Positions 1 to 64,000 of a stretch of DNA of 64,000 bases are shown here, piece by piece. The first letter of the stretch is position 1; every line of letters begins with the position of its first letter. The notes under the pieces are model-generated. The model saw only the letters and a list, made by a program, of their open reading frames with translations, had not been told where the DNA came from and searched no databases. The position numbers were made by a program, and so were the translations under genes. Source of the DNA: Coriobacteriia bacterium (GTDB taxonomy: Bacteria; Actinomycetota; Coriobacteriia; Coriobacteriales; Atopobiaceae); NCBI GenBank assembly GCA_030530145.1, contig JAUMVN010000009.1, forward strand, positions 1 through 64,000, given 5' to 3'.

Positions 1-76
1 TGGTGGGCCCAGCAGGATTCGAACCTGCAACCCAGGGATTATGAGTCCCCTGCGCTAACCGTTGCGCCATGAGCCC
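1..76 (-). tRNA. tRNA with CAT anticodon (Met or Ile2)
   Basis: The minus strand folds into a cloverleaf: a 7-bp acceptor (GGGCTCA with TGGGCCC), a D arm containing GGTTAGCGC, an anticodon loop CTCATAA, and a T arm with GGTTCGAATCC. The discriminator is A and CCA is encoded at 3..1. The anticodon CAT fits elongator Met, but also the lysidine-modified Ile2 tRNA that reads AUA. The sequence alone does not settle which. The body does not look like an initiator tRNA, because the first acceptor pair G-C is intact. Confidence 0.95.
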
Positions 77-118
77 GTATGAAAAAAGCGACGACCGAAG
101 CCGCCGCTCTATTTAACA

Positions 119-194
119 TGGTGGAGAATAGGGGGTTCGAACCCCTGACCTCGTGACTGCCAGTCACGCGCTCTCCCAACTGAGCTAATTCCCC
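119..194 (-). tRNA. tRNA-Ala(GGC)
   Basis: Minus-strand cloverleaf with acceptor GGGGAAT/ATTCTCC, D arm AGCTCAGTTGGGAGAGC, anticodon loop CTGGCAG (anticodon GGC) and T arm GGGTTCGAACCC. The discriminator is A and CCA is encoded at 121..119. It lies 42 bp upstream of the CAT tRNA in the same orientation, so the two are probably co-transcribed. Confidence 0.95.
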
Positions 195-306
195 GTGCGT
201 TGGTGCGAGGAATAATATATCGGGCATCTTGCGTCGGGTCAAGCGAGAATCTGAGATTTTTTTCGTGACCCTGTTTCGCGGGGGCCCGGGCGCGCGGAAA
301 CCGGGC

Positions 307-465
307 GAATACCAATCCCCGCGCCCTGGGCGCTTCGAGAAGGGGGCCAGTACCTTTTCGCCGCTTCTTCCTGCACGAAAATCGGCCCGAATACCAGCCT
401 GCAGGGGCGCGGGCATTGGTATTCGGGCCGATATCGAAGCAGCCTCGGTCGCGGGTTGGTATTCG
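307..465. repeat. Cluster of GAATACC-containing repeats
   Basis: The 305-bp gap between the Ala tRNA and the aminotransferase gene holds no gene. It contains four copies of an 8-base core GAATACCA. Two are on the plus strand (307-314 and 389-396) and two on the minus strand (complement of 417-424 and 458-465). The copy at 307-326 and the minus-strand copy at 426-407 agree over 20 positions with one difference (GAATACCAAT, then C or G, then CCCGCGCCC). Two copies pair to form the hairpin annotated as a terminator; the others have no such role. Confidence 0.6.
378..432 (-). terminator. Hairpin terminator after the aminotransferase gene
   Basis: Perfect 16-bp inverted repeat (381-396 with 417-432; arm ATCGGCCCGAATACCA) around a 20-nt loop. 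On the minus strand it is followed by TTTTCG, so it fits intrinsic termination of the operon ending at 500. The arms include the GAATACC repeat core. Confidence 0.6.
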
Positions 466-499
466 GCTGGATCCGGAAGCGCGCGCCCCGCCCGGGGCC

Positions 500-1633
500 C
501 TACAGCGCCGCCAGGAAGCCCTCCAGGCGGTCGAGGCCGAGCTCGAGCTGGTCGTCCGCGACGCAGTACGAGAGGCGCATGAACCCCTCGCACCCGAAGC
601 AGGTGCCCGGCACGCAGGCCACGCCTGCCTCGCGGACCAGGCGCTCGCAGAGCTCCTCGGAGCCCATGCCGAGGCCGCTCACGTCGGGGAAGGCGTAGAA
701 AGCGCCCTCGGGGCGCGTCAGGGGCAGCCCCATGCGGCCGAGCCTCTCGACCACGAGGTCGCGGCGGCGCCGATAGGTCTCGCGCATGGGCGCGACGTCG
801 CAGCCGAGCGCGACCACGGCGGCGTCCTGCACAAACGTCGGGATGCTGGAGATCAGGTACTGGTGCATCTTCTCAATCTGCGCCTTGAGCGCGGGGGCGG
901 CGGCGAGCCAGCCGATGCGCCACCCCGTCATGGCCCACGGCTTGGAGAACGAGTCGACGACGACGGTCTGGTCGCGGAGCTCCGGGTGCCGACAAGCGAA
1001 GCGCTCGCAGCCCTCCGCGTAGCAGAGGCGGTTGTACACGTCGTCGCAGATGACGTAGATGCCCGTCTCGGCCGCGACGCGCGCAACGGCGTCGAGCGAG
1101 GCGGCCCCGTAGACGCACCCCGTCGGGTTGTTCGGGGAGGTGACGACGATGGCCTTCGTGCGCTCCCCCACCACGGCCCTGAGCCGGTCCTCGTCTATCG
1201 CGAAGCCGTCGGAGCTCGTGTCGAGGAACCGGACCTCGCCGTGGGCCGCGCGCACGACGGTCTCGTAGAGGCCGAAGGCCGGCACGGGAACGACGACCTC
1301 GTCGCCGGGGTCGAGAAGCGCCTGGAGCGTGGCGGAGAGCGCCTCTGTGGCGCCGCAGGTGACGATAAGCTCCTCGGGGGCGTAGGCGAGCCCCTGCTCC
1401 CCCATATAGGACGAGAGGGCCGCGAGCAGGCTCGCCTTGCCGTTGTTGGGCGGGTAATGGGTCTGCCCCTCGGCGAGGGCGCGGGCCACGGCCTCCTTGA
1501 CGGCGGCCGGCGTGTCGAACTCGGGCTCGCCGAGGGTGAGCTTGACGCAGCCGGGCGTTGCGTTGGCCAGCGCGTTGAAGCGCCTGATGCCCGAGGTGGC
1601 GAGAAGCGCGAGGTCGGAGTTGGTCTTCTTCAT
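500..1633 (-). CDS. Pyridoxal-phosphate aminotransferase, class I/II
   Basis: This 377-residue protein is a fold-type I aminotransferase (aspartate/aromatic-type subgroup) that moves amino groups between an amino acid and a 2-oxo acid. Visible motifs are SPNNPTG at 166-172, DDVY at 197-200, the PLP lysine in DSFSK (K231), GWRIGW just after it, and a carboxylate-binding Arg in FMRLSY near 355. Its length is typical. The substrate cannot be read from sequence. The start ATG is 11 bp after the upstream gene's stop. It is co-directional with an alpha-hydroxyacid enzyme, so the pair may jointly handle 2-hydroxy, 2-oxo and 2-amino acids (inference). Confidence 0.9.
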   Translation of the reverse strand: MKKTNSDLALLATSGIRRFNALANATPGCVKLTLGEPEFDTPAAVKEAVARALAEGQTHYPPNNGKASLLAALSSYMGEQGLAYAPEELIVTCGATEALSATLQALLDPGDEVVVPVPAFGLYETVVRAAHGEVRFLDTSSDGFAIDEDRLRAVVGERTKAIVVTSPNNPTGCVYGAASLDAVARVAAETGIYVICDDVYNRLCYAEGCERFACRHPELRDQTVVVDSFSKPWAMTGWRIGWLAAAPALKAQIEKMHQYLISSIPTFVQDAAVVALGCDVAPMRETYRRRRDLVVERLGRMGLPLTRPEGAFYAFPDVSGLGMGSEELCERLVREAGVACVPGTCFGCEGFMRLSYCVADDQLELGLDRLEGFLAAL

Positions 1634-1644
1634 GGCGAGGCCCC

Positions 1645-2673
1645 CTATCCCTTGAAGATCATGTCGGCCGAGATGTCGGCCACCGTCTCGGCACCGCACA
1701 TCTCCATCGTGTCGGCTAGCTCGGCCTGGAGCTGCGCGAGGTAGGCGGCCACGCCCTCCTCGCCGCCGCCGAACGCCGCCACGACGAAGGGCCGGCACAT
1801 GAGGACCGCGTCCGCCCCGAGGGCGAGCGCTCGGAAGACGTCGAGGCCGGAGCGGATGCCGCCGTCGACCAGGATCTCGATATCGTCGCCCACCGCGTCG
1901 GCCACCGCGGGCAGCGCGTCCGCCGTGGCGGGGACGCCGTCGAGGACGCGCCCGCCGTGGTTGGAGACCACAACGGCGTCCGCCCCCGCGCGGGCCGCGA
2001 GCTCGGCGGCGCGCGGCGTCATGACGCCCTTGAGCACGAAGGGTACGCCCTGCTCGTGGCAAGCCGCAGACACCTCGGCCACCTGGACCTCGTCCTTGGC
2101 GCCGGCGGGAGGATTCTGGCCCTTGAGGAAGGGCAGGCCGGCGGCGTCGATGTCCATGGCGACGGCGGCGGGGCGCGCGGCGAGCGCCTGGCCGAGCTTG
2201 TGCTCGAGGGTGTTCGCGTCCCAGGGCTTCACCGTGACGACGCCCGCGCCGCCCAAGGAGGCGATGGCGTCGCAGGAGCGCGTCATGATCTGCGGGTCGA
2301 GGCCGTCGCCCGTCCAGGCGAGCGTGCCCGCGCCCGCGGCGGCGCGCAGGACGCAGCCGTTGTAGCCCACAGTGTCGTACTTCTCGCCGTAGTGCCGCTG
2401 GACGTCGCCCACGGGCCCGATCATGACCGGCAGCGAGAGGTCCGCGCCGAGGACGCCCGCGCCCGTCCGCGCCTCGAAGTACGGGTGCAGCGTGTCCATG
2501 TTCACGAGCGCGCGCTGCCACGCCTCGTGGTTCCTGATGGCGACGGTGCCCGATCCCTTGGCGCCCGGCCCGGGGATCTGGCCCCGGCACCCGCGCCCGT
2601 CGCACTTGTTGCAAGCCTTGCAATAAGGACCGATGTTTCCCCTGGCAGATGCGGCAAGCTCCGCGTAGTTCAT
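1645..2673 (-). CDS. FMN-dependent alpha-hydroxyacid oxidase/dehydrogenase family protein
   Basis: A 342-residue TIM-barrel flavoprotein of the lactate/glycolate oxidase family, which oxidises 2-hydroxy acids to 2-oxo acids using FMN. The family active site is clear: VSNHGGRVLDG with H239 and R242, Lys in VLKGV (K215), and the phosphate-binding DGGIRSG (270-276) and MCRPF segments. Unusually, the N-terminus carries four clustered cysteines, C18, C21, C24 and C29, reminiscent of an Fe-S or metal site, so electrons may go to a carrier rather than O2 (inference). It starts at ATG after AGAGAGGAAC. The real substrate is unknown. Confidence 0.85.
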   Translation of the reverse strand: MNYAELAASARGNIGPYCKACNKCDGRGCRGQIPGPGAKGSGTVAIRNHEAWQRALVNMDTLHPYFEARTGAGVLGADLSLPVMIGPVGDVQRHYGEKYDTVGYNGCVLRAAAGAGTLAWTGDGLDPQIMTRSCDAIASLGGAGVVTVKPWDANTLEHKLGQALAARPAAVAMDIDAAGLPFLKGQNPPAGAKDEVQVAEVSAACHEQGVPFVLKGVMTPRAAELAARAGADAVVVSNHGGRVLDGVPATADALPAVADAVGDDIEILVDGGIRSGLDVFRALALGADAVLMCRPFVVAAFGGGEEGVAAYLAQLQAELADTMEMCGAETVADISADMIFKG

Positions 2674-2692
2674 GTTCCTCTCTCCCCTCTAT

Positions 2693-2727
2693 CAAGAAGC
2701 CCCGGGCAGCTCGTCGCCGCCCGGGGC
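2693..2727 (-). terminator. Terminator after proS
   Basis: A 9-bp perfect stem GCCCCGGGC (2699-2707 with 2719-2727) followed on the minus strand by TTCTTG. It separates proS from the two-gene unit at 500-2673. Confidence 0.65.
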
Positions 2728-2749
2728 CGGAAGTTCCCGTCCTGTGCGC

Positions 2750-4450
2750 TTAGGCGCGCGCGGGGACGATGCGCCCGGAGAGCCAGGACGCGAGCTCCCC
2801 GAACGGCACGTCGAAGCGCTCGCCGCTCGCGCGGTCCTTGACCTCGGCGGTGCCGGCGGCCACGCCCTTCTTGCCCAGGATGACCTGGTACGGGATGCCG
2901 ATCAGGTCCGCGTCGGCGAACTTGACGCCCGGGCGCTCCTTGCGGTCGTCGACGAGGACCTCGAGGTCGGCCGCGGCGAGCTCCTCGGTCACCTTCTGCG
3001 CGACGGGCCACACCACGTCGTCGTTCACGCTCATGGCGACGACCTCGACCTCGTAGGGCGCGACGCAGACGGGCCAGCAGATGCCGCGGTCGTCGTTGTG
3101 CTGCTCGACGACGGCCGAGACCATGCGGGAGACGCCGATGCCGTAGCAGCCCATGAGGAAGGGCTTCTCGCGCCCGTCCTCGTCCATGAAGGTCGCGCCC
3201 ATGGACTCGGAGTACTTGGTGCCCAGCTGGAAGACCTGGGAGATCTCGATGCCGCGGGCGGAGTGCAGCGCCTTGCCGCAGTGCGGGCAGGGATCGCCCT
3301 CGGCCACGGTAATAAGGTCGGCCCACTCGTCCACTGTGAAGTCGCGGCCCGGCTCGATGCCCACGTAGTGGTAACCGTCGACGTTGGCGCCGCAGGCCCA
3401 GCTGTGGGCGGCCCTGAGCGACTCGTCGCAGACGATGCGGATGCCCTCGGTGAGGTTCACGGGGCCGATGGAGCCCTTGGGCAGGCGGTAGCCCTTGAGC
3501 TCGTCGTCGGTCATCATGCGGTAGCCGGCGCCGAAGACGTGCTCGGCCTTGCAGTCGTTGAGCTCGTGGTCGCCCGGGACGAGCGCGAGGACGGGCTTGC
3601 CCTCGGCGTCGACGACGCAGAGAGACTTGACGGTGGCGTTCTCGGGGATCTCCAGCAGCTTGGCGAGGTCCTCGATGCTGTGGGTGCCCGGGGTCTCGAT
3701 GCGTCGCAGCTCGCCGTGGCCGGGGCCGTCGAGGACGGGGACCTGGGTCGTCGCGGCCTCGGTGTCGGCCGCGAAGCCGCAGTCGCACCAGACGAGCTCG
3801 GCCTCGCCGGCGTCGGCGAGCGCCATGAACTCGACGGAGGTGTCGCCGCCGATCTGGCCGGAGTCGGCCACGACGGGCAGGGCCTTGATGCCGCAGCGCT
3901 CGGCGATGCGGGCATAGGCGCCCTTCTCGTCCTCGTAGCACTCCTGCAGGGACTCCTGCGTGGCGCTGAAGGAGTAGGCGTCCTTCATGATGAACTCGCG
4001 GCCGCGCATGAGGCCGAAGCGGGGGCGCAGCTCGTCGCGGAACTTGTCCTGGATGTGGTAGAGCGTGACGGGCAGCTGCTTATAGCTGCGCAGCTCGTTG
4101 CGTACGAGGTCGGTGTAGGTCTCCTCGTGGGTGGGGCCGAGGACGAAGTCGCGCTCGTGGCGGTCCTTCAGGCGCATGAGCTCGGGGCCGTAGGCGGCGT
4201 AGCGGCCGGACTGCTCCCAGAGCTCGGCGGGGGTGACGATGGGTGTGAGCATCTCCTGGGCGCCGATACCCTCCATCTCGTCGCGGATGACGCCCTCGAT
4301 CTTCTGGATCACGCGCCAGCACAGCGGCAGGTAGCTGTAGAGGCCGGCCGCGGTCTTGCGGATCATGCCGGCGCGAAGCAGCAGCTTGTGGCTCACGAGC
4401 TCCGCCTCGGCGGGGTCCTCCTTGAGGGTGGGGGCATAGAGACGGGACAT
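2750..4450 (-). CDS. proS: Proline--tRNA ligase
   Basis: Class II prolyl-tRNA synthetase of the bacterial type, 566 residues, charging tRNA-Pro. The N-terminus has the class II catalytic core (LLLRAGMIRKTAAGLYSYLP, motif 1 region), followed by motif 2 (FRDELRPRFGLMRGREFIMK). The typical bacterial INS editing domain is inserted in the middle, and the anticodon-binding domain is at the C-terminus. ATG 4450 (MSRLYAPTLKEDP) was chosen by family alignment. An in-frame GTG at 4468 would add VKRYQK and cannot be excluded. proS at the end of the uppS-cdsA-dxr-rseP run matches Firmicutes gene order. Confidence 0.97.
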   Translation of the reverse strand: MSRLYAPTLKEDPAEAELVSHKLLLRAGMIRKTAAGLYSYLPLCWRVIQKIEGVIRDEMEGIGAQEMLTPIVTPAELWEQSGRYAAYGPELMRLKDRHERDFVLGPTHEETYTDLVRNELRSYKQLPVTLYHIQDKFRDELRPRFGLMRGREFIMKDAYSFSATQESLQECYEDEKGAYARIAERCGIKALPVVADSGQIGGDTSVEFMALADAGEAELVWCDCGFAADTEAATTQVPVLDGPGHGELRRIETPGTHSIEDLAKLLEIPENATVKSLCVVDAEGKPVLALVPGDHELNDCKAEHVFGAGYRMMTDDELKGYRLPKGSIGPVNLTEGIRIVCDESLRAAHSWACGANVDGYHYVGIEPGRDFTVDEWADLITVAEGDPCPHCGKALHSARGIEISQVFQLGTKYSESMGATFMDEDGREKPFLMGCYGIGVSRMVSAVVEQHNDDRGICWPVCVAPYEVEVVAMSVNDDVVWPVAQKVTEELAAADLEVLVDDRKERPGVKFADADLIGIPYQVILGKKGVAAGTAEVKDRASGERFDVPFGELASWLSGRIVPARA

Positions 4451-4570
4451 CTTCTGGTAGCGCTTCACGGTGATTCCAATCGTCCGGATGCGATGCCGGG
4501 CAAAGGCCCCTGCATCGTGACACATGAGGTAGATTCTACGGCAAGAAGCCCTGCGCGTGCGGCGCGGGGG

Positions 4571-5680
4571 CTAGGCCTCGCCCTTCTCGCCGAAGCGAGA
4601 CTCGATCTCGGCGAAGAGCTCGTCGACCATGCGCTCCTCCGGGACCTTGCGGATGGACTCGCCGGCCGCGAAGAGAAGGGCCTCTCCCCGCCCGCTCGCC
4701 ATGCCGATGTCCGCGCCGCGGGCCTCGCCGGGGCCGTTGACGGCGCAGCCCATGACCGCGACCGAGATGGGCGCCTTCACGTCCTGGAGCCGGCGGGCCA
4801 CCTCCTCGGCGATGGGGATCATGTCCACCTGGCAGCGGCCGCAGGTGGGGCAGCTCACGAGCTCGGGGTGGAGCCGGCGCATGCCGAGGGCGGCCAGGAG
4901 CTCCCAGGCCACCTTGACCTCCTCGACCGGATCGGCCGTGAGCGAGAGGCGCATGGTGTCGCCGATGCCCTCGGAGAGAAGCACCGAGAGGGCCGCGACG
5001 TTCTTCACGGTGCCCTGGGTGAGCGTGCCCGCCTCGGTGACGCCGATGTGAAGCGGCACGTGGGGCAGCAGGCGCGAGAGCTCGCGGTTCGTCTGGATGG
5101 TTGCCGGCACGTCGTGGACCTTCGCGGACATGACGATGTCGGTGAAGCCGCGCTCCTCAAAGTGGCGCACGAAGCTGACGGCGCTCTGAACGAGCTTCTG
5201 GGGCTGGGTCAGGTCCTCGCGCGCGTCGATGGCGCGGTCGAGGGAGCCGGCGTTCACGCCGATGCGGATGGGGATCCCAGCCGCGCCGGCCTCGTCGATG
5301 ACGGCGTCGACCTTGTCCCAGGAGCCGATGTTGCCCGGGTTCACGCGCAGCGCGGAGGCCCCGCGGCGGGCCGCCTCGATGGCCAGGCGGTGGTCGAAGT
5401 GGATATCGGCCACCACGGGCAGGGGCGATGCCGCGCAGATCTCCTGGAAACCGTCGAGCACGGCGGCCGAGGGGATGGCCACGCGCACGATCTCGCAGCC
5501 CGCGTCGGCCAGGCGGCCGATCTGGGCGAGCGTCGACGCGGGGTCGTCCGTCTTCGTGGTGCACATGGACTGTACCGAGACGGGCGCGCCGCCACCTACC
5601 TGCACGTTCCCGACGTGGACCGGCCGGGTAAGCTCGCGGGGCAGGGCGTTTTCCGCCGGTTTCGGGTCATTTACGCTCAT
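4571..5680 (-). CDS. ispG: 4-hydroxy-3-methylbut-2-enyl-diphosphate synthase (flavodoxin/ferredoxin)
   Basis: A 369-residue MEP-pathway enzyme that converts methylerythritol cyclodiphosphate to HMBPP, using a [4Fe-4S] cluster. The N-terminal TIM barrel (QSMCTTKTDD, ADIHFDHR, LRVNPGNIGS) is followed by the cluster domain, with ligands C277 and C280 in SCPTCGRC and C312 in GCAVNGPGEA, plus the conserved Glu E319. It lies 2 bp downstream of rseP and in the same run as dxr, so two MEP steps are co-transcribed. A G+C hairpin and TTCTTG follow it in the gap before proS and may attenuate readthrough. Confidence 0.97.
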   Translation of the reverse strand: MSVNDPKPAENALPRELTRPVHVGNVQVGGGAPVSVQSMCTTKTDDPASTLAQIGRLADAGCEIVRVAIPSAAVLDGFQEICAASPLPVVADIHFDHRLAIEAARRGASALRVNPGNIGSWDKVDAVIDEAGAAGIPIRIGVNAGSLDRAIDAREDLTQPQKLVQSAVSFVRHFEERGFTDIVMSAKVHDVPATIQTNRELSRLLPHVPLHIGVTEAGTLTQGTVKNVAALSVLLSEGIGDTMRLSLTADPVEEVKVAWELLAALGMRRLHPELVSCPTCGRCQVDMIPIAEEVARRLQDVKAPISVAVMGCAVNGPGEARGADIGMASGRGEALLFAAGESIRKVPEERMVDELFAEIESRFGEKGEA

Positions 5681-5682
5681 GG

Positions 5683-7068
5683 CTATCCAATCACGAAGCG
5701 GACGATGTCGTTCTTGAGCACGACGACGAAGACGAAGACGAAGAAGGCGAGACCAACGTAGCTGATCCAGTTCTGCACCTTGAGCGAGAGCTGCCGGCGC
5801 GTAACCAGCTGGATGACCTCGATGAGGATCTTTCCGCCGTCGAGGGGCGGGATGGGCAGCAGGTTCATGAAGCCGAGCGACATCGATACGGACGCGGCGA
5901 GGATGAGGAGGTCGATAAGGCCCGAGGAGGCGGCCTCGGAGGCCATGACCGAGACGCCCACGACCGATGAGGACTGGTCGAGCACCTGCATGGTCTTCTG
6001 CGGGACGATGAGCTGGACCACGTACTCGGCGACCATCTTCCCGTAGCTCAGGGCGAGGCCCGCGGACTGGACAGGGCCAGGGTGGTAGACGATGACCTCG
6101 GAGCCGATGCCGAGCATAGCGGTGTTCTGGCCGTCCTCAAGGTCGACCGCGAGCTCGACCTGTTCGCCGCCGCGCTCGACCGTCAGGGTGAAGTCGGTTC
6201 CGCTGTCCAGATAAGGGTCAAGGGCGGCGGACATGGAGGACCAATCGGAGACCTCGGTATCCCCCACCTTGACGACGCGGTCGCCGACGGCCACGCCCGC
6301 GGCCTCCGCGTAGGAGCCCGAGTACACCTCGCCGATGACCGCCTCGTTCGAGGCGGCGGGGATGCCGGAGGCCATGAAGTACGCGCTCACCACGACGAAC
6401 GCGAAGAGCACGTTGACGAGCGGCCCAGCGAAGAGGATGGCGAGGCGCTTGAGGAAGCCCATGCCCAGGTAGGTGTGGGATCTCTCGGCCTCCAGGAACT
6501 TCTCGGCGCCGCACTCGGGGACGCGCGGGGCGCCGGCCTTGGTGGCGCCCTCCTTGGAGAAGTCGTGCCCGCGGTCGAACTCGGTGAGAAGCGCGGCGTC
6601 GCGCGCCATGGTCTCGAATGCGGCGGGGTACGTCTTCTGGGAGGGCTTCTCGCCGAGCTCGGGGTTGTAGTACGGCCTCACGGCGCCCCAGTCGGAGAGG
6701 CTGACGAGCGCGGAGATGGCCTCGTCCTCGCCGATGCCCGTCTCGGACGCCACCTTGGAGACCTCGACGCGGCCGTTGGCCTGCACGCAGGCGAGCACCT
6801 CGGCAAGCTTGGACGACTCGACGGGCTCCATGCCGCAGATGCGGTTGTAGCCGCCCAGGAGCAGGGGCGTCACGCCGATCTCGGTGCCGACCTTCTTGCT
6901 CTTGAACGAGAGCCTGTGGCGGCAGGGCAGGCCCAGCATGAACTCGGTCACGCGCACGCCGCAGGCGCGGGCGGCCAGGTAGTGGCCCGCCTCGTGGATG
7001 AAGACGAGGACCGAAAGGACGATGGCGCCCCAGAACACGGCGGATACGACGGAAAGAAGCACGGACAA
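5683..7068 (-). CDS. rseP: RseP-like site-2 (M50) membrane metalloprotease with inserted winged-helix-like segment
   Basis: A 461-residue intramembrane zinc protease that cuts membrane-anchored substrates such as anti-sigma factors. HEAGH sits at residues 25-29 in the first membrane helix. A PDZ domain lies around 230-310, followed by a hydrophobic segment with the second zinc motif LPIPPLDGG and a last helix near the C-terminus. Between the metal site and the next membrane segment lies an unusual soluble stretch (about 81-195) whose first part looks like a winged helix. The start is TTG 7068: GGAGG lies 7 nt upstream, inside the end of dxr. No ATG fits. Confidence 0.92.
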   Translation of the reverse strand: MSVLLSVVSAVFWGAIVLSVLVFIHEAGHYLAARACGVRVTEFMLGLPCRHRLSFKSKKVGTEIGVTPLLLGGYNRICGMEPVESSKLAEVLACVQANGRVEVSKVASETGIGEDEAISALVSLSDWGAVRPYYNPELGEKPSQKTYPAAFETMARDAALLTEFDRGHDFSKEGATKAGAPRVPECGAEKFLEAERSHTYLGMGFLKRLAILFAGPLVNVLFAFVVVSAYFMASGIPAASNEAVIGEVYSGSYAEAAGVAVGDRVVKVGDTEVSDWSSMSAALDPYLDSGTDFTLTVERGGEQVELAVDLEDGQNTAMLGIGSEVIVYHPGPVQSAGLALSYGKMVAEYVVQLIVPQKTMQVLDQSSSVVGVSVMASEAASSGLIDLLILAASVSMSLGFMNLLPIPPLDGGKILIEVIQLVTRRQLSLKVQNWISYVGLAFFVFVFVVVLKNDIVRFVIG

Positions 7069-7070
7069 GG

Positions 7071-8276
7071 TCAGACCTCCGAAGAAAGGGCGGCGCGGGC
7101 GGCCTCGCGGGCGCGGGCGTCGACGTCGAGGAGCTGCTCGAGGCTCTCCACGCGCTCGACCGGGGTGGCGTCCATGACCTCGCGGACGACCTTCTCGATG
7201 TCCGTGAAGCCGCAGGCGCCCTGACGGAACGCGAGGTTGGCGACCTCGTTGGCGGCGTTCATGGCGCACGGGAGCGTGCCGCCCTCGCGGCCAGCGCGCT
7301 TGGCGAGGGCGAGGCACCCGAAGGTCTCCTCATCGGCCTCGCCGAAGGTGATGGGCGCGCACGAGCCCCAGTCGACGCGCTCGACGGAGGCGTCCCAGCG
7401 CTCGGGGTAGCTCAGGGCGTACTGGATGGGGGCGCGCATGTCGGAGCCGCCGAGCTGTGCCTTCACGACGCCGTCGGCGAACTCGACCATCGAGTGGATC
7501 TTGCTCTGGCGCTGCACGAGCACGCGGACGGCGTCGACGGGCACCTGGAAGAGGTGCTTGGCCTCGATGACCTCGAGGCCCTTGTTCATGAGGGAGGCGG
7601 AGTCGATCGTGATCTTCGCGCCCATGTCCCAGGTGGGGTGCGCGAGGGCGTCGGCGGCGGTCACGCGGGCGAGCTCGTCGCGCGTCTTACCGTAGAAAGG
7701 GCCGCCCGAGCAGGTGAGCCAGATGCGGTGGACCTCGGAGCTTCTCTCCCCCACGAGGCACTGGAAGATGGCGGAGTGCTCGGAGTCCACCGGGATGAGG
7801 CGGCCGGGCTTGGCGAGCGGCATGAGCAGGTCGCCGCCGCAGACGATGGACTCCTTGTTCGCGTAGGCGAGGACCTTGTCGGCCTTGAGGGCCGCGTAGC
7901 CGGCGTGTATGCCGGCGAAGCCGACAAGGGCGTTTACGACGATGTCGACCTCGGGGAGCTCCGCGAGCGCCGTCACAGCCTCCTCGCCGACGCCGAGCGC
8001 GCATCCGCCGGGCAGCTCGCCGAGCACGGGGTCGGAGGCGCGGGAGGCGTCCGCGACCGCGACATGCGCGCAGCCGAACTCGCGGGCCGCCGAGACGAGC
8101 GCGGCGGTCGAGGTGTTCACGGAGAGGGCGACGACCTCGACCTTATCGGCGTGGCGCCGGGCCACGTCGAGGGTCTGGGTTCCGATGGAGCCCGAGCAGC
8201 CGAGCACGGCCACGCGCACGGGGCGCGGGCGCTCGGAGCGCGGGGCGGTGTCCTCGAAGATGGTGATGGGGGTCAT
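7071..8276 (-). CDS. dxr: 1-deoxy-D-xylulose-5-phosphate reductoisomerase
   Basis: The first committed MEP enzyme, 401 residues, reducing and rearranging DXP to methylerythritol 4-phosphate with NADPH and a divalent metal. The NADPH loop GCSGSIG is at 26-32. Further family motifs are NKESIVCGGDLL, the metal/substrate motif DSEHSAIFQCL, and SASLMNKGLEVIEAKHLF. It abuts cdsA (0 bp gap), and its 3' end carries the ribosome-binding site for rseP, so translation of the pair is probably linked. Confidence 0.97.
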   Translation of the reverse strand: MTPITIFEDTAPRSERPRPVRVAVLGCSGSIGTQTLDVARRHADKVEVVALSVNTSTAALVSAAREFGCAHVAVADASRASDPVLGELPGGCALGVGEEAVTALAELPEVDIVVNALVGFAGIHAGYAALKADKVLAYANKESIVCGGDLLMPLAKPGRLIPVDSEHSAIFQCLVGERSSEVHRIWLTCSGGPFYGKTRDELARVTAADALAHPTWDMGAKITIDSASLMNKGLEVIEAKHLFQVPVDAVRVLVQRQSKIHSMVEFADGVVKAQLGGSDMRAPIQYALSYPERWDASVERVDWGSCAPITFGEADEETFGCLALAKRAGREGGTLPCAMNAANEVANLAFRQGACGFTDIEKVVREVMDATPVERVESLEQLLDVDARAREAARAALSSEV

Positions 8277-9221
8277 TTAGAGAATCCCTCCGATAAGAAG
8301 GAGCAGGTAGGCGGCGACGGAGCCGAACAGGAGCGAGTCGGAGCGGTCGAGAAGGCCGCCGTGGCCGGGCATGAGGTTGCCGGAGTCCTTGACGCCGACC
8401 CCGCGCTTGATGCGCGACTCGAAGAGGTCGCCCACGACACCGACGACGCCCACGACCAGGCCGAGCGGCAGGGCGTGCCAGACGGCCAGGCCGTCGACCC
8501 CGACGAGGGCGATGACGACCCAGGTGAGGACGGAGCCCACGAGCCCCGCCCAGAAGCCCTCCCAGCTCTTGTTCGGGCTGATGCGCGGCGCGAGCTTGTG
8601 CTTACCGAGCTTCGAGCCGACGACGTAGGCGAAGGAGTCGCTCACCCAGATGCAGAGCATCACGCCGAGGGCGAGGAACGCGCCCTGGGGGCCCTTGTCG
8701 AAGGCTCGGATAAGGACGATGGCGGAGAACGAGAAGCTCGTGTACACGGGGCCGAAGACGGTGACGGCCACGTCGGCGATGTTCGCCCGCGGCGTGGCCA
8801 CGTACCAGGCGGCGATGGCCACGAGGAAGAGCATGAGGACCACGGCCATGCCCGAGACGCCGCGGCCGTAGGCGGCCAGCGGGAAGAGGAGCGCCACGGC
8901 GAGGCCGAAGATCTCGTTGGGGCCGCGCCCGCCCATCCGGCAGATCCGGAAGAACTCGGAGCAACAGAGCCAGGCCATGCTCATGATCAGCAGCGCCGTG
9001 GCGAAGGGCCCGAGGAAGAGGCAGCCGATGGTGAGGACGGCGTAGATGGCTCCGGAGGTCGTGCGCGTGAGGAGCTTCTCGGCCGAGCCGCGGGCACGCT
9101 GCCCGCGCAGGGTCCCCTGCGCGCGGCGGCCCTCCTTCGAGGCGCGCAGGGCCTCCAGCTTGTCGACCTGCTTGTCGAGGCCGACGCTCTGGCGGCCCTG
9201 GTTCTCGTTGTTCTCGCCCAT
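8277..9221 (-). CDS. cdsA: Phosphatidate cytidylyltransferase
   Basis: A 314-residue membrane enzyme making CDP-diacylglycerol for phospholipid synthesis. After a charged cytoplasmic N-terminus of about 55 residues come multiple hydrophobic segments. The C-terminal family signature is present: SDSFAYVVGSKLG, SPNKSWEGF, then VKDSGNLMPGHGGLLDRSDS. It is 1 bp from uppS and directly abuts dxr, in the order conserved across Gram-positive bacteria. The lysine/arginine-rich N-terminal extension is longer than usual. Confidence 0.95.
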   Translation of the reverse strand: MGENNENQGRQSVGLDKQVDKLEALRASKEGRRAQGTLRGQRARGSAEKLLTRTTSGAIYAVLTIGCLFLGPFATALLIMSMAWLCCSEFFRICRMGGRGPNEIFGLAVALLFPLAAYGRGVSGMAVVLMLFLVAIAAWYVATPRANIADVAVTVFGPVYTSFSFSAIVLIRAFDKGPQGAFLALGVMLCIWVSDSFAYVVGSKLGKHKLAPRISPNKSWEGFWAGLVGSVLTWVVIALVGVDGLAVWHALPLGLVVGVVGVVGDLFESRIKRGVGVKDSGNLMPGHGGLLDRSDSLLFGSVAAYLLLLIGGIL

Positions 9222-9222
9222 G

Positions 9223-10002
9223 CTACTTGACGCCCCCGAACCTGCGGTCGCGCGCCTGGAAGGACCTCACGGCGCGGAGCATGTCCCAGCGCGTGAAGTC
9301 GGGCCAGTAGGTGTCGGTCACGTAGAACTCGCTGTAGGCGAGCTGCCAGAGCAGGTAGTTGGAGAGGCGCAGCTCACCGGAGGTGCGGATGAGGAGGTCC
9401 GGGTCGGGAAGCCCCTTCGTGTACAGGTGGTCGGAGATGGCGTCGGCGTCGATGGAGCCGGCCTCGCGCTCCCCCGCCGCGACCTCGGCGGCGAGCTCGC
9501 GGGCCGCGCGGGCGATCTCGGCGCGCGAGCCGTAGTTGACGGCGAGGGCGAAGACCATGCCGGTATGGTCGGCGGTCTCGTCGAGGCCCCGCTGGAACAC
9601 GAGGCGGGTCTCCTCGGGGAGCGCCTCGAGGTCGCCGAGGAACCTGAGGCGCACGTTCTCCTGGTGGAAGAGCGGGAGCTCCTTCACGAGGGTCGTCGCG
9701 AAGAGGTGCATGAGGAGATTGACCTCGCGCTGGGGGCGCTTCCAGTTCTCGGTCGAGAAGGCGTAGACGGAGAGCACGTCGAAGCCCAGGCGAACGCTCG
9801 TGGTCACGGCCTCGCGCAGCGACTCGACGCCCGCGACGTGGCCTTGGCTCCGGTCGAGCCCTCGGGCGGTCGCCCAACGGCCGTTGCCGTCCATGATGAT
9901 GGAGACGTGCCTCGGTACGCGGGCCATGTCCACGTCCTCGAGCGAGATGTCGTCAGGCGAATCGGCGTAGTACTCCTGAAGGAGCTTCTCGTCAAAGCCC
10001 AC
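9223..10002 (-). CDS. uppS: Isoprenyl transferase (undecaprenyl diphosphate synthase)
   Basis: A 259-residue cis-prenyltransferase that condenses isopentenyl diphosphate onto farnesyl diphosphate to give the lipid carrier for peptidoglycan. Motifs are IIMDGNGRWA (D38 to W43) and the C-terminal RTSGELRLSNYLLWQLAYSE segment with the substrate arginines. The start is GTG 10002, preceded by AAAGGAG. As the first gene after the frr terminator it may have its own promoter: a TAGACT -10-like box lies at 10128-10123, but I see no convincing -35. Confidence 0.96.
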   Translation of the reverse strand: MGFDEKLLQEYYADSPDDISLEDVDMARVPRHVSIIMDGNGRWATARGLDRSQGHVAGVESLREAVTTSVRLGFDVLSVYAFSTENWKRPQREVNLLMHLFATTLVKELPLFHQENVRLRFLGDLEALPEETRLVFQRGLDETADHTGMVFALAVNYGSRAEIARAARELAAEVAAGEREAGSIDADAISDHLYTKGLPDPDLLIRTSGELRLSNYLLWQLAYSEFYVTDTYWPDFTRWDMLRAVRSFQARDRRFGGVK

Positions 10003-10160
10003 GGTGGCTCTCCTTTGTTCTGCCCGCGCCCGCGGAGGCGCTCCGCGACGAGCACTGGCGTCGTGTTTCGAATGTCTGCGAAGAAGGGCGGCCCACCCCT
10101 GGGGCCACCCGCGACTCGCTTAAGTCTACCCCATAGCCTGCGGCCGGGCCGGATATGCGC

Positions 10161-10194
10161 AAAAAGCCGACCGTCGCGTGGGCGGCGGCCGGCT
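10161..10194 (-). terminator. Terminator after frr
   Basis: An 11-bp stem with one G-U and one mismatch (10165-10175 with 10184-10194), followed on the minus strand by TTTTT (complement of 10161-10165). It separates the rpsB-tsf-pyrH-frr group from the uppS operon. The 236-bp gap around it holds no gene. Confidence 0.7.
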
Positions 10195-10238
10195 GGTTCA
10201 CTTCGTGCGCCGAGGCTGGGCGCAGGTGGCTGCGGAGC

Positions 10239-10784
10239 TTAGATCTCCATGATCTCCGCGGTCTTGGCCTTGAGCAGCTCCTCGATCTTCGCCACATAGG
10301 AGTCGGTGAGCTTCTGGATGGCCTTCTTCTCGCGCGTCGCCTCGTCCTCGGGGAGCTCCTCGTCGCGCTCGACCTTGCCGTTGGCGTCGCGGCGGACGTT
10401 GCGGACGGCCACGCGGGCCTCCTCCGCGAGCTTGGAGCACTCCTTGGCGAGCTCCTTGCGGCGCTCCTCGGTCGGGCGCGGGAAGGGCAGGCGGATGGAG
10501 ACGCCGTCGTTGGAAGGGGTGATGCCCAGGTCGGAAGCCTCGATGGCCTTCTCGATGGCCTTGAGGGAGGTCTTGTCCCACGGCTCGATGACGAGCATGG
10601 AGGCCTCGGGGACCTTGACGCCGGCGAGCTGGGTGATCGGCGTGGGCTGCCCGTAGTAGTCGACCTTGATGGGGTCGAGGATGTGGGCGTTGGCGCGGCC
10701 GGAGCGGACGCGCGAGAAGTTCGACTTCAGGGCGTCGATGGCCTTGTCCATGTGGGACTTCGCGTAATCGGTGTGCTGGCTCAT
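10239..10784 (-). CDS. frr: Ribosome-recycling factor
   Basis: A 181-residue RRF that, with EF-G, splits post-termination ribosomes. It has the family's three-helix-bundle plus beta-domain pattern (ARVRSGRANAHILDPIKVDYYGQPTP is split across the first hinge). Length and start are typical. It begins 1 bp after pyrH stops; its GGAG lies inside the end of pyrH. A terminator follows. Confidence 0.97.
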   Translation of the reverse strand: MSQHTDYAKSHMDKAIDALKSNFSRVRSGRANAHILDPIKVDYYGQPTPITQLAGVKVPEASMLVIEPWDKTSLKAIEKAIEASDLGITPSNDGVSIRLPFPRPTEERRKELAKECSKLAEEARVAVRNVRRDANGKVERDEELPEDEATREKKAIQKLTDSYVAKIEELLKAKTAEIMEI

Positions 10785-10785
10785 G

Positions 10786-11511
10786 CTAGTTCTCCTTATC
10801 GAAAACCACGGTGCCGACGTTCTGGCCCTCGACGGCGTGCAGGAAGTTCCCGTCGCCGTTGATGTCGAAGATCATGAGCGGCATGGAGTTGTCGCGGCAC
10901 AGCGCGATGGCGGCCGCATCCATGACCTTGAGGTTCTTGGTGAGGACCTCGTCGTAGGTGACGGTGTCGTACTTGACGGCCCCGGGGTTCGTCTTCGGGT
11001 CGCTGTCGTAGACGCCGTCGACGTTGGTGGCCTTCATCAGGATCTGGGCGTTGACCTCGCAGGCGCGCAGGGCGGCGCCGGTGTCGGTGGTGAAGAAGGG
11101 GTTGCCGGTGCCGGCCGCGAGGATGACGATGCGGCCCTTCTCCATGTGGCGGATGGCGCGCCTGCGGATGTAGGGCTCGGCGATCTGGCGCATGGAGATG
11201 GCGCTCATGACGCGGGAGTCCATGCCCGCCTGCTCGAAAGTGTCCTGGAGCGCCAGGGCGTTGATGACCGTGGCGAGCATGCCCATGGAGTCGCCCTGGG
11301 CGCGGTCCATGCCGCCCGCGGCGCCCTGGACGCCGCGGAAGATGTTGCCGCCGCCGATGACGACGGCGATCTGGACGCCGGCGTCGTAGACGGGCCTGAT
11401 CTCGTTGGCCAGGCGCGTGGGGACCGAGGGGTCGATGCCGAAGTCCTGGTCGCCCATGAGGGCCTCGCCGGAAAGCTTGAGCAAAACGCGGTTGTACTTT
11501 AGGTCAGCCAA
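10786..11511 (-). CDS. pyrH: Uridylate kinase
   Basis: A 241-residue hexameric UMP kinase of the amino-acid-kinase fold, phosphorylating UMP to UDP. Motifs are [35 protein letters not shown] and [16 protein letters not shown] 11511 is the best start: GGAGG lies 5 nt upstream. A GTG four codons earlier would overlap that Shine-Dalgarno. A -10-like TACACT upstream suggests a local promoter after the tsf terminator, but the -35 is poor. Confidence 0.96.
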
Positions 11512-11634
11512 ACCGTCCTCCACTCTTCGATAGATGAACGCGCCCGAAAGGCGCCTCGTTGCCGATAAAAGAGTGTACCAGAGCGCGCGCGGGCGAGAAA
11601 CGGGTCCTTACGCGAGCGTGGCGCCTGGGCACAT

Positions 11635-11666
11635 AAAAGGAGCCGGCCACGAACGTGACCGGCTCC
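11635..11666 (-). terminator. Terminator after tsf
   Basis: A 12-bp stem with one mismatch (11639-11650 with 11655-11666; GGAGCCGG/CCGGCTCC) followed on the minus strand by TTTTATG. It partly insulates pyrH-frr from rpsB-tsf. Confidence 0.75.
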
Positions 11667-11685
11667 CGGGAACTATCTTCCGCGC

Positions 11686-12555
11686 TTACTCGCCGAAGCG
11701 GTAAAGGACGAAGGACTTGACCTTGATCTCGTCGCCGAGGTCCTTGGAGGTCTTCTTGGCGAGGCCGTCGATGGTGACGGAGGAGTCCTTGACGAACTCC
11801 TGCTCGCAGAGGACGAACTCCTTGAAGTACTTCTCGAGGCGACCCTGGGCCATGCGCTCCTGGATGGCCTCCGGCTTGCCGGACTCGGCAGCCTGGGCCT
11901 TGTAGATGGCGAGCTCGTGCTCGACGGTCTCGGCCGGGACGTCGTCGCGGGAGGCGGCGACGGGAGCGGTCGCGGCGATCTGCATCGCGACGTCGTGGGC
12001 GAAGGTCTTGAACTCGTCGGCCTGGGCGGTCTCGGGCTTGGAGAACTCGAAGACGGCCACGTTGGCGATCTTGCCGCCGAGGTGAATGTAGCTGGCGAGG
12101 GCGCCGTTCTCGACGGCGACGCGCTGGAAGCGCAGGACCTTCATGTTCTCGCCGATGACGTGGATCATCTCGACGAGCTCGGCGTCGACGGTGGAGCCGT
12201 CCATCTCGCAGGCCTTGAGGGCCTCGACGTCGGCCGGGTTCTGCTCGGCGACGACCTGGGCGAGCTTGGCGGCGAAGCCGGTGAACTTGGGGTTGGTGCC
12301 CACGAAGTCGGTCTCGCAGGAGAGCTCGAGGATGGCGCCGGTCTTGCCGTCCTCGGAGACGTAGGTGGCGATGGTGCCCTCGTTGGTGTCGCGGCCGGCG
12401 CGCTTGACTGCCTTGGCCACGCCCATGGTGCGAAGGACGTCGACGGCCTTCTCGATGTCGCCCTCAGCCTCGACGAGGGCCTTCTTGCACTCCATCATCG
12501 GGGAGTCGGTCATCTCGCGGAGCTGCTTGACCAGGGCGGCGGTAATCTGAGCCAT
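11686..12555 (-). CDS. tsf: Elongation factor Ts
   Basis: A 289-residue guanine-nucleotide exchange factor for EF-Tu. The N-terminal UBA-like module carries MTDSPMMECKKALVEAEGD, a variant of the usual TGAGMMDCKKAL. The exchange core has the CETDFVGTNPKF region. The ATG is preceded by GAGGAG. It sits directly downstream of rpsB, the usual pairing, and ends at a terminator. Confidence 0.97.
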   Translation of the reverse strand: MAQITAALVKQLREMTDSPMMECKKALVEAEGDIEKAVDVLRTMGVAKAVKRAGRDTNEGTIATYVSEDGKTGAILELSCETDFVGTNPKFTGFAAKLAQVVAEQNPADVEALKACEMDGSTVDAELVEMIHVIGENMKVLRFQRVAVENGALASYIHLGGKIANVAVFEFSKPETAQADEFKTFAHDVAMQIAATAPVAASRDDVPAETVEHELAIYKAQAAESGKPEAIQERMAQGRLEKYFKEFVLCEQEFVKDSSVTIDGLAKKTSKDLGDEIKVKSFVLYRFGE

Positions 12556-12607
12556 GTTGTTCTCCTCTGAACTGTTAATCGGGTAAGACGAGCCGTTGAT
12601 CGCGGCG

Positions 12608-13357
12608 TTACTCGGCGGCGGGAGCCTCAGCGGCGGCCTCGGCGGGAGCGGCCATCTCCTCAGCGGTGATCTGCTCCTTGCCGGTGCCGGCGAGAACGGC
12701 GTCGGCCATGAGCTCGCACATGAGGGAGACGGAGCGGATGGCGTCGTCGTTGGCCGGGATGCCGTAGTCGACCACGTCGGGGTCGGAGTTGGTGTCGAGC
12801 AGGGAGACGACCGGGATGTGCAGGCGGTTGGCCTCGCGGATGGCGATCTCCTCGCGCTTGGAGTCGACCACGAAGATGGCCTGGGGCAGCGAGGTCATGT
12901 CGCGGACGCCGCCGAGGTTCTTCTGCAGCTTCTCGAGCTCCTTGCCGAGCACAGCCTGCTCCTTCTTGGGCAGGGTGGCCATGCGGCCGTCCTCGACCAT
13001 CGTCTCGAGCTCCTCCATGCGGTTGATGCGGGAGCGCATGGTCACGAAGTTGGTGAGCATGCCGCCGAGCCAGCGCTGGTTGATCCAGGGCATGCCGCAG
13101 CGCTCGGCCTGCTGGGAGATGGGCTCCTGGGCCTGCTTCTTGGTGCCGACGAAGAGGATCTTGCCGCCCTTGGAAGCGGTGTCCTTGAGGAAGGTGTAGG
13201 CCTGGTCGGCGCCGTACATGGTCTGCTTGAGGTCGAGGATGTAGATGCCGTTGCGCTCGCCGAAGATGTAGGACTTCATCTTGGGGTTCCAGCGGCGGGT
13301 CTGGTGACCGTAGTGGCAGCCGGCGTCGAGAAGGGTCTGGATAGTGATCTTAGCCAT
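12608..13357 (-). CDS. rpsB: 30S ribosomal protein S2
   Basis: A 249-residue S2 protein of the small-subunit head/platform. Family stretches include LLDAGCHYGHQTRRWNPKMK, ERNGIYILDLKQT, NQRWLGGMLTNF and GIPANDDAIRS. The tail is Ala/Glu-rich. The ATG follows AGGAGG with a 5-nt spacer. A promoter is visible about 160 bp upstream, so the leader is long. Confidence 0.98.
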   Translation of the reverse strand: MAKITIQTLLDAGCHYGHQTRRWNPKMKSYIFGERNGIYILDLKQTMYGADQAYTFLKDTASKGGKILFVGTKKQAQEPISQQAERCGMPWINQRWLGGMLTNFVTMRSRINRMEELETMVEDGRMATLPKKEQAVLGKELEKLQKNLGGVRDMTSLPQAIFVVDSKREEIAIREANRLHIPVVSLLDTNSDPDVVDYGIPANDDAIRSVSLMCELMADAVLAGTGKEQITAEEMAAPAEAAAEAPAAE

Positions 13358-13518
13358 GGTAACCTCCTGTGGTTGGTCCTCCGCGCGATGTCATCCCCGT
13401 GAACTGCCACCCGAGGCCTGGCTATACGCCTTCGGGCACCACGGCAGGCGGGTCGTCGCGCGTGTGTGATGGTATCGGCGGGTCGCCGATATGTCGTGCG
13501 GACGCACAACAGCGATTA

Positions 13519-13546
13519 AGTATAGCAAGAAGCCCGGGCGTGTCGA
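13519..13546 (-). promoter_or_regulatory. Sigma70-type promoter for rpsB
   Basis: On the minus strand TCGACA (13546-13541), a 16-bp spacer, and TATACT (13524-13519). The -10 matches consensus in 5 of 6 positions, as does the -35. It lies immediately after the xerC stop and predicts a leader of roughly 155 nt for rpsB-tsf. No known leader fold was recognised. Confidence 0.65.
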
Positions 13547-13549
13547 GGG

Positions 13550-14485
13550 TCAATCGCGGCCCATATCCTCGCCACAAGACGAGCGCGGGTGGGCCGCCCG
13601 GGCGGCGTCCTTGAGCCGCTCGACCGAGAGATGGGTGTAGACCTGGGTCGTCGAGAGGCTCTCGTGGCCGAGGAGCTCCTGGACGCTGCGGAGGTCCGCT
13701 CCCCCGCCGAGGAGCTCCGTCGCGAAGGTGTGTCGCATGGCGTGCGGCGTGAGGCCCGCGTCGAGGCCCGCCTGGGCCGCGCGGCGCTCGAAGACGTCGC
13801 GTAGGGCGGCCGCCGACATGCGGTTGCCCCGCGTCGAGACGAACAGGGCCCGGCGCCCGTCCTCGCTCGGGCGGCGGGCGGCGGCGAGCAGCTCGCCCCG
13901 CGCCCCGCCCTCGTAGCGCGCGACCCAATCGAGGGCAGATTCATAGAGAGGCACGACGCGCTCCTTGCTCCCCTTGCCGAAGAGCTTGACCTGGGCGGCC
14001 GCGTAGTCGACGCCGCCCGCGTCGAGCGCCGAGGCCTCGGAGATCCGCGCCCCGGTCGCGTAGAGGAGCTCGAGGAAGGCGCGGTCGCGCAACCCCGCGG
14101 GCTCGGCGACGTCGCAGGCCTCCAAGAGGCGCGAGGCGTCCTCGTCGCTCATCGTCTTCGGCAGCCGGGCCGCGCGCTTGGGGCTCGCCGCCGCGGCCGC
14201 GGCGCCGCTCGTCTCGATGCCGTGGGACCCCATCCAGGAATAGAGGCCGCGAACGGCCGAGAGGCGGCGGTTGATCGTGGCGGTCGAGCAGCGCGCGCGG
14301 GAGAGCTCGCCGAGGTAGGACCTGAGCTCCTGGTGAGAGAGGCGGAACGGGTCGACGCCCGCCCTTCTCGCCCAGCGGGAGAAGTCCGCGAGGTCCGCGC
14401 CGTAGGCCCGCGAGGTGTTGGCCGAGCAGCCCCGGACATCCTCGAGACCGCGGACATAGGCGTCTATGCACTCGTCGAGGCTCAT
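13550..14485 (-). CDS. xerC: Tyrosine recombinase XerC/XerD family
   Basis: A 311-residue site-specific recombinase that resolves chromosome dimers at dif. The N-terminal SAM-like core-binding domain (1-105) has TSRAYGADLADFSRW. The catalytic domain shows R147 (ATGARISE), H248 and R251 (TPHAMRH), H274 (LLGHESLSTTQ) and nucleophile Y283 (VYTH). It overlaps trmFO by ATGA. The trmFO-xerC-rpsB setting and full length point to the housekeeping enzyme, not a phage integrase. XerC versus XerD cannot be told apart here. Confidence 0.9.
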   Translation of the reverse strand: MSLDECIDAYVRGLEDVRGCSANTSRAYGADLADFSRWARRAGVDPFRLSHQELRSYLGELSRARCSTATINRRLSAVRGLYSWMGSHGIETSGAAAAAASPKRAARLPKTMSDEDASRLLEACDVAEPAGLRDRAFLELLYATGARISEASALDAGGVDYAAAQVKLFGKGSKERVVPLYESALDWVARYEGGARGELLAAARRPSEDGRRALFVSTRGNRMSAAALRDVFERRAAQAGLDAGLTPHAMRHTFATELLGGGADLRSVQELLGHESLSTTQVYTHLSVERLKDAARAAHPRSSCGEDMGRD

Positions 14486-15804
14486 CGTTCGCAGAAGAGC
14501 TCCGGCCGTGAGGCGATGTAGGCGTCGATGTCGGCGGCGGCGCGCTCCGCCATGGCCGCTCTCCTCGCCGCCTTGTCGCGCACGTGAGCGGGCAGCGGGG
14601 GGAAGATCCCGAAGTTCACGTGCATGGGCTGGTAATCCTTCGTGGCCGGGTCGGTGGCGTACCCGGCGAGCGAGCCGAGCGACCCCGTGGCGGGGAGCTC
14701 GACGGGGGCGGCGCCGATGAGGTCCGCATAGGTGTTGAGGGCGGCGAGCAGCCCCGAGGCGATGGCCTCGACGTAGCCCTCGGTGCCGCAGATCTGCCCC
14801 GCGAGCCGTGCCTGCGTCCCGGGGACCTTGAAGGTGCGGTCGAGGACGTGCGGGGAGTCCACGAAGGAGTTGCGGTGCATGACGCCGTAGCGCAGGAACT
14901 CGGCGCTCTCGAGCCCGGGGATCATCCGGAAGACGCGGCGCTGCTCCGGCCAGGTGAGGTTCGTCTGGAAACCGACTAGGTTGTAGGCCGCGCCCGAGGC
15001 GTTCTCGCTCCTGAGCTGGACCGCCGCCCAGGGCCGGTGCCCCGTGCGCGGGTCGGTGAGCCCGACCGGCTTCATGGCGCCGAAGCGAACGGCGTCGCGC
15101 CCGGCGCGCGCCACCTCCTCCACAGGCTGGCACGCGCAGAAGAGGTCGCGCTGCTCGAAGTCGCGGGCCACCACGCGCTCGGCGCCGAGAAGCGCGTCGA
15201 TGAAGGCCTCGTACTCGTCCTTGTTCATAGGGCAGTTGAGGTAGTCGCCCGTGCCCTGCTCGTAGCGCGACTGCGAGAAGACGACCCCGCGGTCGATGGT
15301 ATCCGCGTCGACGATGGGCGCGGCGGCGTCGTAGAACGAGAGATGGCCGGCGCCGACGGCGGCCTCCACGGCCGAGAAGAGCGCGTCGGAGCACAGCGGG
15401 CCCGCCGCGATGACGCAGGGCCCCTCGGGGATGCACGTCGCCTCGCGGCGCTCGACCTCGATCAGGGGATGTCCCTCGACCGCGTCGGTCACGAGGGCCG
15501 AGAATCGGTCTCGGTCGACGGCGAGCGCGCCGCCCGCGGGAACGGCGGCCTCGCGGGCGAAGGCGAGCAGGCGGCAGCCCATGGCGTCGAGCTCGCGCTT
15601 GAGGATGCCCGCGGCCGAGTCGGGCTTGGTCGACTTGAGCGAATTCGAGCACACGAGCTCGGCGAAGCGGTCCGTGTGGTGGGCGGGGGACGATGACGCG
15701 GGCCGCTGCTCGACGAGGCGGACGCGGACTCCCCTCTCCGCGAGCTGCAGGGCGCACTCGGAGCCCGCGAGGCCCGCTCCGACGACGGTGACCGTGTTGT
15801 GCAT
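14482..15804 (-). CDS. trmFO: Methylenetetrahydrofolate--tRNA-(uracil-5-)-methyltransferase
   Basis: A 440-residue FAD enzyme forming m5U54 (ribothymidine) in the tRNA T loop, using 5,10-methylene-THF. The N-terminal FAD-binding glycine motif VVGAGLAGSE is followed by family blocks ELVCSNSLKS, FSQSRYEQGTGDYLNCP, GFQTNLTWPEQRRVFRMIPG and QICGTEGYVEAIASG. Its stop overlaps the xerC start by 4 bp. In Firmicutes it is normally preceded by topA; here dprA is the direct neighbour. Confidence 0.96.
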   Translation of the reverse strand: MHNTVTVVGAGLAGSECALQLAERGVRVRLVEQRPASSSPAHHTDRFAELVCSNSLKSTKPDSAAGILKRELDAMGCRLLAFAREAAVPAGGALAVDRDRFSALVTDAVEGHPLIEVERREATCIPEGPCVIAAGPLCSDALFSAVEAAVGAGHLSFYDAAAPIVDADTIDRGVVFSQSRYEQGTGDYLNCPMNKDEYEAFIDALLGAERVVARDFEQRDLFCACQPVEEVARAGRDAVRFGAMKPVGLTDPRTGHRPWAAVQLRSENASGAAYNLVGFQTNLTWPEQRRVFRMIPGLESAEFLRYGVMHRNSFVDSPHVLDRTFKVPGTQARLAGQICGTEGYVEAIASGLLAALNTYADLIGAAPVELPATGSLGSLAGYATDPATKDYQPMHVNFGIFPPLPAHVRDKAARRAAMAERAAADIDAYIASRPELFCER

Positions 15805-15834
15805 GGCGACTCCAGATCCTAGGCGGTCGGTGAT

Positions 15835-16737
15835 TCAGCGGGACCTATTGTGACCCAAGAGATAGGCCTCGGAGGGGCAATACCTGCCGTCCGGCAAACG
15901 TTCCACGAGGTTTCTGGCTTCGTAGTCCGCGAGCACGCGCAGCATCCCGAGGACGTCCTCGCCGAGGCTCGAGGCGAGCTCGTCGGGCCGCAGGGGCGAG
16001 GCGAGCAGCGCCGCCATCACGGGCCCGGTCTTCTGCGGCACCTGGGAATCCCTGAGCAGCAGGAAGCCGAAGTCGAGCGAGATGGAGAGGGCGAGCGACT
16101 CCTCGTCGGGGATGATCCGCGCGCCGTCGGCGATGAGGGAGTTCGTCCCCCGCGAGTTCGCGGAGAAGACGGACCCCGGGATCGCGTAGAGGGAACGGCC
16201 GAGCTCGATGGCGGCGTCGGCCGTGCCCATGGTGCCCGAGCGCGCGCCGGCCTCGGTCACGATGAGCACGCGGGAGAGGGCCGCGATGAGCGAGTTCCTC
16301 TTCGGGAAGGCCCAGCGCCTGGGGCCCGTCCCCCAGCGCTCGGCCGAGACGACGGCGCCCCCGGAGGCCACGGCGCCCTCGTAGACGTCTCGCGAGTCGC
16401 TCGGGTAGACCTGGTCGGCGCCGCAGCCGGACACCACGACCGTCTTTCCACCCGCGCCGAGCGCGGCCCTGCCGGCGGCCGCGTCGCAGCCCATCGCGCC
16501 CCCGGACACGACGCAGACACCGCCCTCGGCCGCCACGCGCCCGCACATCGAGGCTATCGAGAGGCCGTAGGGCGTCGCCCTTCTCGCCCCGACGACCCCG
16601 AGGCAGGGGGCCTGCAGGCATCCCGGGTCCCCCATGCCGTAGAGCACGGCGGGAGGGCTCGTCAGGTCATACAGGCACGGCGGGTAGCCGTCCTCGCCGA
16701 TGCGGATCTCCCAACGTTCTACCGTTGCTTGCGCCAT
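15835..16737 (-). CDS. dprA: DNA processing protein DprA (Smf)
   Basis: A 300-residue protein that loads RecA onto incoming single-stranded DNA in natural transformation. The Rossmann-like core shows VVGARRATPYG, VVSGGAMGCDAAA, GCGADQVYPS, FPKRNSLIAALS and EAGARSGTMGTADAAIELG, then PGSVFSANSRGTNSLI. A C-terminal winged-helix-like segment follows (about 240-295). The ATG follows GAGGAGG. It lies 10 bp after comM, another competence-linked gene, so the pair plausibly forms a DNA-uptake module. Confidence 0.94.
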   Translation of the reverse strand: MAQATVERWEIRIGEDGYPPCLYDLTSPPAVLYGMGDPGCLQAPCLGVVGARRATPYGLSIASMCGRVAAEGGVCVVSGGAMGCDAAAGRAALGAGGKTVVVSGCGADQVYPSDSRDVYEGAVASGGAVVSAERWGTGPRRWAFPKRNSLIAALSRVLIVTEAGARSGTMGTADAAIELGRSLYAIPGSVFSANSRGTNSLIADGARIIPDEESLALSISLDFGFLLLRDSQVPQKTGPVMAALLASPLRPDELASSLGEDVLGMLRVLADYEARNLVERLPDGRYCPSEAYLLGHNRSR

Positions 16738-16747
16738 GCGCGCCTCC

Positions 16748-18235
16748 TCACAGCCTCGCCCGGGACCTGAACCCCAGGGCCTCCACGATGTCGTCCTGCT
16801 CGACCAGGGGATGCTCGGCGAGGTCGGCGATGGTCCTGGCCACGCGCGCGATGCGGACGATGGCCCTCCCGCCGAGCCTCAGCCGCCCGGCATAGCCCTC
16901 GAAGAGCTCCATGGCGCCGGGGCCGAAGCGCGCCCCGCCAGGCCCCGCCGGCCCCTCCTCGAGCGCCTCGCGCCAACCCCTGAACTCCCGGGCGTTCACC
17001 ACGAGCTCGAACATCTCGGCGGACCCCATGCCCTCGCCTCCCCTGATGACGCTGCGCTCGGAGGGGCGCGCGACGTCGCAGACGACGTCGATGCGGTCCA
17101 TAAGGGGGCCTCCGATCTTGTTCTGGTAGGCGAGCACGCGACCGGGGCTGCAGGTGCAGGTATAGCCCGGGTCGCCCAGATGCCCGCAAGGGCAGGGGTT
17201 GGCGGCGGCGACGAGCTGGAAGTCGCACGGGAAGGAGAAGACGCCGTCGACGCGCACGATTCGCACCTCTTTGTCCTCCATCGGCTGGCGCATGGATTGC
17301 AGGACGTTCGTCGCGAACTCGGGCAGCTCGTCCAGGAAGAGCACCCCTTTGTCCGCGAGCGAGAGCTCCCCGGGGAGCACCGGGCGCCCGCCGCCCACGA
17401 GCCCGCCGAGCGAGATGGAGTGGTGCGGCGAGCGGAACGGCCGGATGCCCGCCGCGATGTCGTCGATCGGCTGCCCAGCCACGGAGTGGATGAGCAGCGC
17501 CTCGGCGCGCTCCTCGTCCGTGAGGGGCGGAAGGATCGAGGGGAGGCGCTTGGCCAGCATCGATTTGCCGGAGCCCGGCGGCCCGACCATGAGCATGCCG
17601 TGGCGGCCCGCCGCCGCGATGACCATGGCCCGCTTGGCGATCTCCTGGTCGCGCACGTCGGCGAAATCGAGCTGGTCCGGCCGTCGGGGCCCTGCCCCGG
17701 GGCCGGCCTCGTAGGCGTTGAGGGGGCGCAGGCCCTCGAGGCCGGCCTTGAGCTGGGAGATGCAGGCGAGCCCGAGCGCCTCGGCCCCCGGGGTGGGGGC
17801 ATAGGCCGCGTCCGCCGAGGCCACGAGCTTGACGCCCATATCGGCGGCGAGAAGCGCGTAGGCCGTCGTGCCGCGCGTCGGGATCACCTGCCCCTCGAGG
17901 CCCACCTCGCCGACGAAGAGGGCCTCGTCGGCCACCCGCGGCGGGATCTGGCGCGTGGCGACCAGGACGGCGACGGCGATGGGCAGGTCGAACCCGGTGC
18001 CGGACTTCCTCACGTCGCCCGGGACGAGGTTGATGTTCAGCCGCGCCCGAGGGATCTCGTAGCCGCAGTGGCCGAGGGCGCAGCGGACGCGCGCCGCGGA
18101 CTCGCTCACCGCGCCCTCGACGCTGCCCGTGAAGGAGAACCCGGGCATGCCGCCGCCGGGCGATACCTCGACCGTTACCGGGACCGCCTCCACCCCGCGC
18201 AGGAGCGCGGCATGGACGCACGCGATCGCCGCCAT
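16748..18235 (-). CDS. comM: YifB/ComM family Mg-chelatase-like AAA+ ATPase
   Basis: A 495-residue AAA+ protein. In studied bacteria ComM is a branch-migration helicase acting in natural transformation. An N-terminal Lon-substrate-like domain (1-170) precedes the Mg-chelatase ATPase with Walker A GPPGSGKSMLAKRL, Walker B LFLDELPEF, and a cysteine cluster in NPCPCGHLGDPGYTCTCSP. The C-terminal Mg-chelatase lid follows. It overlaps yraN by one base (TGATG). Next to dprA. Confidence 0.93.
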   Translation of the reverse strand: MAAIACVHAALLRGVEAVPVTVEVSPGGGMPGFSFTGSVEGAVSESAARVRCALGHCGYEIPRARLNINLVPGDVRKSGTGFDLPIAVAVLVATRQIPPRVADEALFVGEVGLEGQVIPTRGTTAYALLAADMGVKLVASADAAYAPTPGAEALGLACISQLKAGLEGLRPLNAYEAGPGAGPRRPDQLDFADVRDQEIAKRAMVIAAAGRHGMLMVGPPGSGKSMLAKRLPSILPPLTDEERAEALLIHSVAGQPIDDIAAGIRPFRSPHHSISLGGLVGGGRPVLPGELSLADKGVLFLDELPEFATNVLQSMRQPMEDKEVRIVRVDGVFSFPCDFQLVAAANPCPCGHLGDPGYTCTCSPGRVLAYQNKIGGPLMDRIDVVCDVARPSERSVIRGGEGMGSAEMFELVVNAREFRGWREALEEGPAGPGGARFGPGAMELFEGYAGRLRLGGRAIVRIARVARTIADLAEHPLVEQDDIVEALGFRSRARL

Positions 18236-18744
18236 CAGCGGTCTCCCCAGAAGGCGCCGTTGATGTAGTGCAGGCGCGCGTCTTCCCCGTCCTTGACGCT
18301 CAGGCCCGCTACGTCGAACCGGACGAGGGCCGTCCGCTCCGCCCGGGAAAGGTACTCACCGGCGATCCCGAGGTACCTCTGCTGCTTCGCCTCGCCCACC
18401 AGGAGCTCGGGCACGACATCGTCCTCGAACCGCTCGACGCGCCTCGTCTTCACCTCCACGAACACGAGGGTCCCGTCCTGCGCCCTCGCGATGATGTCCG
18501 CCTCGCCGCGGGGGCAGGTCCAGTTGCGCTCGACGATCTCGTTTCCCGTCGCCTCCAAGAACCGGCACACGAGCGACTCCCCCGCCCGCCCGAGCTCCTT
18601 TGTGCCCATGGCCGAGAAGGCCTGGGCAAGGCCGTAGCCGCACCGCGGCAGGCGGATCATCCTGTGGAGCTCGAGCTCCTCTCGCCCCTCGCACAGCCCC
18701 GGCCCCGAGCCCGGCCTTCCCTCGCCATCGTCCCGGATGAACAT
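18235..18744 (-). CDS. YraN family (UPF0102) endonuclease-like protein
   Basis: The protein has a restriction-endonuclease-like fold, function not established. The conserved core is GRAGESLVCRFLEA, then EADIIARAQDGTLVFVEVKT with the D and E-x-K catalytic-type residues. The usual family start would be MGTKELGRAG (ATG 18609, 124 aa), but no ribosome-binding site precedes it. ATG 18744 has AGGAAGGGGG six bases upstream, giving 169 aa with a 45-residue non-conserved extension. The choice is uncertain. It is translationally coupled to comM. Confidence 0.82.
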   Translation of the reverse strand: MFIRDDGEGRPGSGPGLCEGREELELHRMIRLPRCGYGLAQAFSAMGTKELGRAGESLVCRFLEATGNEIVERNWTCPRGEADIIARAQDGTLVFVEVKTRRVERFEDDVVPELLVGEAKQQRYLGIAGEYLSRAERTALVRFDVAGLSVKDGEDARLHYINGAFWGDR

Positions 18745-18894
18745 GCGGCGCCCCCTTCCTCGCGTCTTGCCTGGGGCGACGATGCCACGGAGACTCCGAC
18801 GCGGGCCTTTCGGAACGCCGACGCCTGGCCGACGCCCCGCCGACCGCGCGCCGACGGTTCGAAAGCGAGGGGCGGATAACCAGCCGAAAACGAG

Positions 18895-18923
18895 AACGGC
18901 CGGTGTTCAAAACACCGGCCGTT
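18895..18923 (-). terminator. Perfect 13-bp hairpin between rnhB and yraN
   Basis: AACGGCCGGTGTT (18895-18907) pairs exactly with 18911-18923 around a 3-nt loop. On the minus strand it is followed by CTCGTTTTC, a weak U-tract. It probably terminates rnhB. The rest of the 193-bp gap up to yraN shows nothing else I can support. Confidence 0.55.
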
Positions 18924-18937
18924 CAACGAATCGGTCC

Positions 18938-19729
18938 CTAGAAGAGCGATGGCGTCTCCAGAAAGTTTCCACAGAACGAGAAGCGATGGATCGGCGTGAG
19001 GCCGTGGGCCTTTATCGCGGCGATGTGCTCGGCGGAAGCGTAGCCCTTGCACTCGGCAAGGTGGTAGTCCGGGTACTCGTCGGCGTAGGCGACCATGAGG
19101 TGGTCCCTCGTCACCTTCGCGACGATCGAGGCCGCGGCGAGCGAGGCCACGCGGGCGTCGCCCTTGACGAGGGTCTTCTCCCTGGGGTGGACGTGCATGG
19201 GGTTGCCGTCGATGAGGACGCATTCGGGGTCGACGCGGGCGTCCTCGATGGCGCCCGCCATCGCCATGCGCAGGGCCTGGGCCATCCCGACGGCGTCGAT
19301 GGAGGCCGGCTCGACGTGGCAGGTGCCGATGGCCAGCGCGACGTCGGCGATCTTCGCCGCGAGCACCTCGCGCCTCGCGGGGGTGAGCTGCTTAGAGTCG
19401 TTGATGCCGAGGATCTGCGGGTCGTAGGGCAAGGCGACGGCGCAGACCGTGAGGGGCCCCGCTATGGAGCCGCGACCGACCTCGTCCACGCCGAGCACGA
19501 TGCCCTCGCCCCCGAGCTCGCGCTGCAGGTCGTACATCCCCTGCACGCGAAGGCGCTCGGCCTCGTCGCGCTCGAGCCGGCGCCGTGCCGAGGCGACGGC
19601 TCTCTGGACCTGCTTCCTCGGGTCGTCCGCGTAGCGCTCGATGAGCGCGCGGGCCTCATCGGCGGGCGCGTCGGAAAGAAGGGCCGAGATCTCCTTGGCG
19701 CTCGAGGCGCGGGCAATGCGTTCGGGCAT
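18938..19729 (-). CDS. rnhB: Ribonuclease HII
   Basis: A 263-residue RNase HII, nicking RNA-DNA hybrids and removing misincorporated ribonucleotides. The catalytic motif is GVDEVGRGSIAGPL. Other acidic residues lie in ILIDGNP-type and VTRDHLM segments; KGDARVASLAAASIVAKV is the usual core. About 75 residues precede the catalytic domain, as in Firmicutes homologues. ATG 19729 is preceded by GGGGAGG; the longer frame start lacks one. Confidence 0.95.
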   Translation of the reverse strand: MPERIARASSAKEISALLSDAPADEARALIERYADDPRKQVQRAVASARRRLERDEAERLRVQGMYDLQRELGGEGIVLGVDEVGRGSIAGPLTVCAVALPYDPQILGINDSKQLTPARREVLAAKIADVALAIGTCHVEPASIDAVGMAQALRMAMAGAIEDARVDPECVLIDGNPMHVHPREKTLVKGDARVASLAAASIVAKVTRDHLMVAYADEYPDYHLAECKGYASAEHIAAIKAHGLTPIHRFSFCGNFLETPSLF

Positions 19730-19745
19730 CTTGCCTCCCCATACG

Positions 19746-19772
19746 AAAAAGGGCCGCCCCAAAGGACGGCCC
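19746..19772 (-). terminator. Terminator after rplS
   Basis: GGGCCGTCC/GG(C)GGCCC hairpin (stem within 19751-19772) followed on the minus strand by TTTTTCG (complement of 19746-19750). It separates rplS from rnhB. Confidence 0.8.
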
Positions 19773-19792
19773 GAAACGTGCTCGGTCTTGCT

Positions 19793-20134
19793 TTAGCGCT
19801 TCTCGGGGATGCGGGCGGCCTTGCCGACGCGATCGCGGAGATAGTAGAGCTTGGCGCGACGGACCTTGCCGTGGCGGACGACCTCGAGCTTGGCGATCTT
19901 CGGGCTGTGAAGCGGGAAGGTGCGCTCGACGCCGACGCCGAAGGAGACCTTGCGGACGGTGAAGGTCTCGCGAGCGCCGGAGCCGCTCATGCGGATGACG
20001 TCGCCCTGGAAGACCTGCTCGCGGTGGCGGTCGCCCTCGATGATCTTGTAGTGGACCTTGACGTTATCGCCGACGAGGACGGTCGGGATGTCGTCGCGAA
20101 GCTGCTGAGCCTCGATTGCGCGGATGTAATCCAT
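19793..20134 (-). CDS. rplS: 50S ribosomal protein L19
   Basis: A 113-residue L19 of the subunit interface. Typical stretches are [39 protein letters not shown] and [14 protein letters not shown]. It is a monocistronic-looking unit with a strong promoter upstream and a terminator downstream. It is displaced about 8.3 kb from trmD, its usual partner. Confidence 0.97.
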
Positions 20135-20203
20135 TGTCTTTCCTTGTCTCTAGAGGTGCCGACGCCTCTTGCGAGCGGCACATAGGCTTACACACAGGGA
20201 CAA

Positions 20204-20232
20204 ACTATAAACGACGGCCGCGGGCGTATCAA
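20204..20232 (-). promoter_or_regulatory. Strong sigma70-type promoter for rplS
   Basis: On the minus strand TTGATA (20232-20227), exactly 17 bp, then TATAGT (20209-20204). Both boxes match consensus in 5 of 6 positions. The predicted leader is about 60-65 nt. Confidence 0.8.
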
Positions 20233-20244
20233 GAAAATTCACAA

Positions 20245-21225
20245 CTAAAGGCAAAAACCCGCGAGTATCCCGTTCTCCTGGCAGGCCGCCACCGCGGAAG
20301 AGGGATATCCCGACCCCATGACCTGGAAGAACATGCCGTCGTCGGCGTCGGAGAAGTGCAGCGGGTAGGGCGTTCTCAGCCAGAAGCACTCGTCGGACGA
20401 CCCCAGCAGCTCCCCCACCGCGGCGTAGGATTCGCGGTCGTGGACCCCTGCCTGGGCGAAGTAGCGGTACTGCGAGCCCTCGGACGAGATCAGCTGGTCA
20501 TAGGGACCGAAATCGGTATAGCTCGTGTTGTATATGGGATTGTCGCCGTATTCCTGCGAGAACCACGTGAGCTCCCCGTAGATCTCCGAGGCCGAGAAGA
20601 GCCACAGCGCGTCGCCGGTCTGCGTGATGGACGAGGCGTCCGAGGCGATGCCGGCGTTGTTCGTCGCCTTGAGGACGCTCGCGACGCGCGGGGCGAGGTC
20701 CGCGGGAAGAAGCGAGCGCGCCTCGTCCGAGAGCCACGAGCGCGCGCCGGACGCCTCCCAGCCGCCGTCGCAGGTGGCCGAGTCGTTCATCGCGCGCTTG
20801 GGGAGCCCGGTGAGCGCGAAGGTGAGCGCGGCCTTGCCCGTGCCGTCGGCCTTCTCGTCCGCGAGCACGCCGACGGCGCGGCAGGTGCCGACGCTGCCGT
20901 CGGTGAAGACGACCTGGCGCACGCACTCCTTGACGTTGCCGTCGTCGTCCACGATCCCGAACTCGCGCGCGGCGGCGAGCCCCTCCTCCTCGCTGGCGGC
21001 GGACTCGATGATGTCCGCGATGGACCCGAGCTCCTCCCAGCTGTACGAGGAGAAGGCCTTGGCGGTCAGCTCCGACGAGCCTTCCGAGGAGCCCTCCTGC
21101 CCCGAGCCGGCGCCCCTCATGCCCGGCAGCGAGCCCGTGGCCACGGCGATGAACACGCCCGCGCAGGCGAGGAGGAAGACGAACGAGAGCACGACCGGAA
21201 GATAAGAACCCCTGGACCTCGACAC
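20245..21225 (-). CDS. Membrane-anchored or secreted protein, DUF6273-like C-terminus
   Basis: This 326-residue protein has one N-terminal hydrophobic segment (about 10-30), then a Gly/Ser-rich linker, so it is probably anchored outside the membrane. A stretch (RSWLSDEARSLLPADLAP) and the C-terminal WLRTPYPLHFSD region resemble DUF6273, a domain of unknown function found in exported proteins of gut anaerobes. Two cysteine-containing stretches (CVRQVVFTDGSVGTC) could form disulfides. The start is GTG 21225 after GGGGTG. No operon partner; function unknown. Confidence 0.75.
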   Translation of the reverse strand: MSRSRGSYLPVVLSFVFLLACAGVFIAVATGSLPGMRGAGSGQEGSSEGSSELTAKAFSSYSWEELGSIADIIESAASEEEGLAAAREFGIVDDDGNVKECVRQVVFTDGSVGTCRAVGVLADEKADGTGKAALTFALTGLPKRAMNDSATCDGGWEASGARSWLSDEARSLLPADLAPRVASVLKATNNAGIASDASSITQTGDALWLFSASEIYGELTWFSQEYGDNPIYNTSYTDFGPYDQLISSEGSQYRYFAQAGVHDRESYAAVGELLGSSDECFWLRTPYPLHFSDADDGMFFQVMGSGYPSSAVAACQENGILAGFCL

Positions 21226-21268
21226 GAAAGCACCCCAATCTCGATTTCAGCGAACCCCAGTCTCGCAC

Positions 21269-21303
21269 AAAAAGAAGGGAGAGGGCCGCTTGGGCCCTCT
21301 CCC
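21269..21303 (-). terminator. Terminator after ppdK
   Basis: An 11-bp perfect stem GGGAGAGGGCC (21277-21287 with 21293-21303) followed on the minus strand by TTCTTTTTGTG. One of the clearest terminators in the window. Confidence 0.85.
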
Positions 21304-21334
21304 CCGTCAAATCGCTATGGCCTTGCGACCTTCC

Positions 21335-24100
21335 TTAGGCGAGCTTCTCGGCGCCGCCGTTGGACTTGATCTTGGCCTGGGCAGCCGCGAGGCGCGCGAT
21401 GGGCACGCGGTACGGCGAGCAGGACACGTAGTCGAGGCCGAGGTCGTAGTACATCTGGATGGAGTCCGGGTCGCCGCCGGTCTCACCGCAGACGCCGCAG
21501 ACGATCTTCTCGTTGGCCTGGTGGCCGCCCTCGACGCCGAGCTTGACGAGCTTGGCGATGCCGGCATCGAGCGTCTCGAACGGGTTGGTCTTGAGGATCT
21601 TCTTCGCCAGGTACTGCGGGATGAAGGTGCTCTCGACGTCGTCGCGGGAGAAGCCGAAGCCCATCTGGGTGAGGTCGTTGGTGCCGAAGGAGAAGAAGTC
21701 GGCGTACTTGCCGATCTCGTCGGCGGTCACCGCGGCGCGCGGGATCTCGATCATGCAGCCGATGGGGATGGTGATGTCGACGCCGGTCTGCTCGGAGACG
21801 GCGGTGATGACCTTCTCGATCTGCTCGCGGACGACCTTGAGCTCCTCGACGGTGGAGACGAGCGGGACCATGATCTCGGGCTTGGGGTCGAGGCCGCGCT
21901 TCTTGAGGTGCGCGTAGGCCGACGCGATGGCGCGGACCTGCATCTCGGTCAGCTCGGGGTAGACGATGCCGAGGCGGCAGCCGCGCAGGCCGAGCATCGG
22001 GTTGGCCTCCTGGAAGGAGTCCAGGCGGGAGAGCAGGTCGCGACGGGCCTTGAGCTGGATGTCGGACTCGCCGCGGTGCTCGGCGTGGGCGAGCTCGACC
22101 GCGTACTCGCGCGGGTTGTCCAGGAACTCGTGCAGGGGCGGGTCGAGGAGACGGACGATGACGGTCTTGCCGTCCATGGCCTCGAACATGCCCAGGAAGT
22201 CGTCGGTCTGGACCTTGAGGAGCTGGCCGAGGGCCTGCTGCTTGGCGCCGGTGCGCTCGGCGAGGATGAAGGACTGGATGATCTCCTTGCGGTCGCCCAG
22301 GAACATGTGCTCGGTGCGGTCGAGACCGATGCCCTCGGCGCCGAAGTCGCGGGAAAGCTTGGCGTCCTCGGGGTTGTCGGCGTTGGCGCGGACGCCGATG
22401 TTGCGGCCGCGGGAGGCGTCGGAACGGATGGCGTCGGCCCAGGTGAGGATGGTCTCCAGGTCGCCGGTGAGCTCGGGACGCACCAGGGGCACGGCGCCCA
22501 GGATGACGTCGCCGGTGGTGCCGTTGATGGAGATGATGTCGCCCTCGTGGAGCACGACGTCGGTGCCGGAGACGACGACCTCCTTGGCCTTGGCGTCGAT
22601 CTTCAGCGCCTCGGCGCCGCAGACGCAGGGAGCGCCCATGCCGCGGGCGATGACGGCCGCGTGAGAGGTCTTGCCGCCGTGCGAGGTGAGGATGCCCTCG
22701 GCGGCGACCATGCCCTTGAGGTCGTCGGGGTTGGTCTCCCAACGGACGAGGATGCAGGGCTGGTCCTTGTTGGCGCAGTGGACGGCGTCCTCGGCGGAGA
22801 AGACCACGCGGCCCACGGCGGCGCCGGGGGAAGCGTTCATGCCCTTGGTGAGGACCTTGAAGTCGGCCTTCGGGTCGAACTGCGGGTGCAGGAGCTGGTC
22901 GAGCTGCTCCGGCGCCACGCGCATGACGGCCTCCTCCTTGGAGATGGCGCCCTCGGCCTCGAACTGCATGGCGATGGCGAGCGCGGCCATGGCGGTGCGC
23001 TTGCCGACGCGGGTCTGGAGCATCCAGAGCTTGCCCTGCTCGATGGTGAACTCGATGTCCATCATGTCGTGGTAGTGCTCCTCGAGCTTGACGAAGATGT
23101 CGTCGAGCTGCTGGCCGGCCTCCTCGAGGCCCGGGATGGTCTTAAGGTCGGCGATCGGCTCGGTGTTGCGGATGCCGGCCACGACGTCCTCGCCCTGGGC
23201 GTTGACCAGGAAGTCGCCGTAGAACTCCTTGGTGCCGTCGGCGGGGTTGCGGGTGAAGGCGACGCCGGTCGCGGAGGTCTCGCCCTTGTTGCCGAAGACC
23301 ATGACCTGGACGTTGACGGCGGTGCCGAGGTCGTCGGAGATCTTGTTCTGCTTACGGTAGATGATGGCGCGCTCGTTCATCCAGGAGCCGAAGACGGCCT
23401 CGATGGCGAGGCGGAGCTGGAGCAGCGGGTCCTGCGGGAAGGAGGCGCGGCCGTCCGGGGCGACCTCGGGGTGGGCCTGGGAGTCGACGTTGACGGCGAA
23501 GAGCTGCTTGAAGGTCTCGACGAGGTCCTTGAGGTCGTCCGCGTCGAGCTCGGTGTCGAGCTTGACGCCCTTCTCGGCCTTCTTCGCGTTGATGGCGTCC
23601 TCGAAGAGGTCGCCATCGACGCCCATGACGACGTTGGAGAACATCTGGATGAAGCGGCGGTAGGAGTCGTAGGCGAAGCGCTCGTTGCCGGTCTGCTTGA
23701 TGAGGCCCTGGACGGAGATGTCGTTGAGGCCGAGGTTCAGGACCGTGTCCATCATGCCGGGCATGGAGAACGGGGCGCCGGAGCGGACGGAGACGAGCAG
23801 CGGGTCCTCGGCGTCGCCGAGCTTCTTGCCCATGCGCTGCTCGAGGTTCTCGCGCGCGGCGTCGATCTCGTCGAGGACGCCGTCCTCCCAGGTGTTGTTG
23901 GAGTTCGCGTACTTAACGCAGGTCTGGCAGGTGATGGAGAATCCCGGAGGGACGGGAAGGCCGATCTTGGCCATCTCGGCGAGGTTCGCGCCCTTGCCGC
24001 CGACGATCCACTTGGCCTGCTCGACGGTCTCGCCGGCGGGCTCGGTGGCGTTGACGCCGTCGATACCGGCGCCGAAGCGGTACACGTGCTTTTCAGCCAT
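21335..24100 (-). CDS. ppdK: Pyruvate, phosphate dikinase
   Basis: A 921-residue enzyme interconverting pyruvate + ATP + Pi and PEP + AMP + PPi. The N-terminal nucleotide-binding domain (WIVGGKGANLAEM, LLVSVRSGAPFSMPGMMDTV) is followed by the phosphohistidine domain with GGKTSHAAVIARG: H480 is catalytic and T478 is the residue that PPDK regulatory proteins phosphorylate in other organisms. The C-terminal PEP/pyruvate domain ends with VCGVCGETGGDP. ATG 24100 follows AAGGGG. In anaerobes with PPi-linked glycolysis it often runs towards pyruvate and ATP. The adjacent half-length regulator gene is notable. Confidence 0.97.
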   Translation of the reverse strand: MAEKHVYRFGAGIDGVNATEPAGETVEQAKWIVGGKGANLAEMAKIGLPVPPGFSITCQTCVKYANSNNTWEDGVLDEIDAARENLEQRMGKKLGDAEDPLLVSVRSGAPFSMPGMMDTVLNLGLNDISVQGLIKQTGNERFAYDSYRRFIQMFSNVVMGVDGDLFEDAINAKKAEKGVKLDTELDADDLKDLVETFKQLFAVNVDSQAHPEVAPDGRASFPQDPLLQLRLAIEAVFGSWMNERAIIYRKQNKISDDLGTAVNVQVMVFGNKGETSATGVAFTRNPADGTKEFYGDFLVNAQGEDVVAGIRNTEPIADLKTIPGLEEAGQQLDDIFVKLEEHYHDMMDIEFTIEQGKLWMLQTRVGKRTAMAALAIAMQFEAEGAISKEEAVMRVAPEQLDQLLHPQFDPKADFKVLTKGMNASPGAAVGRVVFSAEDAVHCANKDQPCILVRWETNPDDLKGMVAAEGILTSHGGKTSHAAVIARGMGAPCVCGAEALKIDAKAKEVVVSGTDVVLHEGDIISINGTTGDVILGAVPLVRPELTGDLETILTWADAIRSDASRGRNIGVRANADNPEDAKLSRDFGAEGIGLDRTEHMFLGDRKEIIQSFILAERTGAKQQALGQLLKVQTDDFLGMFEAMDGKTVIVRLLDPPLHEFLDNPREYAVELAHAEHRGESDIQLKARRDLLSRLDSFQEANPMLGLRGCRLGIVYPELTEMQVRAIASAYAHLKKRGLDPKPEIMVPLVSTVEELKVVREQIEKVITAVSEQTGVDITIPIGCMIEIPRAAVTADEIGKYADFFSFGTNDLTQMGFGFSRDDVESTFIPQYLAKKILKTNPFETLDAGIAKLVKLGVEGGHQANEKIVCGVCGETGGDPDSIQMYYDLGLDYVSCSPYRVPIARLAAAQAKIKSNGGAEKLA

Positions 24101-24280
24101 GTTTACCCCTTGCTTCTTGAGTGCTTGACGCGCCGGTGAGGGCCCGGCGCGCACTTACTACGATTGCCGTGGCGGGGATTCGGTCCCCGCGTGACTTCGT
24201 CATACTAACAACGCACCCGCGATACGCTGCGCTTTATTTGATATTCGGTAGCCAGGCGCGGGTGAGCGGCAAAGAATCGC

Positions 24281-24313
24281 AAAAATCGGCCCCCGCATGC
24301 GCGAAAGCCGATT
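24281..24313 (-). terminator. Second terminator-like hairpin upstream of ppdK
   Basis: AATCGGC/GCCGATT stem (24307-24313 with 24284-24290) with a G+C loop, followed on the minus strand by TTTTTGCG. It lies about 50 bp beyond the first terminator, so it is either a backup terminator or an attenuator of transcripts entering ppdK. Confidence 0.5.
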
Positions 24314-24364
24314 CAGTGGTAGGTTAGAAGCGATTTTTGGTTTTTGCCGCCCGAGCGCTAAATA

Positions 24365-24402
24365 AGAAGGCCCGCCCCTCTTTTTCGGGGGGCGGGCCTT
24401 CT
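24365..24402 (-). terminator. Terminator after the PSRP-like gene
   Basis: Perfect 14-bp stem AGAAGGCCCGCCCC (24365-24378 with 24389-24402), followed on the minus strand by TTATTTAG. It starts 12 bp after the stop of the short PSRP-like gene, showing that the gene really ends there. Confidence 0.75.
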
Positions 24403-24413
24403 CGCGCTGAGGC

Positions 24414-24800
24414 CTAGTTCTTGTAGAGCGCGCCGATCGCGTGGGTCGGCTCCTCGCCCGTGAGCGTGGAGAGGACCGTGACCGCGGGCCCGAGGAGGTC
24501 GATCGAGGGGATGCCCCTGCGATCGAGCTCGCGGCGGATCTCGCGGCGAAGGATGCCGTCGGCGAAGGTGTGGAACACGGCGCACGGGCGGTCGGGCTCG
24601 AAGTTCTTGTCGAAGTAATCGCGCACCGTCTCGACGTCGCTCACGTTGGAGAGGCGCTCGATCTCCACGGAGTCGTCGCCGAACTGCGCGGCCGCGGCCA
24701 TGACGACGGTGTTGGCGGTCTCGCCGCGCGAGTCGGAGAGGACGTAGATCTTCGGGACAACCTCGCCGAACAGGTCGTCGTCGATGTCGAGCTTAGTCAT
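24414..24800 (-). CDS. Half-length PPDK/PEP-synthase regulatory protein-like (PSRP/DUF299 N-terminal part)
   Basis: This 128-residue protein matches only the N-terminal half of the bifunctional PPDK regulator, which is normally about 270 aa and phosphorylates or dephosphorylates the Thr beside the catalytic His. Visible family features are IYVLSDSRGETANTVVMAAA (18-37), CAVFHTFADGILRREI and RGIPSIDLLGPAVTVLSTLTG. The second half, including the P-loop kinase segment, is absent: a stop and a terminator follow. ATG 24800 follows GGGGG. It lies between glyS and ppdK, so a PPDK-linked role is likely, but it cannot be the canonical catalytic form. Confidence 0.75.
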   Translation of the reverse strand: MTKLDIDDDLFGEVVPKIYVLSDSRGETANTVVMAAAAQFGDDSVEIERLSNVSDVETVRDYFDKNFEPDRPCAVFHTFADGILRREIRRELDRRGIPSIDLLGPAVTVLSTLTGEEPTHAIGALYKN

Positions 24801-24866
24801 GTCTTACCCCCAAATAAATCCCCGGAGCTTGTGCCGGGAGGGCGCCGCGGCGCCTGGTTTCGTACC

Positions 24867-26963
24867 CTACTTCTTGCGGGAGAGCGCGCTCACGTCCGCG
24901 ACGCCGGCGAAGACGCCCGCGAAGCGGTTGAGCAGGCGCAGCCTGTTCTCCCTTACATCATCATGCTCGTCCATGACGAGAACGTCGTCAAAGAATCGGT
25001 CGATGGGCTCCTTCAGGGCCGCGAGAGCGCCGCAAGCGGCGTCGAAGTCCTTCTCGGCGAGCGCGCGGGAGACTTTCTCCTCGCCATCTTCACAAGCGCG
25101 GAGAAGCGCGGCCTCGGCCTCGCCGAGCATGGACTCGTCCACGTCGCTGCCGAGCGCGGGGTCGGCGAGGTTGTGGGCGCGGGTGAAGGCGCCGGCGAGA
25201 TCGTCGAAGAGCCCGGGCTGCTCGGCGCGGGCGGTGTCGAGCGCGCGGGCGCGGGCGATGAACTCGGCCGGGTCGATGACGCCCACGGCGGAGACCGCCT
25301 CGATGGAGTCGAGGCGGATGCCCTCGTCCTTGGCGATGGACTTGAGGCGGCCGGCGAAGAACTGGGCGACCTTCTCGGCAACGGCGTCGCGGTCGAACTC
25401 GAGCCCCTGCTCGAGGTAGGCGTCGAGGGAGGCGTCGATGAGGGGCCTCAGCTCGACGGAGGGCATCTCGCGCAGCATGGCGATGATGCCGATGACCGAG
25501 CGGCGCACGGCGTAGGGGTCCGAGGAGCCGGTGGGCGGCTCGTCGATGGCGAAGAGGCCGCAGGCGGTGTCGAGCTTGTCGGCGACGGCGACGCACTTGC
25601 CGCAGAGGCCGCTGGGGAGCTCGTCGCCGGCGAAGCGCGGGCGGTAGTGCTCGCGGACGGCGAGGGCGACGTCGGCGTTCTCGCCGGCGGCCTCGGCGTA
25701 GTAGCCGCCCATGACGCCCTGCTGGTTGGTGAACTCGACGACAGCCTGGGAGACGAGGTCGGCCTTGGAGAGATGCGCCGCGCGCACGGCGTCGGCCACG
25801 CCCTGCTCGCCCGCGCCGGCGGCCTCGGCCACCTTGCCGGCGAGCTTCTCCATGCGGTGAACCTTCTGCAGGGTGGTGCCGAGCTTCTCCTGGAAGGTGA
25901 CGATGCCGAGGCGCTCGACGAAGTCCTCCATCGGGTGCTTCAGGTCCTCGTCGAAGAAGAACTTGGCGTCGTCGAGGCGCGGGCGCACGACGCGCTCGTT
26001 GCCGGCTACCACGGTCGCGGAGACCTTGGGGTCGGCGTTGGACACGATGACGAACTCGCGGGTGAGCTTGCCCTCGGCGTCGAAGATCGGGAAGTAGCGC
26101 TGGTTGGAGAGCATGGACTCGCAGATGATCTCCTGCGGGACCTCGAGGAACTCCTCGTCGAAGGTGCCGACGAGCACCGTCGGCCACTCGCAGAGGTTCA
26201 CGACCTCGTCGAAGACGCGCTTGGGCGTGTCGACGCGGCTGCCGGGGCGCTCGGCCTCGATAGCGGCGATGCCCTCGCGGATGGCCTGCTCGCGGCGCTC
26301 GGCCGTGAGCACGAAGGCGTCCTCGAGGACCTCCTCGTAGGAGGCGGGGTCGGCGACGGCGTGCTCGCCGGGCGCCAGGACGCGGTGGCCGCGGGTCGTG
26401 TTGCCGCTCGTCACGTCGGCGTAGGACACCGGCACGACCTCCTCGCCGAGAAGGGCGCAGATCCAGCGGATCGGGCGCACGAAGGTCTCGTGCTCGGAGC
26501 CCCAGCGCTGGGAGCGGTAGTTCGGCCACTCGATGGCGGCGATCACGTCGTGGCCCAGGGCCGAGAGGATGGGCAGCGCGGGCGCGGAGAGGATGTTCTT
26601 CTCGGCGAAGACGTACTCGTTGCCGTCCTCGGCCACGCGGCGCTCGAGCTCGGCGGCGTCGACGCCGCACTTGCGGGCGAAGCCCTGGGCAGCCTTGGTC
26701 GGGTTGCCGTCGGCGTCGAAGGCGATCTGGCACTTGGGGCCGCGCAGCGACTCGTGGACGGCCTCGGTCTCGCACGCGACGTCCGCCACGAGGGCGGCCA
26801 GGCGGCGCGGGCTCGAGACGACGCGCACGGCGCCGTGGGAGAGGCCGGCGGCGTCGAGGGCGCGCTCGACGAGCTTGGGGAGCTGCTTGGAAGCGTTGAT
26901 GAGAGGGGCGGAGGGCATCTCCTCGCAGCCGATCTCGAGCAGGAAATCCTTGGTCTGAGCCAT
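24867..26963 (-). CDS. glyS: Glycine--tRNA ligase beta subunit
   Basis: A 698-residue beta subunit of the heterotetrameric bacterial GlyRS. It binds and helps charge tRNA-Gly with GlyQ. Recognisable regions are FLLEIGCEEMPSAPL at the N-terminus, VSSPRRLAALV, the central HD-like GVMGGYYAEAAGE segment, and the C-terminal anticodon-binding part with VLVMDEHDDVRENRLRLL. It begins directly after the glyQ stop (0 bp gap). Confidence 0.97.
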   Translation of the reverse strand: MAQTKDFLLEIGCEEMPSAPLINASKQLPKLVERALDAAGLSHGAVRVVSSPRRLAALVADVACETEAVHESLRGPKCQIAFDADGNPTKAAQGFARKCGVDAAELERRVAEDGNEYVFAEKNILSAPALPILSALGHDVIAAIEWPNYRSQRWGSEHETFVRPIRWICALLGEEVVPVSYADVTSGNTTRGHRVLAPGEHAVADPASYEEVLEDAFVLTAERREQAIREGIAAIEAERPGSRVDTPKRVFDEVVNLCEWPTVLVGTFDEEFLEVPQEIICESMLSNQRYFPIFDAEGKLTREFVIVSNADPKVSATVVAGNERVVRPRLDDAKFFFDEDLKHPMEDFVERLGIVTFQEKLGTTLQKVHRMEKLAGKVAEAAGAGEQGVADAVRAAHLSKADLVSQAVVEFTNQQGVMGGYYAEAAGENADVALAVREHYRPRFAGDELPSGLCGKCVAVADKLDTACGLFAIDEPPTGSSDPYAVRRSVIGIIAMLREMPSVELRPLIDASLDAYLEQGLEFDRDAVAEKVAQFFAGRLKSIAKDEGIRLDSIEAVSAVGVIDPAEFIARARALDTARAEQPGLFDDLAGAFTRAHNLADPALGSDVDESMLGEAEAALLRACEDGEEKVSRALAEKDFDAACGALAALKEPIDRFFDDVLVMDEHDDVRENRLRLLNRFAGVFAGVADVSALSRKK

Positions 26964-27875
26964 TTAGGCCACCTCGCCCTTCGTGGAGTACGTGTCCTTC
27001 TTGCCGGCGACCTCGGCGAGGTAGCTCTCGCAGCAGGCCTTGGCCACCGCGCGCACGCGCAGGATGTAGTTGGCGCGCTCGGTCGCCGAGATGGCGCCGC
27101 GGGCGTCGAGGATGTTGAACGCGTGGCTGCACTTCATGACGCAGTCGTAGGCGGGCAGCGGCAGCTTGTGGTCGAGGCAAGAGTGGCACTCGGCCTCGTA
27201 CTCGTCGAACTTGCGGCGCATCATGTCGACGTCGGCCACCTCGAAGTTGTAGGTGGAGAACTCGAACTCGTTCTCGTGGAAGACGTCGCCGTAGGTCATG
27301 GGCGTGCCGTCGGGCAGGTAGCTCCACACGAGGTCGTAGACCGAGTCGACGCCCTGGGCGTACATGGCGATGCGCTCGAGGCCGTAGGTGATCTCGACCG
27401 GGACGGGGTCGACCTCGATGCCGCCCACCTGCTGGAAGTAGGTGTACTGGGTGACCTCCATGCCGTCCATCCACACCTCCCAGCCGAGGCCCCAGGCGCC
27501 GAGCGTCGGGCTCTCCCAGTCGTCCTCGACGAAGCGGACGTCGTGCTCGTCGGGGTCCAGGCCGATGGCCTTGAGCGAGCCCAGGTAGAGGTCCTGGGAG
27601 TCGACCGGGCACGGCTTCAGGATGACCTGGAACTGGTAGTAGTGCTGCATGCGGTTGGGGTTCTCGCCGTAGCGGCCGTCGGCCGGGCGGCGGCAAGGCT
27701 GCGGGTAGCAGGTGCGCCAGGCGTTGGGGCCGAGGCTGCGCAGGGTGGTGGCGGTGTGGAAGGTGCCGGCACCGACCTCGGAGTCGTAGGGCTGCATGAC
27801 GGTGCAGCCCTTATCGGCCCAGTACCGCTCGAGCTCGAGGATCATGTCCTGGAACGTAAGCGCGGATTCGTTCAT
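26964..27875 (-). CDS. glyQ: Glycine--tRNA ligase alpha subunit
   Basis: A 303-residue class II catalytic subunit of GlyRS, forming glycyl-adenylate. Typical blocks are [55 protein letters not shown] and [20 protein letters not shown]. Start ATG 27875, followed without a gap by glyS. The gene lies 38 bp after lepB. No T-box-like leader is possible in so short a gap. Confidence 0.97.
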
Positions 27876-27913
27876 ATCGTCGCTTCCTTCTGTTGTGCCG
27901 GGCCCGCAGGCGC

Positions 27914-28468
27914 CTAAAGGAGCTTGGCGTCGGTGAGCGGCCAGTAGATGAACAGGCCCCTAGATGATACGGCATCGACCGATACCGGGCCGAAATAACG
28001 GGAATCCAGGGAATTGGTGCGGTTGTCCCCCATGCAGAAGATCGTCCCCTCGGGAACCGTGTAGGGGTACTCGATGCCCGCCGAGCCCGAGAGGCCGGAC
28101 AGCGACTCGGTCGCCTTGCCCTCGGTGTAGGGCTCGTCCTGGACGACGCCGTCGACGACGAGCTTGCCGTCCTGGAGGTCGACGGTCTGCCCGGCGACGG
28201 CGACCACGCGCTTGATGAGCACGGTGCCCTCGCTCAGGGGATCGTCGAAGGTGACGACGTCGCCCGCCTGGGGCGTCGACCAGCGCAGCGAGACCTTCTC
28301 GCCGACGAGCATGTCGCCTTCCTGGATCGTGTCGAGCATCGACCCCGTGGGGACGATGTAGACGCCGATCACGAAGGTGCGCAGCAGGAAGGCGGCGAGG
28401 ACCGCCACGAGCACCGTGAGGACGACGTCGAGGACGGAGAGGAGGATGCCGGGACGCTCTTCGCTCAT
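27914..28468 (-). CDS. lepB: Signal peptidase I
   Basis: A 184-residue membrane serine protease that removes signal peptides from exported proteins. A single N-terminal membrane helix (about 9-36) is followed by the catalytic box [13 protein letters not shown] (nucleophile S43), the general-base Lys in [12 protein letters not shown] (K86) and the C-terminal [18 protein letters not shown] 28468 overlaps the trmD stop by 4 bp, indicating translational coupling. Confidence 0.95.
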
Positions 28469-29220
28469 AGCGAGCAGCCCCCTTCCTTGTTGAGAAGCCC
28501 GTCGGCGAAGGCGCGCTCCCCGTCGTCGAGCTCGGCGGATGCGAGGAGGTCGGGGCGCCACTCGGCCGTTCGCACGATAGCGTTCTTGCGCCGCCAGGCG
28601 TCGACCTTGGCGTGGTCGCCGGAGAGAAGGACCTCGGGGACGTCCATGCCCCGGAAAGACGCGGGCCTCGTGTACTGCGCGTACTCGAGAAGGCCCGAGG
28701 GCGAGAAAGACTCGTCGACGGCGCTCATAGAGTCTCCCAGCGCCCCCGGCAGAAGGCGGACGACCGAGTCGATGACGACCAGGGCCGCGAGCTCGCCGCC
28801 GGTGAGCACGTAGTCGCCGAGCGAGAAGACGTCGTCGGCGAGGCTGTAGCAGCGCTCGTCCATGCCCTCGTAGCGGCCGCAGACGAAGACGAGGCGTTCC
28901 TCCTCGGCGAGCCTCTCGGCGCAGCGCTGCGTATAGGGCTCCCCGACCGGCGAGAAGAACATGACGCGCGCCTTCTCGGGGCGCGACGCCACGACATCCT
29001 CGACGGCCTCGAAGATGGGCGCGGGCTTCATGAGCATGCCCTGCCCGCCGCCGAAGGGGGCGTCGTCCACGGTGCGGTGCCGGTCGTGGGTCCAGTCGCG
29101 CAGGTCGTGGTGCGCGAAGGTCGCGATCCCCGCCTTCTGCGCGCGCCCCATGATCGAGGCGCCGAGATACGCGTCGAAGACCCCGGGAAAGACCGAGACG
29201 GTCTCGAAAACCATGCTCAT
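28465..29220 (-). CDS. trmD: tRNA (guanine-N1)-methyltransferase
   Basis: A 251-residue SPOUT enzyme making m1G37 next to the anticodon, which prevents +1 frameshifting. The knotted SAM site shows FVCGRYEGMDER and LGDYVLTGGELAALVVIDSV. Other family blocks are DDAPFGGGQGMLMKP and the C-terminal LLSGDHAKVDAWRRK. It overlaps rimM and lepB by 4 bp on each side, so all three are coupled. Confidence 0.97.
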   Translation of the reverse strand: MSMVFETVSVFPGVFDAYLGASIMGRAQKAGIATFAHHDLRDWTHDRHRTVDDAPFGGGQGMLMKPAPIFEAVEDVVASRPEKARVMFFSPVGEPYTQRCAERLAEEERLVFVCGRYEGMDERCYSLADDVFSLGDYVLTGGELAALVVIDSVVRLLPGALGDSMSAVDESFSPSGLLEYAQYTRPASFRGMDVPEVLLSGDHAKVDAWRRKNAIVRTAEWRPDLLASAELDDGERAFADGLLNKEGGCSL

Positions 29221-29741
29221 CGCCCCTCCGCGGAATAGAACCCGGACGCGTCCACGGCGATGGGCCCCTCTTCGGGGACATCGGACACGACCTGGTCGAT
29301 GACGGGGAGGAGCACCTCTCCCCCGCCCTCGAGGGCGACGACCCAGACGTCGTTCGCGGGGCCGGACATGACCTCGTCGAGGCGGCCCTTGAGGCCCAGC
29401 GCCTCGTCGACGACCTCGCGACCGACCAGGCGCACGCCGTCGTGCAGGTCGAAGCCCTCGGGAAGCTCGGCCTCCCGCACCAGGAGATAGCGGCCGCAGA
29501 GCTTCTTCGCGGCGTCGATGCCGTCGATGCCCGACAGCGAGACGAGCGCCCCCTCGCGGCCGTCCGTCTCGCAGGACTCGACCACGTGCCGGCGCCCGCC
29601 CTTGAGCGGGGGCGGCACGACGCAGACCTCCATGCCCTCGCTCAATACGGCGGGAAGGCCGTGGACGGGAACCGCCACGACCTCCCCTCGTTTACCGTGG
29701 GACTTCTCCACACGGGCTATGCATCTATAACGCTCTCGCAT
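29217..29741 (-). CDS. rimM: Ribosome maturation factor RimM
   Basis: A 174-residue 16S processing factor that binds S19 during assembly of the 30S head. The N-terminal RimM barrel (IARVEKSHGKRGEVVA) is followed by a PRC-barrel-like C-terminal domain (about 95-170, with a VLLPVIDQVV segment). Its stop overlaps the trmD start by 4 bp, the standard pairing. Confidence 0.93.
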   Translation of the reverse strand: MRERYRCIARVEKSHGKRGEVVAVPVHGLPAVLSEGMEVCVVPPPLKGGRRHVVESCETDGREGALVSLSGIDGIDAAKKLCGRYLLVREAELPEGFDLHDGVRLVGREVVDEALGLKGRLDEVMSGPANDVWVVALEGGGEVLLPVIDQVVSDVPEEGPIAVDASGFYSAEGR

Positions 29742-29745
29742 GAAC

Positions 29746-30039
29746 CTAACCTAGGACCTCAACCTCGACCTCGGTGCCCACGCGCTGCCCAAGGGCTCGC
29801 GCGAGCGTGCGAATAGCCTTGATGGTGCGACCTTTACGGCCGATGACTCGGCCGGCGTCCTCCGCCGAGCAGGACACCTCGATGAGGGACCCGTTCTCGG
29901 AATCGGTGACGTCGAGGGAAACAGAGCCCTCATCGTCAACCAGGCCGCAGACGATGTACTCCACCAGGTCGGCGACCTTGTCGGAGGGCATCTCCTCGGA
30001 GTCCGTGCCCGAGAGCTCGACGCTTTCGGTGGTCTCCAT
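29746..30039 (-). CDS. khpA: KH domain RNA-binding protein (KhpA family)
   Basis: A 97-residue protein with a single KH domain carrying GRKGRTIKAIRTLA (the G-x-x-G loop) near residues 66-80. The first 20 residues are an acidic, non-conserved extension. In Gram-positive bacteria KhpA binds RNA with KhpB and affects cell division and elongation. It sits between rpsP and rimM, the conserved position. Confidence 0.92.
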   Translation of the reverse strand: METTESVELSGTDSEEMPSDKVADLVEYIVCGLVDDEGSVSLDVTDSENGSLIEVSCSAEDAGRVIGRKGRTIKAIRTLARALGQRVGTEVEVEVLG

Positions 30040-30044
30040 AGGGG

Positions 30045-30374
30045 CTACTCGGCGTCGGCAGCGGCCTCAGCGGCAGCGGCGGCCTTGGCAGCGGCCTTCT
30101 TGGAGATCTTCTTCTTGTCCTGCTTGACAGGCTCGCCCTCGCGCACGATGGCGACGAGGTGCTCGACGGCGTTGGACATCTGGGCGCCCTTGGCGGTCCA
30201 CTCGTCGACCTTCTCGAGGTTGATCTCGATGGTCTTCGGGTTGGTCAGCGGGTTGTAGCGGCCGACCTGCTCGATATAGCGGCCGTCGCGGGGCATGCGG
30301 CTGTCGGCGACGACGACGCGGTAGTACGGGCGCTTCTTGGCACCGTGACGGGCCAGGCGAATCTTAACTGCCAA
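30045..30374 (-). CDS. rpsP: 30S ribosomal protein S16
   Basis: A 109-residue S16 needed for 30S assembly. The N-terminus [20 protein letters not shown] and the core [13 protein letters not shown] are typical. The tail is Lys/Ala-rich and longer than the E. coli protein. The start is TTG 30374, with GAGGAG seven bases upstream. First gene of rpsP-khpA-rimM-trmD-lepB-glyQ-glyS. Confidence 0.97.
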
Positions 30375-30452
30375 GGTAAAACTCCTCTGTTACGGGCGGC
30401 GCGCGAAGTAGATATGGTGGGCCCGCGCCGCAGGGCCACAAAGCAGTTTCTA

Positions 30453-30480
30453 ATCTTACGACAGATGTTTCGGAGCGCAA
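30453..30480 (-). promoter_or_regulatory. Probable promoter for the rpsP operon
   Basis: On the minus strand TTGCGC (30480-30475), a 16-bp spacer and TAAGAT (30458-30453). It lies in the 238-bp divergent gap between rpsP and the response regulator gene. On the plus strand of the same gap a -10-like TAGGAT near 30557 could serve the regulator gene, but no good -35 accompanies it. Confidence 0.5.
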
Positions 30481-30612
30481 GGTGCAGTTTTTGTGAACAT
30501 AGGCCCCCTCGACCAGCGCGAAGTCGCCCGGTTCAGGGGTTTTTAAGTCCCCATGGGTAGGATAGCCCGGAATTGGAAATCAGCTGTCTGAAAATCCTTG
30601 AGGAGGAGCCCC

Positions 30613-31284
30613 ATGAACGTGCTGGTTGTTGAGGACGAGAGGAACCTCGCCGACGCCATCGTGAAGATCCTGGAGGACGAGGGCTACAACGCCGAGGCCA
30701 CCTACGACGGCAAGGCCGGCCTCACCTGCGCGAAGAGCGGGCTGTACGACGCCATCGTCCTCGACGTGATGCTTCCCGGCATGAGCGGCTACGACGTCGT
30801 GCACAACATGCGTCGCGAGGAGGTCTCGACCCCGGTGCTCATGCTCACCGCGAAGACCTCCACGGCCGACAAGGTCGCCGGCCTCGACGCCGGGGCCGAC
30901 GACTACATGACGAAGCCCTTCGAGGCGGCCGAGCTCCTGGCTCGCCTGCGAGCCCTCACCCGCCGCCGCGGCGACGTGCTCATCGACGAGATCAAGTTCG
31001 CCGACGTCGTCCTCGACCTGAACACCCACGACCTCAGGTGCGGCGAGAAGTCCGTGCACCTTTCCGGCAAGGAGTTCGAGGTCATGAGCATCCTCATGGG
31101 CTCGAACTCGCGCGTCGTCTCCAAGCAGGACCTCCTCACCCGCGTGTGGGGCACCGACGGCGAGGCGTCCGAGAACTCCGTCGAGGCCTACGTGAGCTTC
31201 CTGCGCAAGAAGCTCAGCCACGTCGGCTCGAAGGTCCAGGTGACGACCCTGCGCATGCTCGGCTACCGCCTCGAGGTCCTCTAG
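30613..31284 (+). CDS. OmpR/PhoB-family response regulator
   Basis: A 223-residue transcription factor. The receiver domain (1-118) has acidic pocket residues in VVEDE, phospho-acceptor D51 (IVLDVMLPG), T79 and K101 (MTKPF). The C-terminal winged-helix DNA-binding domain (about 125-223) shows LSGKEFEVMSILM and SENSVEAYVSFLRKKL. ATG 30613 follows AGGAGGAG. Its sensor kinase is the next gene. The signal and target genes cannot be inferred. It is divergent from rpsP. Confidence 0.94.
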   Translation: MNVLVVEDERNLADAIVKILEDEGYNAEATYDGKAGLTCAKSGLYDAIVLDVMLPGMSGYDVVHNMRREEVSTPVLMLTAKTSTADKVAGLDAGADDYMTKPFEAAELLARLRALTRRRGDVLIDEIKFADVVLDLNTHDLRCGEKSVHLSGKEFEVMSILMGSNSRVVSKQDLLTRVWGTDGEASENSVEAYVSFLRKKLSHVGSKVQVTTLRMLGYRLEVL

Positions 31285-31307
31285 CCCCGGCACGGTAAGC
31301 GAAAGAG

Positions 31308-31443
31308 CCCTCCCGCCGCGCCGGGCCCCGGTTTTGCCTCAGGGCGAGTTCCGCATGAGCCGAACGCGACTTAATGTCGCGTTCGTGCGAACAGGACTGC
31401 CCGAGTCCATGAGGCAATTCCGGGGCCCGGCGCGGCGGGAGGG
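31308..31443 (+). repeat. 136-bp structured inverted-repeat element between response regulator and kinase genes
   Basis: 24 bases at 31308-31331 are exactly complementary to 31420-31443. After a 2x2 mismatch the pairing resumes for 8 bp (31334-31341 with 31410-31417). Inside are a 10-bp hairpin (31361-31370 with 31376-31385, loop TTAAT) and a 5-bp hairpin (31394-31398 with 31404-31408) whose loop GCCCG could pair with GGGC at 31342-31345. The 181-bp gap has no gene and no U-tract, so this is not a simple terminator. AGCGAAAG occurs on both sides (31298-31305 and 31451-31458). Confidence 0.7.
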
Positions 31444-31465
31444 CGGACGGAGCGAAAGGCCGCAC

Positions 31466-32701
31466 ATGCTTGACAAGCTCAAACGGGAGTTCACGCTCAT
31501 AGCGGTGGCCCTCTCGGGCGCTGTGCTTCTCATCGCCCTCGCCATGACGTTCTACTCCAACTGGTCGACGCAGACCGGCATAACGAGCACCCTGCTCCAG
31601 CGCAGCCTCGAGAGGGGCTACGCCGAGAGCCCGCAGATGGGCTCCAAGGACCGCGAGGGCACCGTCGGCGCCGACTCGATGCTCACGATCACGGTGGACG
31701 TGACGGGCGGCGGCGTGATGCTGAGCGGGTCGGACTCCCCCGTCTCGGTCGACGAGGACGCGCTGGGCGCGATCATCGAGGAGGCCGTCGAGTCCAGCTC
31801 CTCCGCGGGCTACGACTGGGACTATCACCTGGCCTGGGCCACCAAGCGCACGAGCTACGGCTTCAAGGTCGCCATCTGCGACACGTACTCGCGCGACAAG
31901 TTCCTTGTCAAGCAGGGCGTCTCGAGCGCGGCCATCCTCGCGGTCGCCCTCGTGGCGCTCTTCGCCCTCGCCCGAGGCCTCGCCGCTTGGGCGGTCAAGC
32001 CCGTCGAGGAGGCGTGGGACGCGCAGCGGCGCTTCGTCTCGGACGCCTCCCACGAGCTCAAGACCCCGCTGGCCGTCATCCTCGCGAACGTGCAGATCCT
32101 GCAGAGGTCGAAGACCCTGGGCGAGGAGGACCGGCGCTGGGTCGACCGGACCGCCGACGAGGCGGGCCACATGAAGGGCCTCGTCGAGGACCTTCTCACC
32201 CTGGCGCGCGCCGACGAGGCGAAGGCGGGCTCGGTCGGGGCGACGGGCCCCTTGGTCGACCTCGACCTCTCGGAGGTGGTCGAGGAGGCCGCGCTCGAGT
32301 TCGACGCCGTCGCCTTCGAGCGCGGGTGCGCCATAGAGTGCTCCGTCGAGCCCGGCCTCACGGTCAAGGGCGACAAGGCCCAGCTCGCGCGCGTGGTCAA
32401 CACGCTGCTGGACAACGCGACCAAGTACGCCCCGGCGCAGAGCGCGGTCACGGTGACGGCGCGGCGCGAGGGCAAGAAGTGCGCCGTCCTCGTCAACAAC
32501 GGCGGCGACCCCATCGACCCCGAGGACCTGGGGCATCTCTTCGACCGCTTCTACCGCACCGACGAGGCGCGCGAGCGCCAGGGGCGCGGGGGGTTCGGGC
32601 TCGGCCTCGCCATCGCGAAGAGCATCGTCGAGGCGCACGGGGGCAAGATCTGGGCCGAGAGCACGGCGGAGGCCGGGACCACCTTCCACGTGACCCTATA
32701 A
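31466..32701 (+). CDS. Sensor histidine kinase
   Basis: A 411-residue membrane kinase, partner of the preceding response regulator. Membrane helices lie at about 9-30 and 153-175, with an extracytoplasmic sensor of roughly 120 residues between. A short linker leads to the HisKA box SDASHELKTPLAV (H196). The ATPase domain has the N box NTLLDNATKYAP, then GFGLGLAIAKSIVEAHGG. ATG 31466 was chosen because the membrane helix follows at once; longer in-frame starts run into the inverted-repeat element. GAAAGG lies upstream. dinB begins 7 bp after its stop. Confidence 0.93.
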   Translation: MLDKLKREFTLIAVALSGAVLLIALAMTFYSNWSTQTGITSTLLQRSLERGYAESPQMGSKDREGTVGADSMLTITVDVTGGGVMLSGSDSPVSVDEDALGAIIEEAVESSSSAGYDWDYHLAWATKRTSYGFKVAICDTYSRDKFLVKQGVSSAAILAVALVALFALARGLAAWAVKPVEEAWDAQRRFVSDASHELKTPLAVILANVQILQRSKTLGEEDRRWVDRTADEAGHMKGLVEDLLTLARADEAKAGSVGATGPLVDLDLSEVVEEAALEFDAVAFERGCAIECSVEPGLTVKGDKAQLARVVNTLLDNATKYAPAQSAVTVTARREGKKCAVLVNNGGDPIDPEDLGHLFDRFYRTDEARERQGRGGFGLGLAIAKSIVEAHGGKIWAESTAEAGTTFHVTL

Positions 32702-32708
32702 TCGAGGC

Positions 32709-33989
32709 ATGGAAGCTCAAGAAATACACGGTAAGAAGGGCGCAGGGGGCCTCGGGGTCCCCTGGGAGGGCCCTGCGGTCGGCCTGCTCGACCTCGACGC
32801 GTTCTTCGCCTCGGTGGAGCAGCTCGACCATCCCGAGTGGCGCGGCAAGCCGCTCATAGTCGGCGGGTCGTCGAAGAAGCGCGGAGTGGTCTCGACGGCA
32901 TCCTACGAGGCGCGGCGCTTCGGCGTGCACTCGGCCATGCCCGCGGCGACGGCGGAGCGCCTGTGCCCGCAGGCCATCTGGACCCAGGGGCGCTACGGAC
33001 GCTACCGCGAGATGAGCGAGAAGGTCATGGCGCTTCTCCTCGACGAGACCCCCTACGTCGAGCAGGTCTCCATCGACGAGGCCTTCTTCGACGTGACGCC
33101 GGGCCGCTACAGCAACGAGAGCCCCGTCGACATCTGCCGCCGCGTCCAGGGGCGCGTCGCCGAGCTGGGCATCACCTGCTCCATCGGCATAGGGGTGAAC
33201 AAGACCGTGGCGAAGATCGCCTCCGAGCGCGAGAAGCCGCGGGGCCTCACCGCCGTCCTGCCGGGAACGGAGCGGGCGTTTCTCGCCCCGCTGCCCGTCT
33301 CGGCCATGAGCGGCGTCGGCAAGGCGACCCAGGCGCGCCTGGGTCAGATGGGGATACGCACCCTGGGGCAGCTCTCGAGGCTCGACCCATCCGCGGCGGC
33401 GTCGGCGCTCGGCGTCGCCGGGCCGCGCATGGTGGAGCGGGCAGCCGGGCTCGAGCGCTCGAGGGTGGCGCGCGCGGCGGACGTCGAGCAGCCGAAGAGC
33501 GTGTCGAACGAGCGGACCTTCGCCGAGGACCTCCTGGCCCGGGAGGAGATAGAGGCGGCGATCATGCACATCGCGGGCATCGTCGGCGCGCGCCTCCGCA
33601 AGCACGGGCTCAAGGGGACGACGGTCGCCCTCAAGATCAAGTACGACGCCTGCACGGGAAGAAGCGCCCAGGCGAGGCTCGGCTCCCCCACCGACCAGGA
33701 GGGCGTCTTCGGGAGGCGCGCGGTCGGGCTGCTGGGCGAGGTCTGGTCCCCCGGGATGCGCGCGAGGCTGCTCGGCGTGGCGGTGTCGGGCTTTACCGAC
33801 GAGGCCCCGTTGCAGCTCGGGCTCTTCGACGACCGGGACGAACGCAGGCGGGCGGAGGAGGCCGAGCTCTCGCGTGTGCGCGACGAGCTGCGGGAGCGCT
33901 TCGGGGACGCGGCCGTGCGCTATGGCCGCGACCTTCGCTTCGACGGGCGCACCTCCGATACCCAGCCGATGAGCAAGCAGCGTTTCTGA
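32709..33989 (+). CDS. dinB: DNA polymerase IV (Y family)
   Basis: A 426-residue translesion polymerase. Catalytic acidic residues are in LLDLDAFFASVEQ and QVSIDEAFFDVT. The steric-gate/palm region has SYEARRFGVHSAMP, and the helix-hairpin-helix region has MSGVGKATQARLGQMGI. A little-finger domain follows, then a beta-clamp-binding motif QLGLF near 374. It is probably co-transcribed with the two-component genes. No LexA box was recognised. Confidence 0.93.
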   Translation: MEAQEIHGKKGAGGLGVPWEGPAVGLLDLDAFFASVEQLDHPEWRGKPLIVGGSSKKRGVVSTASYEARRFGVHSAMPAATAERLCPQAIWTQGRYGRYREMSEKVMALLLDETPYVEQVSIDEAFFDVTPGRYSNESPVDICRRVQGRVAELGITCSIGIGVNKTVAKIASEREKPRGLTAVLPGTERAFLAPLPVSAMSGVGKATQARLGQMGIRTLGQLSRLDPSAAASALGVAGPRMVERAAGLERSRVARAADVEQPKSVSNERTFAEDLLAREEIEAAIMHIAGIVGARLRKHGLKGTTVALKIKYDACTGRSAQARLGSPTDQEGVFGRRAVGLLGEVWSPGMRARLLGVAVSGFTDEAPLQLGLFDDRDERRRAEEAELSRVRDELRERFGDAAVRYGRDLRFDGRTSDTQPMSKQRF

Positions 33990-33990
33990 G

Positions 33991-34041
33991 CCCCTACGAG
34001 AACGGCGCCCCGCACTGTGCGGGGCGCCGTTCTCGTAGGGG
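33991..34041. terminator. Large palindromic bidirectional terminator between dinB and rsfS
   Basis: 25-base arms (33991-34015 with 34017-34041) are exact complements around a single base; the arm begins CCCCTACGAGAACGGCGCCC. It sits between convergent genes, where a shared terminator is expected, although no U-tract follows on either strand. The stem is longer than intrinsic terminators usually have. Confidence 0.65.
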
Positions 34042-34078
34042 GCGCGCCGAGGCGCGCGGACATGCCTTCGCGGCGAGA

Positions 34079-34456
34079 CTAGCCTTCGAGGGGCAGGGCG
34101 CCCTCGAGGTCGAGCGGCACGCGCGGGGCGTCGCCCCAGAGCCGCTCGAGGCGGTAGAAGTCGCGGGTCTCCGGCGTGAACACGTGAACGCAGACCGAGC
34201 CGTAGTCGACGAGCACCCACGAGAGGCTCTCGCGACCCTCGCAGGAGATCGGGCGCAGGCCGCAGTTGGCGTTGACCTTCTCCCTGACCTCGTCGACGAT
34301 GGCGTCGACCTGGCGGTTGTTCGAGCCGGTGCAGATCAGGAAGTAGTCGCAGACGTCGGTCGTCCCGATAAGGTTGATGAGCACGATGTCCGTGGCCTTC
34401 TTCGAGTCCGCGGCAACGGCGGCGACGTTGGCGATGTCCAGGGAACTTACTGCCAT
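34079..34456 (-). CDS. rsfS: Ribosomal silencing factor RsfS
   Basis: A 125-residue protein that binds L14 on the 50S subunit and blocks subunit joining in starvation. Family blocks are KKATDIVLINLIGTTDVCDY, TGSNNRQVDAIVDEV and SWVLVDYGSVCVHVFTPETR. It follows yqeK and nadD as in most Gram-positive bacteria. GAGGAGAACC precedes the ATG. Confidence 0.95.
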   Translation of the reverse strand: MAVSSLDIANVAAVAADSKKATDIVLINLIGTTDVCDYFLICTGSNNRQVDAIVDEVREKVNANCGLRPISCEGRESLSWVLVDYGSVCVHVFTPETRDFYRLERLWGDAPRVPLDLEGALPLEG

Positions 34457-34488
34457 AAAGTGGTTCTCCTCAATGTAAACCCAGGGTC

Positions 34489-35154
34489 CTAGCGGCCGCT
34501 TCCCGAGCGCTCGGCGGCCAGAGCATTATAAATCCGTATCGTTCCCTCGTAGAGGCGGCGCCCCGTCTGCAGCACGTAGACGATGCCGCCCACAAAGGAA
34601 TTCCAGAACACGTCGTCAAGAGGGGCGCGCCCGACGAGCGCGCGCGTCTCCTCGATCCCCTTGCTCGCGGGGCGCAGCGGCTCGATGCCGTCGGCGACGA
34701 AGAGGACCTTGTCGAGGGGGCTCATCTCGTAGCCGCCCGTGGTGTGGACGCTGACGGCGTGCCAGACCTCGTCGGGCAGCTCGGGGTAACGCTCGGGGAG
34801 CTCGCGGGCGGCGACGCAGCCGTGCAGGAGCGGGCGCACGTCGGCGTAGTCGGCGCCCTCGAAGTCGAGCCCGAGGGCGCCCGCCCGCTCGATGAGCTCG
34901 TCGTCGGGAACGACCTTGTCCCAGTCGTGGAGAAGCCCCGCGACGCGCGCGAGGAAGGGGTCGACGCCGTACATGAGCGCCATGGACTCCGCGGTCGCGG
35001 CCACCGAGAGCGAGTGCGCGAGCCGCTTGGGCTTGCTCGAGAGCTGGACGGCCACGTCGGCCTCCACCTGCGCGATATAGGCGAGCTGCGCCGGCGTGTA
35101 GCAGGCGGTCGGCCGCCTCTTCTCTTCCCTGTTGTTCTTCTTGCCGGATCCCAT
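34489..35154 (-). CDS. yqeK: YqeK family HD-domain phosphohydrolase
   Basis: A 221-residue HD protein; YqeK homologues hydrolyse diadenosine tetraphosphate to two ADP using iron. Metal ligands are visible in RLAHSLSVA, LLHDWDK, LLHGCVAA and SVHTTGGYEMSPLDKVLFVAD. A 20-residue basic N-terminal extension precedes the fold. It starts 3 bp after the nadD stop. Confidence 0.92.
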   Translation of the reverse strand: MGSGKKNNREEKRRPTACYTPAQLAYIAQVEADVAVQLSSKPKRLAHSLSVAATAESMALMYGVDPFLARVAGLLHDWDKVVPDDELIERAGALGLDFEGADYADVRPLLHGCVAARELPERYPELPDEVWHAVSVHTTGGYEMSPLDKVLFVADGIEPLRPASKGIEETRALVGRAPLDDVFWNSFVGGIVYVLQTGRRLYEGTIRIYNALAAERSGSGR

Positions 35155-35157
35155 GGC

Positions 35158-35874
35158 TTAGGCGAACACATCCCCCGTCTGTCCGAAGTGGCGCGCCGAG
35201 GCGCCGTAGAGCCGATGCTTGTGCAGGTACCCCGTGACCGCGTCGGGCGTGAGGTAGCGCAGCCCCTGGCCGGCGGCGACGCGCTCCCTCAGCGAGGAGG
35301 ACGAGATGGCGAGCGCCGGGACCGAGAGATACGTGACGTCGAAATCGATGCCCGAGGCCTCGATGGCCTCCATGGCGTGGTCGAGGTTGTAGCCGGGCCT
35401 CGTCGCCGCGACCAGGTGCGCGGTGCGCGCGATGGCGTCGGCGTCGTGCCAGGCGACGATCTCGGCTATGGCGTCGGCGCCGGTGATGAAGTAGAACTCG
35501 ACGTTCTCCGGGTACAGCTCGCGCAGGCTGCGCAGGGTATCCGCCGTATAGGTGACGCCCTCGCGGTCGATCTCGAAGCGGGAGGCCAGGAAATGGGGGT
35601 TGTCCGCGGTCGCCAGGAGCGTCATGGCGAAGCGGTCCTCCCCCGAGGTCACCTGCTTGTCGAGCTTGAACGCGGGCCGTCCCGCCGGCATGAACACGAC
35701 GACGTCGAGCGAGAGGTCGAAGAAGGCCTGCTCGGCGGCGACGAGGTGCCCGTTGTGGATGGGGTCGAAGGTCCCGCCCATGATGCCCAGGCGATAGGTC
35801 TTCCCCTCGGTGACCCCGAGGACCGGGAGCCCGAGCTCGACGAGCCGGTCTCGCCAATCGACGGCGGCGCTCAT
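35158..35874 (-). CDS. nadD: Nicotinate-nucleotide adenylyltransferase
   Basis: A 238-residue enzyme making deamido-NAD from nicotinate mononucleotide and ATP. The nucleotidyltransferase motif GGTFDPIHNGHL follows a 25-residue extension, and the second signature is ISSSSLRERVAAG. ATG 35874 overlaps the proA stop as ATGA, so translation is coupled. No internal start with a better ribosome site was seen. Confidence 0.95.
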   Translation of the reverse strand: MSAAVDWRDRLVELGLPVLGVTEGKTYRLGIMGGTFDPIHNGHLVAAEQAFFDLSLDVVVFMPAGRPAFKLDKQVTSGEDRFAMTLLATADNPHFLASRFEIDREGVTYTADTLRSLRELYPENVEFYFITGADAIAEIVAWHDADAIARTAHLVAATRPGYNLDHAMEAIEASGIDFDVTYLSVPALAISSSSLRERVAAGQGLRYLTPDAVTGYLHKHRLYGASARHFGQTGDVFA

Positions 35875-37133
35875 CGGGTCTGCCCGTCCCCGCGGATCTG
35901 GAACTTCGTCGTGGTGAGGGCATCGGCGCCCATGGGCCCGCGCGCGTGGAGCTTCTGCGTCGAGATGCCGATCTCGCCGCCGAGGCCGAACACGCCGCCG
36001 TCCGTGAAGCGCGTGGAGGCGTTCACATAGACGCAGGAGGCGTCGACGAGCGAGAGGAACTTCTCGGAGGCCTCGTAGGAGCGCGTGACGATGGCCTCGG
36101 AGTGCCTCGTCCCGTAGCGGTTGATGTGCTCGATCGCCTCGTCGATGCCCGAGACGCACTTGACGCTCATCTCGAGCGCGAGGTACTCGCGGCCCCAGTC
36201 GTCCTCGGTCGCCTCGACCACGTGCGCGAGCGCGGCCTCGCCCGCGCAGGAGCGGGAGCGCGCGTCCGCGTGGAGAAGGACCCCGGCGCCCGCGAGCTCG
36301 TCGAGCATGGCGGGCAGGAAGGCCTCGGCCACGGACTCGTCGACAAGGAGAGACTCGGCCGCGTTGCAGACGCCGACGCGCTGGGTCTTCGCGTTCATGA
36401 CGATGGCGCGCGCCTTCTCGAAGTCGGCCTCCTCGTGCACGTACACGTGGCAGTTGCCGGTGCCGGTCTCGATGGTCGGGACCTTGGCGTTCTGCACGCA
36501 GGCCTGGATAAGGCCCGCCCCGCCGCGCGGGATGAGGACGTCGACGAGCCCCGTCGCGCCCAGCAGCTCGGAGGTCTGCGTGTGCCCCTCGTCGTCCTCG
36601 ATGTAGGCGACGGCGTCGGCGGGCAGGCCCTCGAGCTCGCAGGCGTCGCGACAGGCCGCCGCTATCGCCCGGCAGCTCGCGTTGGCCGCGCTGCCCCCCT
36701 TGAGCAGGCACGCGTTGCCCGAGCGCATACACAGGGCGAACGCGTCGGCGGTCACGTTGGGCCGTGCCTCGTAGATCATGGCGACCACGCCCAAGGGCAC
36801 GACGACCTTCTCGATGCGCAGGCCGTCGGCGTTGGTGTGGCCGCCGACGACGCGGCCGAGCGGGTCGGCCTGGGACGCGACCTCGTCCATGGCGCCGGCG
36901 ATGCCCGCGACGCGGGCCCCGTCGAGCATCAGGCGGTCGACGAGCCCCTCGGCCATGCCGCGCGCGCGGGAGCGCGCGACGTCGCCCGCGTTCACCTCGA
37001 CGATGGCCGCTGACCGCTCGCGCAGCAGCGCGGCCGCCCGGCGGATGGCCCTCGAGCGGGCCTCGGCGGGCGCCGAGGCCAGAGCCGGCGCGGCGCGGCG
37101 GGCAAGACGTGCCTTATCGAGCGCTTCTCCCAT
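35871..37133 (-). CDS. proA: Gamma-glutamyl phosphate reductase
   Basis: A 420-residue aldehyde-dehydrogenase-fold enzyme that reduces gamma-glutamyl phosphate to the semialdehyde in proline synthesis. The catalytic Cys is in GVCNAAESLLVD. Other blocks are VPLGVVAMIYEARPNV, KGGSAANASC and PRGGAGLIQACV. ATG 37133 (MGEALDKARL) is preceded by GGGAGG; a longer frame start lacks one. It is next to proB and overlaps nadD. Confidence 0.96.
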   Translation of the reverse strand: MGEALDKARLARRAAPALASAPAEARSRAIRRAAALLRERSAAIVEVNAGDVARSRARGMAEGLVDRLMLDGARVAGIAGAMDEVASQADPLGRVVGGHTNADGLRIEKVVVPLGVVAMIYEARPNVTADAFALCMRSGNACLLKGGSAANASCRAIAAACRDACELEGLPADAVAYIEDDEGHTQTSELLGATGLVDVLIPRGGAGLIQACVQNAKVPTIETGTGNCHVYVHEEADFEKARAIVMNAKTQRVGVCNAAESLLVDESVAEAFLPAMLDELAGAGVLLHADARSRSCAGEAALAHVVEATEDDWGREYLALEMSVKCVSGIDEAIEHINRYGTRHSEAIVTRSYEASEKFLSLVDASCVYVNASTRFTDGGVFGLGGEIGISTQKLHARGPMGADALTTTKFQIRGDGQTR

Positions 37134-37165
37134 GGCAGACCTCCCTGGTCGTTTGAGGGGCAATG

Positions 37166-38275
37166 CTAGAAGACGAGGAGCTCGTCTCGGTGGACGGCGG
37201 GCACGGCCGCGGCCTCGCCCAGGAAGCGGGCGATGACGTCGAGCTTGAGGCCGCGAACGCGCTGCATGTCATCCGAAGAATAGCGCACCACGCCGCGCCC
37301 GATGAGGTCGCCGCCGGGGCTCGTCACGTTGACGACCTCCCCGGAGGCGAAGTCCCCCTCCACACGGACGACGCCCACGGGAAGGATCGACGCCCCCTGC
37401 CCGAGGACCGCGCGCGAGGCGCCCTCGTCGAGCACGAGCGTGCCCTTGACCACCTCGGCGAGGCCGATCCAGAGCTTGCGGCCGGTCTCGTGGGCGCCCG
37501 TCGCGGGGGGCTCGAAGCGCGTGCCCACCGGCTCTCCGGCGGCGACCTCCTCGAGGACATGCGGCCTTCTCCCCGCGCAGATGACGGTGGGGATGCCCGC
37601 CGCCATCATGGCGCGCGCGGCGCGGACCTTGGAGGACATGCCGCCGGTGCCGAAGGAGCTCGAGGAGCCGCCGGCCATGGCCGAGACGCTGTGGTCGACC
37701 TCGCGGACCAGGGGGATGAGCTCCGCCGCGGGGTCCTCGGAGGGGTTCGCCGTGTAGAGCCCCTCGACGTCGGACATGATCACGTAGAGGTCGGCGCCGA
37801 CGAGGCCCGAGACGATGGCGCCCAGCATGTCGTTGTCGCCGAAGGTGAACTCGGCGACGCTCACGGTGTCGTTCTCGTTGACCACGGGGACGACGCCGAG
37901 CTCGAGCAGGCGCGCGATGGTGTTGCGCGCGTTCAGGTAGCCGTCGCGGTCGACGACGTCGCGGCGGGTGAGGAGCACCTGGCCGCACACGATCCCGCGC
38001 TCGCGCAGGACCTCGGCGTAGGCCTCGGAGAGGGCCGTCTGCCCCACCGAGGCGCAGGCCTGCAGCGTCGCGATGTCGGACGGGCGCTCGGCGAACCCGA
38101 GGACGTCGCGGCCGGCGGCCGAGGCGCCCGAGGAGACGACGACCACCTGGTCGCCGCCCTCGCGCAGGGCCGCCACCTGGTCGCAGAGGCTCCTGATGAA
38201 GGGGCGGTCGAGCGAGCCCTTCTCGTCGACGAGCGTGGAGGACCCGATCTTGAAGACGATGAGCCGGCCGGGCAT
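37166..38275 (-). CDS. proB: Glutamate 5-kinase
   Basis: A 369-residue first enzyme of proline synthesis, usually feedback-inhibited by proline. The amino-acid-kinase domain shows VFKIGSSTLVD, VSSGASAAG, VNENDTVS and FGTGGMSSKVRAARAMMAAG. The C-terminal PUA domain (about 280-369) is present. It abuts obgE (0 bp gap) and lies 32 bp from proA. Confidence 0.96.
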   Translation of the reverse strand: MPGRLIVFKIGSSTLVDEKGSLDRPFIRSLCDQVAALREGGDQVVVVSSGASAAGRDVLGFAERPSDIATLQACASVGQTALSEAYAEVLRERGIVCGQVLLTRRDVVDRDGYLNARNTIARLLELGVVPVVNENDTVSVAEFTFGDNDMLGAIVSGLVGADLYVIMSDVEGLYTANPSEDPAAELIPLVREVDHSVSAMAGGSSSSFGTGGMSSKVRAARAMMAAGIPTVICAGRRPHVLEEVAAGEPVGTRFEPPATGAHETGRKLWIGLAEVVKGTLVLDEGASRAVLGQGASILPVGVVRVEGDFASGEVVNVTSPGGDLIGRGVVRYSSDDMQRVRGLKLDVIARFLGEAAAVPAVHRDELLVF

Positions 38276-39766
<1,491 letters not shown>

Positions 39767-39785
39767 TCAGAACTAAAGATGGTGC

Positions 39786-40034
39786 TTACGCCTCGCGGAC
39801 GTGGACCATGTGCTTGACGCCCTTGGTGAACTCGACCTTGCCGGCCTTGAGAGCGAAGAGGGTGTCGTCCTTGCCGATGCCGACGTTCTGGCCCGGGTGG
39901 ATGTGGGTGCCGCGCTGACGGACGAGGATCTCGCCGGCCTTGACGTTCTGGCCGCCGAAACGCTTGGTGCCGAGTCGCTGGGCTGCGGAGTCGCGACCGT
40001 TCTTAGAAGTGCCCTGGCCCTTCTTGTGTGCCAT
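39786..40034 (-). CDS. rpmA: 50S ribosomal protein L27
   Basis: An 82-residue L27, located near the peptidyl-transferase centre. The N-terminus is [20 protein letters not shown]; no cleavable Firmicutes-type N-terminal extension is present. Core [20 protein letters not shown]. It follows rplU by 30 bp. Confidence 0.97.
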
Positions 40035-40064
40035 TATGCTACCTGCCTTCTATAAAAAACTAAG

Positions 40065-40373
40065 CTACGCGGAGATGGAAGCGATCTTGATCTTCGTCAG
40101 GTTCTGACGGTGACCCTTCTCGCGGTGGTAGCGCTTGCGCTTCTGGAACTTGAAGACGCGGAGCTTCTCGCCCTTGAACTGGGCCAGGACCTCGGCCTCG
40201 ACGGTCTTGCCGGAAAGAGGGGCAGAGCCAACGACGGTGGACTTGCCGTCGCTCAGGAGCAGGACGGGAAGCTGAACCTTGTCGCCAGGCTGCGCGTCGA
40301 GCTTCTCGACGTCGATGACGTCGCCCTCGGCAACCTTATACTGCTTGCCACCAGTTGCGATGATTGCGTACAT
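40065..40373 (-). CDS. rplU: 50S ribosomal protein L21
   Basis: A 102-residue L21 that binds 23S rRNA. It begins MYAIIATGGKQYKVAEGD and ends with the basic KFQKRKRYHREKGHRQNLT region. ATG 40373 fits the family; an upstream ATG would add five residues and lacks support. A strong promoter lies about 42 bp upstream, leaving a leader of only about 35 nt, too short for the known L21 leader RNA. Confidence 0.97.
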   Translation of the reverse strand: MYAIIATGGKQYKVAEGDVIDVEKLDAQPGDKVQLPVLLLSDGKSTVVGSAPLSGKTVEAEVLAQFKGEKLRVFKFQKRKRYHREKGHRQNLTKIKIASISA

Positions 40374-40414
40374 TCTTGAACCCTTCATTGCTGGCGATAG
40401 TGCAACAGTGCCTC

Positions 40415-40443
40415 ATATTACTCAAGCCGCTCTGACCAGTCAA
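40415..40443 (-). promoter_or_regulatory. Strong sigma70-type promoter for rplU-rpmA
   Basis: On the minus strand TTGACT (40443-40438), exactly 17 bp, then TAATAT (40420-40415): 5 of 6 matches in each box. The rest of the 266-bp gap up to 40639 shows no gene and no clear terminator. Confidence 0.8.
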
Positions 40444-40639
40444 CGGAGCATGTTGTTGGCCAGCGGGTCCCACCGGGGAAACGGTAGCGGTACCAGCTGG
40501 TCGTCGGCAGTCAGGCAACCTGTAAAAATATAGAGGTAAGAACCGGAAAACGAGCAGGTCCGCGCGCGGCTTCACAAGAAGGCCACTATTCCGGCTAGGC
40601 GCGCCGGCGAAGGCGGCTTTCCGTGGGCCCCATGGGCGC

Positions 40640-41389
40640 CTAGAGCGGCGAGACGAGCGAGCCGTCCTCGGCCTCGTGGGCCTGCGAGACGCGCCGGACC
40701 TTGAGGCAGTCGTAGCCGGAGCCCTCCCCTGCCCCCTTGAGCGCTGCGTCGATGAGGATCTGGGGCCGCAGGGCCCCGGCGTTGCTCGAGCGCGTGTCGA
40801 GCACGAGGGCGACGCCGCCCTCGACGTCCATCGCCTCGAAGGAGACCAGTGCCGAGGAGACGTCGATGTGCTTGACCTTCTCGCCGCGCAGGTACTCGAG
40901 GTCGCCCGCCTCCTTAAGGGCGGAGACGCGACCCGAGAGCGCGTCGGCGCCGGCGGCGCAATCCTTGACGAGCACCGACCAGCGCGAACGGGTGAGCCAG
41001 CTCTCGAGCGCCGGCGCGCGACCGTCGACATAGGCCGCCCGCGACGGCGCCAAGGCCGCGGGCGTGGCGGCGGCAAGGCGCTCCAGCGCGGCGTCGGGAT
41101 CGATGTTCTCGCCGAGGCGCAGGTCGAAGTACTCGCAGTCGGAGGAAGCGCCGACCGGGAGCGCCTGAGAGAACTGGATGCGCATACGCCGGGCGAACCC
41201 GTTGCCCACCGAGAAGGGCAGCTGCGCGCGACGAATACAGCGGCTCACCGTCTCGAGCACCTCAAGATGGCCGAGGTACGCGAGGCGGTCGTCCTTGCGG
41301 TACTCCACGCGCAGGCGCGGAAGCTCCTTGATGAGCGCGAGGTCCTGGGGCTTCGCGTCCCCCCACGGCTGGGGCCTGGGTCCGCTCAT
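40640..41389 (-). CDS. TIGR03936/DUF2344 family protein (radical-SAM partner)
   Basis: A 249-residue protein matching the DUF2344 family by LRVEYRKDDRLAYLGHLEVLETVSRCIRRA (split across the N-terminus) and RMRIQFSQALPVGASSDCEYFDL. In most genomes it is adjacent or fused to a B12-domain radical-SAM protein upstream of rplU, and a role in RNA or ribosome modification has been suspected but not shown. It overlaps the radical-SAM gene by 4 bp (ATGA). Confidence 0.85.
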   Translation of the reverse strand: MSGPRPQPWGDAKPQDLALIKELPRLRVEYRKDDRLAYLGHLEVLETVSRCIRRAQLPFSVGNGFARRMRIQFSQALPVGASSDCEYFDLRLGENIDPDAALERLAAATPAALAPSRAAYVDGRAPALESWLTRSRWSVLVKDCAAGADALSGRVSALKEAGDLEYLRGEKVKHIDVSSALVSFEAMDVEGGVALVLDTRSSNAGALRPQILIDAALKGAGEGSGYDCLKVRRVSQAHEAEDGSLVSPL

Positions 41390-43263
41390 TTACGCTCCTC
41401 CACGATCACGTTGCTTACACCGAGGGTCGGGCAAACCCCACAGCCGACGCAGCTCGTGCGCGTGCAGTCCGGCGTCGTCACGCCTTCCGCGGCTCGGCGC
41501 CATTCCCTCTGCAGGAAGCCCTTCGAGACGCCCGGCGAGGTGTGGTCCCAAGGCAGGCGCGCGTCGAGGGGGAACTGCTCGCAAGCGATGTCCTCGAGGT
41601 CGTAGCCGCAGGCGGCGGCCGCCTCGGCCCAGCGATCAAAGGAGAACTCGCTCGTCCACGCGTCGAAGCGGCACCCGCGCGACCACGCCTCGCGGAGAAG
41701 CGCGAAGCCGGCGCGCCCCATCTTTGAGATGGCGCCCTCGACGAGCGAGGTCGACGAGTCGTGGTAGGCGATCCTGACGCCGCGGTCGCTGCACGAGTGG
41801 AGCAGGAGCTGCTGGCGGCGGCGCACCTCCTCCGGGGCGAGCTGGCCGCACCACTGGAAGGGCGTGTAGCACTTGGGGACGAATACCGCGACGGAGATGG
41901 AGACCGAGACGCCGCTCTTGTACCCGCGCCCGACGACCTCGCGGCCGATCTCGAGCACGCGCTCGGCGGCGCGCACGATCCCGACGATGTCCTCGTCGGT
42001 CTCCGTCGGCAGGCCCATCATGAAGTAGAGCTTGCAGCGGCGCCAGCCGTTCTCGAAGGCGTTGCGGGCGGCGCGCTCGAGGTCGTCCTCGGTCACGTTC
42101 TTGTTGATGACGTCGCGCAGGCGCTGGCTGCCCGCCTCGGGGGCGAAGGTCAGGCCGCCCTTCTTGCCGCCGCCGACGGCCAGGGCCATCTCGACGCCGA
42201 AGGAGTCGAGGCGCTGCGACGGGATCGAGACGCGGATGCCGCGGTCGCCGAGGTCGGCGTGCATGCGATTGAGGATGCGCGCGCACTGGGAATGGTCGGT
42301 CGTCGAGAGGGACGTCAGGCTTATCTCGTCGTGGCCGCTGGCGGCAAGACCCGCCTCGCCGGCCTCGACGACCTGCTCGAAGGGGCGCTCGCGCACGGGG
42401 CGGTACGTCATGCCGGCCTGGCAGAAACGGCAACCGCGCGCGCAGCCGCGCAGCACCTCAAGGGAGAGGCGGTCCTGGACGATGCCCATGTACGGCACGA
42501 TCTCCCCCGCGACGGCCGGGGTGGCGGCGAGGTCGGGGATGCAGCTCTTCGTCACGACGTCGGGCGCGCCCGTTCCGGGCTTGGGCACGGCATAGCCCCA
42601 GCGCGTCGAGGCCTCGTCGACGACGACGTCGTAGAGCGACGGCACGTAGACGCCCCTCAGCTTCGAGAGCCCGAGCAGGAGCTCCGCGCGGCTGTCGCCG
42701 GCGGCTCGCCGCTCGCGGATCTTCTCGCAGACCTCGACGATGGACTCCTCGCCGTCGCCCAGGAGCACCGCGTCGAAGACGTCGGCCATCGGCTCGCAGT
42801 TCCATGCGGAGGGCCCGCCCGCGAGGATGATGGGGTCGTCCTCATCGCGCTCGGCGGCCTCGACGGCAATGCCCGCGAGGTCAAGGGCCTCGATGACGTT
42901 CGTCCAGATGAGCTCATGGGCGAGCGTGAAGCCGACGGCGTCGAAGGACGCCAGCGGCGCCGCGCCCTCGAGCGAGAGCATGGGCACGCCGCGCTCGCGC
43001 ATGAGGGCGGCCATGTCCTTCCACGGCAGGTAGGCGCGCTCGCAGCTCATGCCCGGCTGGGCATTCACGGCGTTGTAGAGAATGGCCATCCCGAGGTTCG
43101 GCTGGCCGACCTCGTAGACGTCGGCGTAGCACATGCACAGGTGGAAGGGGCCGTCCTGCTCCTCGCAGGCGCCCCACTCATGGTCGAGGTAGCGGCTCGG
43201 GTGCTCCACGTGCGGCAGCAGCGGCTCGAGGAGATGGAAGAGGTTCTCGCGCTCAGCCTTCAA
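41386..43263 (-). CDS. TIGR03960 family B12-binding-domain radical SAM protein
   Basis: A 625-residue radical-SAM enzyme. An N-terminal B12-binding-like domain (about 1-230) precedes the radical-SAM core with C-x3-C-x2-C in LRGCARGCRFCQAG, and further motifs TFAPEAGSQRLRDVINK and YFMMGLPTETDED. A second cysteine cluster sits at the C-terminus (CTRTSCVGCGVC). The start is TTG 43263, with GGGAGG five bases upstream, overlapping the previous gene by 11 bp. Substrate unknown; linkage to rplU suggests the translation machinery (inference). Confidence 0.88.
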   Translation of the reverse strand: MKAERENLFHLLEPLLPHVEHPSRYLDHEWGACEEQDGPFHLCMCYADVYEVGQPNLGMAILYNAVNAQPGMSCERAYLPWKDMAALMRERGVPMLSLEGAAPLASFDAVGFTLAHELIWTNVIEALDLAGIAVEAAERDEDDPIILAGGPSAWNCEPMADVFDAVLLGDGEESIVEVCEKIRERRAAGDSRAELLLGLSKLRGVYVPSLYDVVVDEASTRWGYAVPKPGTGAPDVVTKSCIPDLAATPAVAGEIVPYMGIVQDRLSLEVLRGCARGCRFCQAGMTYRPVRERPFEQVVEAGEAGLAASGHDEISLTSLSTTDHSQCARILNRMHADLGDRGIRVSIPSQRLDSFGVEMALAVGGGKKGGLTFAPEAGSQRLRDVINKNVTEDDLERAARNAFENGWRRCKLYFMMGLPTETDEDIVGIVRAAERVLEIGREVVGRGYKSGVSVSISVAVFVPKCYTPFQWCGQLAPEEVRRRQQLLLHSCSDRGVRIAYHDSSTSLVEGAISKMGRAGFALLREAWSRGCRFDAWTSEFSFDRWAEAAAACGYDLEDIACEQFPLDARLPWDHTSPGVSKGFLQREWRRAAEGVTTPDCTRTSCVGCGVCPTLGVSNVIVEERK

Positions 43264-44275
43264 GGTCGCCTCCCTCGGCCCGGGGGATGACGAGGTAGCC
43301 GCCCTTATCTGCCGCATCGGCCTCGGGGGGCGCGCCGGCAGGCCCCGAGAGCGCGGGGACCGAACCAGCGGCGGGCGCCGGCCCGGCGGGCTTCTCGGCG
43401 CCGCCGCGCGAGAAGGCCTCGAACCGGCCCTGGACCGCCTTGGCGGTGGCCATCGTCCCGGCGTAGCCCATGCCGGCCCTGAGCGCCCAGCCGAGGCCGG
43501 GCACGACCCCGGCGACGGCGCGGGCGACGCCGCGGTAAGCGAGCCCCGCCCCCACGACGCCGGCGAGCTCGACGGCGCGCGAGGGAGCCAGGCCGTTGCC
43601 GTAGGCGGCGGCTATGTCGAGGGCGAGCTTCGCCTGGCTGGCGCACATGACGGGGAAATCCGACCCCGGGAAGAGCGGGATCGCGCCGATCGCCGCGTTC
43701 TCGGCGGCGCAGGCGGAGGCGAGCCTGGACACCACGGCGCCGCGGCAGAACGCGAAGTTCGCCGCGAGGGCGATGGGGTTGCCCACGTGCCGGGCGAGCC
43801 AGGGCGCGAGGTTGGGCGCGAGCGCCGCCGGGCTCGAGGCAGCAACGACGCCGTACAGGCGCCGGGAGGCGTCGTCGAGCGCTAGGTCGGGGGCGTCGAG
43901 GGCCGACTCGCACACGAAGGCGCAGGGCACGCCGCACGCGAGATAGAAACGCGCGAGCGGGCCCGCCCCCGGCTCGGAAGGGCCGCCGATGAGGACCGCG
44001 GCGTCGGGGTCGGCCGAGGTGGCCGCCGGAGCCTCCATCCACATGACCTCGACGAAGCCGCCCGGCCGCTCGGCCGAGAAGGCCTCCTTAGCGGCCAGCG
44101 CGAGCGCGCGGTCGCAGCCCGCCCCCACGTGGACGCGGATGCGGACCTCTCCGTCCATGGAGTCGAGCGCCTCCTTCCCCGAGGAGGCTATGTCGAAGAG
44201 CCTCGAGGCCGAGAAGCCCGAGCCCTTCTTGCCGTTTTTCGATGCGCTTCCCGCGGCGCTCGCGCGACGTGCCAT
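43253..44275 (-). CDS. DUF697-like conserved protein of unknown function
   Basis: This 340-residue protein is not confidently assigned. The central-to-C-terminal part (about 190-285), with IPLFPGSDFPVM, repeated small hydrophobic segments and Gly-rich VVPGLGWALRAGMGYAGT, resembles DUF697/YcjF proteins, which often travel with GTPases or cell-envelope genes. The N-terminus is basic and the tail is Pro/Ala-rich. It lies 17 bp after rodA and overlaps the radical-SAM gene, so it is co-expressed with the shape operon. Confidence 0.65.
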   Translation of the reverse strand: MARRASAAGSASKNGKKGSGFSASRLFDIASSGKEALDSMDGEVRIRVHVGAGCDRALALAAKEAFSAERPGGFVEVMWMEAPAATSADPDAAVLIGGPSEPGAGPLARFYLACGVPCAFVCESALDAPDLALDDASRRLYGVVAASSPAALAPNLAPWLARHVGNPIALAANFAFCRGAVVSRLASACAAENAAIGAIPLFPGSDFPVMCASQAKLALDIAAAYGNGLAPSRAVELAGVVGAGLAYRGVARAVAGVVPGLGWALRAGMGYAGTMATAKAVQGRFEAFSRGGAEKPAGPAPAAGSVPALSGPAGAPPEADAADKGGYLVIPRAEGGDLEG

Positions 44276-44292
44276 GCTCTACCCCTTCCGCG

Positions 44293-45507
44293 CTAGGCGG
44301 CTTTCTGGCGGTGCCGCCAGACCGACTGCACCATGCCCACGGCGACGAGCTGCGTGACCATGGAGGACGAACCGAAACTGATGAAGGGCAGGGGGATGCC
44401 CGTGATCGGCATGATGCCGATGCACATGCCGATGTTCTCGAGGACCTGGAAGGTCCACATGCCGCAGCAGCCGACGAGCACGAGCTTGCTGAACGGGTTG
44501 TCGATGCGCATCGCCAGCAGCAGCGTGGAGAGGATCATCCAGGCGAAAAGGCCGAGAAGGACGACGGACCCGACGAAGCCGAACTGCTCGGCGAAGAGCG
44601 CGAAGACGAAGTCGGTGTGCGCCTCCGGCAGAAAGCCGTTGCCCGCCTGGGTCGCGTTGCCGACGCCCTTGCCCAGCAGGCCGCCGCTGCCGACGGCGAT
44701 CTTCGCCTGGCGGAGGTTGTATCCGTCGCCGGTCGGGTCTATCGACTCGTCCAGGAAGACCATGAGGCGCTTGAGCTGGTACTGCTTGAGCAGGTGCGGG
44801 AGCCCGTCGACGGTCGAGGCCCAGATGACGACCGCGACCGTGCCCACGATGAGCGCGATGGTCGGGATGACCCAGCGGCTCGGCGCCCCCGAGCAGATGA
44901 TGATGACCGCCCCCGTGAAGAGGATGACGAGTCCCGTGCCGAGGTCGGTGACCACGAGCAGCCCCAGGGGCAGCAACAGGGTCGCGCAGAGCTTGCAGTA
45001 GTCGGCGAAGCGCTCGATCTTCCCGTTGTACTGGGCGCAGGCGCTCGCCATGAGGAAGATCGTCACGAGCTTGGAGGGCTCGGAGGGCTGGAAGCGGAAG
45101 TGGATGAGGGGGATCTGCACCCAGCCCGTCATGCCCTTGGCCGAGAAGCCGAGGCCCGGCAGGTGGGGCATGACCATGAGCAGGCAGTCGACGACGAGCA
45201 GCGCGGTCGTCATGCCCGAGAGCGCGCGCACGTCGTAGCGCCAGACGAGAAGCGCGAGCACCGCGCCGAGGGCGATGCCGACCAGGTGGCTCGAGAAGCG
45301 CGCCTCGGAGATGGTGAGGGAAGCCGACCAGATGGTCACGACGCCCACGAGGACGAGCAGGAGCGCGGGGATGAGCTGCGAGAGATAGAGCTTACCCAAA
45401 GGGCCCGTCTTGCCGGAGACCTTGGGCGCCCCGGCCCCGGCGACCTTCTCGCCGAGGCGGCCGAGAAGCCCGCCGCCCGTGCCGAGGCCGGTCATTTCCT
45501 GTGCCAT
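44293..45507 (-). CDS. rodA: Rod shape-determining SEDS glycosyltransferase RodA
   Basis: A 404-residue polytopic SEDS protein polymerising lipid II during side-wall growth with PBP2. About ten hydrophobic segments follow a 40-residue cytoplasmic N-terminus. Family signatures include HFRFQPSEPSKL, VVTDLGTGLVIL, the large loop with AKIAVGSGGLLGKGVG and HTDFVFALFAEQFGF, and the final GIPLPFISFGSSSMVTQL. It is 12 bp after mrdA. Proximity to mreBCD and mrdA favours RodA over FtsW. Confidence 0.95.
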   Translation of the reverse strand: MAQEMTGLGTGGGLLGRLGEKVAGAGAPKVSGKTGPLGKLYLSQLIPALLLVLVGVVTIWSASLTISEARFSSHLVGIALGAVLALLVWRYDVRALSGMTTALLVVDCLLMVMPHLPGLGFSAKGMTGWVQIPLIHFRFQPSEPSKLVTIFLMASACAQYNGKIERFADYCKLCATLLLPLGLLVVTDLGTGLVILFTGAVIIICSGAPSRWVIPTIALIVGTVAVVIWASTVDGLPHLLKQYQLKRLMVFLDESIDPTGDGYNLRQAKIAVGSGGLLGKGVGNATQAGNGFLPEAHTDFVFALFAEQFGFVGSVVLLGLFAWMILSTLLLAMRIDNPFSKLVLVGCCGMWTFQVLENIGMCIGIMPITGIPLPFISFGSSSMVTQLVAVGMVQSVWRHRQKAA

Positions 45508-45519
45508 GTGGCCCCTCCC

Positions 45520-47550
45520 CTAGTCCTGCGTCGCCGACGACGTGTCGGTGGTCGCCGTGTCGGGCTGCCCGTAGATGTAGCCGAAGACGTCGCGGACGAT
45601 GAGCATGGCCGTGGTCGAGCCCCACTCGCCGCCGTCGAAGTTCGAGGCGATGACGTACTTGGGGTCCTCGACCGGCGCGTAGGCCACCATCCAACAGACG
45701 TTGCGGCCCACGGAGGTCTGCTCGCCGGTGCCCGTCTTTCCGCTCACGTTGACGTCGAGGGACGTCCAGTGGGCGGCCTGGCTCTCGCTCTCGTCGTAGA
45801 TGACGCCGTTCAGGCCCTTCTCGATGAGCGTGCGGTAGGCCTCGTTCTCCTGGATGTCGCTGACCTGGGTCACGTTGTAGTCGATGACGGAGCCGTCGCC
45901 GATGCTGCTGCGCACGCTCTTGAGCACGTGCGGCTTGTAGACGGGCCCGCGGTTGGCGATGCTCTCGTAGACCTGCGCCATCTGCAGGCAGGTGACGAGC
46001 ATGTCGCCCTGCCCGATGGAGATGTTGCAGTAGTCGCCCGGGTGCCACTCGCGGTCCGCGTCCGAGCTCGTGGTGAAGTAGTTCCACTTCCACTCGGCGT
46101 CCGGCACGCGCCCCTCGGACTCGCTCGGCAGGTCGATGCCCGTCTTCGAGCCCAGCCCGTACTCGCGGAAGGTCTGCTGCATGCCCTCCTTGTTGTCGGA
46201 GTTCGAGAAGCCCTTGCCGATCTCGTAGAACACGACGTCGCACGACATCGTGATGCCGCCCTGCAGGTCGAGCCAGCCGTGGCCCTCCTTGCTGTGGCAC
46301 CACATGCCGTAGGCCTCGCCGAAGCCGGTCCACCAGCCCGAGCAGTCGTACCCGGACTCGGGAGTGGCGATGCCGTTGTCGAGCGCGGCGAAGGCGGTCA
46401 GCGGCTTGATGGTCGAGGCCGCGGGGTACTGGCCCGAAATGGCGCGGTTGAGCAGCGGGTAGTTAGAGGAGTCGCTCGTGAGGGAGTCCCAGTCGGACGT
46501 GGCGATGCCGCCGACGAAGATGGACGGCGAGAAGGTCGGCGCGCTCGCCATGGCGAGGACCTCGCCGTTCGTGCAGTCCAGGCACACGACCGACCCGCCC
46601 ACGGCGTCCTGGCCGCGCTTCTTCGTGTCGGCCATGGCCTGGGCGAGGGCGTCCTCGGCGGCCTTCTGTATACCCGAGTCGATGGTGAGCACCACGTCGC
46701 TGCCGCTCTGGGGGTCGATGGTCGTCGAGGTATCGAGGACGTTGCCGTTGGAGTCGACGTAGACGGTCTGCTCGCCGCGGATACCCTGCAGGACGCTCTC
46801 GTAGACCGACTCCACGCCCGCCTGGCCGACGACGTCGCCGCTCTGGTAGCTGACGGCCGACTCGTCGGACGAGGAGGCCTCCAGCTGCTCGGAGGTCACG
46901 GTGCCGGTGTAGCCGACCACGTGTGCCGCGAGCGAACCCTGCGGATAGGAGCGCTGCGAGCGCTGCAGCACCTCGACGCCGTCGAAGATGGCCGGGTGCT
47001 CGCCGATGTAGGCGACGACGCGGCGCGAGACGTCGGAGGAGACCGTGCGCTTGCTCTGCGCGCCCTCGGTCGAGTCGATGATCTTGCGGTAGACGGCCTG
47101 GCGGGGCATGCCGATGAGGTTGGCCAGAATCTGCATCTCGATCTCGTCGTCGGAGACGTCGGATTCCGCGACGACGGTGAGGCTGCTGCGGTTGGCCACG
47201 ATCTCGGCTCCGTTGCGGTCGAGGATGCGCCCGCGCGGCGCCGCGGTCGTGACGGTGCGTGTGCGGTTGGACTCCGCCTGCTGGGCATACTCCTCGCTCG
47301 AGACGAGCTGCATGCTCCACAGCCTGCCGAGAAGCGCCACGAAGACCCCGCCCACGACCGCCGCGAGCCCCACCAGGCGAGACGAGAACGTGGTCTCCGA
47401 GGAGTTGTCGGAGCCGCCCGCGGCACGCGGGGCGCCCCCTCCGATATCGAGCGTGTAGGCCGCCTCGGATCGCCCGAAGACGATGTAGAGGACGATGAGC
47501 GCGAGCGCGACGAGGGCGCACACGGCGACGATGACGAGCGAGAGGTCCAT
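45520..47550 (-). CDS. mrdA: Penicillin-binding protein 2 (elongasome transpeptidase)
   Basis: A 676-residue class B PBP. After an N-terminal hydrophobic segment and a second one at about 55-75 comes the pedestal domain. The transpeptidase domain has SxxK in AASTIKPLTAF, an SxD-type motif in SMSCDVVFYEIG, and KTG in VSGKTGTGEQTS. The two hydrophobic segments near the N-terminus, with a Gly-rich loop between, are unusual for PBP2, which normally has one. It crosslinks the glycan made by RodA. Located between mreD and rodA. Confidence 0.94.
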   Translation of the reverse strand: MDLSLVIVAVCALVALALIVLYIVFGRSEAAYTLDIGGGAPRAAGGSDNSSETTFSSRLVGLAAVVGGVFVALLGRLWSMQLVSSEEYAQQAESNRTRTVTTAAPRGRILDRNGAEIVANRSSLTVVAESDVSDDEIEMQILANLIGMPRQAVYRKIIDSTEGAQSKRTVSSDVSRRVVAYIGEHPAIFDGVEVLQRSQRSYPQGSLAAHVVGYTGTVTSEQLEASSSDESAVSYQSGDVVGQAGVESVYESVLQGIRGEQTVYVDSNGNVLDTSTTIDPQSGSDVVLTIDSGIQKAAEDALAQAMADTKKRGQDAVGGSVVCLDCTNGEVLAMASAPTFSPSIFVGGIATSDWDSLTSDSSNYPLLNRAISGQYPAASTIKPLTAFAALDNGIATPESGYDCSGWWTGFGEAYGMWCHSKEGHGWLDLQGGITMSCDVVFYEIGKGFSNSDNKEGMQQTFREYGLGSKTGIDLPSESEGRVPDAEWKWNYFTTSSDADREWHPGDYCNISIGQGDMLVTCLQMAQVYESIANRGPVYKPHVLKSVRSSIGDGSVIDYNVTQVSDIQENEAYRTLIEKGLNGVIYDESESQAAHWTSLDVNVSGKTGTGEQTSVGRNVCWMVAYAPVEDPKYVIASNFDGGEWGSTTAMLIVRDVFGYIYGQPDTATTDTSSATQD

Positions 47551-47560
47551 GACGGCGCCC

Positions 47561-48097
47561 CTAGATTCCCCTGCGCGAGAAGTGCCCGCCCGAGAGGGCG
47601 GAGCTCGAGCGCACCCGAGAGAAGTAATAGGCGAAAGGGAGGAACGCGACGATGGAGAGGAAGGTCGCGGGCACCGCGCGGAAGACGACGGCGTCGACGA
47701 CCGAGCTCGAGTTGCCGGTGAGCAGCATAGCCAGGCAGTACACGAGCGTCGAGGCGAGGGTGGCGGCGGAGTAGGCGGCCACGCTCGCCGCGAAGTCGCC
47801 GGACATGCGGTTGCGCTGCTCGGACCCGAGGAAATACGAGGTCACGGTGAGCACGAAGGACATGAGCCCGATGGGGCCCGTGGTCGTGAGGTCGAAGAAG
47901 AGCCCGGCGAAGAAGCCGCAGACCACGGACTGGGACCCGCCGCGGGACAAGGCGATGCAGGCGGCGAACACCAGGGCGAAGTTGGCGCGCCCGTTGCCGA
48001 GCGCGATGTTGGGGGCGAGCGCGAGCTGCAGGACGGCGCACACGGCCGCGAGGATCGCGAGCCCCTTGGTATCGTGGGTCTTGTCGGAGACCTGCAT
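47561..48097 (-). CDS. mreD: Rod shape-determining protein MreD
   Basis: A 178-residue integral membrane protein with five or six hydrophobic segments, linking MreC to the elongasome. Conserved features are weak, as is normal for MreD: FALVFAACIALSRGG and GFFAGLFFDLTTTGPIGL. It was identified largely by size, topology and position between mreC and mrdA. Confidence 0.9.
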   Translation of the reverse strand: MQVSDKTHDTKGLAILAAVCAVLQLALAPNIALGNGRANFALVFAACIALSRGGSQSVVCGFFAGLFFDLTTTGPIGLMSFVLTVTSYFLGSEQRNRMSGDFAASVAAYSAATLASTLVYCLAMLLTGNSSSVVDAVVFRAVPATFLSIVAFLPFAYYFSRVRSSSALSGGHFSRRGI

Positions 48098-48107
48098 CCC
48101 TTCCCCC

Positions 48108-49097
48108 TTACTCCCCGTCCGTCGACGCGTCCGCGTCGGTCGTATCGTCGGCCGCGGCGTCCGAGGTCGACGATACGACCTTGGAGGTGTCCTGCGCGTC
48201 GGCGTCGCTGATGTCCTCGGCCGTGGCCTCCTGCCCCTCCGTGAGCGAGGTGATGACGAGGACCTCCTCGAAGTTCTCGGTCCCGGCGAAAATCTCCACG
48301 GTGATCTGCAGATAGAGCGAGCCGGCCGCCTTCTCGACGTTCGTCACCTTGCCCAAGGGCAGGCCCTTCGGGAAAACGCCGCCGAGGCCGCTCGTGACGA
48401 CGACGTCGCCGACGCTGACCTCCTGGTCGGACGCGATCATGTCGAGCGTCACCTGTCCCGTCGCGGAGCCCTTGAGCATGCCCTGGGCGCGGCTCGACTG
48501 GATCATGGCCGACACCGAGGAGTTCTCGTCGGTGAGGAGCCGCACCGTCGAGGAGGTGGCCCCGCACTCGACGATCTGCCCGATCACGCCGTTGGACGCC
48601 ATGACCGGCATGCCGACCGTGAGGCCCGAGGCGCTGCCGGAGTTGATGGTGACCGTCGAGGACCACGAGTCCGTCGACGCCGAGATGATCCGGGCGCCGG
48701 TCGACTGGAGGCTGTAGCTGTCCTTGAGGTTGAGCAGGTCCTGGAGCCGCTTGGCCGTCTGCTCCGACTCCTCGAGCTCGGCGTTCCTTGCCTGGAGACG
48801 TTCGTTCTCGGCCTTGAGGTCGGAGAGGCTCTCCTGGTCCGAGGTCAGGTTCGCGAAGACGTTGCCGAGCCCCTGGAACGGGACGGAGACGGTGGCGCCG
48901 ATGTAGCGCACCGGCGTCGTGACGACGGTGAAGGCGGAGCGCACGGCCTCGAGGGGGCTGCTCGACCCCATGCGGCAGCTCGCGGTGAACATGACGAGGG
49001 AGGCGGCGCAGCAGACGATGAGCTGCCGCCCCGAGCCTCCCTTCGAGTTCTGCCCGATGGTCGGGCCGCCCGAGCGGCCGAGTCCGGTATAGGCCAC
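48108..49097 (-). CDS. mreC: Rod shape-determining protein MreC
   Basis: A 329-residue extracytoplasmic scaffold that activates PBP2-RodA. One N-terminal membrane helix (about 24-42) is followed by a coiled coil (about 80-115, LSDLKAENERLQARNAELEE), then the beta-barrel domain with VMASNGVIGQIVE and VTSGLGGVFPKGLPLGKV. The tail is acidic and Asp/Ser/Thr-rich. The start is GTG 49097, 2 bp after the mreB stop. Confidence 0.94.
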   Translation of the reverse strand: MAYTGLGRSGGPTIGQNSKGGSGRQLIVCCAASLVMFTASCRMGSSSPLEAVRSAFTVVTTPVRYIGATVSVPFQGLGNVFANLTSDQESLSDLKAENERLQARNAELEESEQTAKRLQDLLNLKDSYSLQSTGARIISASTDSWSSTVTINSGSASGLTVGMPVMASNGVIGQIVECGATSSTVRLLTDENSSVSAMIQSSRAQGMLKGSATGQVTLDMIASDQEVSVGDVVVTSGLGGVFPKGLPLGKVTNVEKAAGSLYLQITVEIFAGTENFEEVLVITSLTEGQEATAEDISDADAQDTSKVVSSTSDAAADDTTDADASTDGE

Positions 49098-49099
49098 GC

Positions 49100-50143
49100 C
49101 TACTGGCCCGTGCTCTGGACGAAGCCGCCCGTGAGGGCGTTGGCCTCGAGGACCTTCGCGCAGCCGTTGACGACGTTCTCGAGAGCGGTGGGGCTCACGT
49201 TCACGGGAACGCCCGTCTCCTCGCGGAGCCTGTGGTCGAGGCCGCGGAGAAGGCCGCCGCCGCCGGTGAGCAGGATGCCGTAGTACATGAGGTCGCTGGC
49301 GAGGTCGGGCGGGGTCACGTCGAGGGCGTCCTTGACGGCCTTCGTGACCTCGTCGAGCGGGCGGTCGAGCGCGCGGCGGATCTCCTCAGACTCGATGCGG
49401 ACGGTCTTGGGCAGGCCGCTCATGACGTCGCGGCCGTTGACCTCGACGTCGAGCTCCTCGGCCAGCGGCGCCGCGGAGCCGACCTTGATCTTGATGTCCT
49501 CGGCAGTGCGCTCGCCGATGGATAGGTTGTAGGCGTCGCGGACGTGCTGCAGGATCGTCTGGTCGAACTCGTCGCCGGCGGTCCGGATGGACTGGGAGAC
49601 GACGATGCCGCCCATGGAGATGACGGCGACCTCGGTGGTGCCGCCGCCGATGTCCACGACCATGGAGCCGGTCGGGTCCTCGATGGGCAGGTCGGCGCCG
49701 ATGGCGGCGGCCATCGGCTCCTCGATCAGGTAGGCCTGGCGGGCGCCGGCCTGGATGGTGGCCTCGAAGACGGCGCGCTTCTCGACGGACGTGACGCCGG
49801 AGGGGACGCACACGACGACGCGCGGACGCGGGCTCCAAGGGTAGCGGCGCTCGCGGGCCTTCTCGATGAAGTAGCGGAGCATGACCTCCGTCACGTCGAA
49901 GTCGGCGATGACGCCGTCCTTGAGCGGGCGCTCGGCGATGATCGAGCCGGGCGTGCGGCCGATCATGCGCTTCGCGTCGGCGCCGACCGCGAGCACGCGG
50001 CTCTCGGACTTGTCGATGGCGACGACGGAGGGCTCGTTGATGACGATGCCCTCCCCCCTGACGGCGACGAGGGTGTTCGCCGTGCCGAGGTCGATGGCGA
50101 GGTCCCCGCCGTATTCGCCGAATAGTGTGTCGAAGAAAGACAT
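49100..50143 (-). CDS. mreB: Rod shape-determining actin homologue MreB
   Basis: A 347-residue actin-fold ATPase that guides side-wall synthesis. Nucleotide-binding motifs are DLGTANTLVAVRGEG (phosphate 1), DIGGGTTEVAVISMGG (phosphate 2) and LTGGGGLLRGLDHRL (adenosine). Length is typical. It is the first classical mre gene, 19 bp after the TPR gene. Confidence 0.97.
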   Translation of the reverse strand: MSFFDTLFGEYGGDLAIDLGTANTLVAVRGEGIVINEPSVVAIDKSESRVLAVGADAKRMIGRTPGSIIAERPLKDGVIADFDVTEVMLRYFIEKARERRYPWSPRPRVVVCVPSGVTSVEKRAVFEATIQAGARQAYLIEEPMAAAIGADLPIEDPTGSMVVDIGGGTTEVAVISMGGIVVSQSIRTAGDEFDQTILQHVRDAYNLSIGERTAEDIKIKVGSAAPLAEELDVEVNGRDVMSGLPKTVRIESEEIRRALDRPLDEVTKAVKDALDVTPPDLASDLMYYGILLTGGGGLLRGLDHRLREETGVPVNVSPTALENVVNGCAKVLEANALTGGFVQSTGQ

Positions 50144-50162
50144 CCGCTTTCCTTGTCCTGTG

Positions 50163-51461
50163 CTAGTTGGTGCCGTCCTGGGAAGAGTAGGAGGTGTCCA
50201 CGGAGACGAGCTTCCAGCTCACGCCGTCGCGGACCATCTTGAGGGTGTACTGCTGCTCGCCGCCGGAGGAGAGCGTGGCGATGACGTGGACGGTCGTCTC
50301 GGACATGGAGCGGTCGACGCCGTCGACCCTGACCGTGGCGCCCGCCGGGAGCGTGTCCTCCATCGCCTGGATCTGGGCGGTGGCCGAGGCGTCCACATAC
50401 TGCGAGATGCCCTCGCCGCTCGCCTTGGCGGCGAAGACGGACTCGGCGACGGACTCCTGGGTGGGCCAGCCGAAGCCGTTCATGTAGGCGGCGACGCCGG
50501 CGCCGCCGACGATGAGGACGATGACGAGGATGGTGAAGAAGACCTTGAGGCCGGTGTGGCGGTGCTTGCGCTTGACCTTGCGGTCCTTCTTGTCCTGGGC
50601 GACGAGCTCCTCCTCGCTGACCGAGAAGAAGCCGGTGTCCTCGGCGGAGGGGATGAGCTGGCCGGAGGCCCCGGTGGGGTCGAGCGGGTCGACGCCCGCG
50701 CCGTAGCCCGCGGCCGCGAGGAAGGCGTCGGTGTCGGAGCCGGCGCTCTGCTGCTTAGCGGCCGCCGCGGCGATGGCCTTGCGCGCCGCGTCGTAGGACG
50801 CCTGCGCCTCGGGGCTCATGACGAAGGACGCGTCGGAGGACGCGTGGCCGAAGGCGTCGACGGCCTCGGGCATGCGGTTGGCGGCCACGTAGGCCAGACC
50901 GAGGTCGCAGTAGACCTGGGCCTGGCTCTCGAGCGGGGTGGTGAAGTCGAGCGCCGTGCGGTAGGCCTCCACGGCGTCGACGGGGCGGCCGAGCCTCATG
51001 AAGCAGCTGCCGAGGTCGGAGAGGGCGCCGGCCGGGGCCGGGTTGTTCTCGTCGATGGCGGCGCTGCGGTAGGCGATGCCGGCGTTGCGGACGTCGCCGG
51101 CGGCCTCGTAGGCCTTGCCGAGGGCCAGGTACGCCTTATAGGGCGAGGCGTACTGGGGGTCCTGCACGGCGCTCGTGAGGGCCTGGACGGCCTCGGTGGC
51201 GCGGCCGGCGGCGAGAAGCGCGCGGCCGCGGTTGCACGAGAGCGCCCCGACCTTGCCGTAGGCCGCGTCGGAGAGGGCGCTCGCGTAGGCGTCGGCCGCG
51301 GCGTCGTAGCGGCCGAGCTTCATGTACGCGTTGCCGATGAGGTGGTCGACCTCGCCCGCGGCCTCCCCGGCCGCCTTCGCGCCGGAGAGCAGCGAGATCG
51401 CGCCCATCCAGTCGCCGGACTGGTAGGCCGCCTTGCCGGATTCGTATGCCTGCTGGTTCAT
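50163..51461 (-). CDS. TPR-repeat membrane protein
   Basis: A 432-residue protein. The N-terminal half (about 5-240) contains at least five tetratricopeptide-like repeats (YESGKAAYQSGDWMGAISLL, NAYMKLGRYDAAADAYASAL, DLGSCFMRLGRPVDAVEAYR). A Ser/Gly linker, a basic stretch KKDRKVKRKHRHTG and one membrane helix (about 300-322) follow, then an outside domain of about 110 residues resembling NTF2-like/DUF4878 folds. ATG 51461 has GGAGG five bases upstream. It may organise cytoplasmic partners of the mre complex (inference); no known name. Confidence 0.8.
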   Translation of the reverse strand: MNQQAYESGKAAYQSGDWMGAISLLSGAKAAGEAAGEVDHLIGNAYMKLGRYDAAADAYASALSDAAYGKVGALSCNRGRALLAAGRATEAVQALTSAVQDPQYASPYKAYLALGKAYEAAGDVRNAGIAYRSAAIDENNPAPAGALSDLGSCFMRLGRPVDAVEAYRTALDFTTPLESQAQVYCDLGLAYVAANRMPEAVDAFGHASSDASFVMSPEAQASYDAARKAIAAAAAKQQSAGSDTDAFLAAAGYGAGVDPLDPTGASGQLIPSAEDTGFFSVSEEELVAQDKKDRKVKRKHRHTGLKVFFTILVIVLIVGGAGVAAYMNGFGWPTQESVAESVFAAKASGEGISQYVDASATAQIQAMEDTLPAGATVRVDGVDRSMSETTVHVIATLSSGGEQQYTLKMVRDGVSWKLVSVDTSYSSQDGTN

Positions 51462-51489
51462 GGGGTCCTCCAAGGAAAATCTGTTGAGG

Positions 51490-52038
51490 CTAGGCCTCGG
51501 CGTGCTCGATGCGAACCGAATTGATGACGTCGCCGCGGCGAAGCTCGGCCACGACGTCGAGGCCCTCGACGGTCTGCCCGAAGACGGTGTAGCCGGAGTC
51601 GAGGAAGTGCTGGGGGCCGAGGCAGAAGTAGAACTGGGAGCCGGCCGAGTTCGGGTCCATTGAGCGGGCCATGGCCAGGGTCCCGTCCTCGTGGGAGTTC
51701 CTCGGGTTCGTCGAGAACTCCTCCTTGATGCGGTAGCCGGGGCCGCCGGTGCCGGGACGCCCGTCGGGGCCGGCGCCGCCGGCCGCCACCTCCTGCGGGG
51801 TCATCTCGCGCGTGTTCGGGCAGCCGCCCTGGATGACGAAGCCGGGCTCGTAGCGGTGGAACTTGAGGTCGTCGTAGAAGCCCGAGGAGGCGAGCTCGCA
51901 GAAGTTGGCGACGTGCACGGGAGCGCCCTCGCCGTCGAGCTTGACGCGGATGCGTCCCTTGCTGGTGTCGAAGACGGCGACCTCGTCGCCGGCGACGGTG
52001 TACTCGGGGGTGTAGAGCGGATCTCCGAAGAAGCCCAT
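51490..52038 (-). CDS. Cyclophilin-type peptidyl-prolyl cis-trans isomerase
   Basis: A 182-residue cytoplasmic cyclophilin. Active-site residues are in FYDDLKFHRYEPGFVIQGG (the FHR and FxxQGG motifs) and NSAGSQFYFCLG, with the DSGYTVFGQTVEGLDVV end. There is no signal peptide. It begins a block running into the TPR and mre genes (28-bp gap). Confidence 0.93.
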   Translation of the reverse strand: MGFFGDPLYTPEYTVAGDEVAVFDTSKGRIRVKLDGEGAPVHVANFCELASSGFYDDLKFHRYEPGFVIQGGCPNTREMTPQEVAAGGAGPDGRPGTGGPGYRIKEEFSTNPRNSHEDGTLAMARSMDPNSAGSQFYFCLGPQHFLDSGYTVFGQTVEGLDVVAELRRGDVINSVRIEHAEA

Positions 52039-52150
52039 GTGCGTCTCTCCTCGCTGTGCTATCGGCAGGGCATGCGTTCGCCCTCGGTTTCAACTATTCG
52101 ATGATAGCAGGACCGGGGGCCTTTCACACAATCGGTACTCGCCGCCCCGC

Positions 52151-53107
52151 TCAGGAGGACGCCTTGACGGGCTCCCAGCCCGACACGTTCTGGTCGAAGA
52201 GCTCCTTGTACGCGGAGGACGCGGAGACCGTCGAGAGGATCGAGGCCGAGTCCGACGCGAGGTCGGAGGAGTCCGAGGCGGCCTGCCAGGCGGAGGTGAG
52301 AGCGTCGCAGCGGTTCCTCAGCCAGTTGCCGAGCGTGACCAGGTGCTCGCTCGTCTCGGTGTAGGCGCCCGCGCCGTCCGAGGTGGACTGCGCCGTGCTG
52401 ATGGCGTTCGACACGTCGATGGAGACGGACCGGGCCTCGGACAGGCCCGAGGAGATGGCGTCGCGGTCCTGGGAGTCCAGGGCCTCCTTGAGGGCGGCCT
52501 CGCTCGCGTCGACCTTCTCGGCGGCGTCCTTGAAGGTCTGGTAGGCGCTCGAGTACGAGTCGAACACGGGGTCGTCCGAGGCCTGCTCCCCGTCGTCGCG
52601 CTTGGCCGAGCTGTCCTGGGCGTCGAGGGCGGAGAGGGCGTCGGGGTTGCCCGCGTTGGACGTGTCGTAGGGCGACTTCGCGCTCGTGTCGTTTATGTCG
52701 GGGTCCCACGGGTGCGTGATCGCGACGGCCGCGCCGCCGACGATGAGGACCGCCGCGGCCGCGGCGACGACGAGGCGTTTGGCGCGGGGCATGAGCTCGT
52801 TGACCGAGGACGCCGTCATCGCCCCGGGGCCCGTCGGCGGGATGGCGCTCTCCAGGCCGGGCTCGGGCTCGGCGGGCCGGGGCTCCACCTCGGCGACCTC
52901 GACCCGCCTCGCGGCGCCCGCCGCCCTCCTCACGGGGCTCGAGCACTTGGGGCAGGACACGTCGTCGGGGCCCACGAGCGCGCCGCAGACGGGGCACCAG
53001 GTGAGCTCGCTCAGGTTGATCCTCTGCGTCGCGTAGATCGGCTCGTGGCAATAAGGGCACTCGAACGAGCCCTCGGGGACGTTCCTCGAGCAATTGGGGC
53101 AAATCAA
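52151..53107 (-). CDS. Zinc-ribbon, single-pass membrane protein
   Basis: A 318-residue protein with two N-terminal zinc ribbons (CPNC...CPYC and CPVC...CPKC), a Pro/Glu-rich linker, one membrane helix (about 118-137, AAAAVLIVGGAAVAI) and an extracytoplasmic helical region rich in Ala/Ser/Asp. The start is TTG 53107 (MICPNCSRN) with GGGAG ten bases upstream; a longer frame has no supported start. Such zinc-ribbon/TM/helical proteins are common in Actinobacteria and mostly uncharacterised. Function unknown. Confidence 0.75.
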   Translation of the reverse strand: MICPNCSRNVPEGSFECPYCHEPIYATQRINLSELTWCPVCGALVGPDDVSCPKCSSPVRRAAGAARRVEVAEVEPRPAEPEPGLESAIPPTGPGAMTASSVNELMPRAKRLVVAAAAAVLIVGGAAVAITHPWDPDINDTSAKSPYDTSNAGNPDALSALDAQDSSAKRDDGEQASDDPVFDSYSSAYQTFKDAAEKVDASEAALKEALDSQDRDAISSGLSEARSVSIDVSNAISTAQSTSDGAGAYTETSEHLVTLGNWLRNRCDALTSAWQAASDSSDLASDSASILSTVSASSAYKELFDQNVSGWEPVKASS

Positions 53108-53156
53108 GTCTTCGACACTCCCGTAAGCGAAAGGCTGCGCACAACGTCTGGACCAT

Positions 53157-53185
53157 GGTATCCCAACGCGGGCGGCCGTCGGCAA
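53157..53185 (-). promoter_or_regulatory. Possible promoter for the zinc-ribbon gene
   Basis: On the minus strand TTGCCG (53185-53180), 17 bp, then GATACC (53162-53157). The spacing is ideal but the -10 is weak (3 of 6). Confidence 0.4.
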
Positions 53186-53199
53186 AGCACACATACATG

Positions 53200-53229
53200 A
53201 AAACCGCGGCGCCGGGAAGGGCGCCGCGG
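53200..53229 (-). terminator. Terminator after the P-type ATPase gene
   Basis: A 10-bp perfect stem CCGCGGCGCC (53204-53213 with 53220-53229) followed on the minus strand by TTTTCATG. It begins 5 bp after the ATPase stop codon. Confidence 0.8.
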
Positions 53230-53234
53230 CCGGG

Positions 53235-55649
53235 CTACTTCCCGGCGGCGCGGACGGCGCGGGGCGCGGGGACGCCCGCCTCGATGCGCTCGACCAGCCA
53301 GCAGAGCGCGCGGTTGTCCTCGGCCTTGCGGTCGAAGCGCTCGGAGAGCTTCTCGAAGAGCGCGACGGCGAGGACGCAGAGGACGACGGTGGCGGCGAAG
53401 ACGTCCGCGGGCAGCCACGAGACGCAGAAGAAGTCGCGGAACAGCGTGCACGCCACGACGGCGAGCGCCGACATCGAGACTAGCAGGGCCTTGCGCAGCG
53501 GGGTCAGCGGCACCGAGATGCGATAGATGAGCGCCAGGCCGACGACGATGGCGATGAACATGCAGACCGTGGAGATCTCGCCGAAGTCGTGGCTCAGGAG
53601 CCGCCCGACGGAGAGCTCGGCGAAGAGCATCGCAATGATCGCGGCCGAGGCGGGCAGCGACTTCGAGAGGACGTTCGCGAGGAAGTTGCCGCTCACGCGC
53701 TCCTTGTTCGGCTCGAGCGCGAGCACGAACGAGGGCACGCCGATGACCACGGTCGAGATGAGCGACATCTGGATCGGGATGAAGGGATAGGGAGGGATGA
53801 AGATGCAGATAAGGGCGAGCGCGGCCGTGAAGACCGTCTTCACGAGGAAGAGCGAGGCGCTTCTCTGCAGGTTGTTGATGGAGCGGCGCCCCTCGGCCAC
53901 GACCTCGGGCATGTGCGAGAAGTCGTTGTCGGCCAGCACGATCTCCGAGACGTTGCGCGCGGCCGCGGAGCCCGAGGCCATGGAGACCGAGCAGTCGGCC
54001 TCGCGCAGGGCGAGGACGTCGTTGACGCCGTCGCCCGTCATGGCGACCGTGCGCCCGCGGCGGTGCAGGGCGTCCACGAGCTCGCGCTTCTGCTGCGGGG
54101 TCACGCGCCCGAAGACGCGCGCCTCGTCGACGGCCGCGTCGAGCTTCTCGGGCGTGTCGAGCGTCGAGGCGTCGACGTAGCGGTCGGCGCCGGGGACGCC
54201 CGCCATCGTCGCGATGGCGCTGACGGTCCTCGGGTCGTCGCCCGAGATGACGCGCAGCTCGACGCCCTGCTCGATGAAGAAGCGCATGGTCTCGGGGGCG
54301 GAGTCGCGGACCTTGTCGCGGATGCCGACGCAACCGAGCAGGCGCGGGGAGCCCAGAAGCTCCTCCTCGTCGCCGAAGCCGTCGCACTCGCAGACGACCA
54401 TGCGCCTCTCTATGTCCTCGAAGCCGGCGCAGAGAAGGTCGGCCTCCCCCATCCGGGCCTCGCCGAGGACGAACTGCGCGGCGCCCATGACGAGCGCGCG
54501 CCCGTCGTCGGTGACGCAGCCGGAGTACTTGCGCGCGGAGCTGAAGGGCACGGCGCGGGCTATCCCGCGGTCCAGGGAAGCGGCGTGGTCGCGCGCATAG
54601 GCGAGAAGCGCCTTGGCCGTCTCGTTCGCGTCGGCGCCGTTGGCGACCGAGACCGCGGCGAAGGCCTCCACCGCCGCCGAGGCGTCGAGGCCGCGGGCCG
54701 GCTCGACGTGCGCGACGACCATCTCGCCGGAAGTGATGGTGCCCGTCTTGTCGAGGCAGAGCGTGTCCACGCGCGCGAGGGTCTCCACGCAGTAGGACTG
54801 CTGCACGAGGACGCCGCGCGAGCCCAGGCGCGTCGTCGCGATGGCGAGGACCGACGAGGTCAGCAGCACGAGGCCCTGCGGGATCATGCCGAGGACGGCG
54901 GAGGAGGCCGAGAGGATGGCGTCCTCGACGGCGCCGCCCTCCATGAAGAGGGTGCGCAGGAAAAGCCCGAGCCCCAGCGGCACGAGCAGGATCGTGCCCA
55001 TGCGGATGATCGCCTTCAGGGTGGCCAGGATCTCGGACTTGATGTCCTTGACGTACTTGGCCTCGGCGTTGATCTTCGCCGCGAACCCCTCGCGGCCGAC
55101 CTTCGTCACGCGGGCGACGAGGCTGCCGCTCTCGACGAAGCTGCCGGAGTAGAGCGGCGAGCCGGGGGCCTTCGCCACCGGGACCGACTCGCCGGTGAGA
55201 AGCGACTCGTCGCAGTAGACGTTGCCCTCGACGACCTCGGAGTCCGCGGGGACCTGGTCTCCGTGGGAGAGCCGCATGAGGTCGTCGATCACGAGCTCGG
55301 AGGGCGCGATCCCCACGTCCGCGCCGTCGCGCACGACGACGACCTCCTTCTGCGTCATGATCGTGAGCTTGTCGATCGTGCGCTTGGAGCGGATCTCCTG
55401 GAAGACGCCGATCACGAGGTTCGCCCCGACGATGGTCAGGAAAAGCAGGTTGCGGTACTCGCCGGTGAAGAAGATGAGCGACGCCATGGCGAGGTTCACG
55501 GCGTTGAAGAGCGTGAAGGCGTGGGTCGCCACGATCTGCGGGATGCTCTTGGTCTTCACGTCCGTGTCGTGGTTCACGCGGCCGTCGGCCACCCGCTGGG
55601 CGACCTCGGCGGAGGTGAGGCCGCTGAGCTGGGGCTTCTCTTCGGGCAT
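53235..55649 (-). CDS. Cation-translocating P-type ATPase (CtpE-like)
   Basis: An 804-residue pump. The actuator domain has TGES (152-155), the membrane helix before the phosphorylation domain has IPQGL (256-260, in place of the common PEGL), and the phosphorylation motif is DKTGT (D300). TGDGVND is in the hinge, and six hydrophobic segments form the C-terminal membrane part. No heavy-metal CPC motif or N-terminal metal-binding domain is present. The layout resembles mycobacterial CtpE (a Ca2+ importer), but the ion is not readable here. ATG 55649 follows AGAGGAG. Confidence 0.88.
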   Translation of the reverse strand: MPEEKPQLSGLTSAEVAQRVADGRVNHDTDVKTKSIPQIVATHAFTLFNAVNLAMASLIFFTGEYRNLLFLTIVGANLVIGVFQEIRSKRTIDKLTIMTQKEVVVVRDGADVGIAPSELVIDDLMRLSHGDQVPADSEVVEGNVYCDESLLTGESVPVAKAPGSPLYSGSFVESGSLVARVTKVGREGFAAKINAEAKYVKDIKSEILATLKAIIRMGTILLVPLGLGLFLRTLFMEGGAVEDAILSASSAVLGMIPQGLVLLTSSVLAIATTRLGSRGVLVQQSYCVETLARVDTLCLDKTGTITSGEMVVAHVEPARGLDASAAVEAFAAVSVANGADANETAKALLAYARDHAASLDRGIARAVPFSSARKYSGCVTDDGRALVMGAAQFVLGEARMGEADLLCAGFEDIERRMVVCECDGFGDEEELLGSPRLLGCVGIRDKVRDSAPETMRFFIEQGVELRVISGDDPRTVSAIATMAGVPGADRYVDASTLDTPEKLDAAVDEARVFGRVTPQQKRELVDALHRRGRTVAMTGDGVNDVLALREADCSVSMASGSAAARNVSEIVLADNDFSHMPEVVAEGRRSINNLQRSASLFLVKTVFTAALALICIFIPPYPFIPIQMSLISTVVIGVPSFVLALEPNKERVSGNFLANVLSKSLPASAAIIAMLFAELSVGRLLSHDFGEISTVCMFIAIVVGLALIYRISVPLTPLRKALLVSMSALAVVACTLFRDFFCVSWLPADVFAATVVLCVLAVALFEKLSERFDRKAEDNRALCWLVERIEAGVPAPRAVRAAGK

Positions 55650-55720
55650 GGGGCTCCTCTTGCTGTAAAAGGCCGCCCGGGAAGAAGGGCGGCCGGATAT
55701 CGTCTGGTCCACAAACAACG

Positions 55721-55748
55721 ACTATACCCCACGGGACGGGCGGTCCAA
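55721..55748 (-). promoter_or_regulatory. Promoter for the P-type ATPase gene
   Basis: On the minus strand TTGGAC (55748-55743), 16 bp, then TATAGT (55726-55721). It lies about 70 bp upstream of the start codon. Confidence 0.7.
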
Positions 55749-55784
55749 CAAGGTGCGACCAACCTTACGAAGTCCTGAGAGTTC

Positions 55785-55838
55785 GCGCATCGCGGGGCAC
55801 GCCGCGGCGGCGATGCGCTATACTCATCTGCGCATCGC
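55785..55838 (+). promoter_or_regulatory. tRNA-Arg promoter region with inverted repeats
   Basis: A TATACT -10 box (55819-55824) lies just upstream of the tRNA; no good -35 is visible. The nonamer GCGCATCGC occurs at 55785-55793 and 55830-55838, with its exact complement at 55810-55818, so inverted repeats flank the -10 on both sides. Confidence 0.5.
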
Positions 55839-55913
55839 GCCCATAGCTCAGTGGATTAGAGCGTTTGCCTCCGGAGCAAAAGGTCGTGGGTTCGAATCCC
55901 CCTGGGCGCACCA
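55837..55913 (+). tRNA. tRNA-Arg(CCG)
   Basis: A 77-nt cloverleaf: acceptor GCGCCCA/TGGGCGC, D arm AGCTCAGTGGATTAGAGC, anticodon stem TTTGC/GCAAA around CTCCGGA (anticodon CCG, reading CGG), T arm GGGTTCGAATCCCC, discriminator A and encoded CCA. A terminator follows 10 bp downstream. The accessory NERD segment lies immediately beyond. Confidence 0.97.
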
Positions 55914-55923
55914 AAGACTCGCC

Positions 55924-55947
55924 AAGGCCCCGCACGGGGCCTTTTTT
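55924..55947 (+). terminator. Terminator after tRNA-Arg
   Basis: AAGGCCCC/GGGGCCTT stem with a GCAC loop, followed by TTTTTTATT on the plus strand. Confidence 0.9.
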
Positions 55948-55954
55948 ATTTCGA

Positions 55955-55993
55955 AGTTCGGAAGGCTTCCCAGGTTTGGAAGCCTTCCGAACT
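55955..55993 (+). repeat. Palindromic repeat A at the left edge of the NERD cassette
   Basis: 16-base arms AGTTCGGAAGGCTTCC (55955-55970) and its exact complement (55978-55993) around a 7-nt centre. 36 of 39 positions are identical, in the same orientation, to repeat C at 57264-57302. There is no U-tract, so it is not a terminator. The roughly 290 bp from here to the NERD gene contain a possible promoter and no gene. Confidence 0.85.
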
Positions 55994-56211
55994 CGAAGCC
56001 GAAACTAGGATTTATAAGTGAGCGAAGCTTGCCGCGAAAAGCGGCCGCCGGTCGCCTATGCGCAATCCCTACGCGTGCGTTAATGTGATGACGCCAATAT
56101 CGATAAGGCCATTTCGCTAGCAAGAAGCACCTAGGCGACCTTCACTACTCAGCAAATTGAAACCAGGCCGAGCACGAAGGCAATTGATTTCGATGTATAT
56201 AAATACATTCC

Positions 56212-56239
56212 TTTCCCATTACGCCTGGCATGCGATAAT
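56212..56239 (+). promoter_or_regulatory. Possible promoter for the NERD gene
   Basis: TTTCCC (56212-56217), 16 bp, GATAAT (56234-56239). Just upstream ATGTAT (56193-56198) and ATACAT (56203-56208) form a small inverted repeat that could be an operator. Confidence 0.4.
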
Positions 56240-56289
56240 AGCAGCGGCGGATTCGTGGGAGACAGACGAAATTAGACCGGAGAATGACA

Positions 56290-57156
56290 ATGGAGAAGCC
56301 TCTTTTGGACATGCTCTTCGACGAAATACTCGACAGCATCTTTGGCAGTACCTCAGACAACGAATGGTTGGGAAGGCACGGCGAAAGGCTCACGAAACGC
56401 AAGCTTAAGCGATTAAATTATTTCGGTTGCAAGGGAGAAGTCCTTTGCAACGCATATATCCCCAAGCCCGACGGCACAACAAGCGAAATTGACCTGCTGT
56501 TCATAACCGAAAAAGGAATCTTCGTAATCGAAAGCAAAAACTACAGCGGGTGGATTTTCGGTTCGGAAGAGCAATTCAAATGGACGGTATCGTTGCCCGG
56601 AGGCCATAAAGAGCACTTCTACAACCCGATTAAGCAGAATGGGAGCCATATCAAATGGCTAACCAATTATCTAGGGGAAAGTTGTCCTTTCTTCTCTCTG
56701 ATCGTCTTTTCTGAACGCTGCGAACTCAAGAAGATAACGACAAAATCGCAGGGCGTGTGGGTCATCAAACGCGATTCACTCAGCGCAACGATTCGGAAAT
56801 TATGGCAGGGATCGCCGAGCGTCATGAGCGAAGAAGACGTGGAGCGAGTCTATAGTCGCCTGGCCCCGCTTACCAATAAGACCAAGGCAGAAAAGGCTGC
56901 GCACGTCGAGAACATAAGGAACCGCAAATACAGTTCACCTGAATTTACGTCACCCCCTTCAACAAATACCACGGTAAATACCGAGCAGTCAGTAAGCGCC
57001 AAATGCCCTTCGACAGAAACGCTGCCGCCGCCGAGGTGTCCTCTCTGCGGCTCCCCGATGGTACTTAGGACAGCCAAGCGAGGCGCGAGGGCGGGAAAGA
57101 AGTTTTGGGGCTGCAACTCCTACCCAAAATGCCACGGAATAATAAACATCGACTGA
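56290..57156 (+). CDS. NERD-domain nuclease-related protein with C-terminal topoisomerase-type zinc finger
   Basis: A 288-residue protein. The N-terminal NERD domain (about 28-140) has restriction-endonuclease-like residues: E32 (GRHGERL), D68 (SEIDLLFI) and E81-x-K83 (IESKN). A Ser/Thr/Pro-rich linker (about 200-245) leads to a C4 zinc finger, C250, C253, C275 and C281 (RCPLCGSP, FWGCNSYPKC), as found in DNA topoisomerases. It is clearly A+T-richer, with different codon use (AAA, ATA) from its neighbours, indicating transfer. The second ATG was chosen because GGAG is seven bases upstream. It is probably a DNA-processing or defence-type nuclease; the target is unknown. Confidence 0.85.
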   Translation: MEKPLLDMLFDEILDSIFGSTSDNEWLGRHGERLTKRKLKRLNYFGCKGEVLCNAYIPKPDGTTSEIDLLFITEKGIFVIESKNYSGWIFGSEEQFKWTVSLPGGHKEHFYNPIKQNGSHIKWLTNYLGESCPFFSLIVFSERCELKKITTKSQGVWVIKRDSLSATIRKLWQGSPSVMSEEDVERVYSRLAPLTNKTKAEKAAHVENIRNRKYSSPEFTSPPSTNTTVNTEQSVSAKCPSTETLPPPRCPLCGSPMVLRTAKRGARAGKKFWGCNSYPKCHGIINID

Positions 57157-57177
57157 ATCATCTCAAGCAGCTAGTGC

Positions 57178-57198
57178 GAGTTCGGAAGGCTTCCAAAC
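57178..57198 (+). repeat. Repeat B, half-element after the NERD gene
   Basis: 21 bases beginning GAGTTCGGAAGGCTTCC are the exact reverse complement of 55974-55994 in repeat A. Repeat B therefore forms a perfect 21-bp inverted pair with A around the NERD gene. Confidence 0.8.
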
Positions 57199-57263
57199 TC
57201 GCGGCGCTTCTTAGCAGCAAGAAACGGAAGTCCTTTACCTGCAAATATACGAATCGCAACCGA

Positions 57264-57302
57264 TTTTCGGAAGGCTTCCCAAGTTTGGAAGCCTTCCGAA
57301 CT
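57264..57302 (+). repeat. Palindromic repeat C at the right edge of the NERD cassette
   Basis: 14-base arms TTCGGAAGGCTTCC (57266-57279) and its complement (57287-57300). It is a direct copy of repeat A with three substitutions over 39 positions. From here to the next gene (57303-57413) the G+C-rich host composition resumes, and I see no clear promoter. Confidence 0.85.
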
Positions 57303-57413
57303 TGGAGAGAGGCGGGGCGATGTTTCGGGCCGGTAGCGGCGAGGATGAGCGGGCGTTTCCCCGTGTTAACATCGTCAAGCTTGTGTACCGAGACCGAAAG
57401 CAGGAACGCCCAC

Positions 57414-58448
57414 ATGATCGCCGTCGTAAAGAACACCGCCACGGATGAGCAGCTCAGCCACTTCGTCAAGTGGATCGAGGACCGCGGCTATAAGACCAAC
57501 GTCTCCCCCGGCGACGAGGAGACGATCGTCGGCATCATCGGCGACACCACCAAGATCGACCCCTTCCTGCTCGAGAGCATGGACATCATCGAGCGCGTCC
57601 AGCGCGTGACCGAGCCGTTCAAGAAGGCCAACCGCAAGTTCCACCCCGAGGACACCGTCGTCGACTGCGGCCACGGCGTGCTCATCGGCGGCGGCCACTT
57701 CCAGGTCATGGCCGGCCCCTGCTCCGTCGAGGGCGAGAACCTCAAGGCCATCGCCCGCGCCTGCAAGCAGGCCGGCGCGACCATCCTGCGCGGCGGCGCC
57801 TTCAAGCCCCGCACCTCCCCCTACACCTCGCAGGGCATGGGCGAGCGCGGCATCGACCTGCTCATGGAGACGGGCGCCGAGCTCGACATGCCGGTGGTGA
57901 CCGAGGTCATGGACCCGCGCGACGTCCAGCTCTTCGTGGACAAGAAGGTCGACATCATGCAGATCGGCGCCCGCAACGCCCAGAACTTCCCGCTGCTGCG
58001 CGAGGTCGGCAAGACGGGCACCCCGGTCCTGCTCAAGCGGGGCATGTCCGAGACCATCGACGAGTTCCTCATGGCCGCCGAGTACATCATGAGCGAGGGC
58101 AACGAGAACGTAATCCTCTGCGAGCGCGGCATCCGCACCTTCGAGACCCGTACCCGCAACACCTTCGACGTCAACGCCATCCCGGTGCTCCACCACCTGA
58201 CCCACCTGCCGGTCGTGGGCGACCCCTCGCATTCCACTGGCTACACGCGCTACGTGCGCCCCGCCGCCTACGCGGCCACCGCGGCCGGCGCCGACGGCCT
58301 GGAGATCGAGGTCCACGACAACCCCTCCGAGGCGTGGTCGGACGGCGCCCAGGCCCTCACGCCCGAGATGTTCTCCGACGCCATGGCCCGCATCGCGCTC
58401 ATCCGCGAAGCCGTCACCGCGGACCTCGAGCCCGCGAAGGAGGCGTAG
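57414..58448 (+). CDS. aroF: 3-deoxy-7-phosphoheptulonate synthase (DAHP synthase, type I beta)
   Basis: A 344-residue entry enzyme of the shikimate pathway, condensing PEP with erythrose-4-phosphate. The N-terminal ferredoxin-like (FeLA/ACT-like) regulatory domain (1-70) marks the I-beta type. The barrel has GPCSVEG (101-107), GGAFKPRTSPYTSQGMG with K131, and GDPSHSTGYT. ATG 57414 follows AGGA. It is the first gene of the aromatic cluster, 5 bp before tyrA. The FeLA domain suggests allosteric control, perhaps by Phe/Tyr or prephenate (inference). Confidence 0.96.
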   Translation: MIAVVKNTATDEQLSHFVKWIEDRGYKTNVSPGDEETIVGIIGDTTKIDPFLLESMDIIERVQRVTEPFKKANRKFHPEDTVVDCGHGVLIGGGHFQVMAGPCSVEGENLKAIARACKQAGATILRGGAFKPRTSPYTSQGMGERGIDLLMETGAELDMPVVTEVMDPRDVQLFVDKKVDIMQIGARNAQNFPLLREVGKTGTPVLLKRGMSETIDEFLMAAEYIMSEGNENVILCERGIRTFETRTRNTFDVNAIPVLHHLTHLPVVGDPSHSTGYTRYVRPAAYAATAAGADGLEIEVHDNPSEAWSDGAQALTPEMFSDAMARIALIREAVTADLEPAKEA

Positions 58449-58453
58449 CGCGC

Positions 58454-59338
58454 ATGGCGGAGAAGAACGAACCCCAGGCCACGGCCTTCGTCCCCGGCCG
58501 CATCGGCGTCGTGGGGCTCGGCCTCATGGGCGGCTCATTTGCCCGCGCCTTCCGCGCGGAGAACGTCGATGTCTACGCCTGGAACCGCACCCGCAGCACC
58601 CTCGAGCTCGCCGAGATCGAGACCGTGCGCGGCGAGCTCGACGACGACACCGTCCCCACCTGCGAGCTCATCATCCTCGCCGGCTATCCCCAGGCCACGA
58701 TCGACTGGCTCCACGAGATGGCCGAGCTCATCTCGCCGGGCGCCATCGTCATCGACACCGTGGGCGTCAAGCGCAAGATCTGCGAGGAGTGCGAGGCCAT
58801 CGCCGCCGGCCACGATTGGACCTTCGTCGGCTGCCACCCCATGGCAGGCACCCAGTACTCCGGGTTCGCGCACTCCCGCGCGACCATGTTCAAGGGAGCC
58901 CCGATGGTCGTCGTCCCGCCCTCCGGCATGGACGACTTCGAGCGCGTGGAGATCCTCGAGCGCCTGAAGGCCCTTCTCGCCCCGTGCCGTTTCGGCAGCT
59001 TCACCCTGGCCACGGCGCCCGTCCACGACCGCATGATCGCCTTCACCTCGCAGCTCTGCCACGTGGTCTCGAACGCCTACGTTAAGAGCCCGACCTCCCG
59101 CGACCACCACGGCTTCTCGGCCGGCAGCTACCGCGACCTCACGCGCGTGGCGCGCCTGAACGCGCCGATGTGGACGGAGCTCTTCCTGGACAACGCCGAC
59201 TATCTCTCCGATGAGCTCGGCATCATCATCAAGAACCTGCAGGACTACAAGGACGCCATCGACGAGGGGGACGCTGAGAAGCTCGAGGCGCTTCTCGCCG
59301 ACGGCGACCGCATCAAGAGGGAGATCGAGGGCCGATGA
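58454..59338 (+). CDS. tyrA: Prephenate dehydrogenase
   Basis: A 294-residue NAD(P)-dependent enzyme of the tyrosine branch. The Rossmann motif is GVVGLGLMGGSFARA, the active-site His is in CHPMAGTQYSGF, and SQLCHVVSNAYV begins the helical dimer domain. There is no chorismate-mutase or ACT domain. It overlaps aroB by 4 bp. Confidence 0.94.
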   Translation: MAEKNEPQATAFVPGRIGVVGLGLMGGSFARAFRAENVDVYAWNRTRSTLELAEIETVRGELDDDTVPTCELIILAGYPQATIDWLHEMAELISPGAIVIDTVGVKRKICEECEAIAAGHDWTFVGCHPMAGTQYSGFAHSRATMFKGAPMVVVPPSGMDDFERVEILERLKALLAPCRFGSFTLATAPVHDRMIAFTSQLCHVVSNAYVKSPTSRDHHGFSAGSYRDLTRVARLNAPMWTELFLDNADYLSDELGIIIKNLQDYKDAIDEGDAEKLEALLADGDRIKREIEGR

Positions 59339-60438
59339 GCGCGGAAGAGACCATCGTCGAGGTGCCGGCGCCCTCGCGCAGCTACGAGGTCCGAGTCGGC
59401 TGCGGCATCCTGGACAGCATCGGCGAGGTGACCCGCGCCGCGGCCGGCGGCGAGCGCGCCTGCGTCATCACCGAGACGAACGTGGGGCCGATCTACGCCA
59501 ACCGGGTCGAGGCCTCGCTCGCGGCCGCGGGCTACACGGTGAGCACCCTCACCTTCGAGGCCGGCGAGCAGAACAAGCGCCTCTCGACGCTCGAGACCCT
59601 ACTTGAGGGGCTCGCCGAGGCCGAGCTCACGCGCGACGACGTCGTGGTCGCCCTCGGCGGCGGCGTCACGGGCGACATGGCGGGCCTCGCCGCGGCCATG
59701 TACCTGCGCGGCATCCAGGTCGTGCAGGCCCCGACCTCGCTTCTTGCCATGGTCGACTCGAGCGTGGGCGGCAAGGTCGCCGTCGACCTCGCCCACGGCA
59801 AGAACCTCTGCGGCTTCTTCTGGCAGCCGAGCGCCGTCGTGGCCGACGTCGAGTGCCTCCACAGCATCGACCGCTCGCTCTACACCGACTCCATCGGCGA
59901 GGTCGTCAAGCACGCCGTGCTCGCAGATCCCCAGATGCTCGCCGACCTCACGGCACGCCCCATGAACGGCGAGGGCTACCCCGACGAGCTCGTGGCCCGC
60001 ATCGTGGCGGAGAACGTCCGCATCAAGCGCGACGTCGTCGTCTCCGACGAGAAGGAGCGCGGCCTTCGCCAGACGCTTAACCTCGGCCACACCATCGGCC
60101 ACGGCATCGAGGCCGCGAGCGACTTCAAGCTCGGCCACGGATCGAGCGTGGCCGCAGGCCTGTGCTGCATGGCGCGCGCCGCTTGCGCCAAGGGTTGGTG
60201 CAAGCCCGAGACCCGCGACGCGATCGTGGCCGCCATGGCCGCCCAGGGCCTGCCCACCGACACCGAACTGCCCCACGACGTGGTCTTCGACTACATGACC
60301 CACGACAAGAAGCGCCACGGCGACACCATGAACATCGTCGTTCCCGCCGAGATCGGCGCCGTCGAGGTCCGCAAGGTCACGATGGCCGAGCTCCGCGAGC
60401 TCGTCGACCTCGGCTGCGGCACCGGCAAGGAGGACTGA
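59335..60438 (+). CDS. aroB: 3-dehydroquinate synthase
   Basis: A 367-residue second shikimate enzyme, cyclising DAHP with NAD and a metal. Motifs are LGGGVTGDMAGLAAAMYLRG, PTSLLAMVDSSVGGKVAVD and the metal-binding LGHTIGHGIEA, LGHGSSVAAG and HDKKRHGDTMN. Overlaps tyrA by ATGA; 3 bp before aroA. Confidence 0.97.
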   Translation: MSAEETIVEVPAPSRSYEVRVGCGILDSIGEVTRAAAGGERACVITETNVGPIYANRVEASLAAAGYTVSTLTFEAGEQNKRLSTLETLLEGLAEAELTRDDVVVALGGGVTGDMAGLAAAMYLRGIQVVQAPTSLLAMVDSSVGGKVAVDLAHGKNLCGFFWQPSAVVADVECLHSIDRSLYTDSIGEVVKHAVLADPQMLADLTARPMNGEGYPDELVARIVAENVRIKRDVVVSDEKERGLRQTLNLGHTIGHGIEAASDFKLGHGSSVAAGLCCMARAACAKGWCKPETRDAIVAAMAAQGLPTDTELPHDVVFDYMTHDKKRHGDTMNIVVPAEIGAVEVRKVTMAELRELVDLGCGTGKED

Positions 60439-60441
60439 CCC

Positions 60442-61734
60442 ATGGACATGAGGATCGCCCCCGGGCGCCTGTCCGGGACCGTCGAGGCCATCGCCTCGAA
60501 GTCCGAGGCGCACCGCCTGCTCATCTGCGCCGCGTTCGCCGACGGCGTGACCGACATCGACTGCAACACCACCTCCCAGGACATCGACGCCACGGCCGAG
60601 TGCCTGCGCTCCCTCGGCGCCCGCGTCACGCGAACCAAGAAGGGCTTCCGCGTCGTGCCCGTCGACGCGTCGACGCCCGCGAGAGGCGCCCTGCTCGACT
60701 GCGGCGAGTCCGGCTCCACCATGCGCTTCCTGCTGCCGGTCGTCGCCGCCCTCGGCTGCGAGGCGAGCCTCACCGGCCACGGCCGCCTTCCCCAGCGCCC
60801 GCTCTCCCCGCTCTACGAGGTGCTGGCCGACCACGGCTGCGAGCTCGGGCCTCAGGGCACGGTGCCGCTGCCCGTGGGCGGCAAGCTCGCCGCCGGCCGC
60901 TTCGAGATCGCCGGCAACGTGAGCTCCCAGTACGTGAGCGGACTGCTCATGGCAGCGCCCCTCACCGGCGACGCCTGCGAGGTCTTCGTCACCGAGCCCG
61001 TGGAGTCGCTCCCCTACATCGACATCACCTGCGCGGCGCTGTCCGAGTTCGGCGTATCCGTCGACCGCGCCAAGCACGCGGAGGACGGCAAGGGCGGACT
61101 TCTCTTCAAGGTCCCCGCGGGCTCGCGCTACCGGACGCCCGGCCGCGTCCGCGTGGGCGGCGACTGGTCGAACGCCGCTTTCTGGCTCGCGGCGGGCGCC
61201 CTCTCGGAGAAGGGCGTCACCGTCGAGAACATCGACATGCGCTCCACCCAGGGCGACCGCGCCATCCTCGGCGCCCTCGCGCTTCTCGGCGCCCGCGTCG
61301 AGCGGGGGGCGACCTCGGTGACGGTGCGCCCGGACGCGCTCAAGGGCTGCAGGCTCGACGTGAGCAGCTGCCCGGACCTCGTCCCTCCCCTCGCGGCCGT
61401 CGCGGCCTGCGCCGAGGGGACGACCGCCATCGTCGGCGCGGCTCGCCTGCGCATCAAGGAGTCCGACCGTCTCCAGACCGTGTCGGACGCGGTGAACGCC
61501 CTCGGCGGGCGCGTCACCCAGACCGAAGACGGCCTGGTCATCGAGGGCGCGACGGCGCTCTCCGGCGGCCAGGTCGACGCCGCGAACGACCACCGCATCG
61601 CCATGATGTCGGCCGTTCTCGCCACGCGCTGCGAGGGCCCCAGCTCCATCCGCGGCGCCCAGTGCGTCGCCAAATCCTACCCCGCCTTCTTCGACGACTT
61701 CGCCGCGCTCGGCGGCGGGTGCGCCGAGCTCTAG
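60442..61734 (+). CDS. aroA: 3-phosphoshikimate 1-carboxyvinyltransferase (EPSP synthase)
   Basis: A 430-residue two-domain inverse alpha-beta barrel joining PEP to shikimate-3-phosphate. Conserved regions are ASKSEAHRLLICAAFADG, DCGESGSTMRFLLPV, GRLPQRPLSPL and KESDRLQTVSDAVNALGG, plus the DHRIAMM motif near the C-terminus. Length is normal. Confidence 0.96.
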   Translation: MDMRIAPGRLSGTVEAIASKSEAHRLLICAAFADGVTDIDCNTTSQDIDATAECLRSLGARVTRTKKGFRVVPVDASTPARGALLDCGESGSTMRFLLPVVAALGCEASLTGHGRLPQRPLSPLYEVLADHGCELGPQGTVPLPVGGKLAAGRFEIAGNVSSQYVSGLLMAAPLTGDACEVFVTEPVESLPYIDITCAALSEFGVSVDRAKHAEDGKGGLLFKVPAGSRYRTPGRVRVGGDWSNAAFWLAAGALSEKGVTVENIDMRSTQGDRAILGALALLGARVERGATSVTVRPDALKGCRLDVSSCPDLVPPLAAVAACAEGTTAIVGAARLRIKESDRLQTVSDAVNALGGRVTQTEDGLVIEGATALSGGQVDAANDHRIAMMSAVLATRCEGPSSIRGAQCVAKSYPAFFDDFAALGGGCAEL

Positions 61735-61826
61735 AGACCGACCCGGGCGCCGACGCGCCCTCCACCGAAAGACTCGGCGCCCCCGCGAGCCGCGCGCGCC
61801 GCAGACACCGTCCAAAAGGAGAGAGC

Positions 61827-62954
61827 ATGCCCTCAAGCTTCGGAACCGCCCTGCGCGTGAGCGTCTTCGGCCAGTCGCACTCCGCCGGGGTCGGCTGCGT
61901 CGTCGAGGGGCTGCCCTCGGGCTTCCCCGTCGACCAGGAGCGGCTCGCCGCCTTCATGGCGCGCCGCGCGCCCGGCAACGCCCCCTGGACAACCCCGCGC
62001 AAGGAGAAGGACGCCGTGCGGATCCTCTCGGGCCTGAACCCGGACGGCCGCACCTGCGGCGCCCCGCTCGCGGCCGTCATCGAGAACACGAACACCCGCT
62101 CGCAGGACTACGGCAACATCATGGGCGTGCCGCGCCCGGGCCACGCCGACTTCACCGCCTGGGCCAAGTGGCACGGCGAGCAGGACATCCCCGGCGGCGG
62201 CCACTTCTCCGGCCGCCTCACCGGCCCCCTGTGCATCGCCGGGGGCATCTGCCTTCAGTGGCTCGAGGCGCGGGGCATCCGCGTGTCGGCCCACGTGGCC
62301 GAGTGCGCCGGGGTGCCCGACGAGCCCTTCTGCGCCCTCGACAACTCGCCCGAGGCCAACGCCCGTCTCGCGTCGCAGATGGACGCCCTCGCCGACGGGC
62401 GCGATTTCCCCGCCATCGACGCCGCGGCGGCCGAGCGCATGACGGCCGCCATCATGGAGGCCAAGTCCGCGGGAGACTCCGTCGGCGGCCTCGTCGAGTG
62501 CGTGGCCTGCGGCCTTCCCGCCGGCGTGGGGTCGCCGATGTTCGACGGCCTCGAGAACACCATCGCCTGCGCCGTCTTCGGCATCCCGTCCGTGAAGGGC
62601 GTCGAGTTCGGCGCCGGCTTCGCGGCGGCGCGCCTGCGCGGCAGCGAGAACAACGACCCCTACGAGGTCCGCGACGGCGCCTGCGTGCCCCGCACGAACA
62701 ACGCCGGCGGCATCCTCGGCGGCATCTCCACGGGCGCTCCGCTGCAGTTCCGCTGCGCGCTCAAGCCCATCAGCAGCATCGGCACCGAGCAGGACTCCGT
62801 CGACCTCGCCGAGATGAAGGGCGCCAAGCTCACGGTCCACGGGCGTCACGACGCCACGGCCGTCACCCGGGCCGTGCCGGTGGTAGAGGCGGTCGCGGCC
62901 TGCGCCCTGGCCGATGCGCTTCTCTCCTGGCCCGCCGAGCCCGTCAACGAGTAA
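61827..62954 (+). CDS. aroC: Chorismate synthase
   Basis: A 375-residue FMN enzyme converting EPSP to chorismate. The N-terminus has GTALRVSVFGQSHSAGVGCV. The middle carries PRPGHADFTAWAKW and GGHFSGRLTGP (instead of the proteobacterial RSSARET form), and the C-terminus has KPISSIG and GRHDATAVTRAVPVVEA. ATG 61827 follows AAAGGAGAG. The 92-bp gap after aroA contains nothing recognisable. Confidence 0.96.
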   Translation: MPSSFGTALRVSVFGQSHSAGVGCVVEGLPSGFPVDQERLAAFMARRAPGNAPWTTPRKEKDAVRILSGLNPDGRTCGAPLAAVIENTNTRSQDYGNIMGVPRPGHADFTAWAKWHGEQDIPGGGHFSGRLTGPLCIAGGICLQWLEARGIRVSAHVAECAGVPDEPFCALDNSPEANARLASQMDALADGRDFPAIDAAAAERMTAAIMEAKSAGDSVGGLVECVACGLPAGVGSPMFDGLENTIACAVFGIPSVKGVEFGAGFAAARLRGSENNDPYEVRDGACVPRTNNAGGILGGISTGAPLQFRCALKPISSIGTEQDSVDLAEMKGAKLTVHGRHDATAVTRAVPVVEAVAACALADALLSWPAEPVNE

Positions 62955-62996
62955 ACGGCGCGGAGGTCCGCCCCCTCGCGCCATTGGAGGTTTTAT

Positions 62997-64000
62997 ATGC
63001 GAGAACTTTCCGAGCTGCGGCAAGACATCGACCGCATCGACACCGAGATATTCCGCCTCTTCGGCGAGCGCGCCGAGGTGGCAGCAGGCGTCGCTGAGTA
63101 CAAGCGCGCGAACAACATGCGCGTCTTCGACCCTGTCCGCGAGCGCCAGAAGGTCGCCGACGCCGCCGGCCGCGTGCCCGCCGACCTCGCGACCTACGGC
63201 CAGGTGCTCATGGAGCTCCTCATGGAGGCGTCGCGCTCCCGCCAGCACGAGCTTCTCGGCGACGCCGACAACAACGACCTGGTCGCGGCCATCGAGGCCG
63301 CCCGCCGAAACACGCCCGAGGTCTTCCCCAAGGCCGGCCGCGTCGCCTGCCAGGGCGTCGAGGGCGCGTATTCCCAGCTCGTCGCCGAGAAGTTCTTCCG
63401 CCATCCGGACATCCGCTACACCAAGACCTTCGAAGACGTCTTCGAGGCCGTCGAGTCCGGCGAGGTCGACTACGGTGTGCTGCCCATCGAGAACTCCACG
63501 GCCGGGTCGGTGAACAAGGTCTTCGACCTCATGGGCGCCCACGAGTTCCACATCGTGCGCTCCACGCGCGTGAAGGTCGACCACTGCCTTCTTGCCAAGC
63601 ACGGCGCGAAGGCCACCGAGATCCGCGACATCTACAGCCACGAGCAGGCCATCCGCCAGTGCGGCGACTTCCTCGCCACCATGCCCGGGGCACGCATCCA
63701 CATCTGCGAGAACACGGCCCTCGCGGCCCAGATGGTCGCCGACTCCGACCGCGACGACGTGGCCGCCCTCTCCTCGCGCAACTGCGCCGAGCTCTACGGC
63801 CTCTCGGTCCTCGGCGCAGCCGTCCAGGACCGCGACAACAACTACACCCGCTTCGCCTGCATCAGCAAGAAGCTCGAGATCTACCCCGGCGCCGACCGCT
63901 CGTCCATGACGCTCGTGACGCCGCACCAGCCGGGCTCGCTCTACAAGCTGCTCGCAAAGTTCTACGCGCTCGACATCAACGTGATCAAGCTCGAGAGCCG
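62997..64000 (+). CDS. pheA: Bifunctional chorismate mutase/prephenate dehydratase (partial, runs off the window)
   Basis: 334 complete codons are visible and the 3' end is outside the window. An AroQ-type chorismate mutase (1-85: LRQDIDRIDTEIFRLFGERA, DPVRERQK) leads to the prephenate dehydratase (about 115-290: CQGVEGAYS, PIENSTAGSV, NYTRFACIS). The regulatory ACT domain begins at about 302 (LVTPHQPGSLYKLLAKF) and is cut at its ESR motif, where Phe normally binds. ATG 62997 is preceded by GGAGG. It makes phenylpyruvate from chorismate, so feedback inhibition by Phe is expected. Confidence 0.95.
   Translation, partial: MRELSELRQDIDRIDTEIFRLFGERAEVAAGVAEYKRANNMRVFDPVRERQKVADAAGRVPADLATYGQVLMELLMEASRSRQHELLGDADNNDLVAAIEAARRNTPEVFPKAGRVACQGVEGAYSQLVAEKFFRHPDIRYTKTFEDVFEAVESGEVDYGVLPIENSTAGSVNKVFDLMGAHEFHIVRSTRVKVDHCLLAKHGAKATEIRDIYSHEQAIRQCGDFLATMPGARIHICENTALAAQMVADSDRDDVAALSSRNCAELYGLSVLGAAVQDRDNNYTRFACISKKLEIYPGADRSSMTLVTPHQPGSLYKLLAKFYALDINVIKLES

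Follow-up and report, generated by a model that had tools for sequence, protein, structure and literature searches.

A probable palindromic repeat family with a shared core and locus-private arms in Coriobacteriales, with a copy between a response regulator and its histidine kinase

A long palindrome separates a response regulator gene from its sensor histidine kinase gene in the 64,000-nt window, the whole stretch of Coriobacteriia bacterium DNA that was analysed, and we consider it fairly likely to be a copy of a dispersed extragenic family of REP/MITE-like DNA palindromes of Coriobacteriales, whose roughly 53-nt core, an imperfect hairpin, is constant and sits between long, almost perfect inverted arms private to each locus. 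What points to this reading is the combination of many copies with a shared core and private arms, a core inversion, deletions, a near-empty site, and the lack of any orientation preference toward genes. Counting against it, the arms are unlike those of ordinary REPs and MITEs in that they are not common to the copies, and we identified no transposase or other trans-acting factor for the family. The palindrome may fold on single-stranded DNA during replication, where the polymerase would switch template between the arms, keeping them perfect and occasionally flipping the core, while a putative trans-acting factor that recognises the core may disperse or maintain the family. More tentatively, and with distinctly less confidence, we suggest a new class of element in which the core alone is inherited between sites, fresh insertions pick up or quickly rewrite long, perfect palindromic arms of their own, and a factor conserved throughout the order reads the folded core on single-stranded DNA.

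The response regulator (Response_reg and Trans_reg_C domains; 30598..31284, plus strand) starts at 30598 (TTG) or 30613 (ATG) and ends with a TAG at 31282-31284, and the kinase (HisKA and HATPase_c; 31466..32701, plus strand) starts at ATG 31466. Between them, folding and an arm search placed a perfect 25-bp outer stem at 31307..31331 and 31420..31444 (plus strand), one base pair longer than the 24 bp given in an earlier sequence-only reading, whose 8-bp extension was likewise recovered at 31334..31341 and 31410..31417, beyond a TT/TT mismatch. Perfect arms reached only 11-15 bp in 20 first-order Markov shuffles of the window, and the element folded at a minimum free energy of -119 kcal/mol, where shuffled sequences gave -67 +/- 4.5 (z -11.4). 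Where that reading had drawn a multi-branched junction with two further hairpins, the minimum free energy and centroid folds both gave a single unbranched rod with internal loops and bulges, and the supposed GGGC/GCCC contact of loop and strand proved to be a plain nested stem (31342-31345 with 31399-31402) beside a 7-nt bulge. The conserved 53-nt core occupies 31347..31399 and contains a hypervariable, co-varying central hairpin at 31362..31384, GAACGCGAC-TTAAT-GTCGCGTTC, as seen in an alignment of 39 cores.

A hairpin this strong close to gene 3' ends, in a family rarely placed between divergent genes, could be a terminator, possibly a bidirectional one, and we regard this as extremely unlikely: the stem is followed by GGACGGAGCG, and by TCTTTCGCTTACC on the other strand, neither of which is a T-tract, several other copies adjoin a separate intrinsic terminator, and the window copy lies inside the response regulator-kinase operon. 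Elsewhere in the window, a perfect hairpin of 25 bp, closed by a loop of 1 nt, at 33991-34041 (CCCCTACGAGAACGGCGCCCCGCAC...), between dinB-like and rsfS-like genes, is probably a bidirectional terminator. At one other locus (L081, 989-1042), an ordinary-looking terminator beside a copy narrowly exceeded the threshold for Rfam RF02838 (Enterococcus sRNA Ref55), which we take as a probable false match of a terminator-like sequence.

The genome-wide search for copies that the sequence-only reading had proposed recovered the core at 14 other places, in both orientations, giving 15 copies in this genome, as expected of a multi-copy extragenic imperfect palindrome of the REP type. Long inverted arms enclose every copy examined and their sequences are unrelated between copies; the left outer arm of the window copy (31307-31331) had no genomic match other than its own reverse complement. 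The contrast between core and arms is clearest in three copies of which one (L002) has the window's core and another (L003) differs from it at one position, with different arms in all three. We compared arms among copy pairs whose cores agreed at 90% or more of positions (mean 96%). Identity was 59% in the inner 8 bp, where composition predicts 28%, and 37% in the following 12 bp, where it predicts 31%, so the innermost arm is partly shared and the outer arm is near random. The conserved stem of REPs is therefore not found here, since the core is conserved and the outer arms are not, nor are the terminal inverted repeats that copies of a MITE have in common. In the core's orientation, the left boundary tends to read A|GG (A in 43/70 copies, G in 56/70), with no corresponding motif on the right.

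Copies also occur in opposite-oriented pairs, with two per short stretch at L051, L061, L088, L102, L120, L135, L142 and, in this genome, L006/L007; in several of them the two copies are about 200 bases apart and their location is conserved among Collinsella strains. Near copies at L070 and L133 lies a separate perfect palindrome, AAAATGCGTCATTTAGGGTCAGACCCTAAATGACGCATTTT, apparently of another repeat family.

The element belongs to an order-wide repeat family of Coriobacteriales previously undescribed in the open-access literature, in which we found no paper with the family or its core sequence. It matched 97/249 sampled Coriobacteriales genomes and 19/396 sampled genomes of the phylum, all 19 of them Coriobacteriales, with no match in the sampled genomes outside that order. 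Run against the genome collection, a degenerate core pattern matched at least 111 stretches, and the matches listed were all from Coriobacteriia, among them the genera Collinsella, Olsenella, Atopobium, Thermophilibacter and Tractidigestivibacter. Copies from genomes of family f2 carry the same core, again with private arms, and the core is nearly constant across families f1, f2 and f10. Phage and viral collections, including IMG/VR, held no match, and the single match in the plasmid collection was a 900-kb Collinsella replicon. At L069, L078, L086, L100, L107, L116 and L121, contigs or stretches terminate at most a few bases from the core, and some contigs, such as NZ_JADNOH, stop inside it; contigs ending in the core suggest that these hairpins probably break short-read assemblies.

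The copy in the window is probably a lineage-specific insertion, acquired on the branch leading to this genome, because relatives carry the same gene pair without the element: the spacer is element-free in G001, G004, G006, G007, G009, G012 and others, and is about 20-50 nt long in most relatives. The same 8-nt sequence, AGCGAAAG, stands on both sides of the element as had been reported, not flush with it, at 31298..31305 and 31451..31458 (plus strand); without the element and one of the two AGCGAAAG, the spacer would shrink to about 31 nt, similar to that of the relatives. These observations allow for a decayed MITE, with the arms as its terminal inverted repeats and AGCGAAAG as a possible 8-bp target duplication made by a DDE transposase, and one further copy (L126) is likewise flanked by an 8-nt direct repeat (CAAGTTAA). 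We consider this very unlikely, as each copy has its own, unrelated terminal repeats, the AGCGAAAG on the right shares bases with the likely ribosome-binding site of the kinase (GAAAGG, upstream of ATG 31466) and could be coincidence, and over 71 copies the longest flanking direct repeats averaged 4.18 nt against 3.97 in shuffled sequence, no signal of a general target duplication. The earlier suggestion of a MITE-like insertion comes close, in that there are many genomic copies and the element is absent from relatives with the same pair. That reading had staked its case on compensatory changes in relatives and on the element either being kept in close relatives or recurring in the genome; the outcome is mixed, with absence from relatives on one side and other genomic copies and compensatory changes on the other.

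Inserted into the short spacer, the element would place a very stable hairpin in the mRNA, with about 22 nt between it and the response regulator stop upstream, and about 22 nt between it and the kinase start downstream. REPs in intercistronic positions are known to protect upstream mRNA or to reduce downstream expression. By analogy, the hairpin may protect or stabilise the response regulator mRNA or lower expression of the kinase, and an effect in cis on the kinase mRNA is possible. A dedicated RNA junction that sets regulator:kinase stoichiometry, as first envisaged, is opposed by the occurrence of the family beside many unrelated genes in either orientation, the lack of an Rfam match, the rod fold, and compensatory changes that mostly lack wobble intermediates.

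Other orthologous sites vary in occupancy and arrangement. One site is filled at L081, L097 and L151 and near-empty at L144, L109 and L076, which have neither core nor arms; either state may be ancestral. Two loci (L095 and L216) look like hairpin deletions in which part of the arms was left behind. At a further site (L122 versus L190) the arms are the same and the core between them is inverted. Such inversion is rare, with one inverted site against 658 same-orientation comparisons, a count that does not suit a phase-variable invertible element, which would be expected to invert frequently through a site-specific recombinase. In Collinsella, nearly every tested site was filled in all 13 genomes, including in searches for empty sites with joined flanks. 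With each species represented by a single genome in the collections, very recent insertions are hard to see. Because Collinsella sites are mostly filled in all close genomes, the copies there are old, and this near-full occupancy suggests low current mobility and leaves room for function at some sites.

Neighbouring genes could be called for 47 copies, using a simple codon model rather than curated annotation and ignoring phylogeny: both genes ran along the core in 14 and against it in 16, 15 copies lay between convergent genes, and 2 lay between divergent ones. Fixed orientation toward genes is thus absent (14 versus 16), and the copies are depleted between divergent genes (2/47). An apparent left/right asymmetry in gene distance (26/36, p 0.011) was dropped because a single paired locus supplied several of the convergent cases and the start-codon calls were crude. 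An annotated Collinsella copy sits 212 nt upstream of groES, and at L102, L088 and L080 copies lie in 5' leaders directly upstream of start codons that read, from sequence alone, as those of valyl-tRNA synthetase-like and homoserine-kinase-like genes.

Co-variation in the element is strong. In the alignment of 39 cores (A1), 95.4% of cells pair, 94 cells are altered on both sides and few are wobbles, and the covariation score of 0.363 against 0.137 for shuffled alignments was reached in 0/500 shuffles. Between orthologous copies, entire blocks of sequence differ in the two arms, with pairing retained. Such compensatory change is a trait of structured RNA, and template switching yields the same pattern. 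Wobble pairs made up 0.9% of arm pairs in a strict set (G.U 20 versus A.C 14) and 2.5% in a larger, looser set (F-strand G.U 66 versus A.C 39, p 0.011), in both of which orthologous copies are non-independent, compared with 3.5% in intrinsic terminators at the same loci (G.U 40 versus A.C 11). Neither the G.U/A.C ratio (p 0.067-0.088) nor the wobble rate of the looser set (p 0.085) differed significantly between arms and terminators, and transcription direction had no effect on wobble type.

Template switching has been found to homogenise arms and invert spacers (PMC8604942), and to create and maintain stems (PMC8794818). Because scarce wobbles, multi-base paired changes and spacer inversion are its products, we attribute the co-variation mainly to a process acting on DNA. 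Given the F-strand excess of G.U in the larger set, a weaker constraint may also act on the RNA, and RNA-level selection on one strand is possible.

A structured regulatory RNA, either a cis element or a multi-copy small RNA selected for its fold, with copies spread beside many genes, would explain the strong co-variation, the near-constancy of the core across f1, f2 and f10, the G.U excess over A.C on the F strand of the larger arm set, and the conserved positions across Collinsella species. We nevertheless judge it unlikely, since the copies have no orientation preference toward genes, wobble intermediates are scarce, one orthologous core is inverted, and one variant class has swapped a tandem G-A loop for Watson-Crick pairs. 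We also found no promoter-like conserved signal ahead of the left boundary, and no Rfam covariance model matched the element, either in the window region (E up to 10) or at six other loci (gathering thresholds).

A mover of the RAYT type is one candidate: a Y1 (HUH) transposase carrying a REP as single-stranded DNA would suit an extragenic imperfect hairpin repeat with a one-sided 5' boundary (A|GG), and Y1_Tnp was present in 75/97 element-bearing genomes against 68/152 other genomes of the order (p 4e-7, not corrected for kinship). We hold this to be decidedly unlikely. The only Y1_Tnp gene found in this genome is of RAYT type and bracketed by a different repeat, so a cognate gene flanked by the element itself was not found; no GTAG/GGAG-type tetranucleotide was found at the 5' base of 70 copies; and 22 element-bearing genomes, including the single-contig G082, G075 and G100, had no Y1_Tnp match. 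Genomes without Y1_Tnp still hold many candidate copies, and on this ground RAYT was rejected as the mover. The RAYT-like Y1 transposase gene, at L181 (G000:C52:19877-20209) and near an assembly gap of Ns, is bracketed by its own repeat, GTCCCCAAAGCTCTCAAATGAGAG. The window also carries a second, conventional REP/BIME-like family, GTTCGGAAGGCTTCCAAACTTGGAAGCCTTCCGAAC, at 57179-57302 and 55951-55993, present at tens of genomic places (89 match rows, both strands), with conserved stems unlike the element studied here.

If the DNA-palindrome reading is true, intergenic regions and operons throughout an order of gut bacteria are reshaped by a palindromic repeat family that had not been described. 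It is also a point of caution that a hairpin's perfect compensatory variation, which commonly counts as proof of a functional RNA, may here stem largely from DNA template switching, and with hundreds of copies in dozens of species the mechanism would be testable on a natural data set.

Among known systems, the Collinsella-1 RNA motif (RF01700, PMC2864571), a candidate structured element, takes its name from the same bacterial group, and it matched neither the window region (E up to 10) nor six other loci (gathering thresholds). REP/BIME elements with RAYT are likewise short, imperfect extragenic palindromes that number in the tens, commonly lie close to gene 3' ends and sometimes form inverted pairs; the present element differs in its long, locus-private outer stem, its lack of a GTAG-type motif, a resident Y1 gene flanked by another repeat, and its confinement to Coriobacteriales in the samples searched. 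The MITE-like repeats ERIC, Correia/NEMIS and RUP are also non-coding, hairpin-forming intergenic sequences of about 100-160 bp that are present or absent between related strains. Terminal repeats are common to all copies of these, usually with target duplications, whereas only the centre is shared in Coriobacteriales. Quasipalindrome template-switch hotspots (PMC7202029, PMC8604942, PMC8794818) resemble the family in arm homogenisation, spacer inversion and paired multi-base changes; there the mutation process operates at any inverted repeat, whereas here it would be acting on the copies of one dispersed family whose core is constant.
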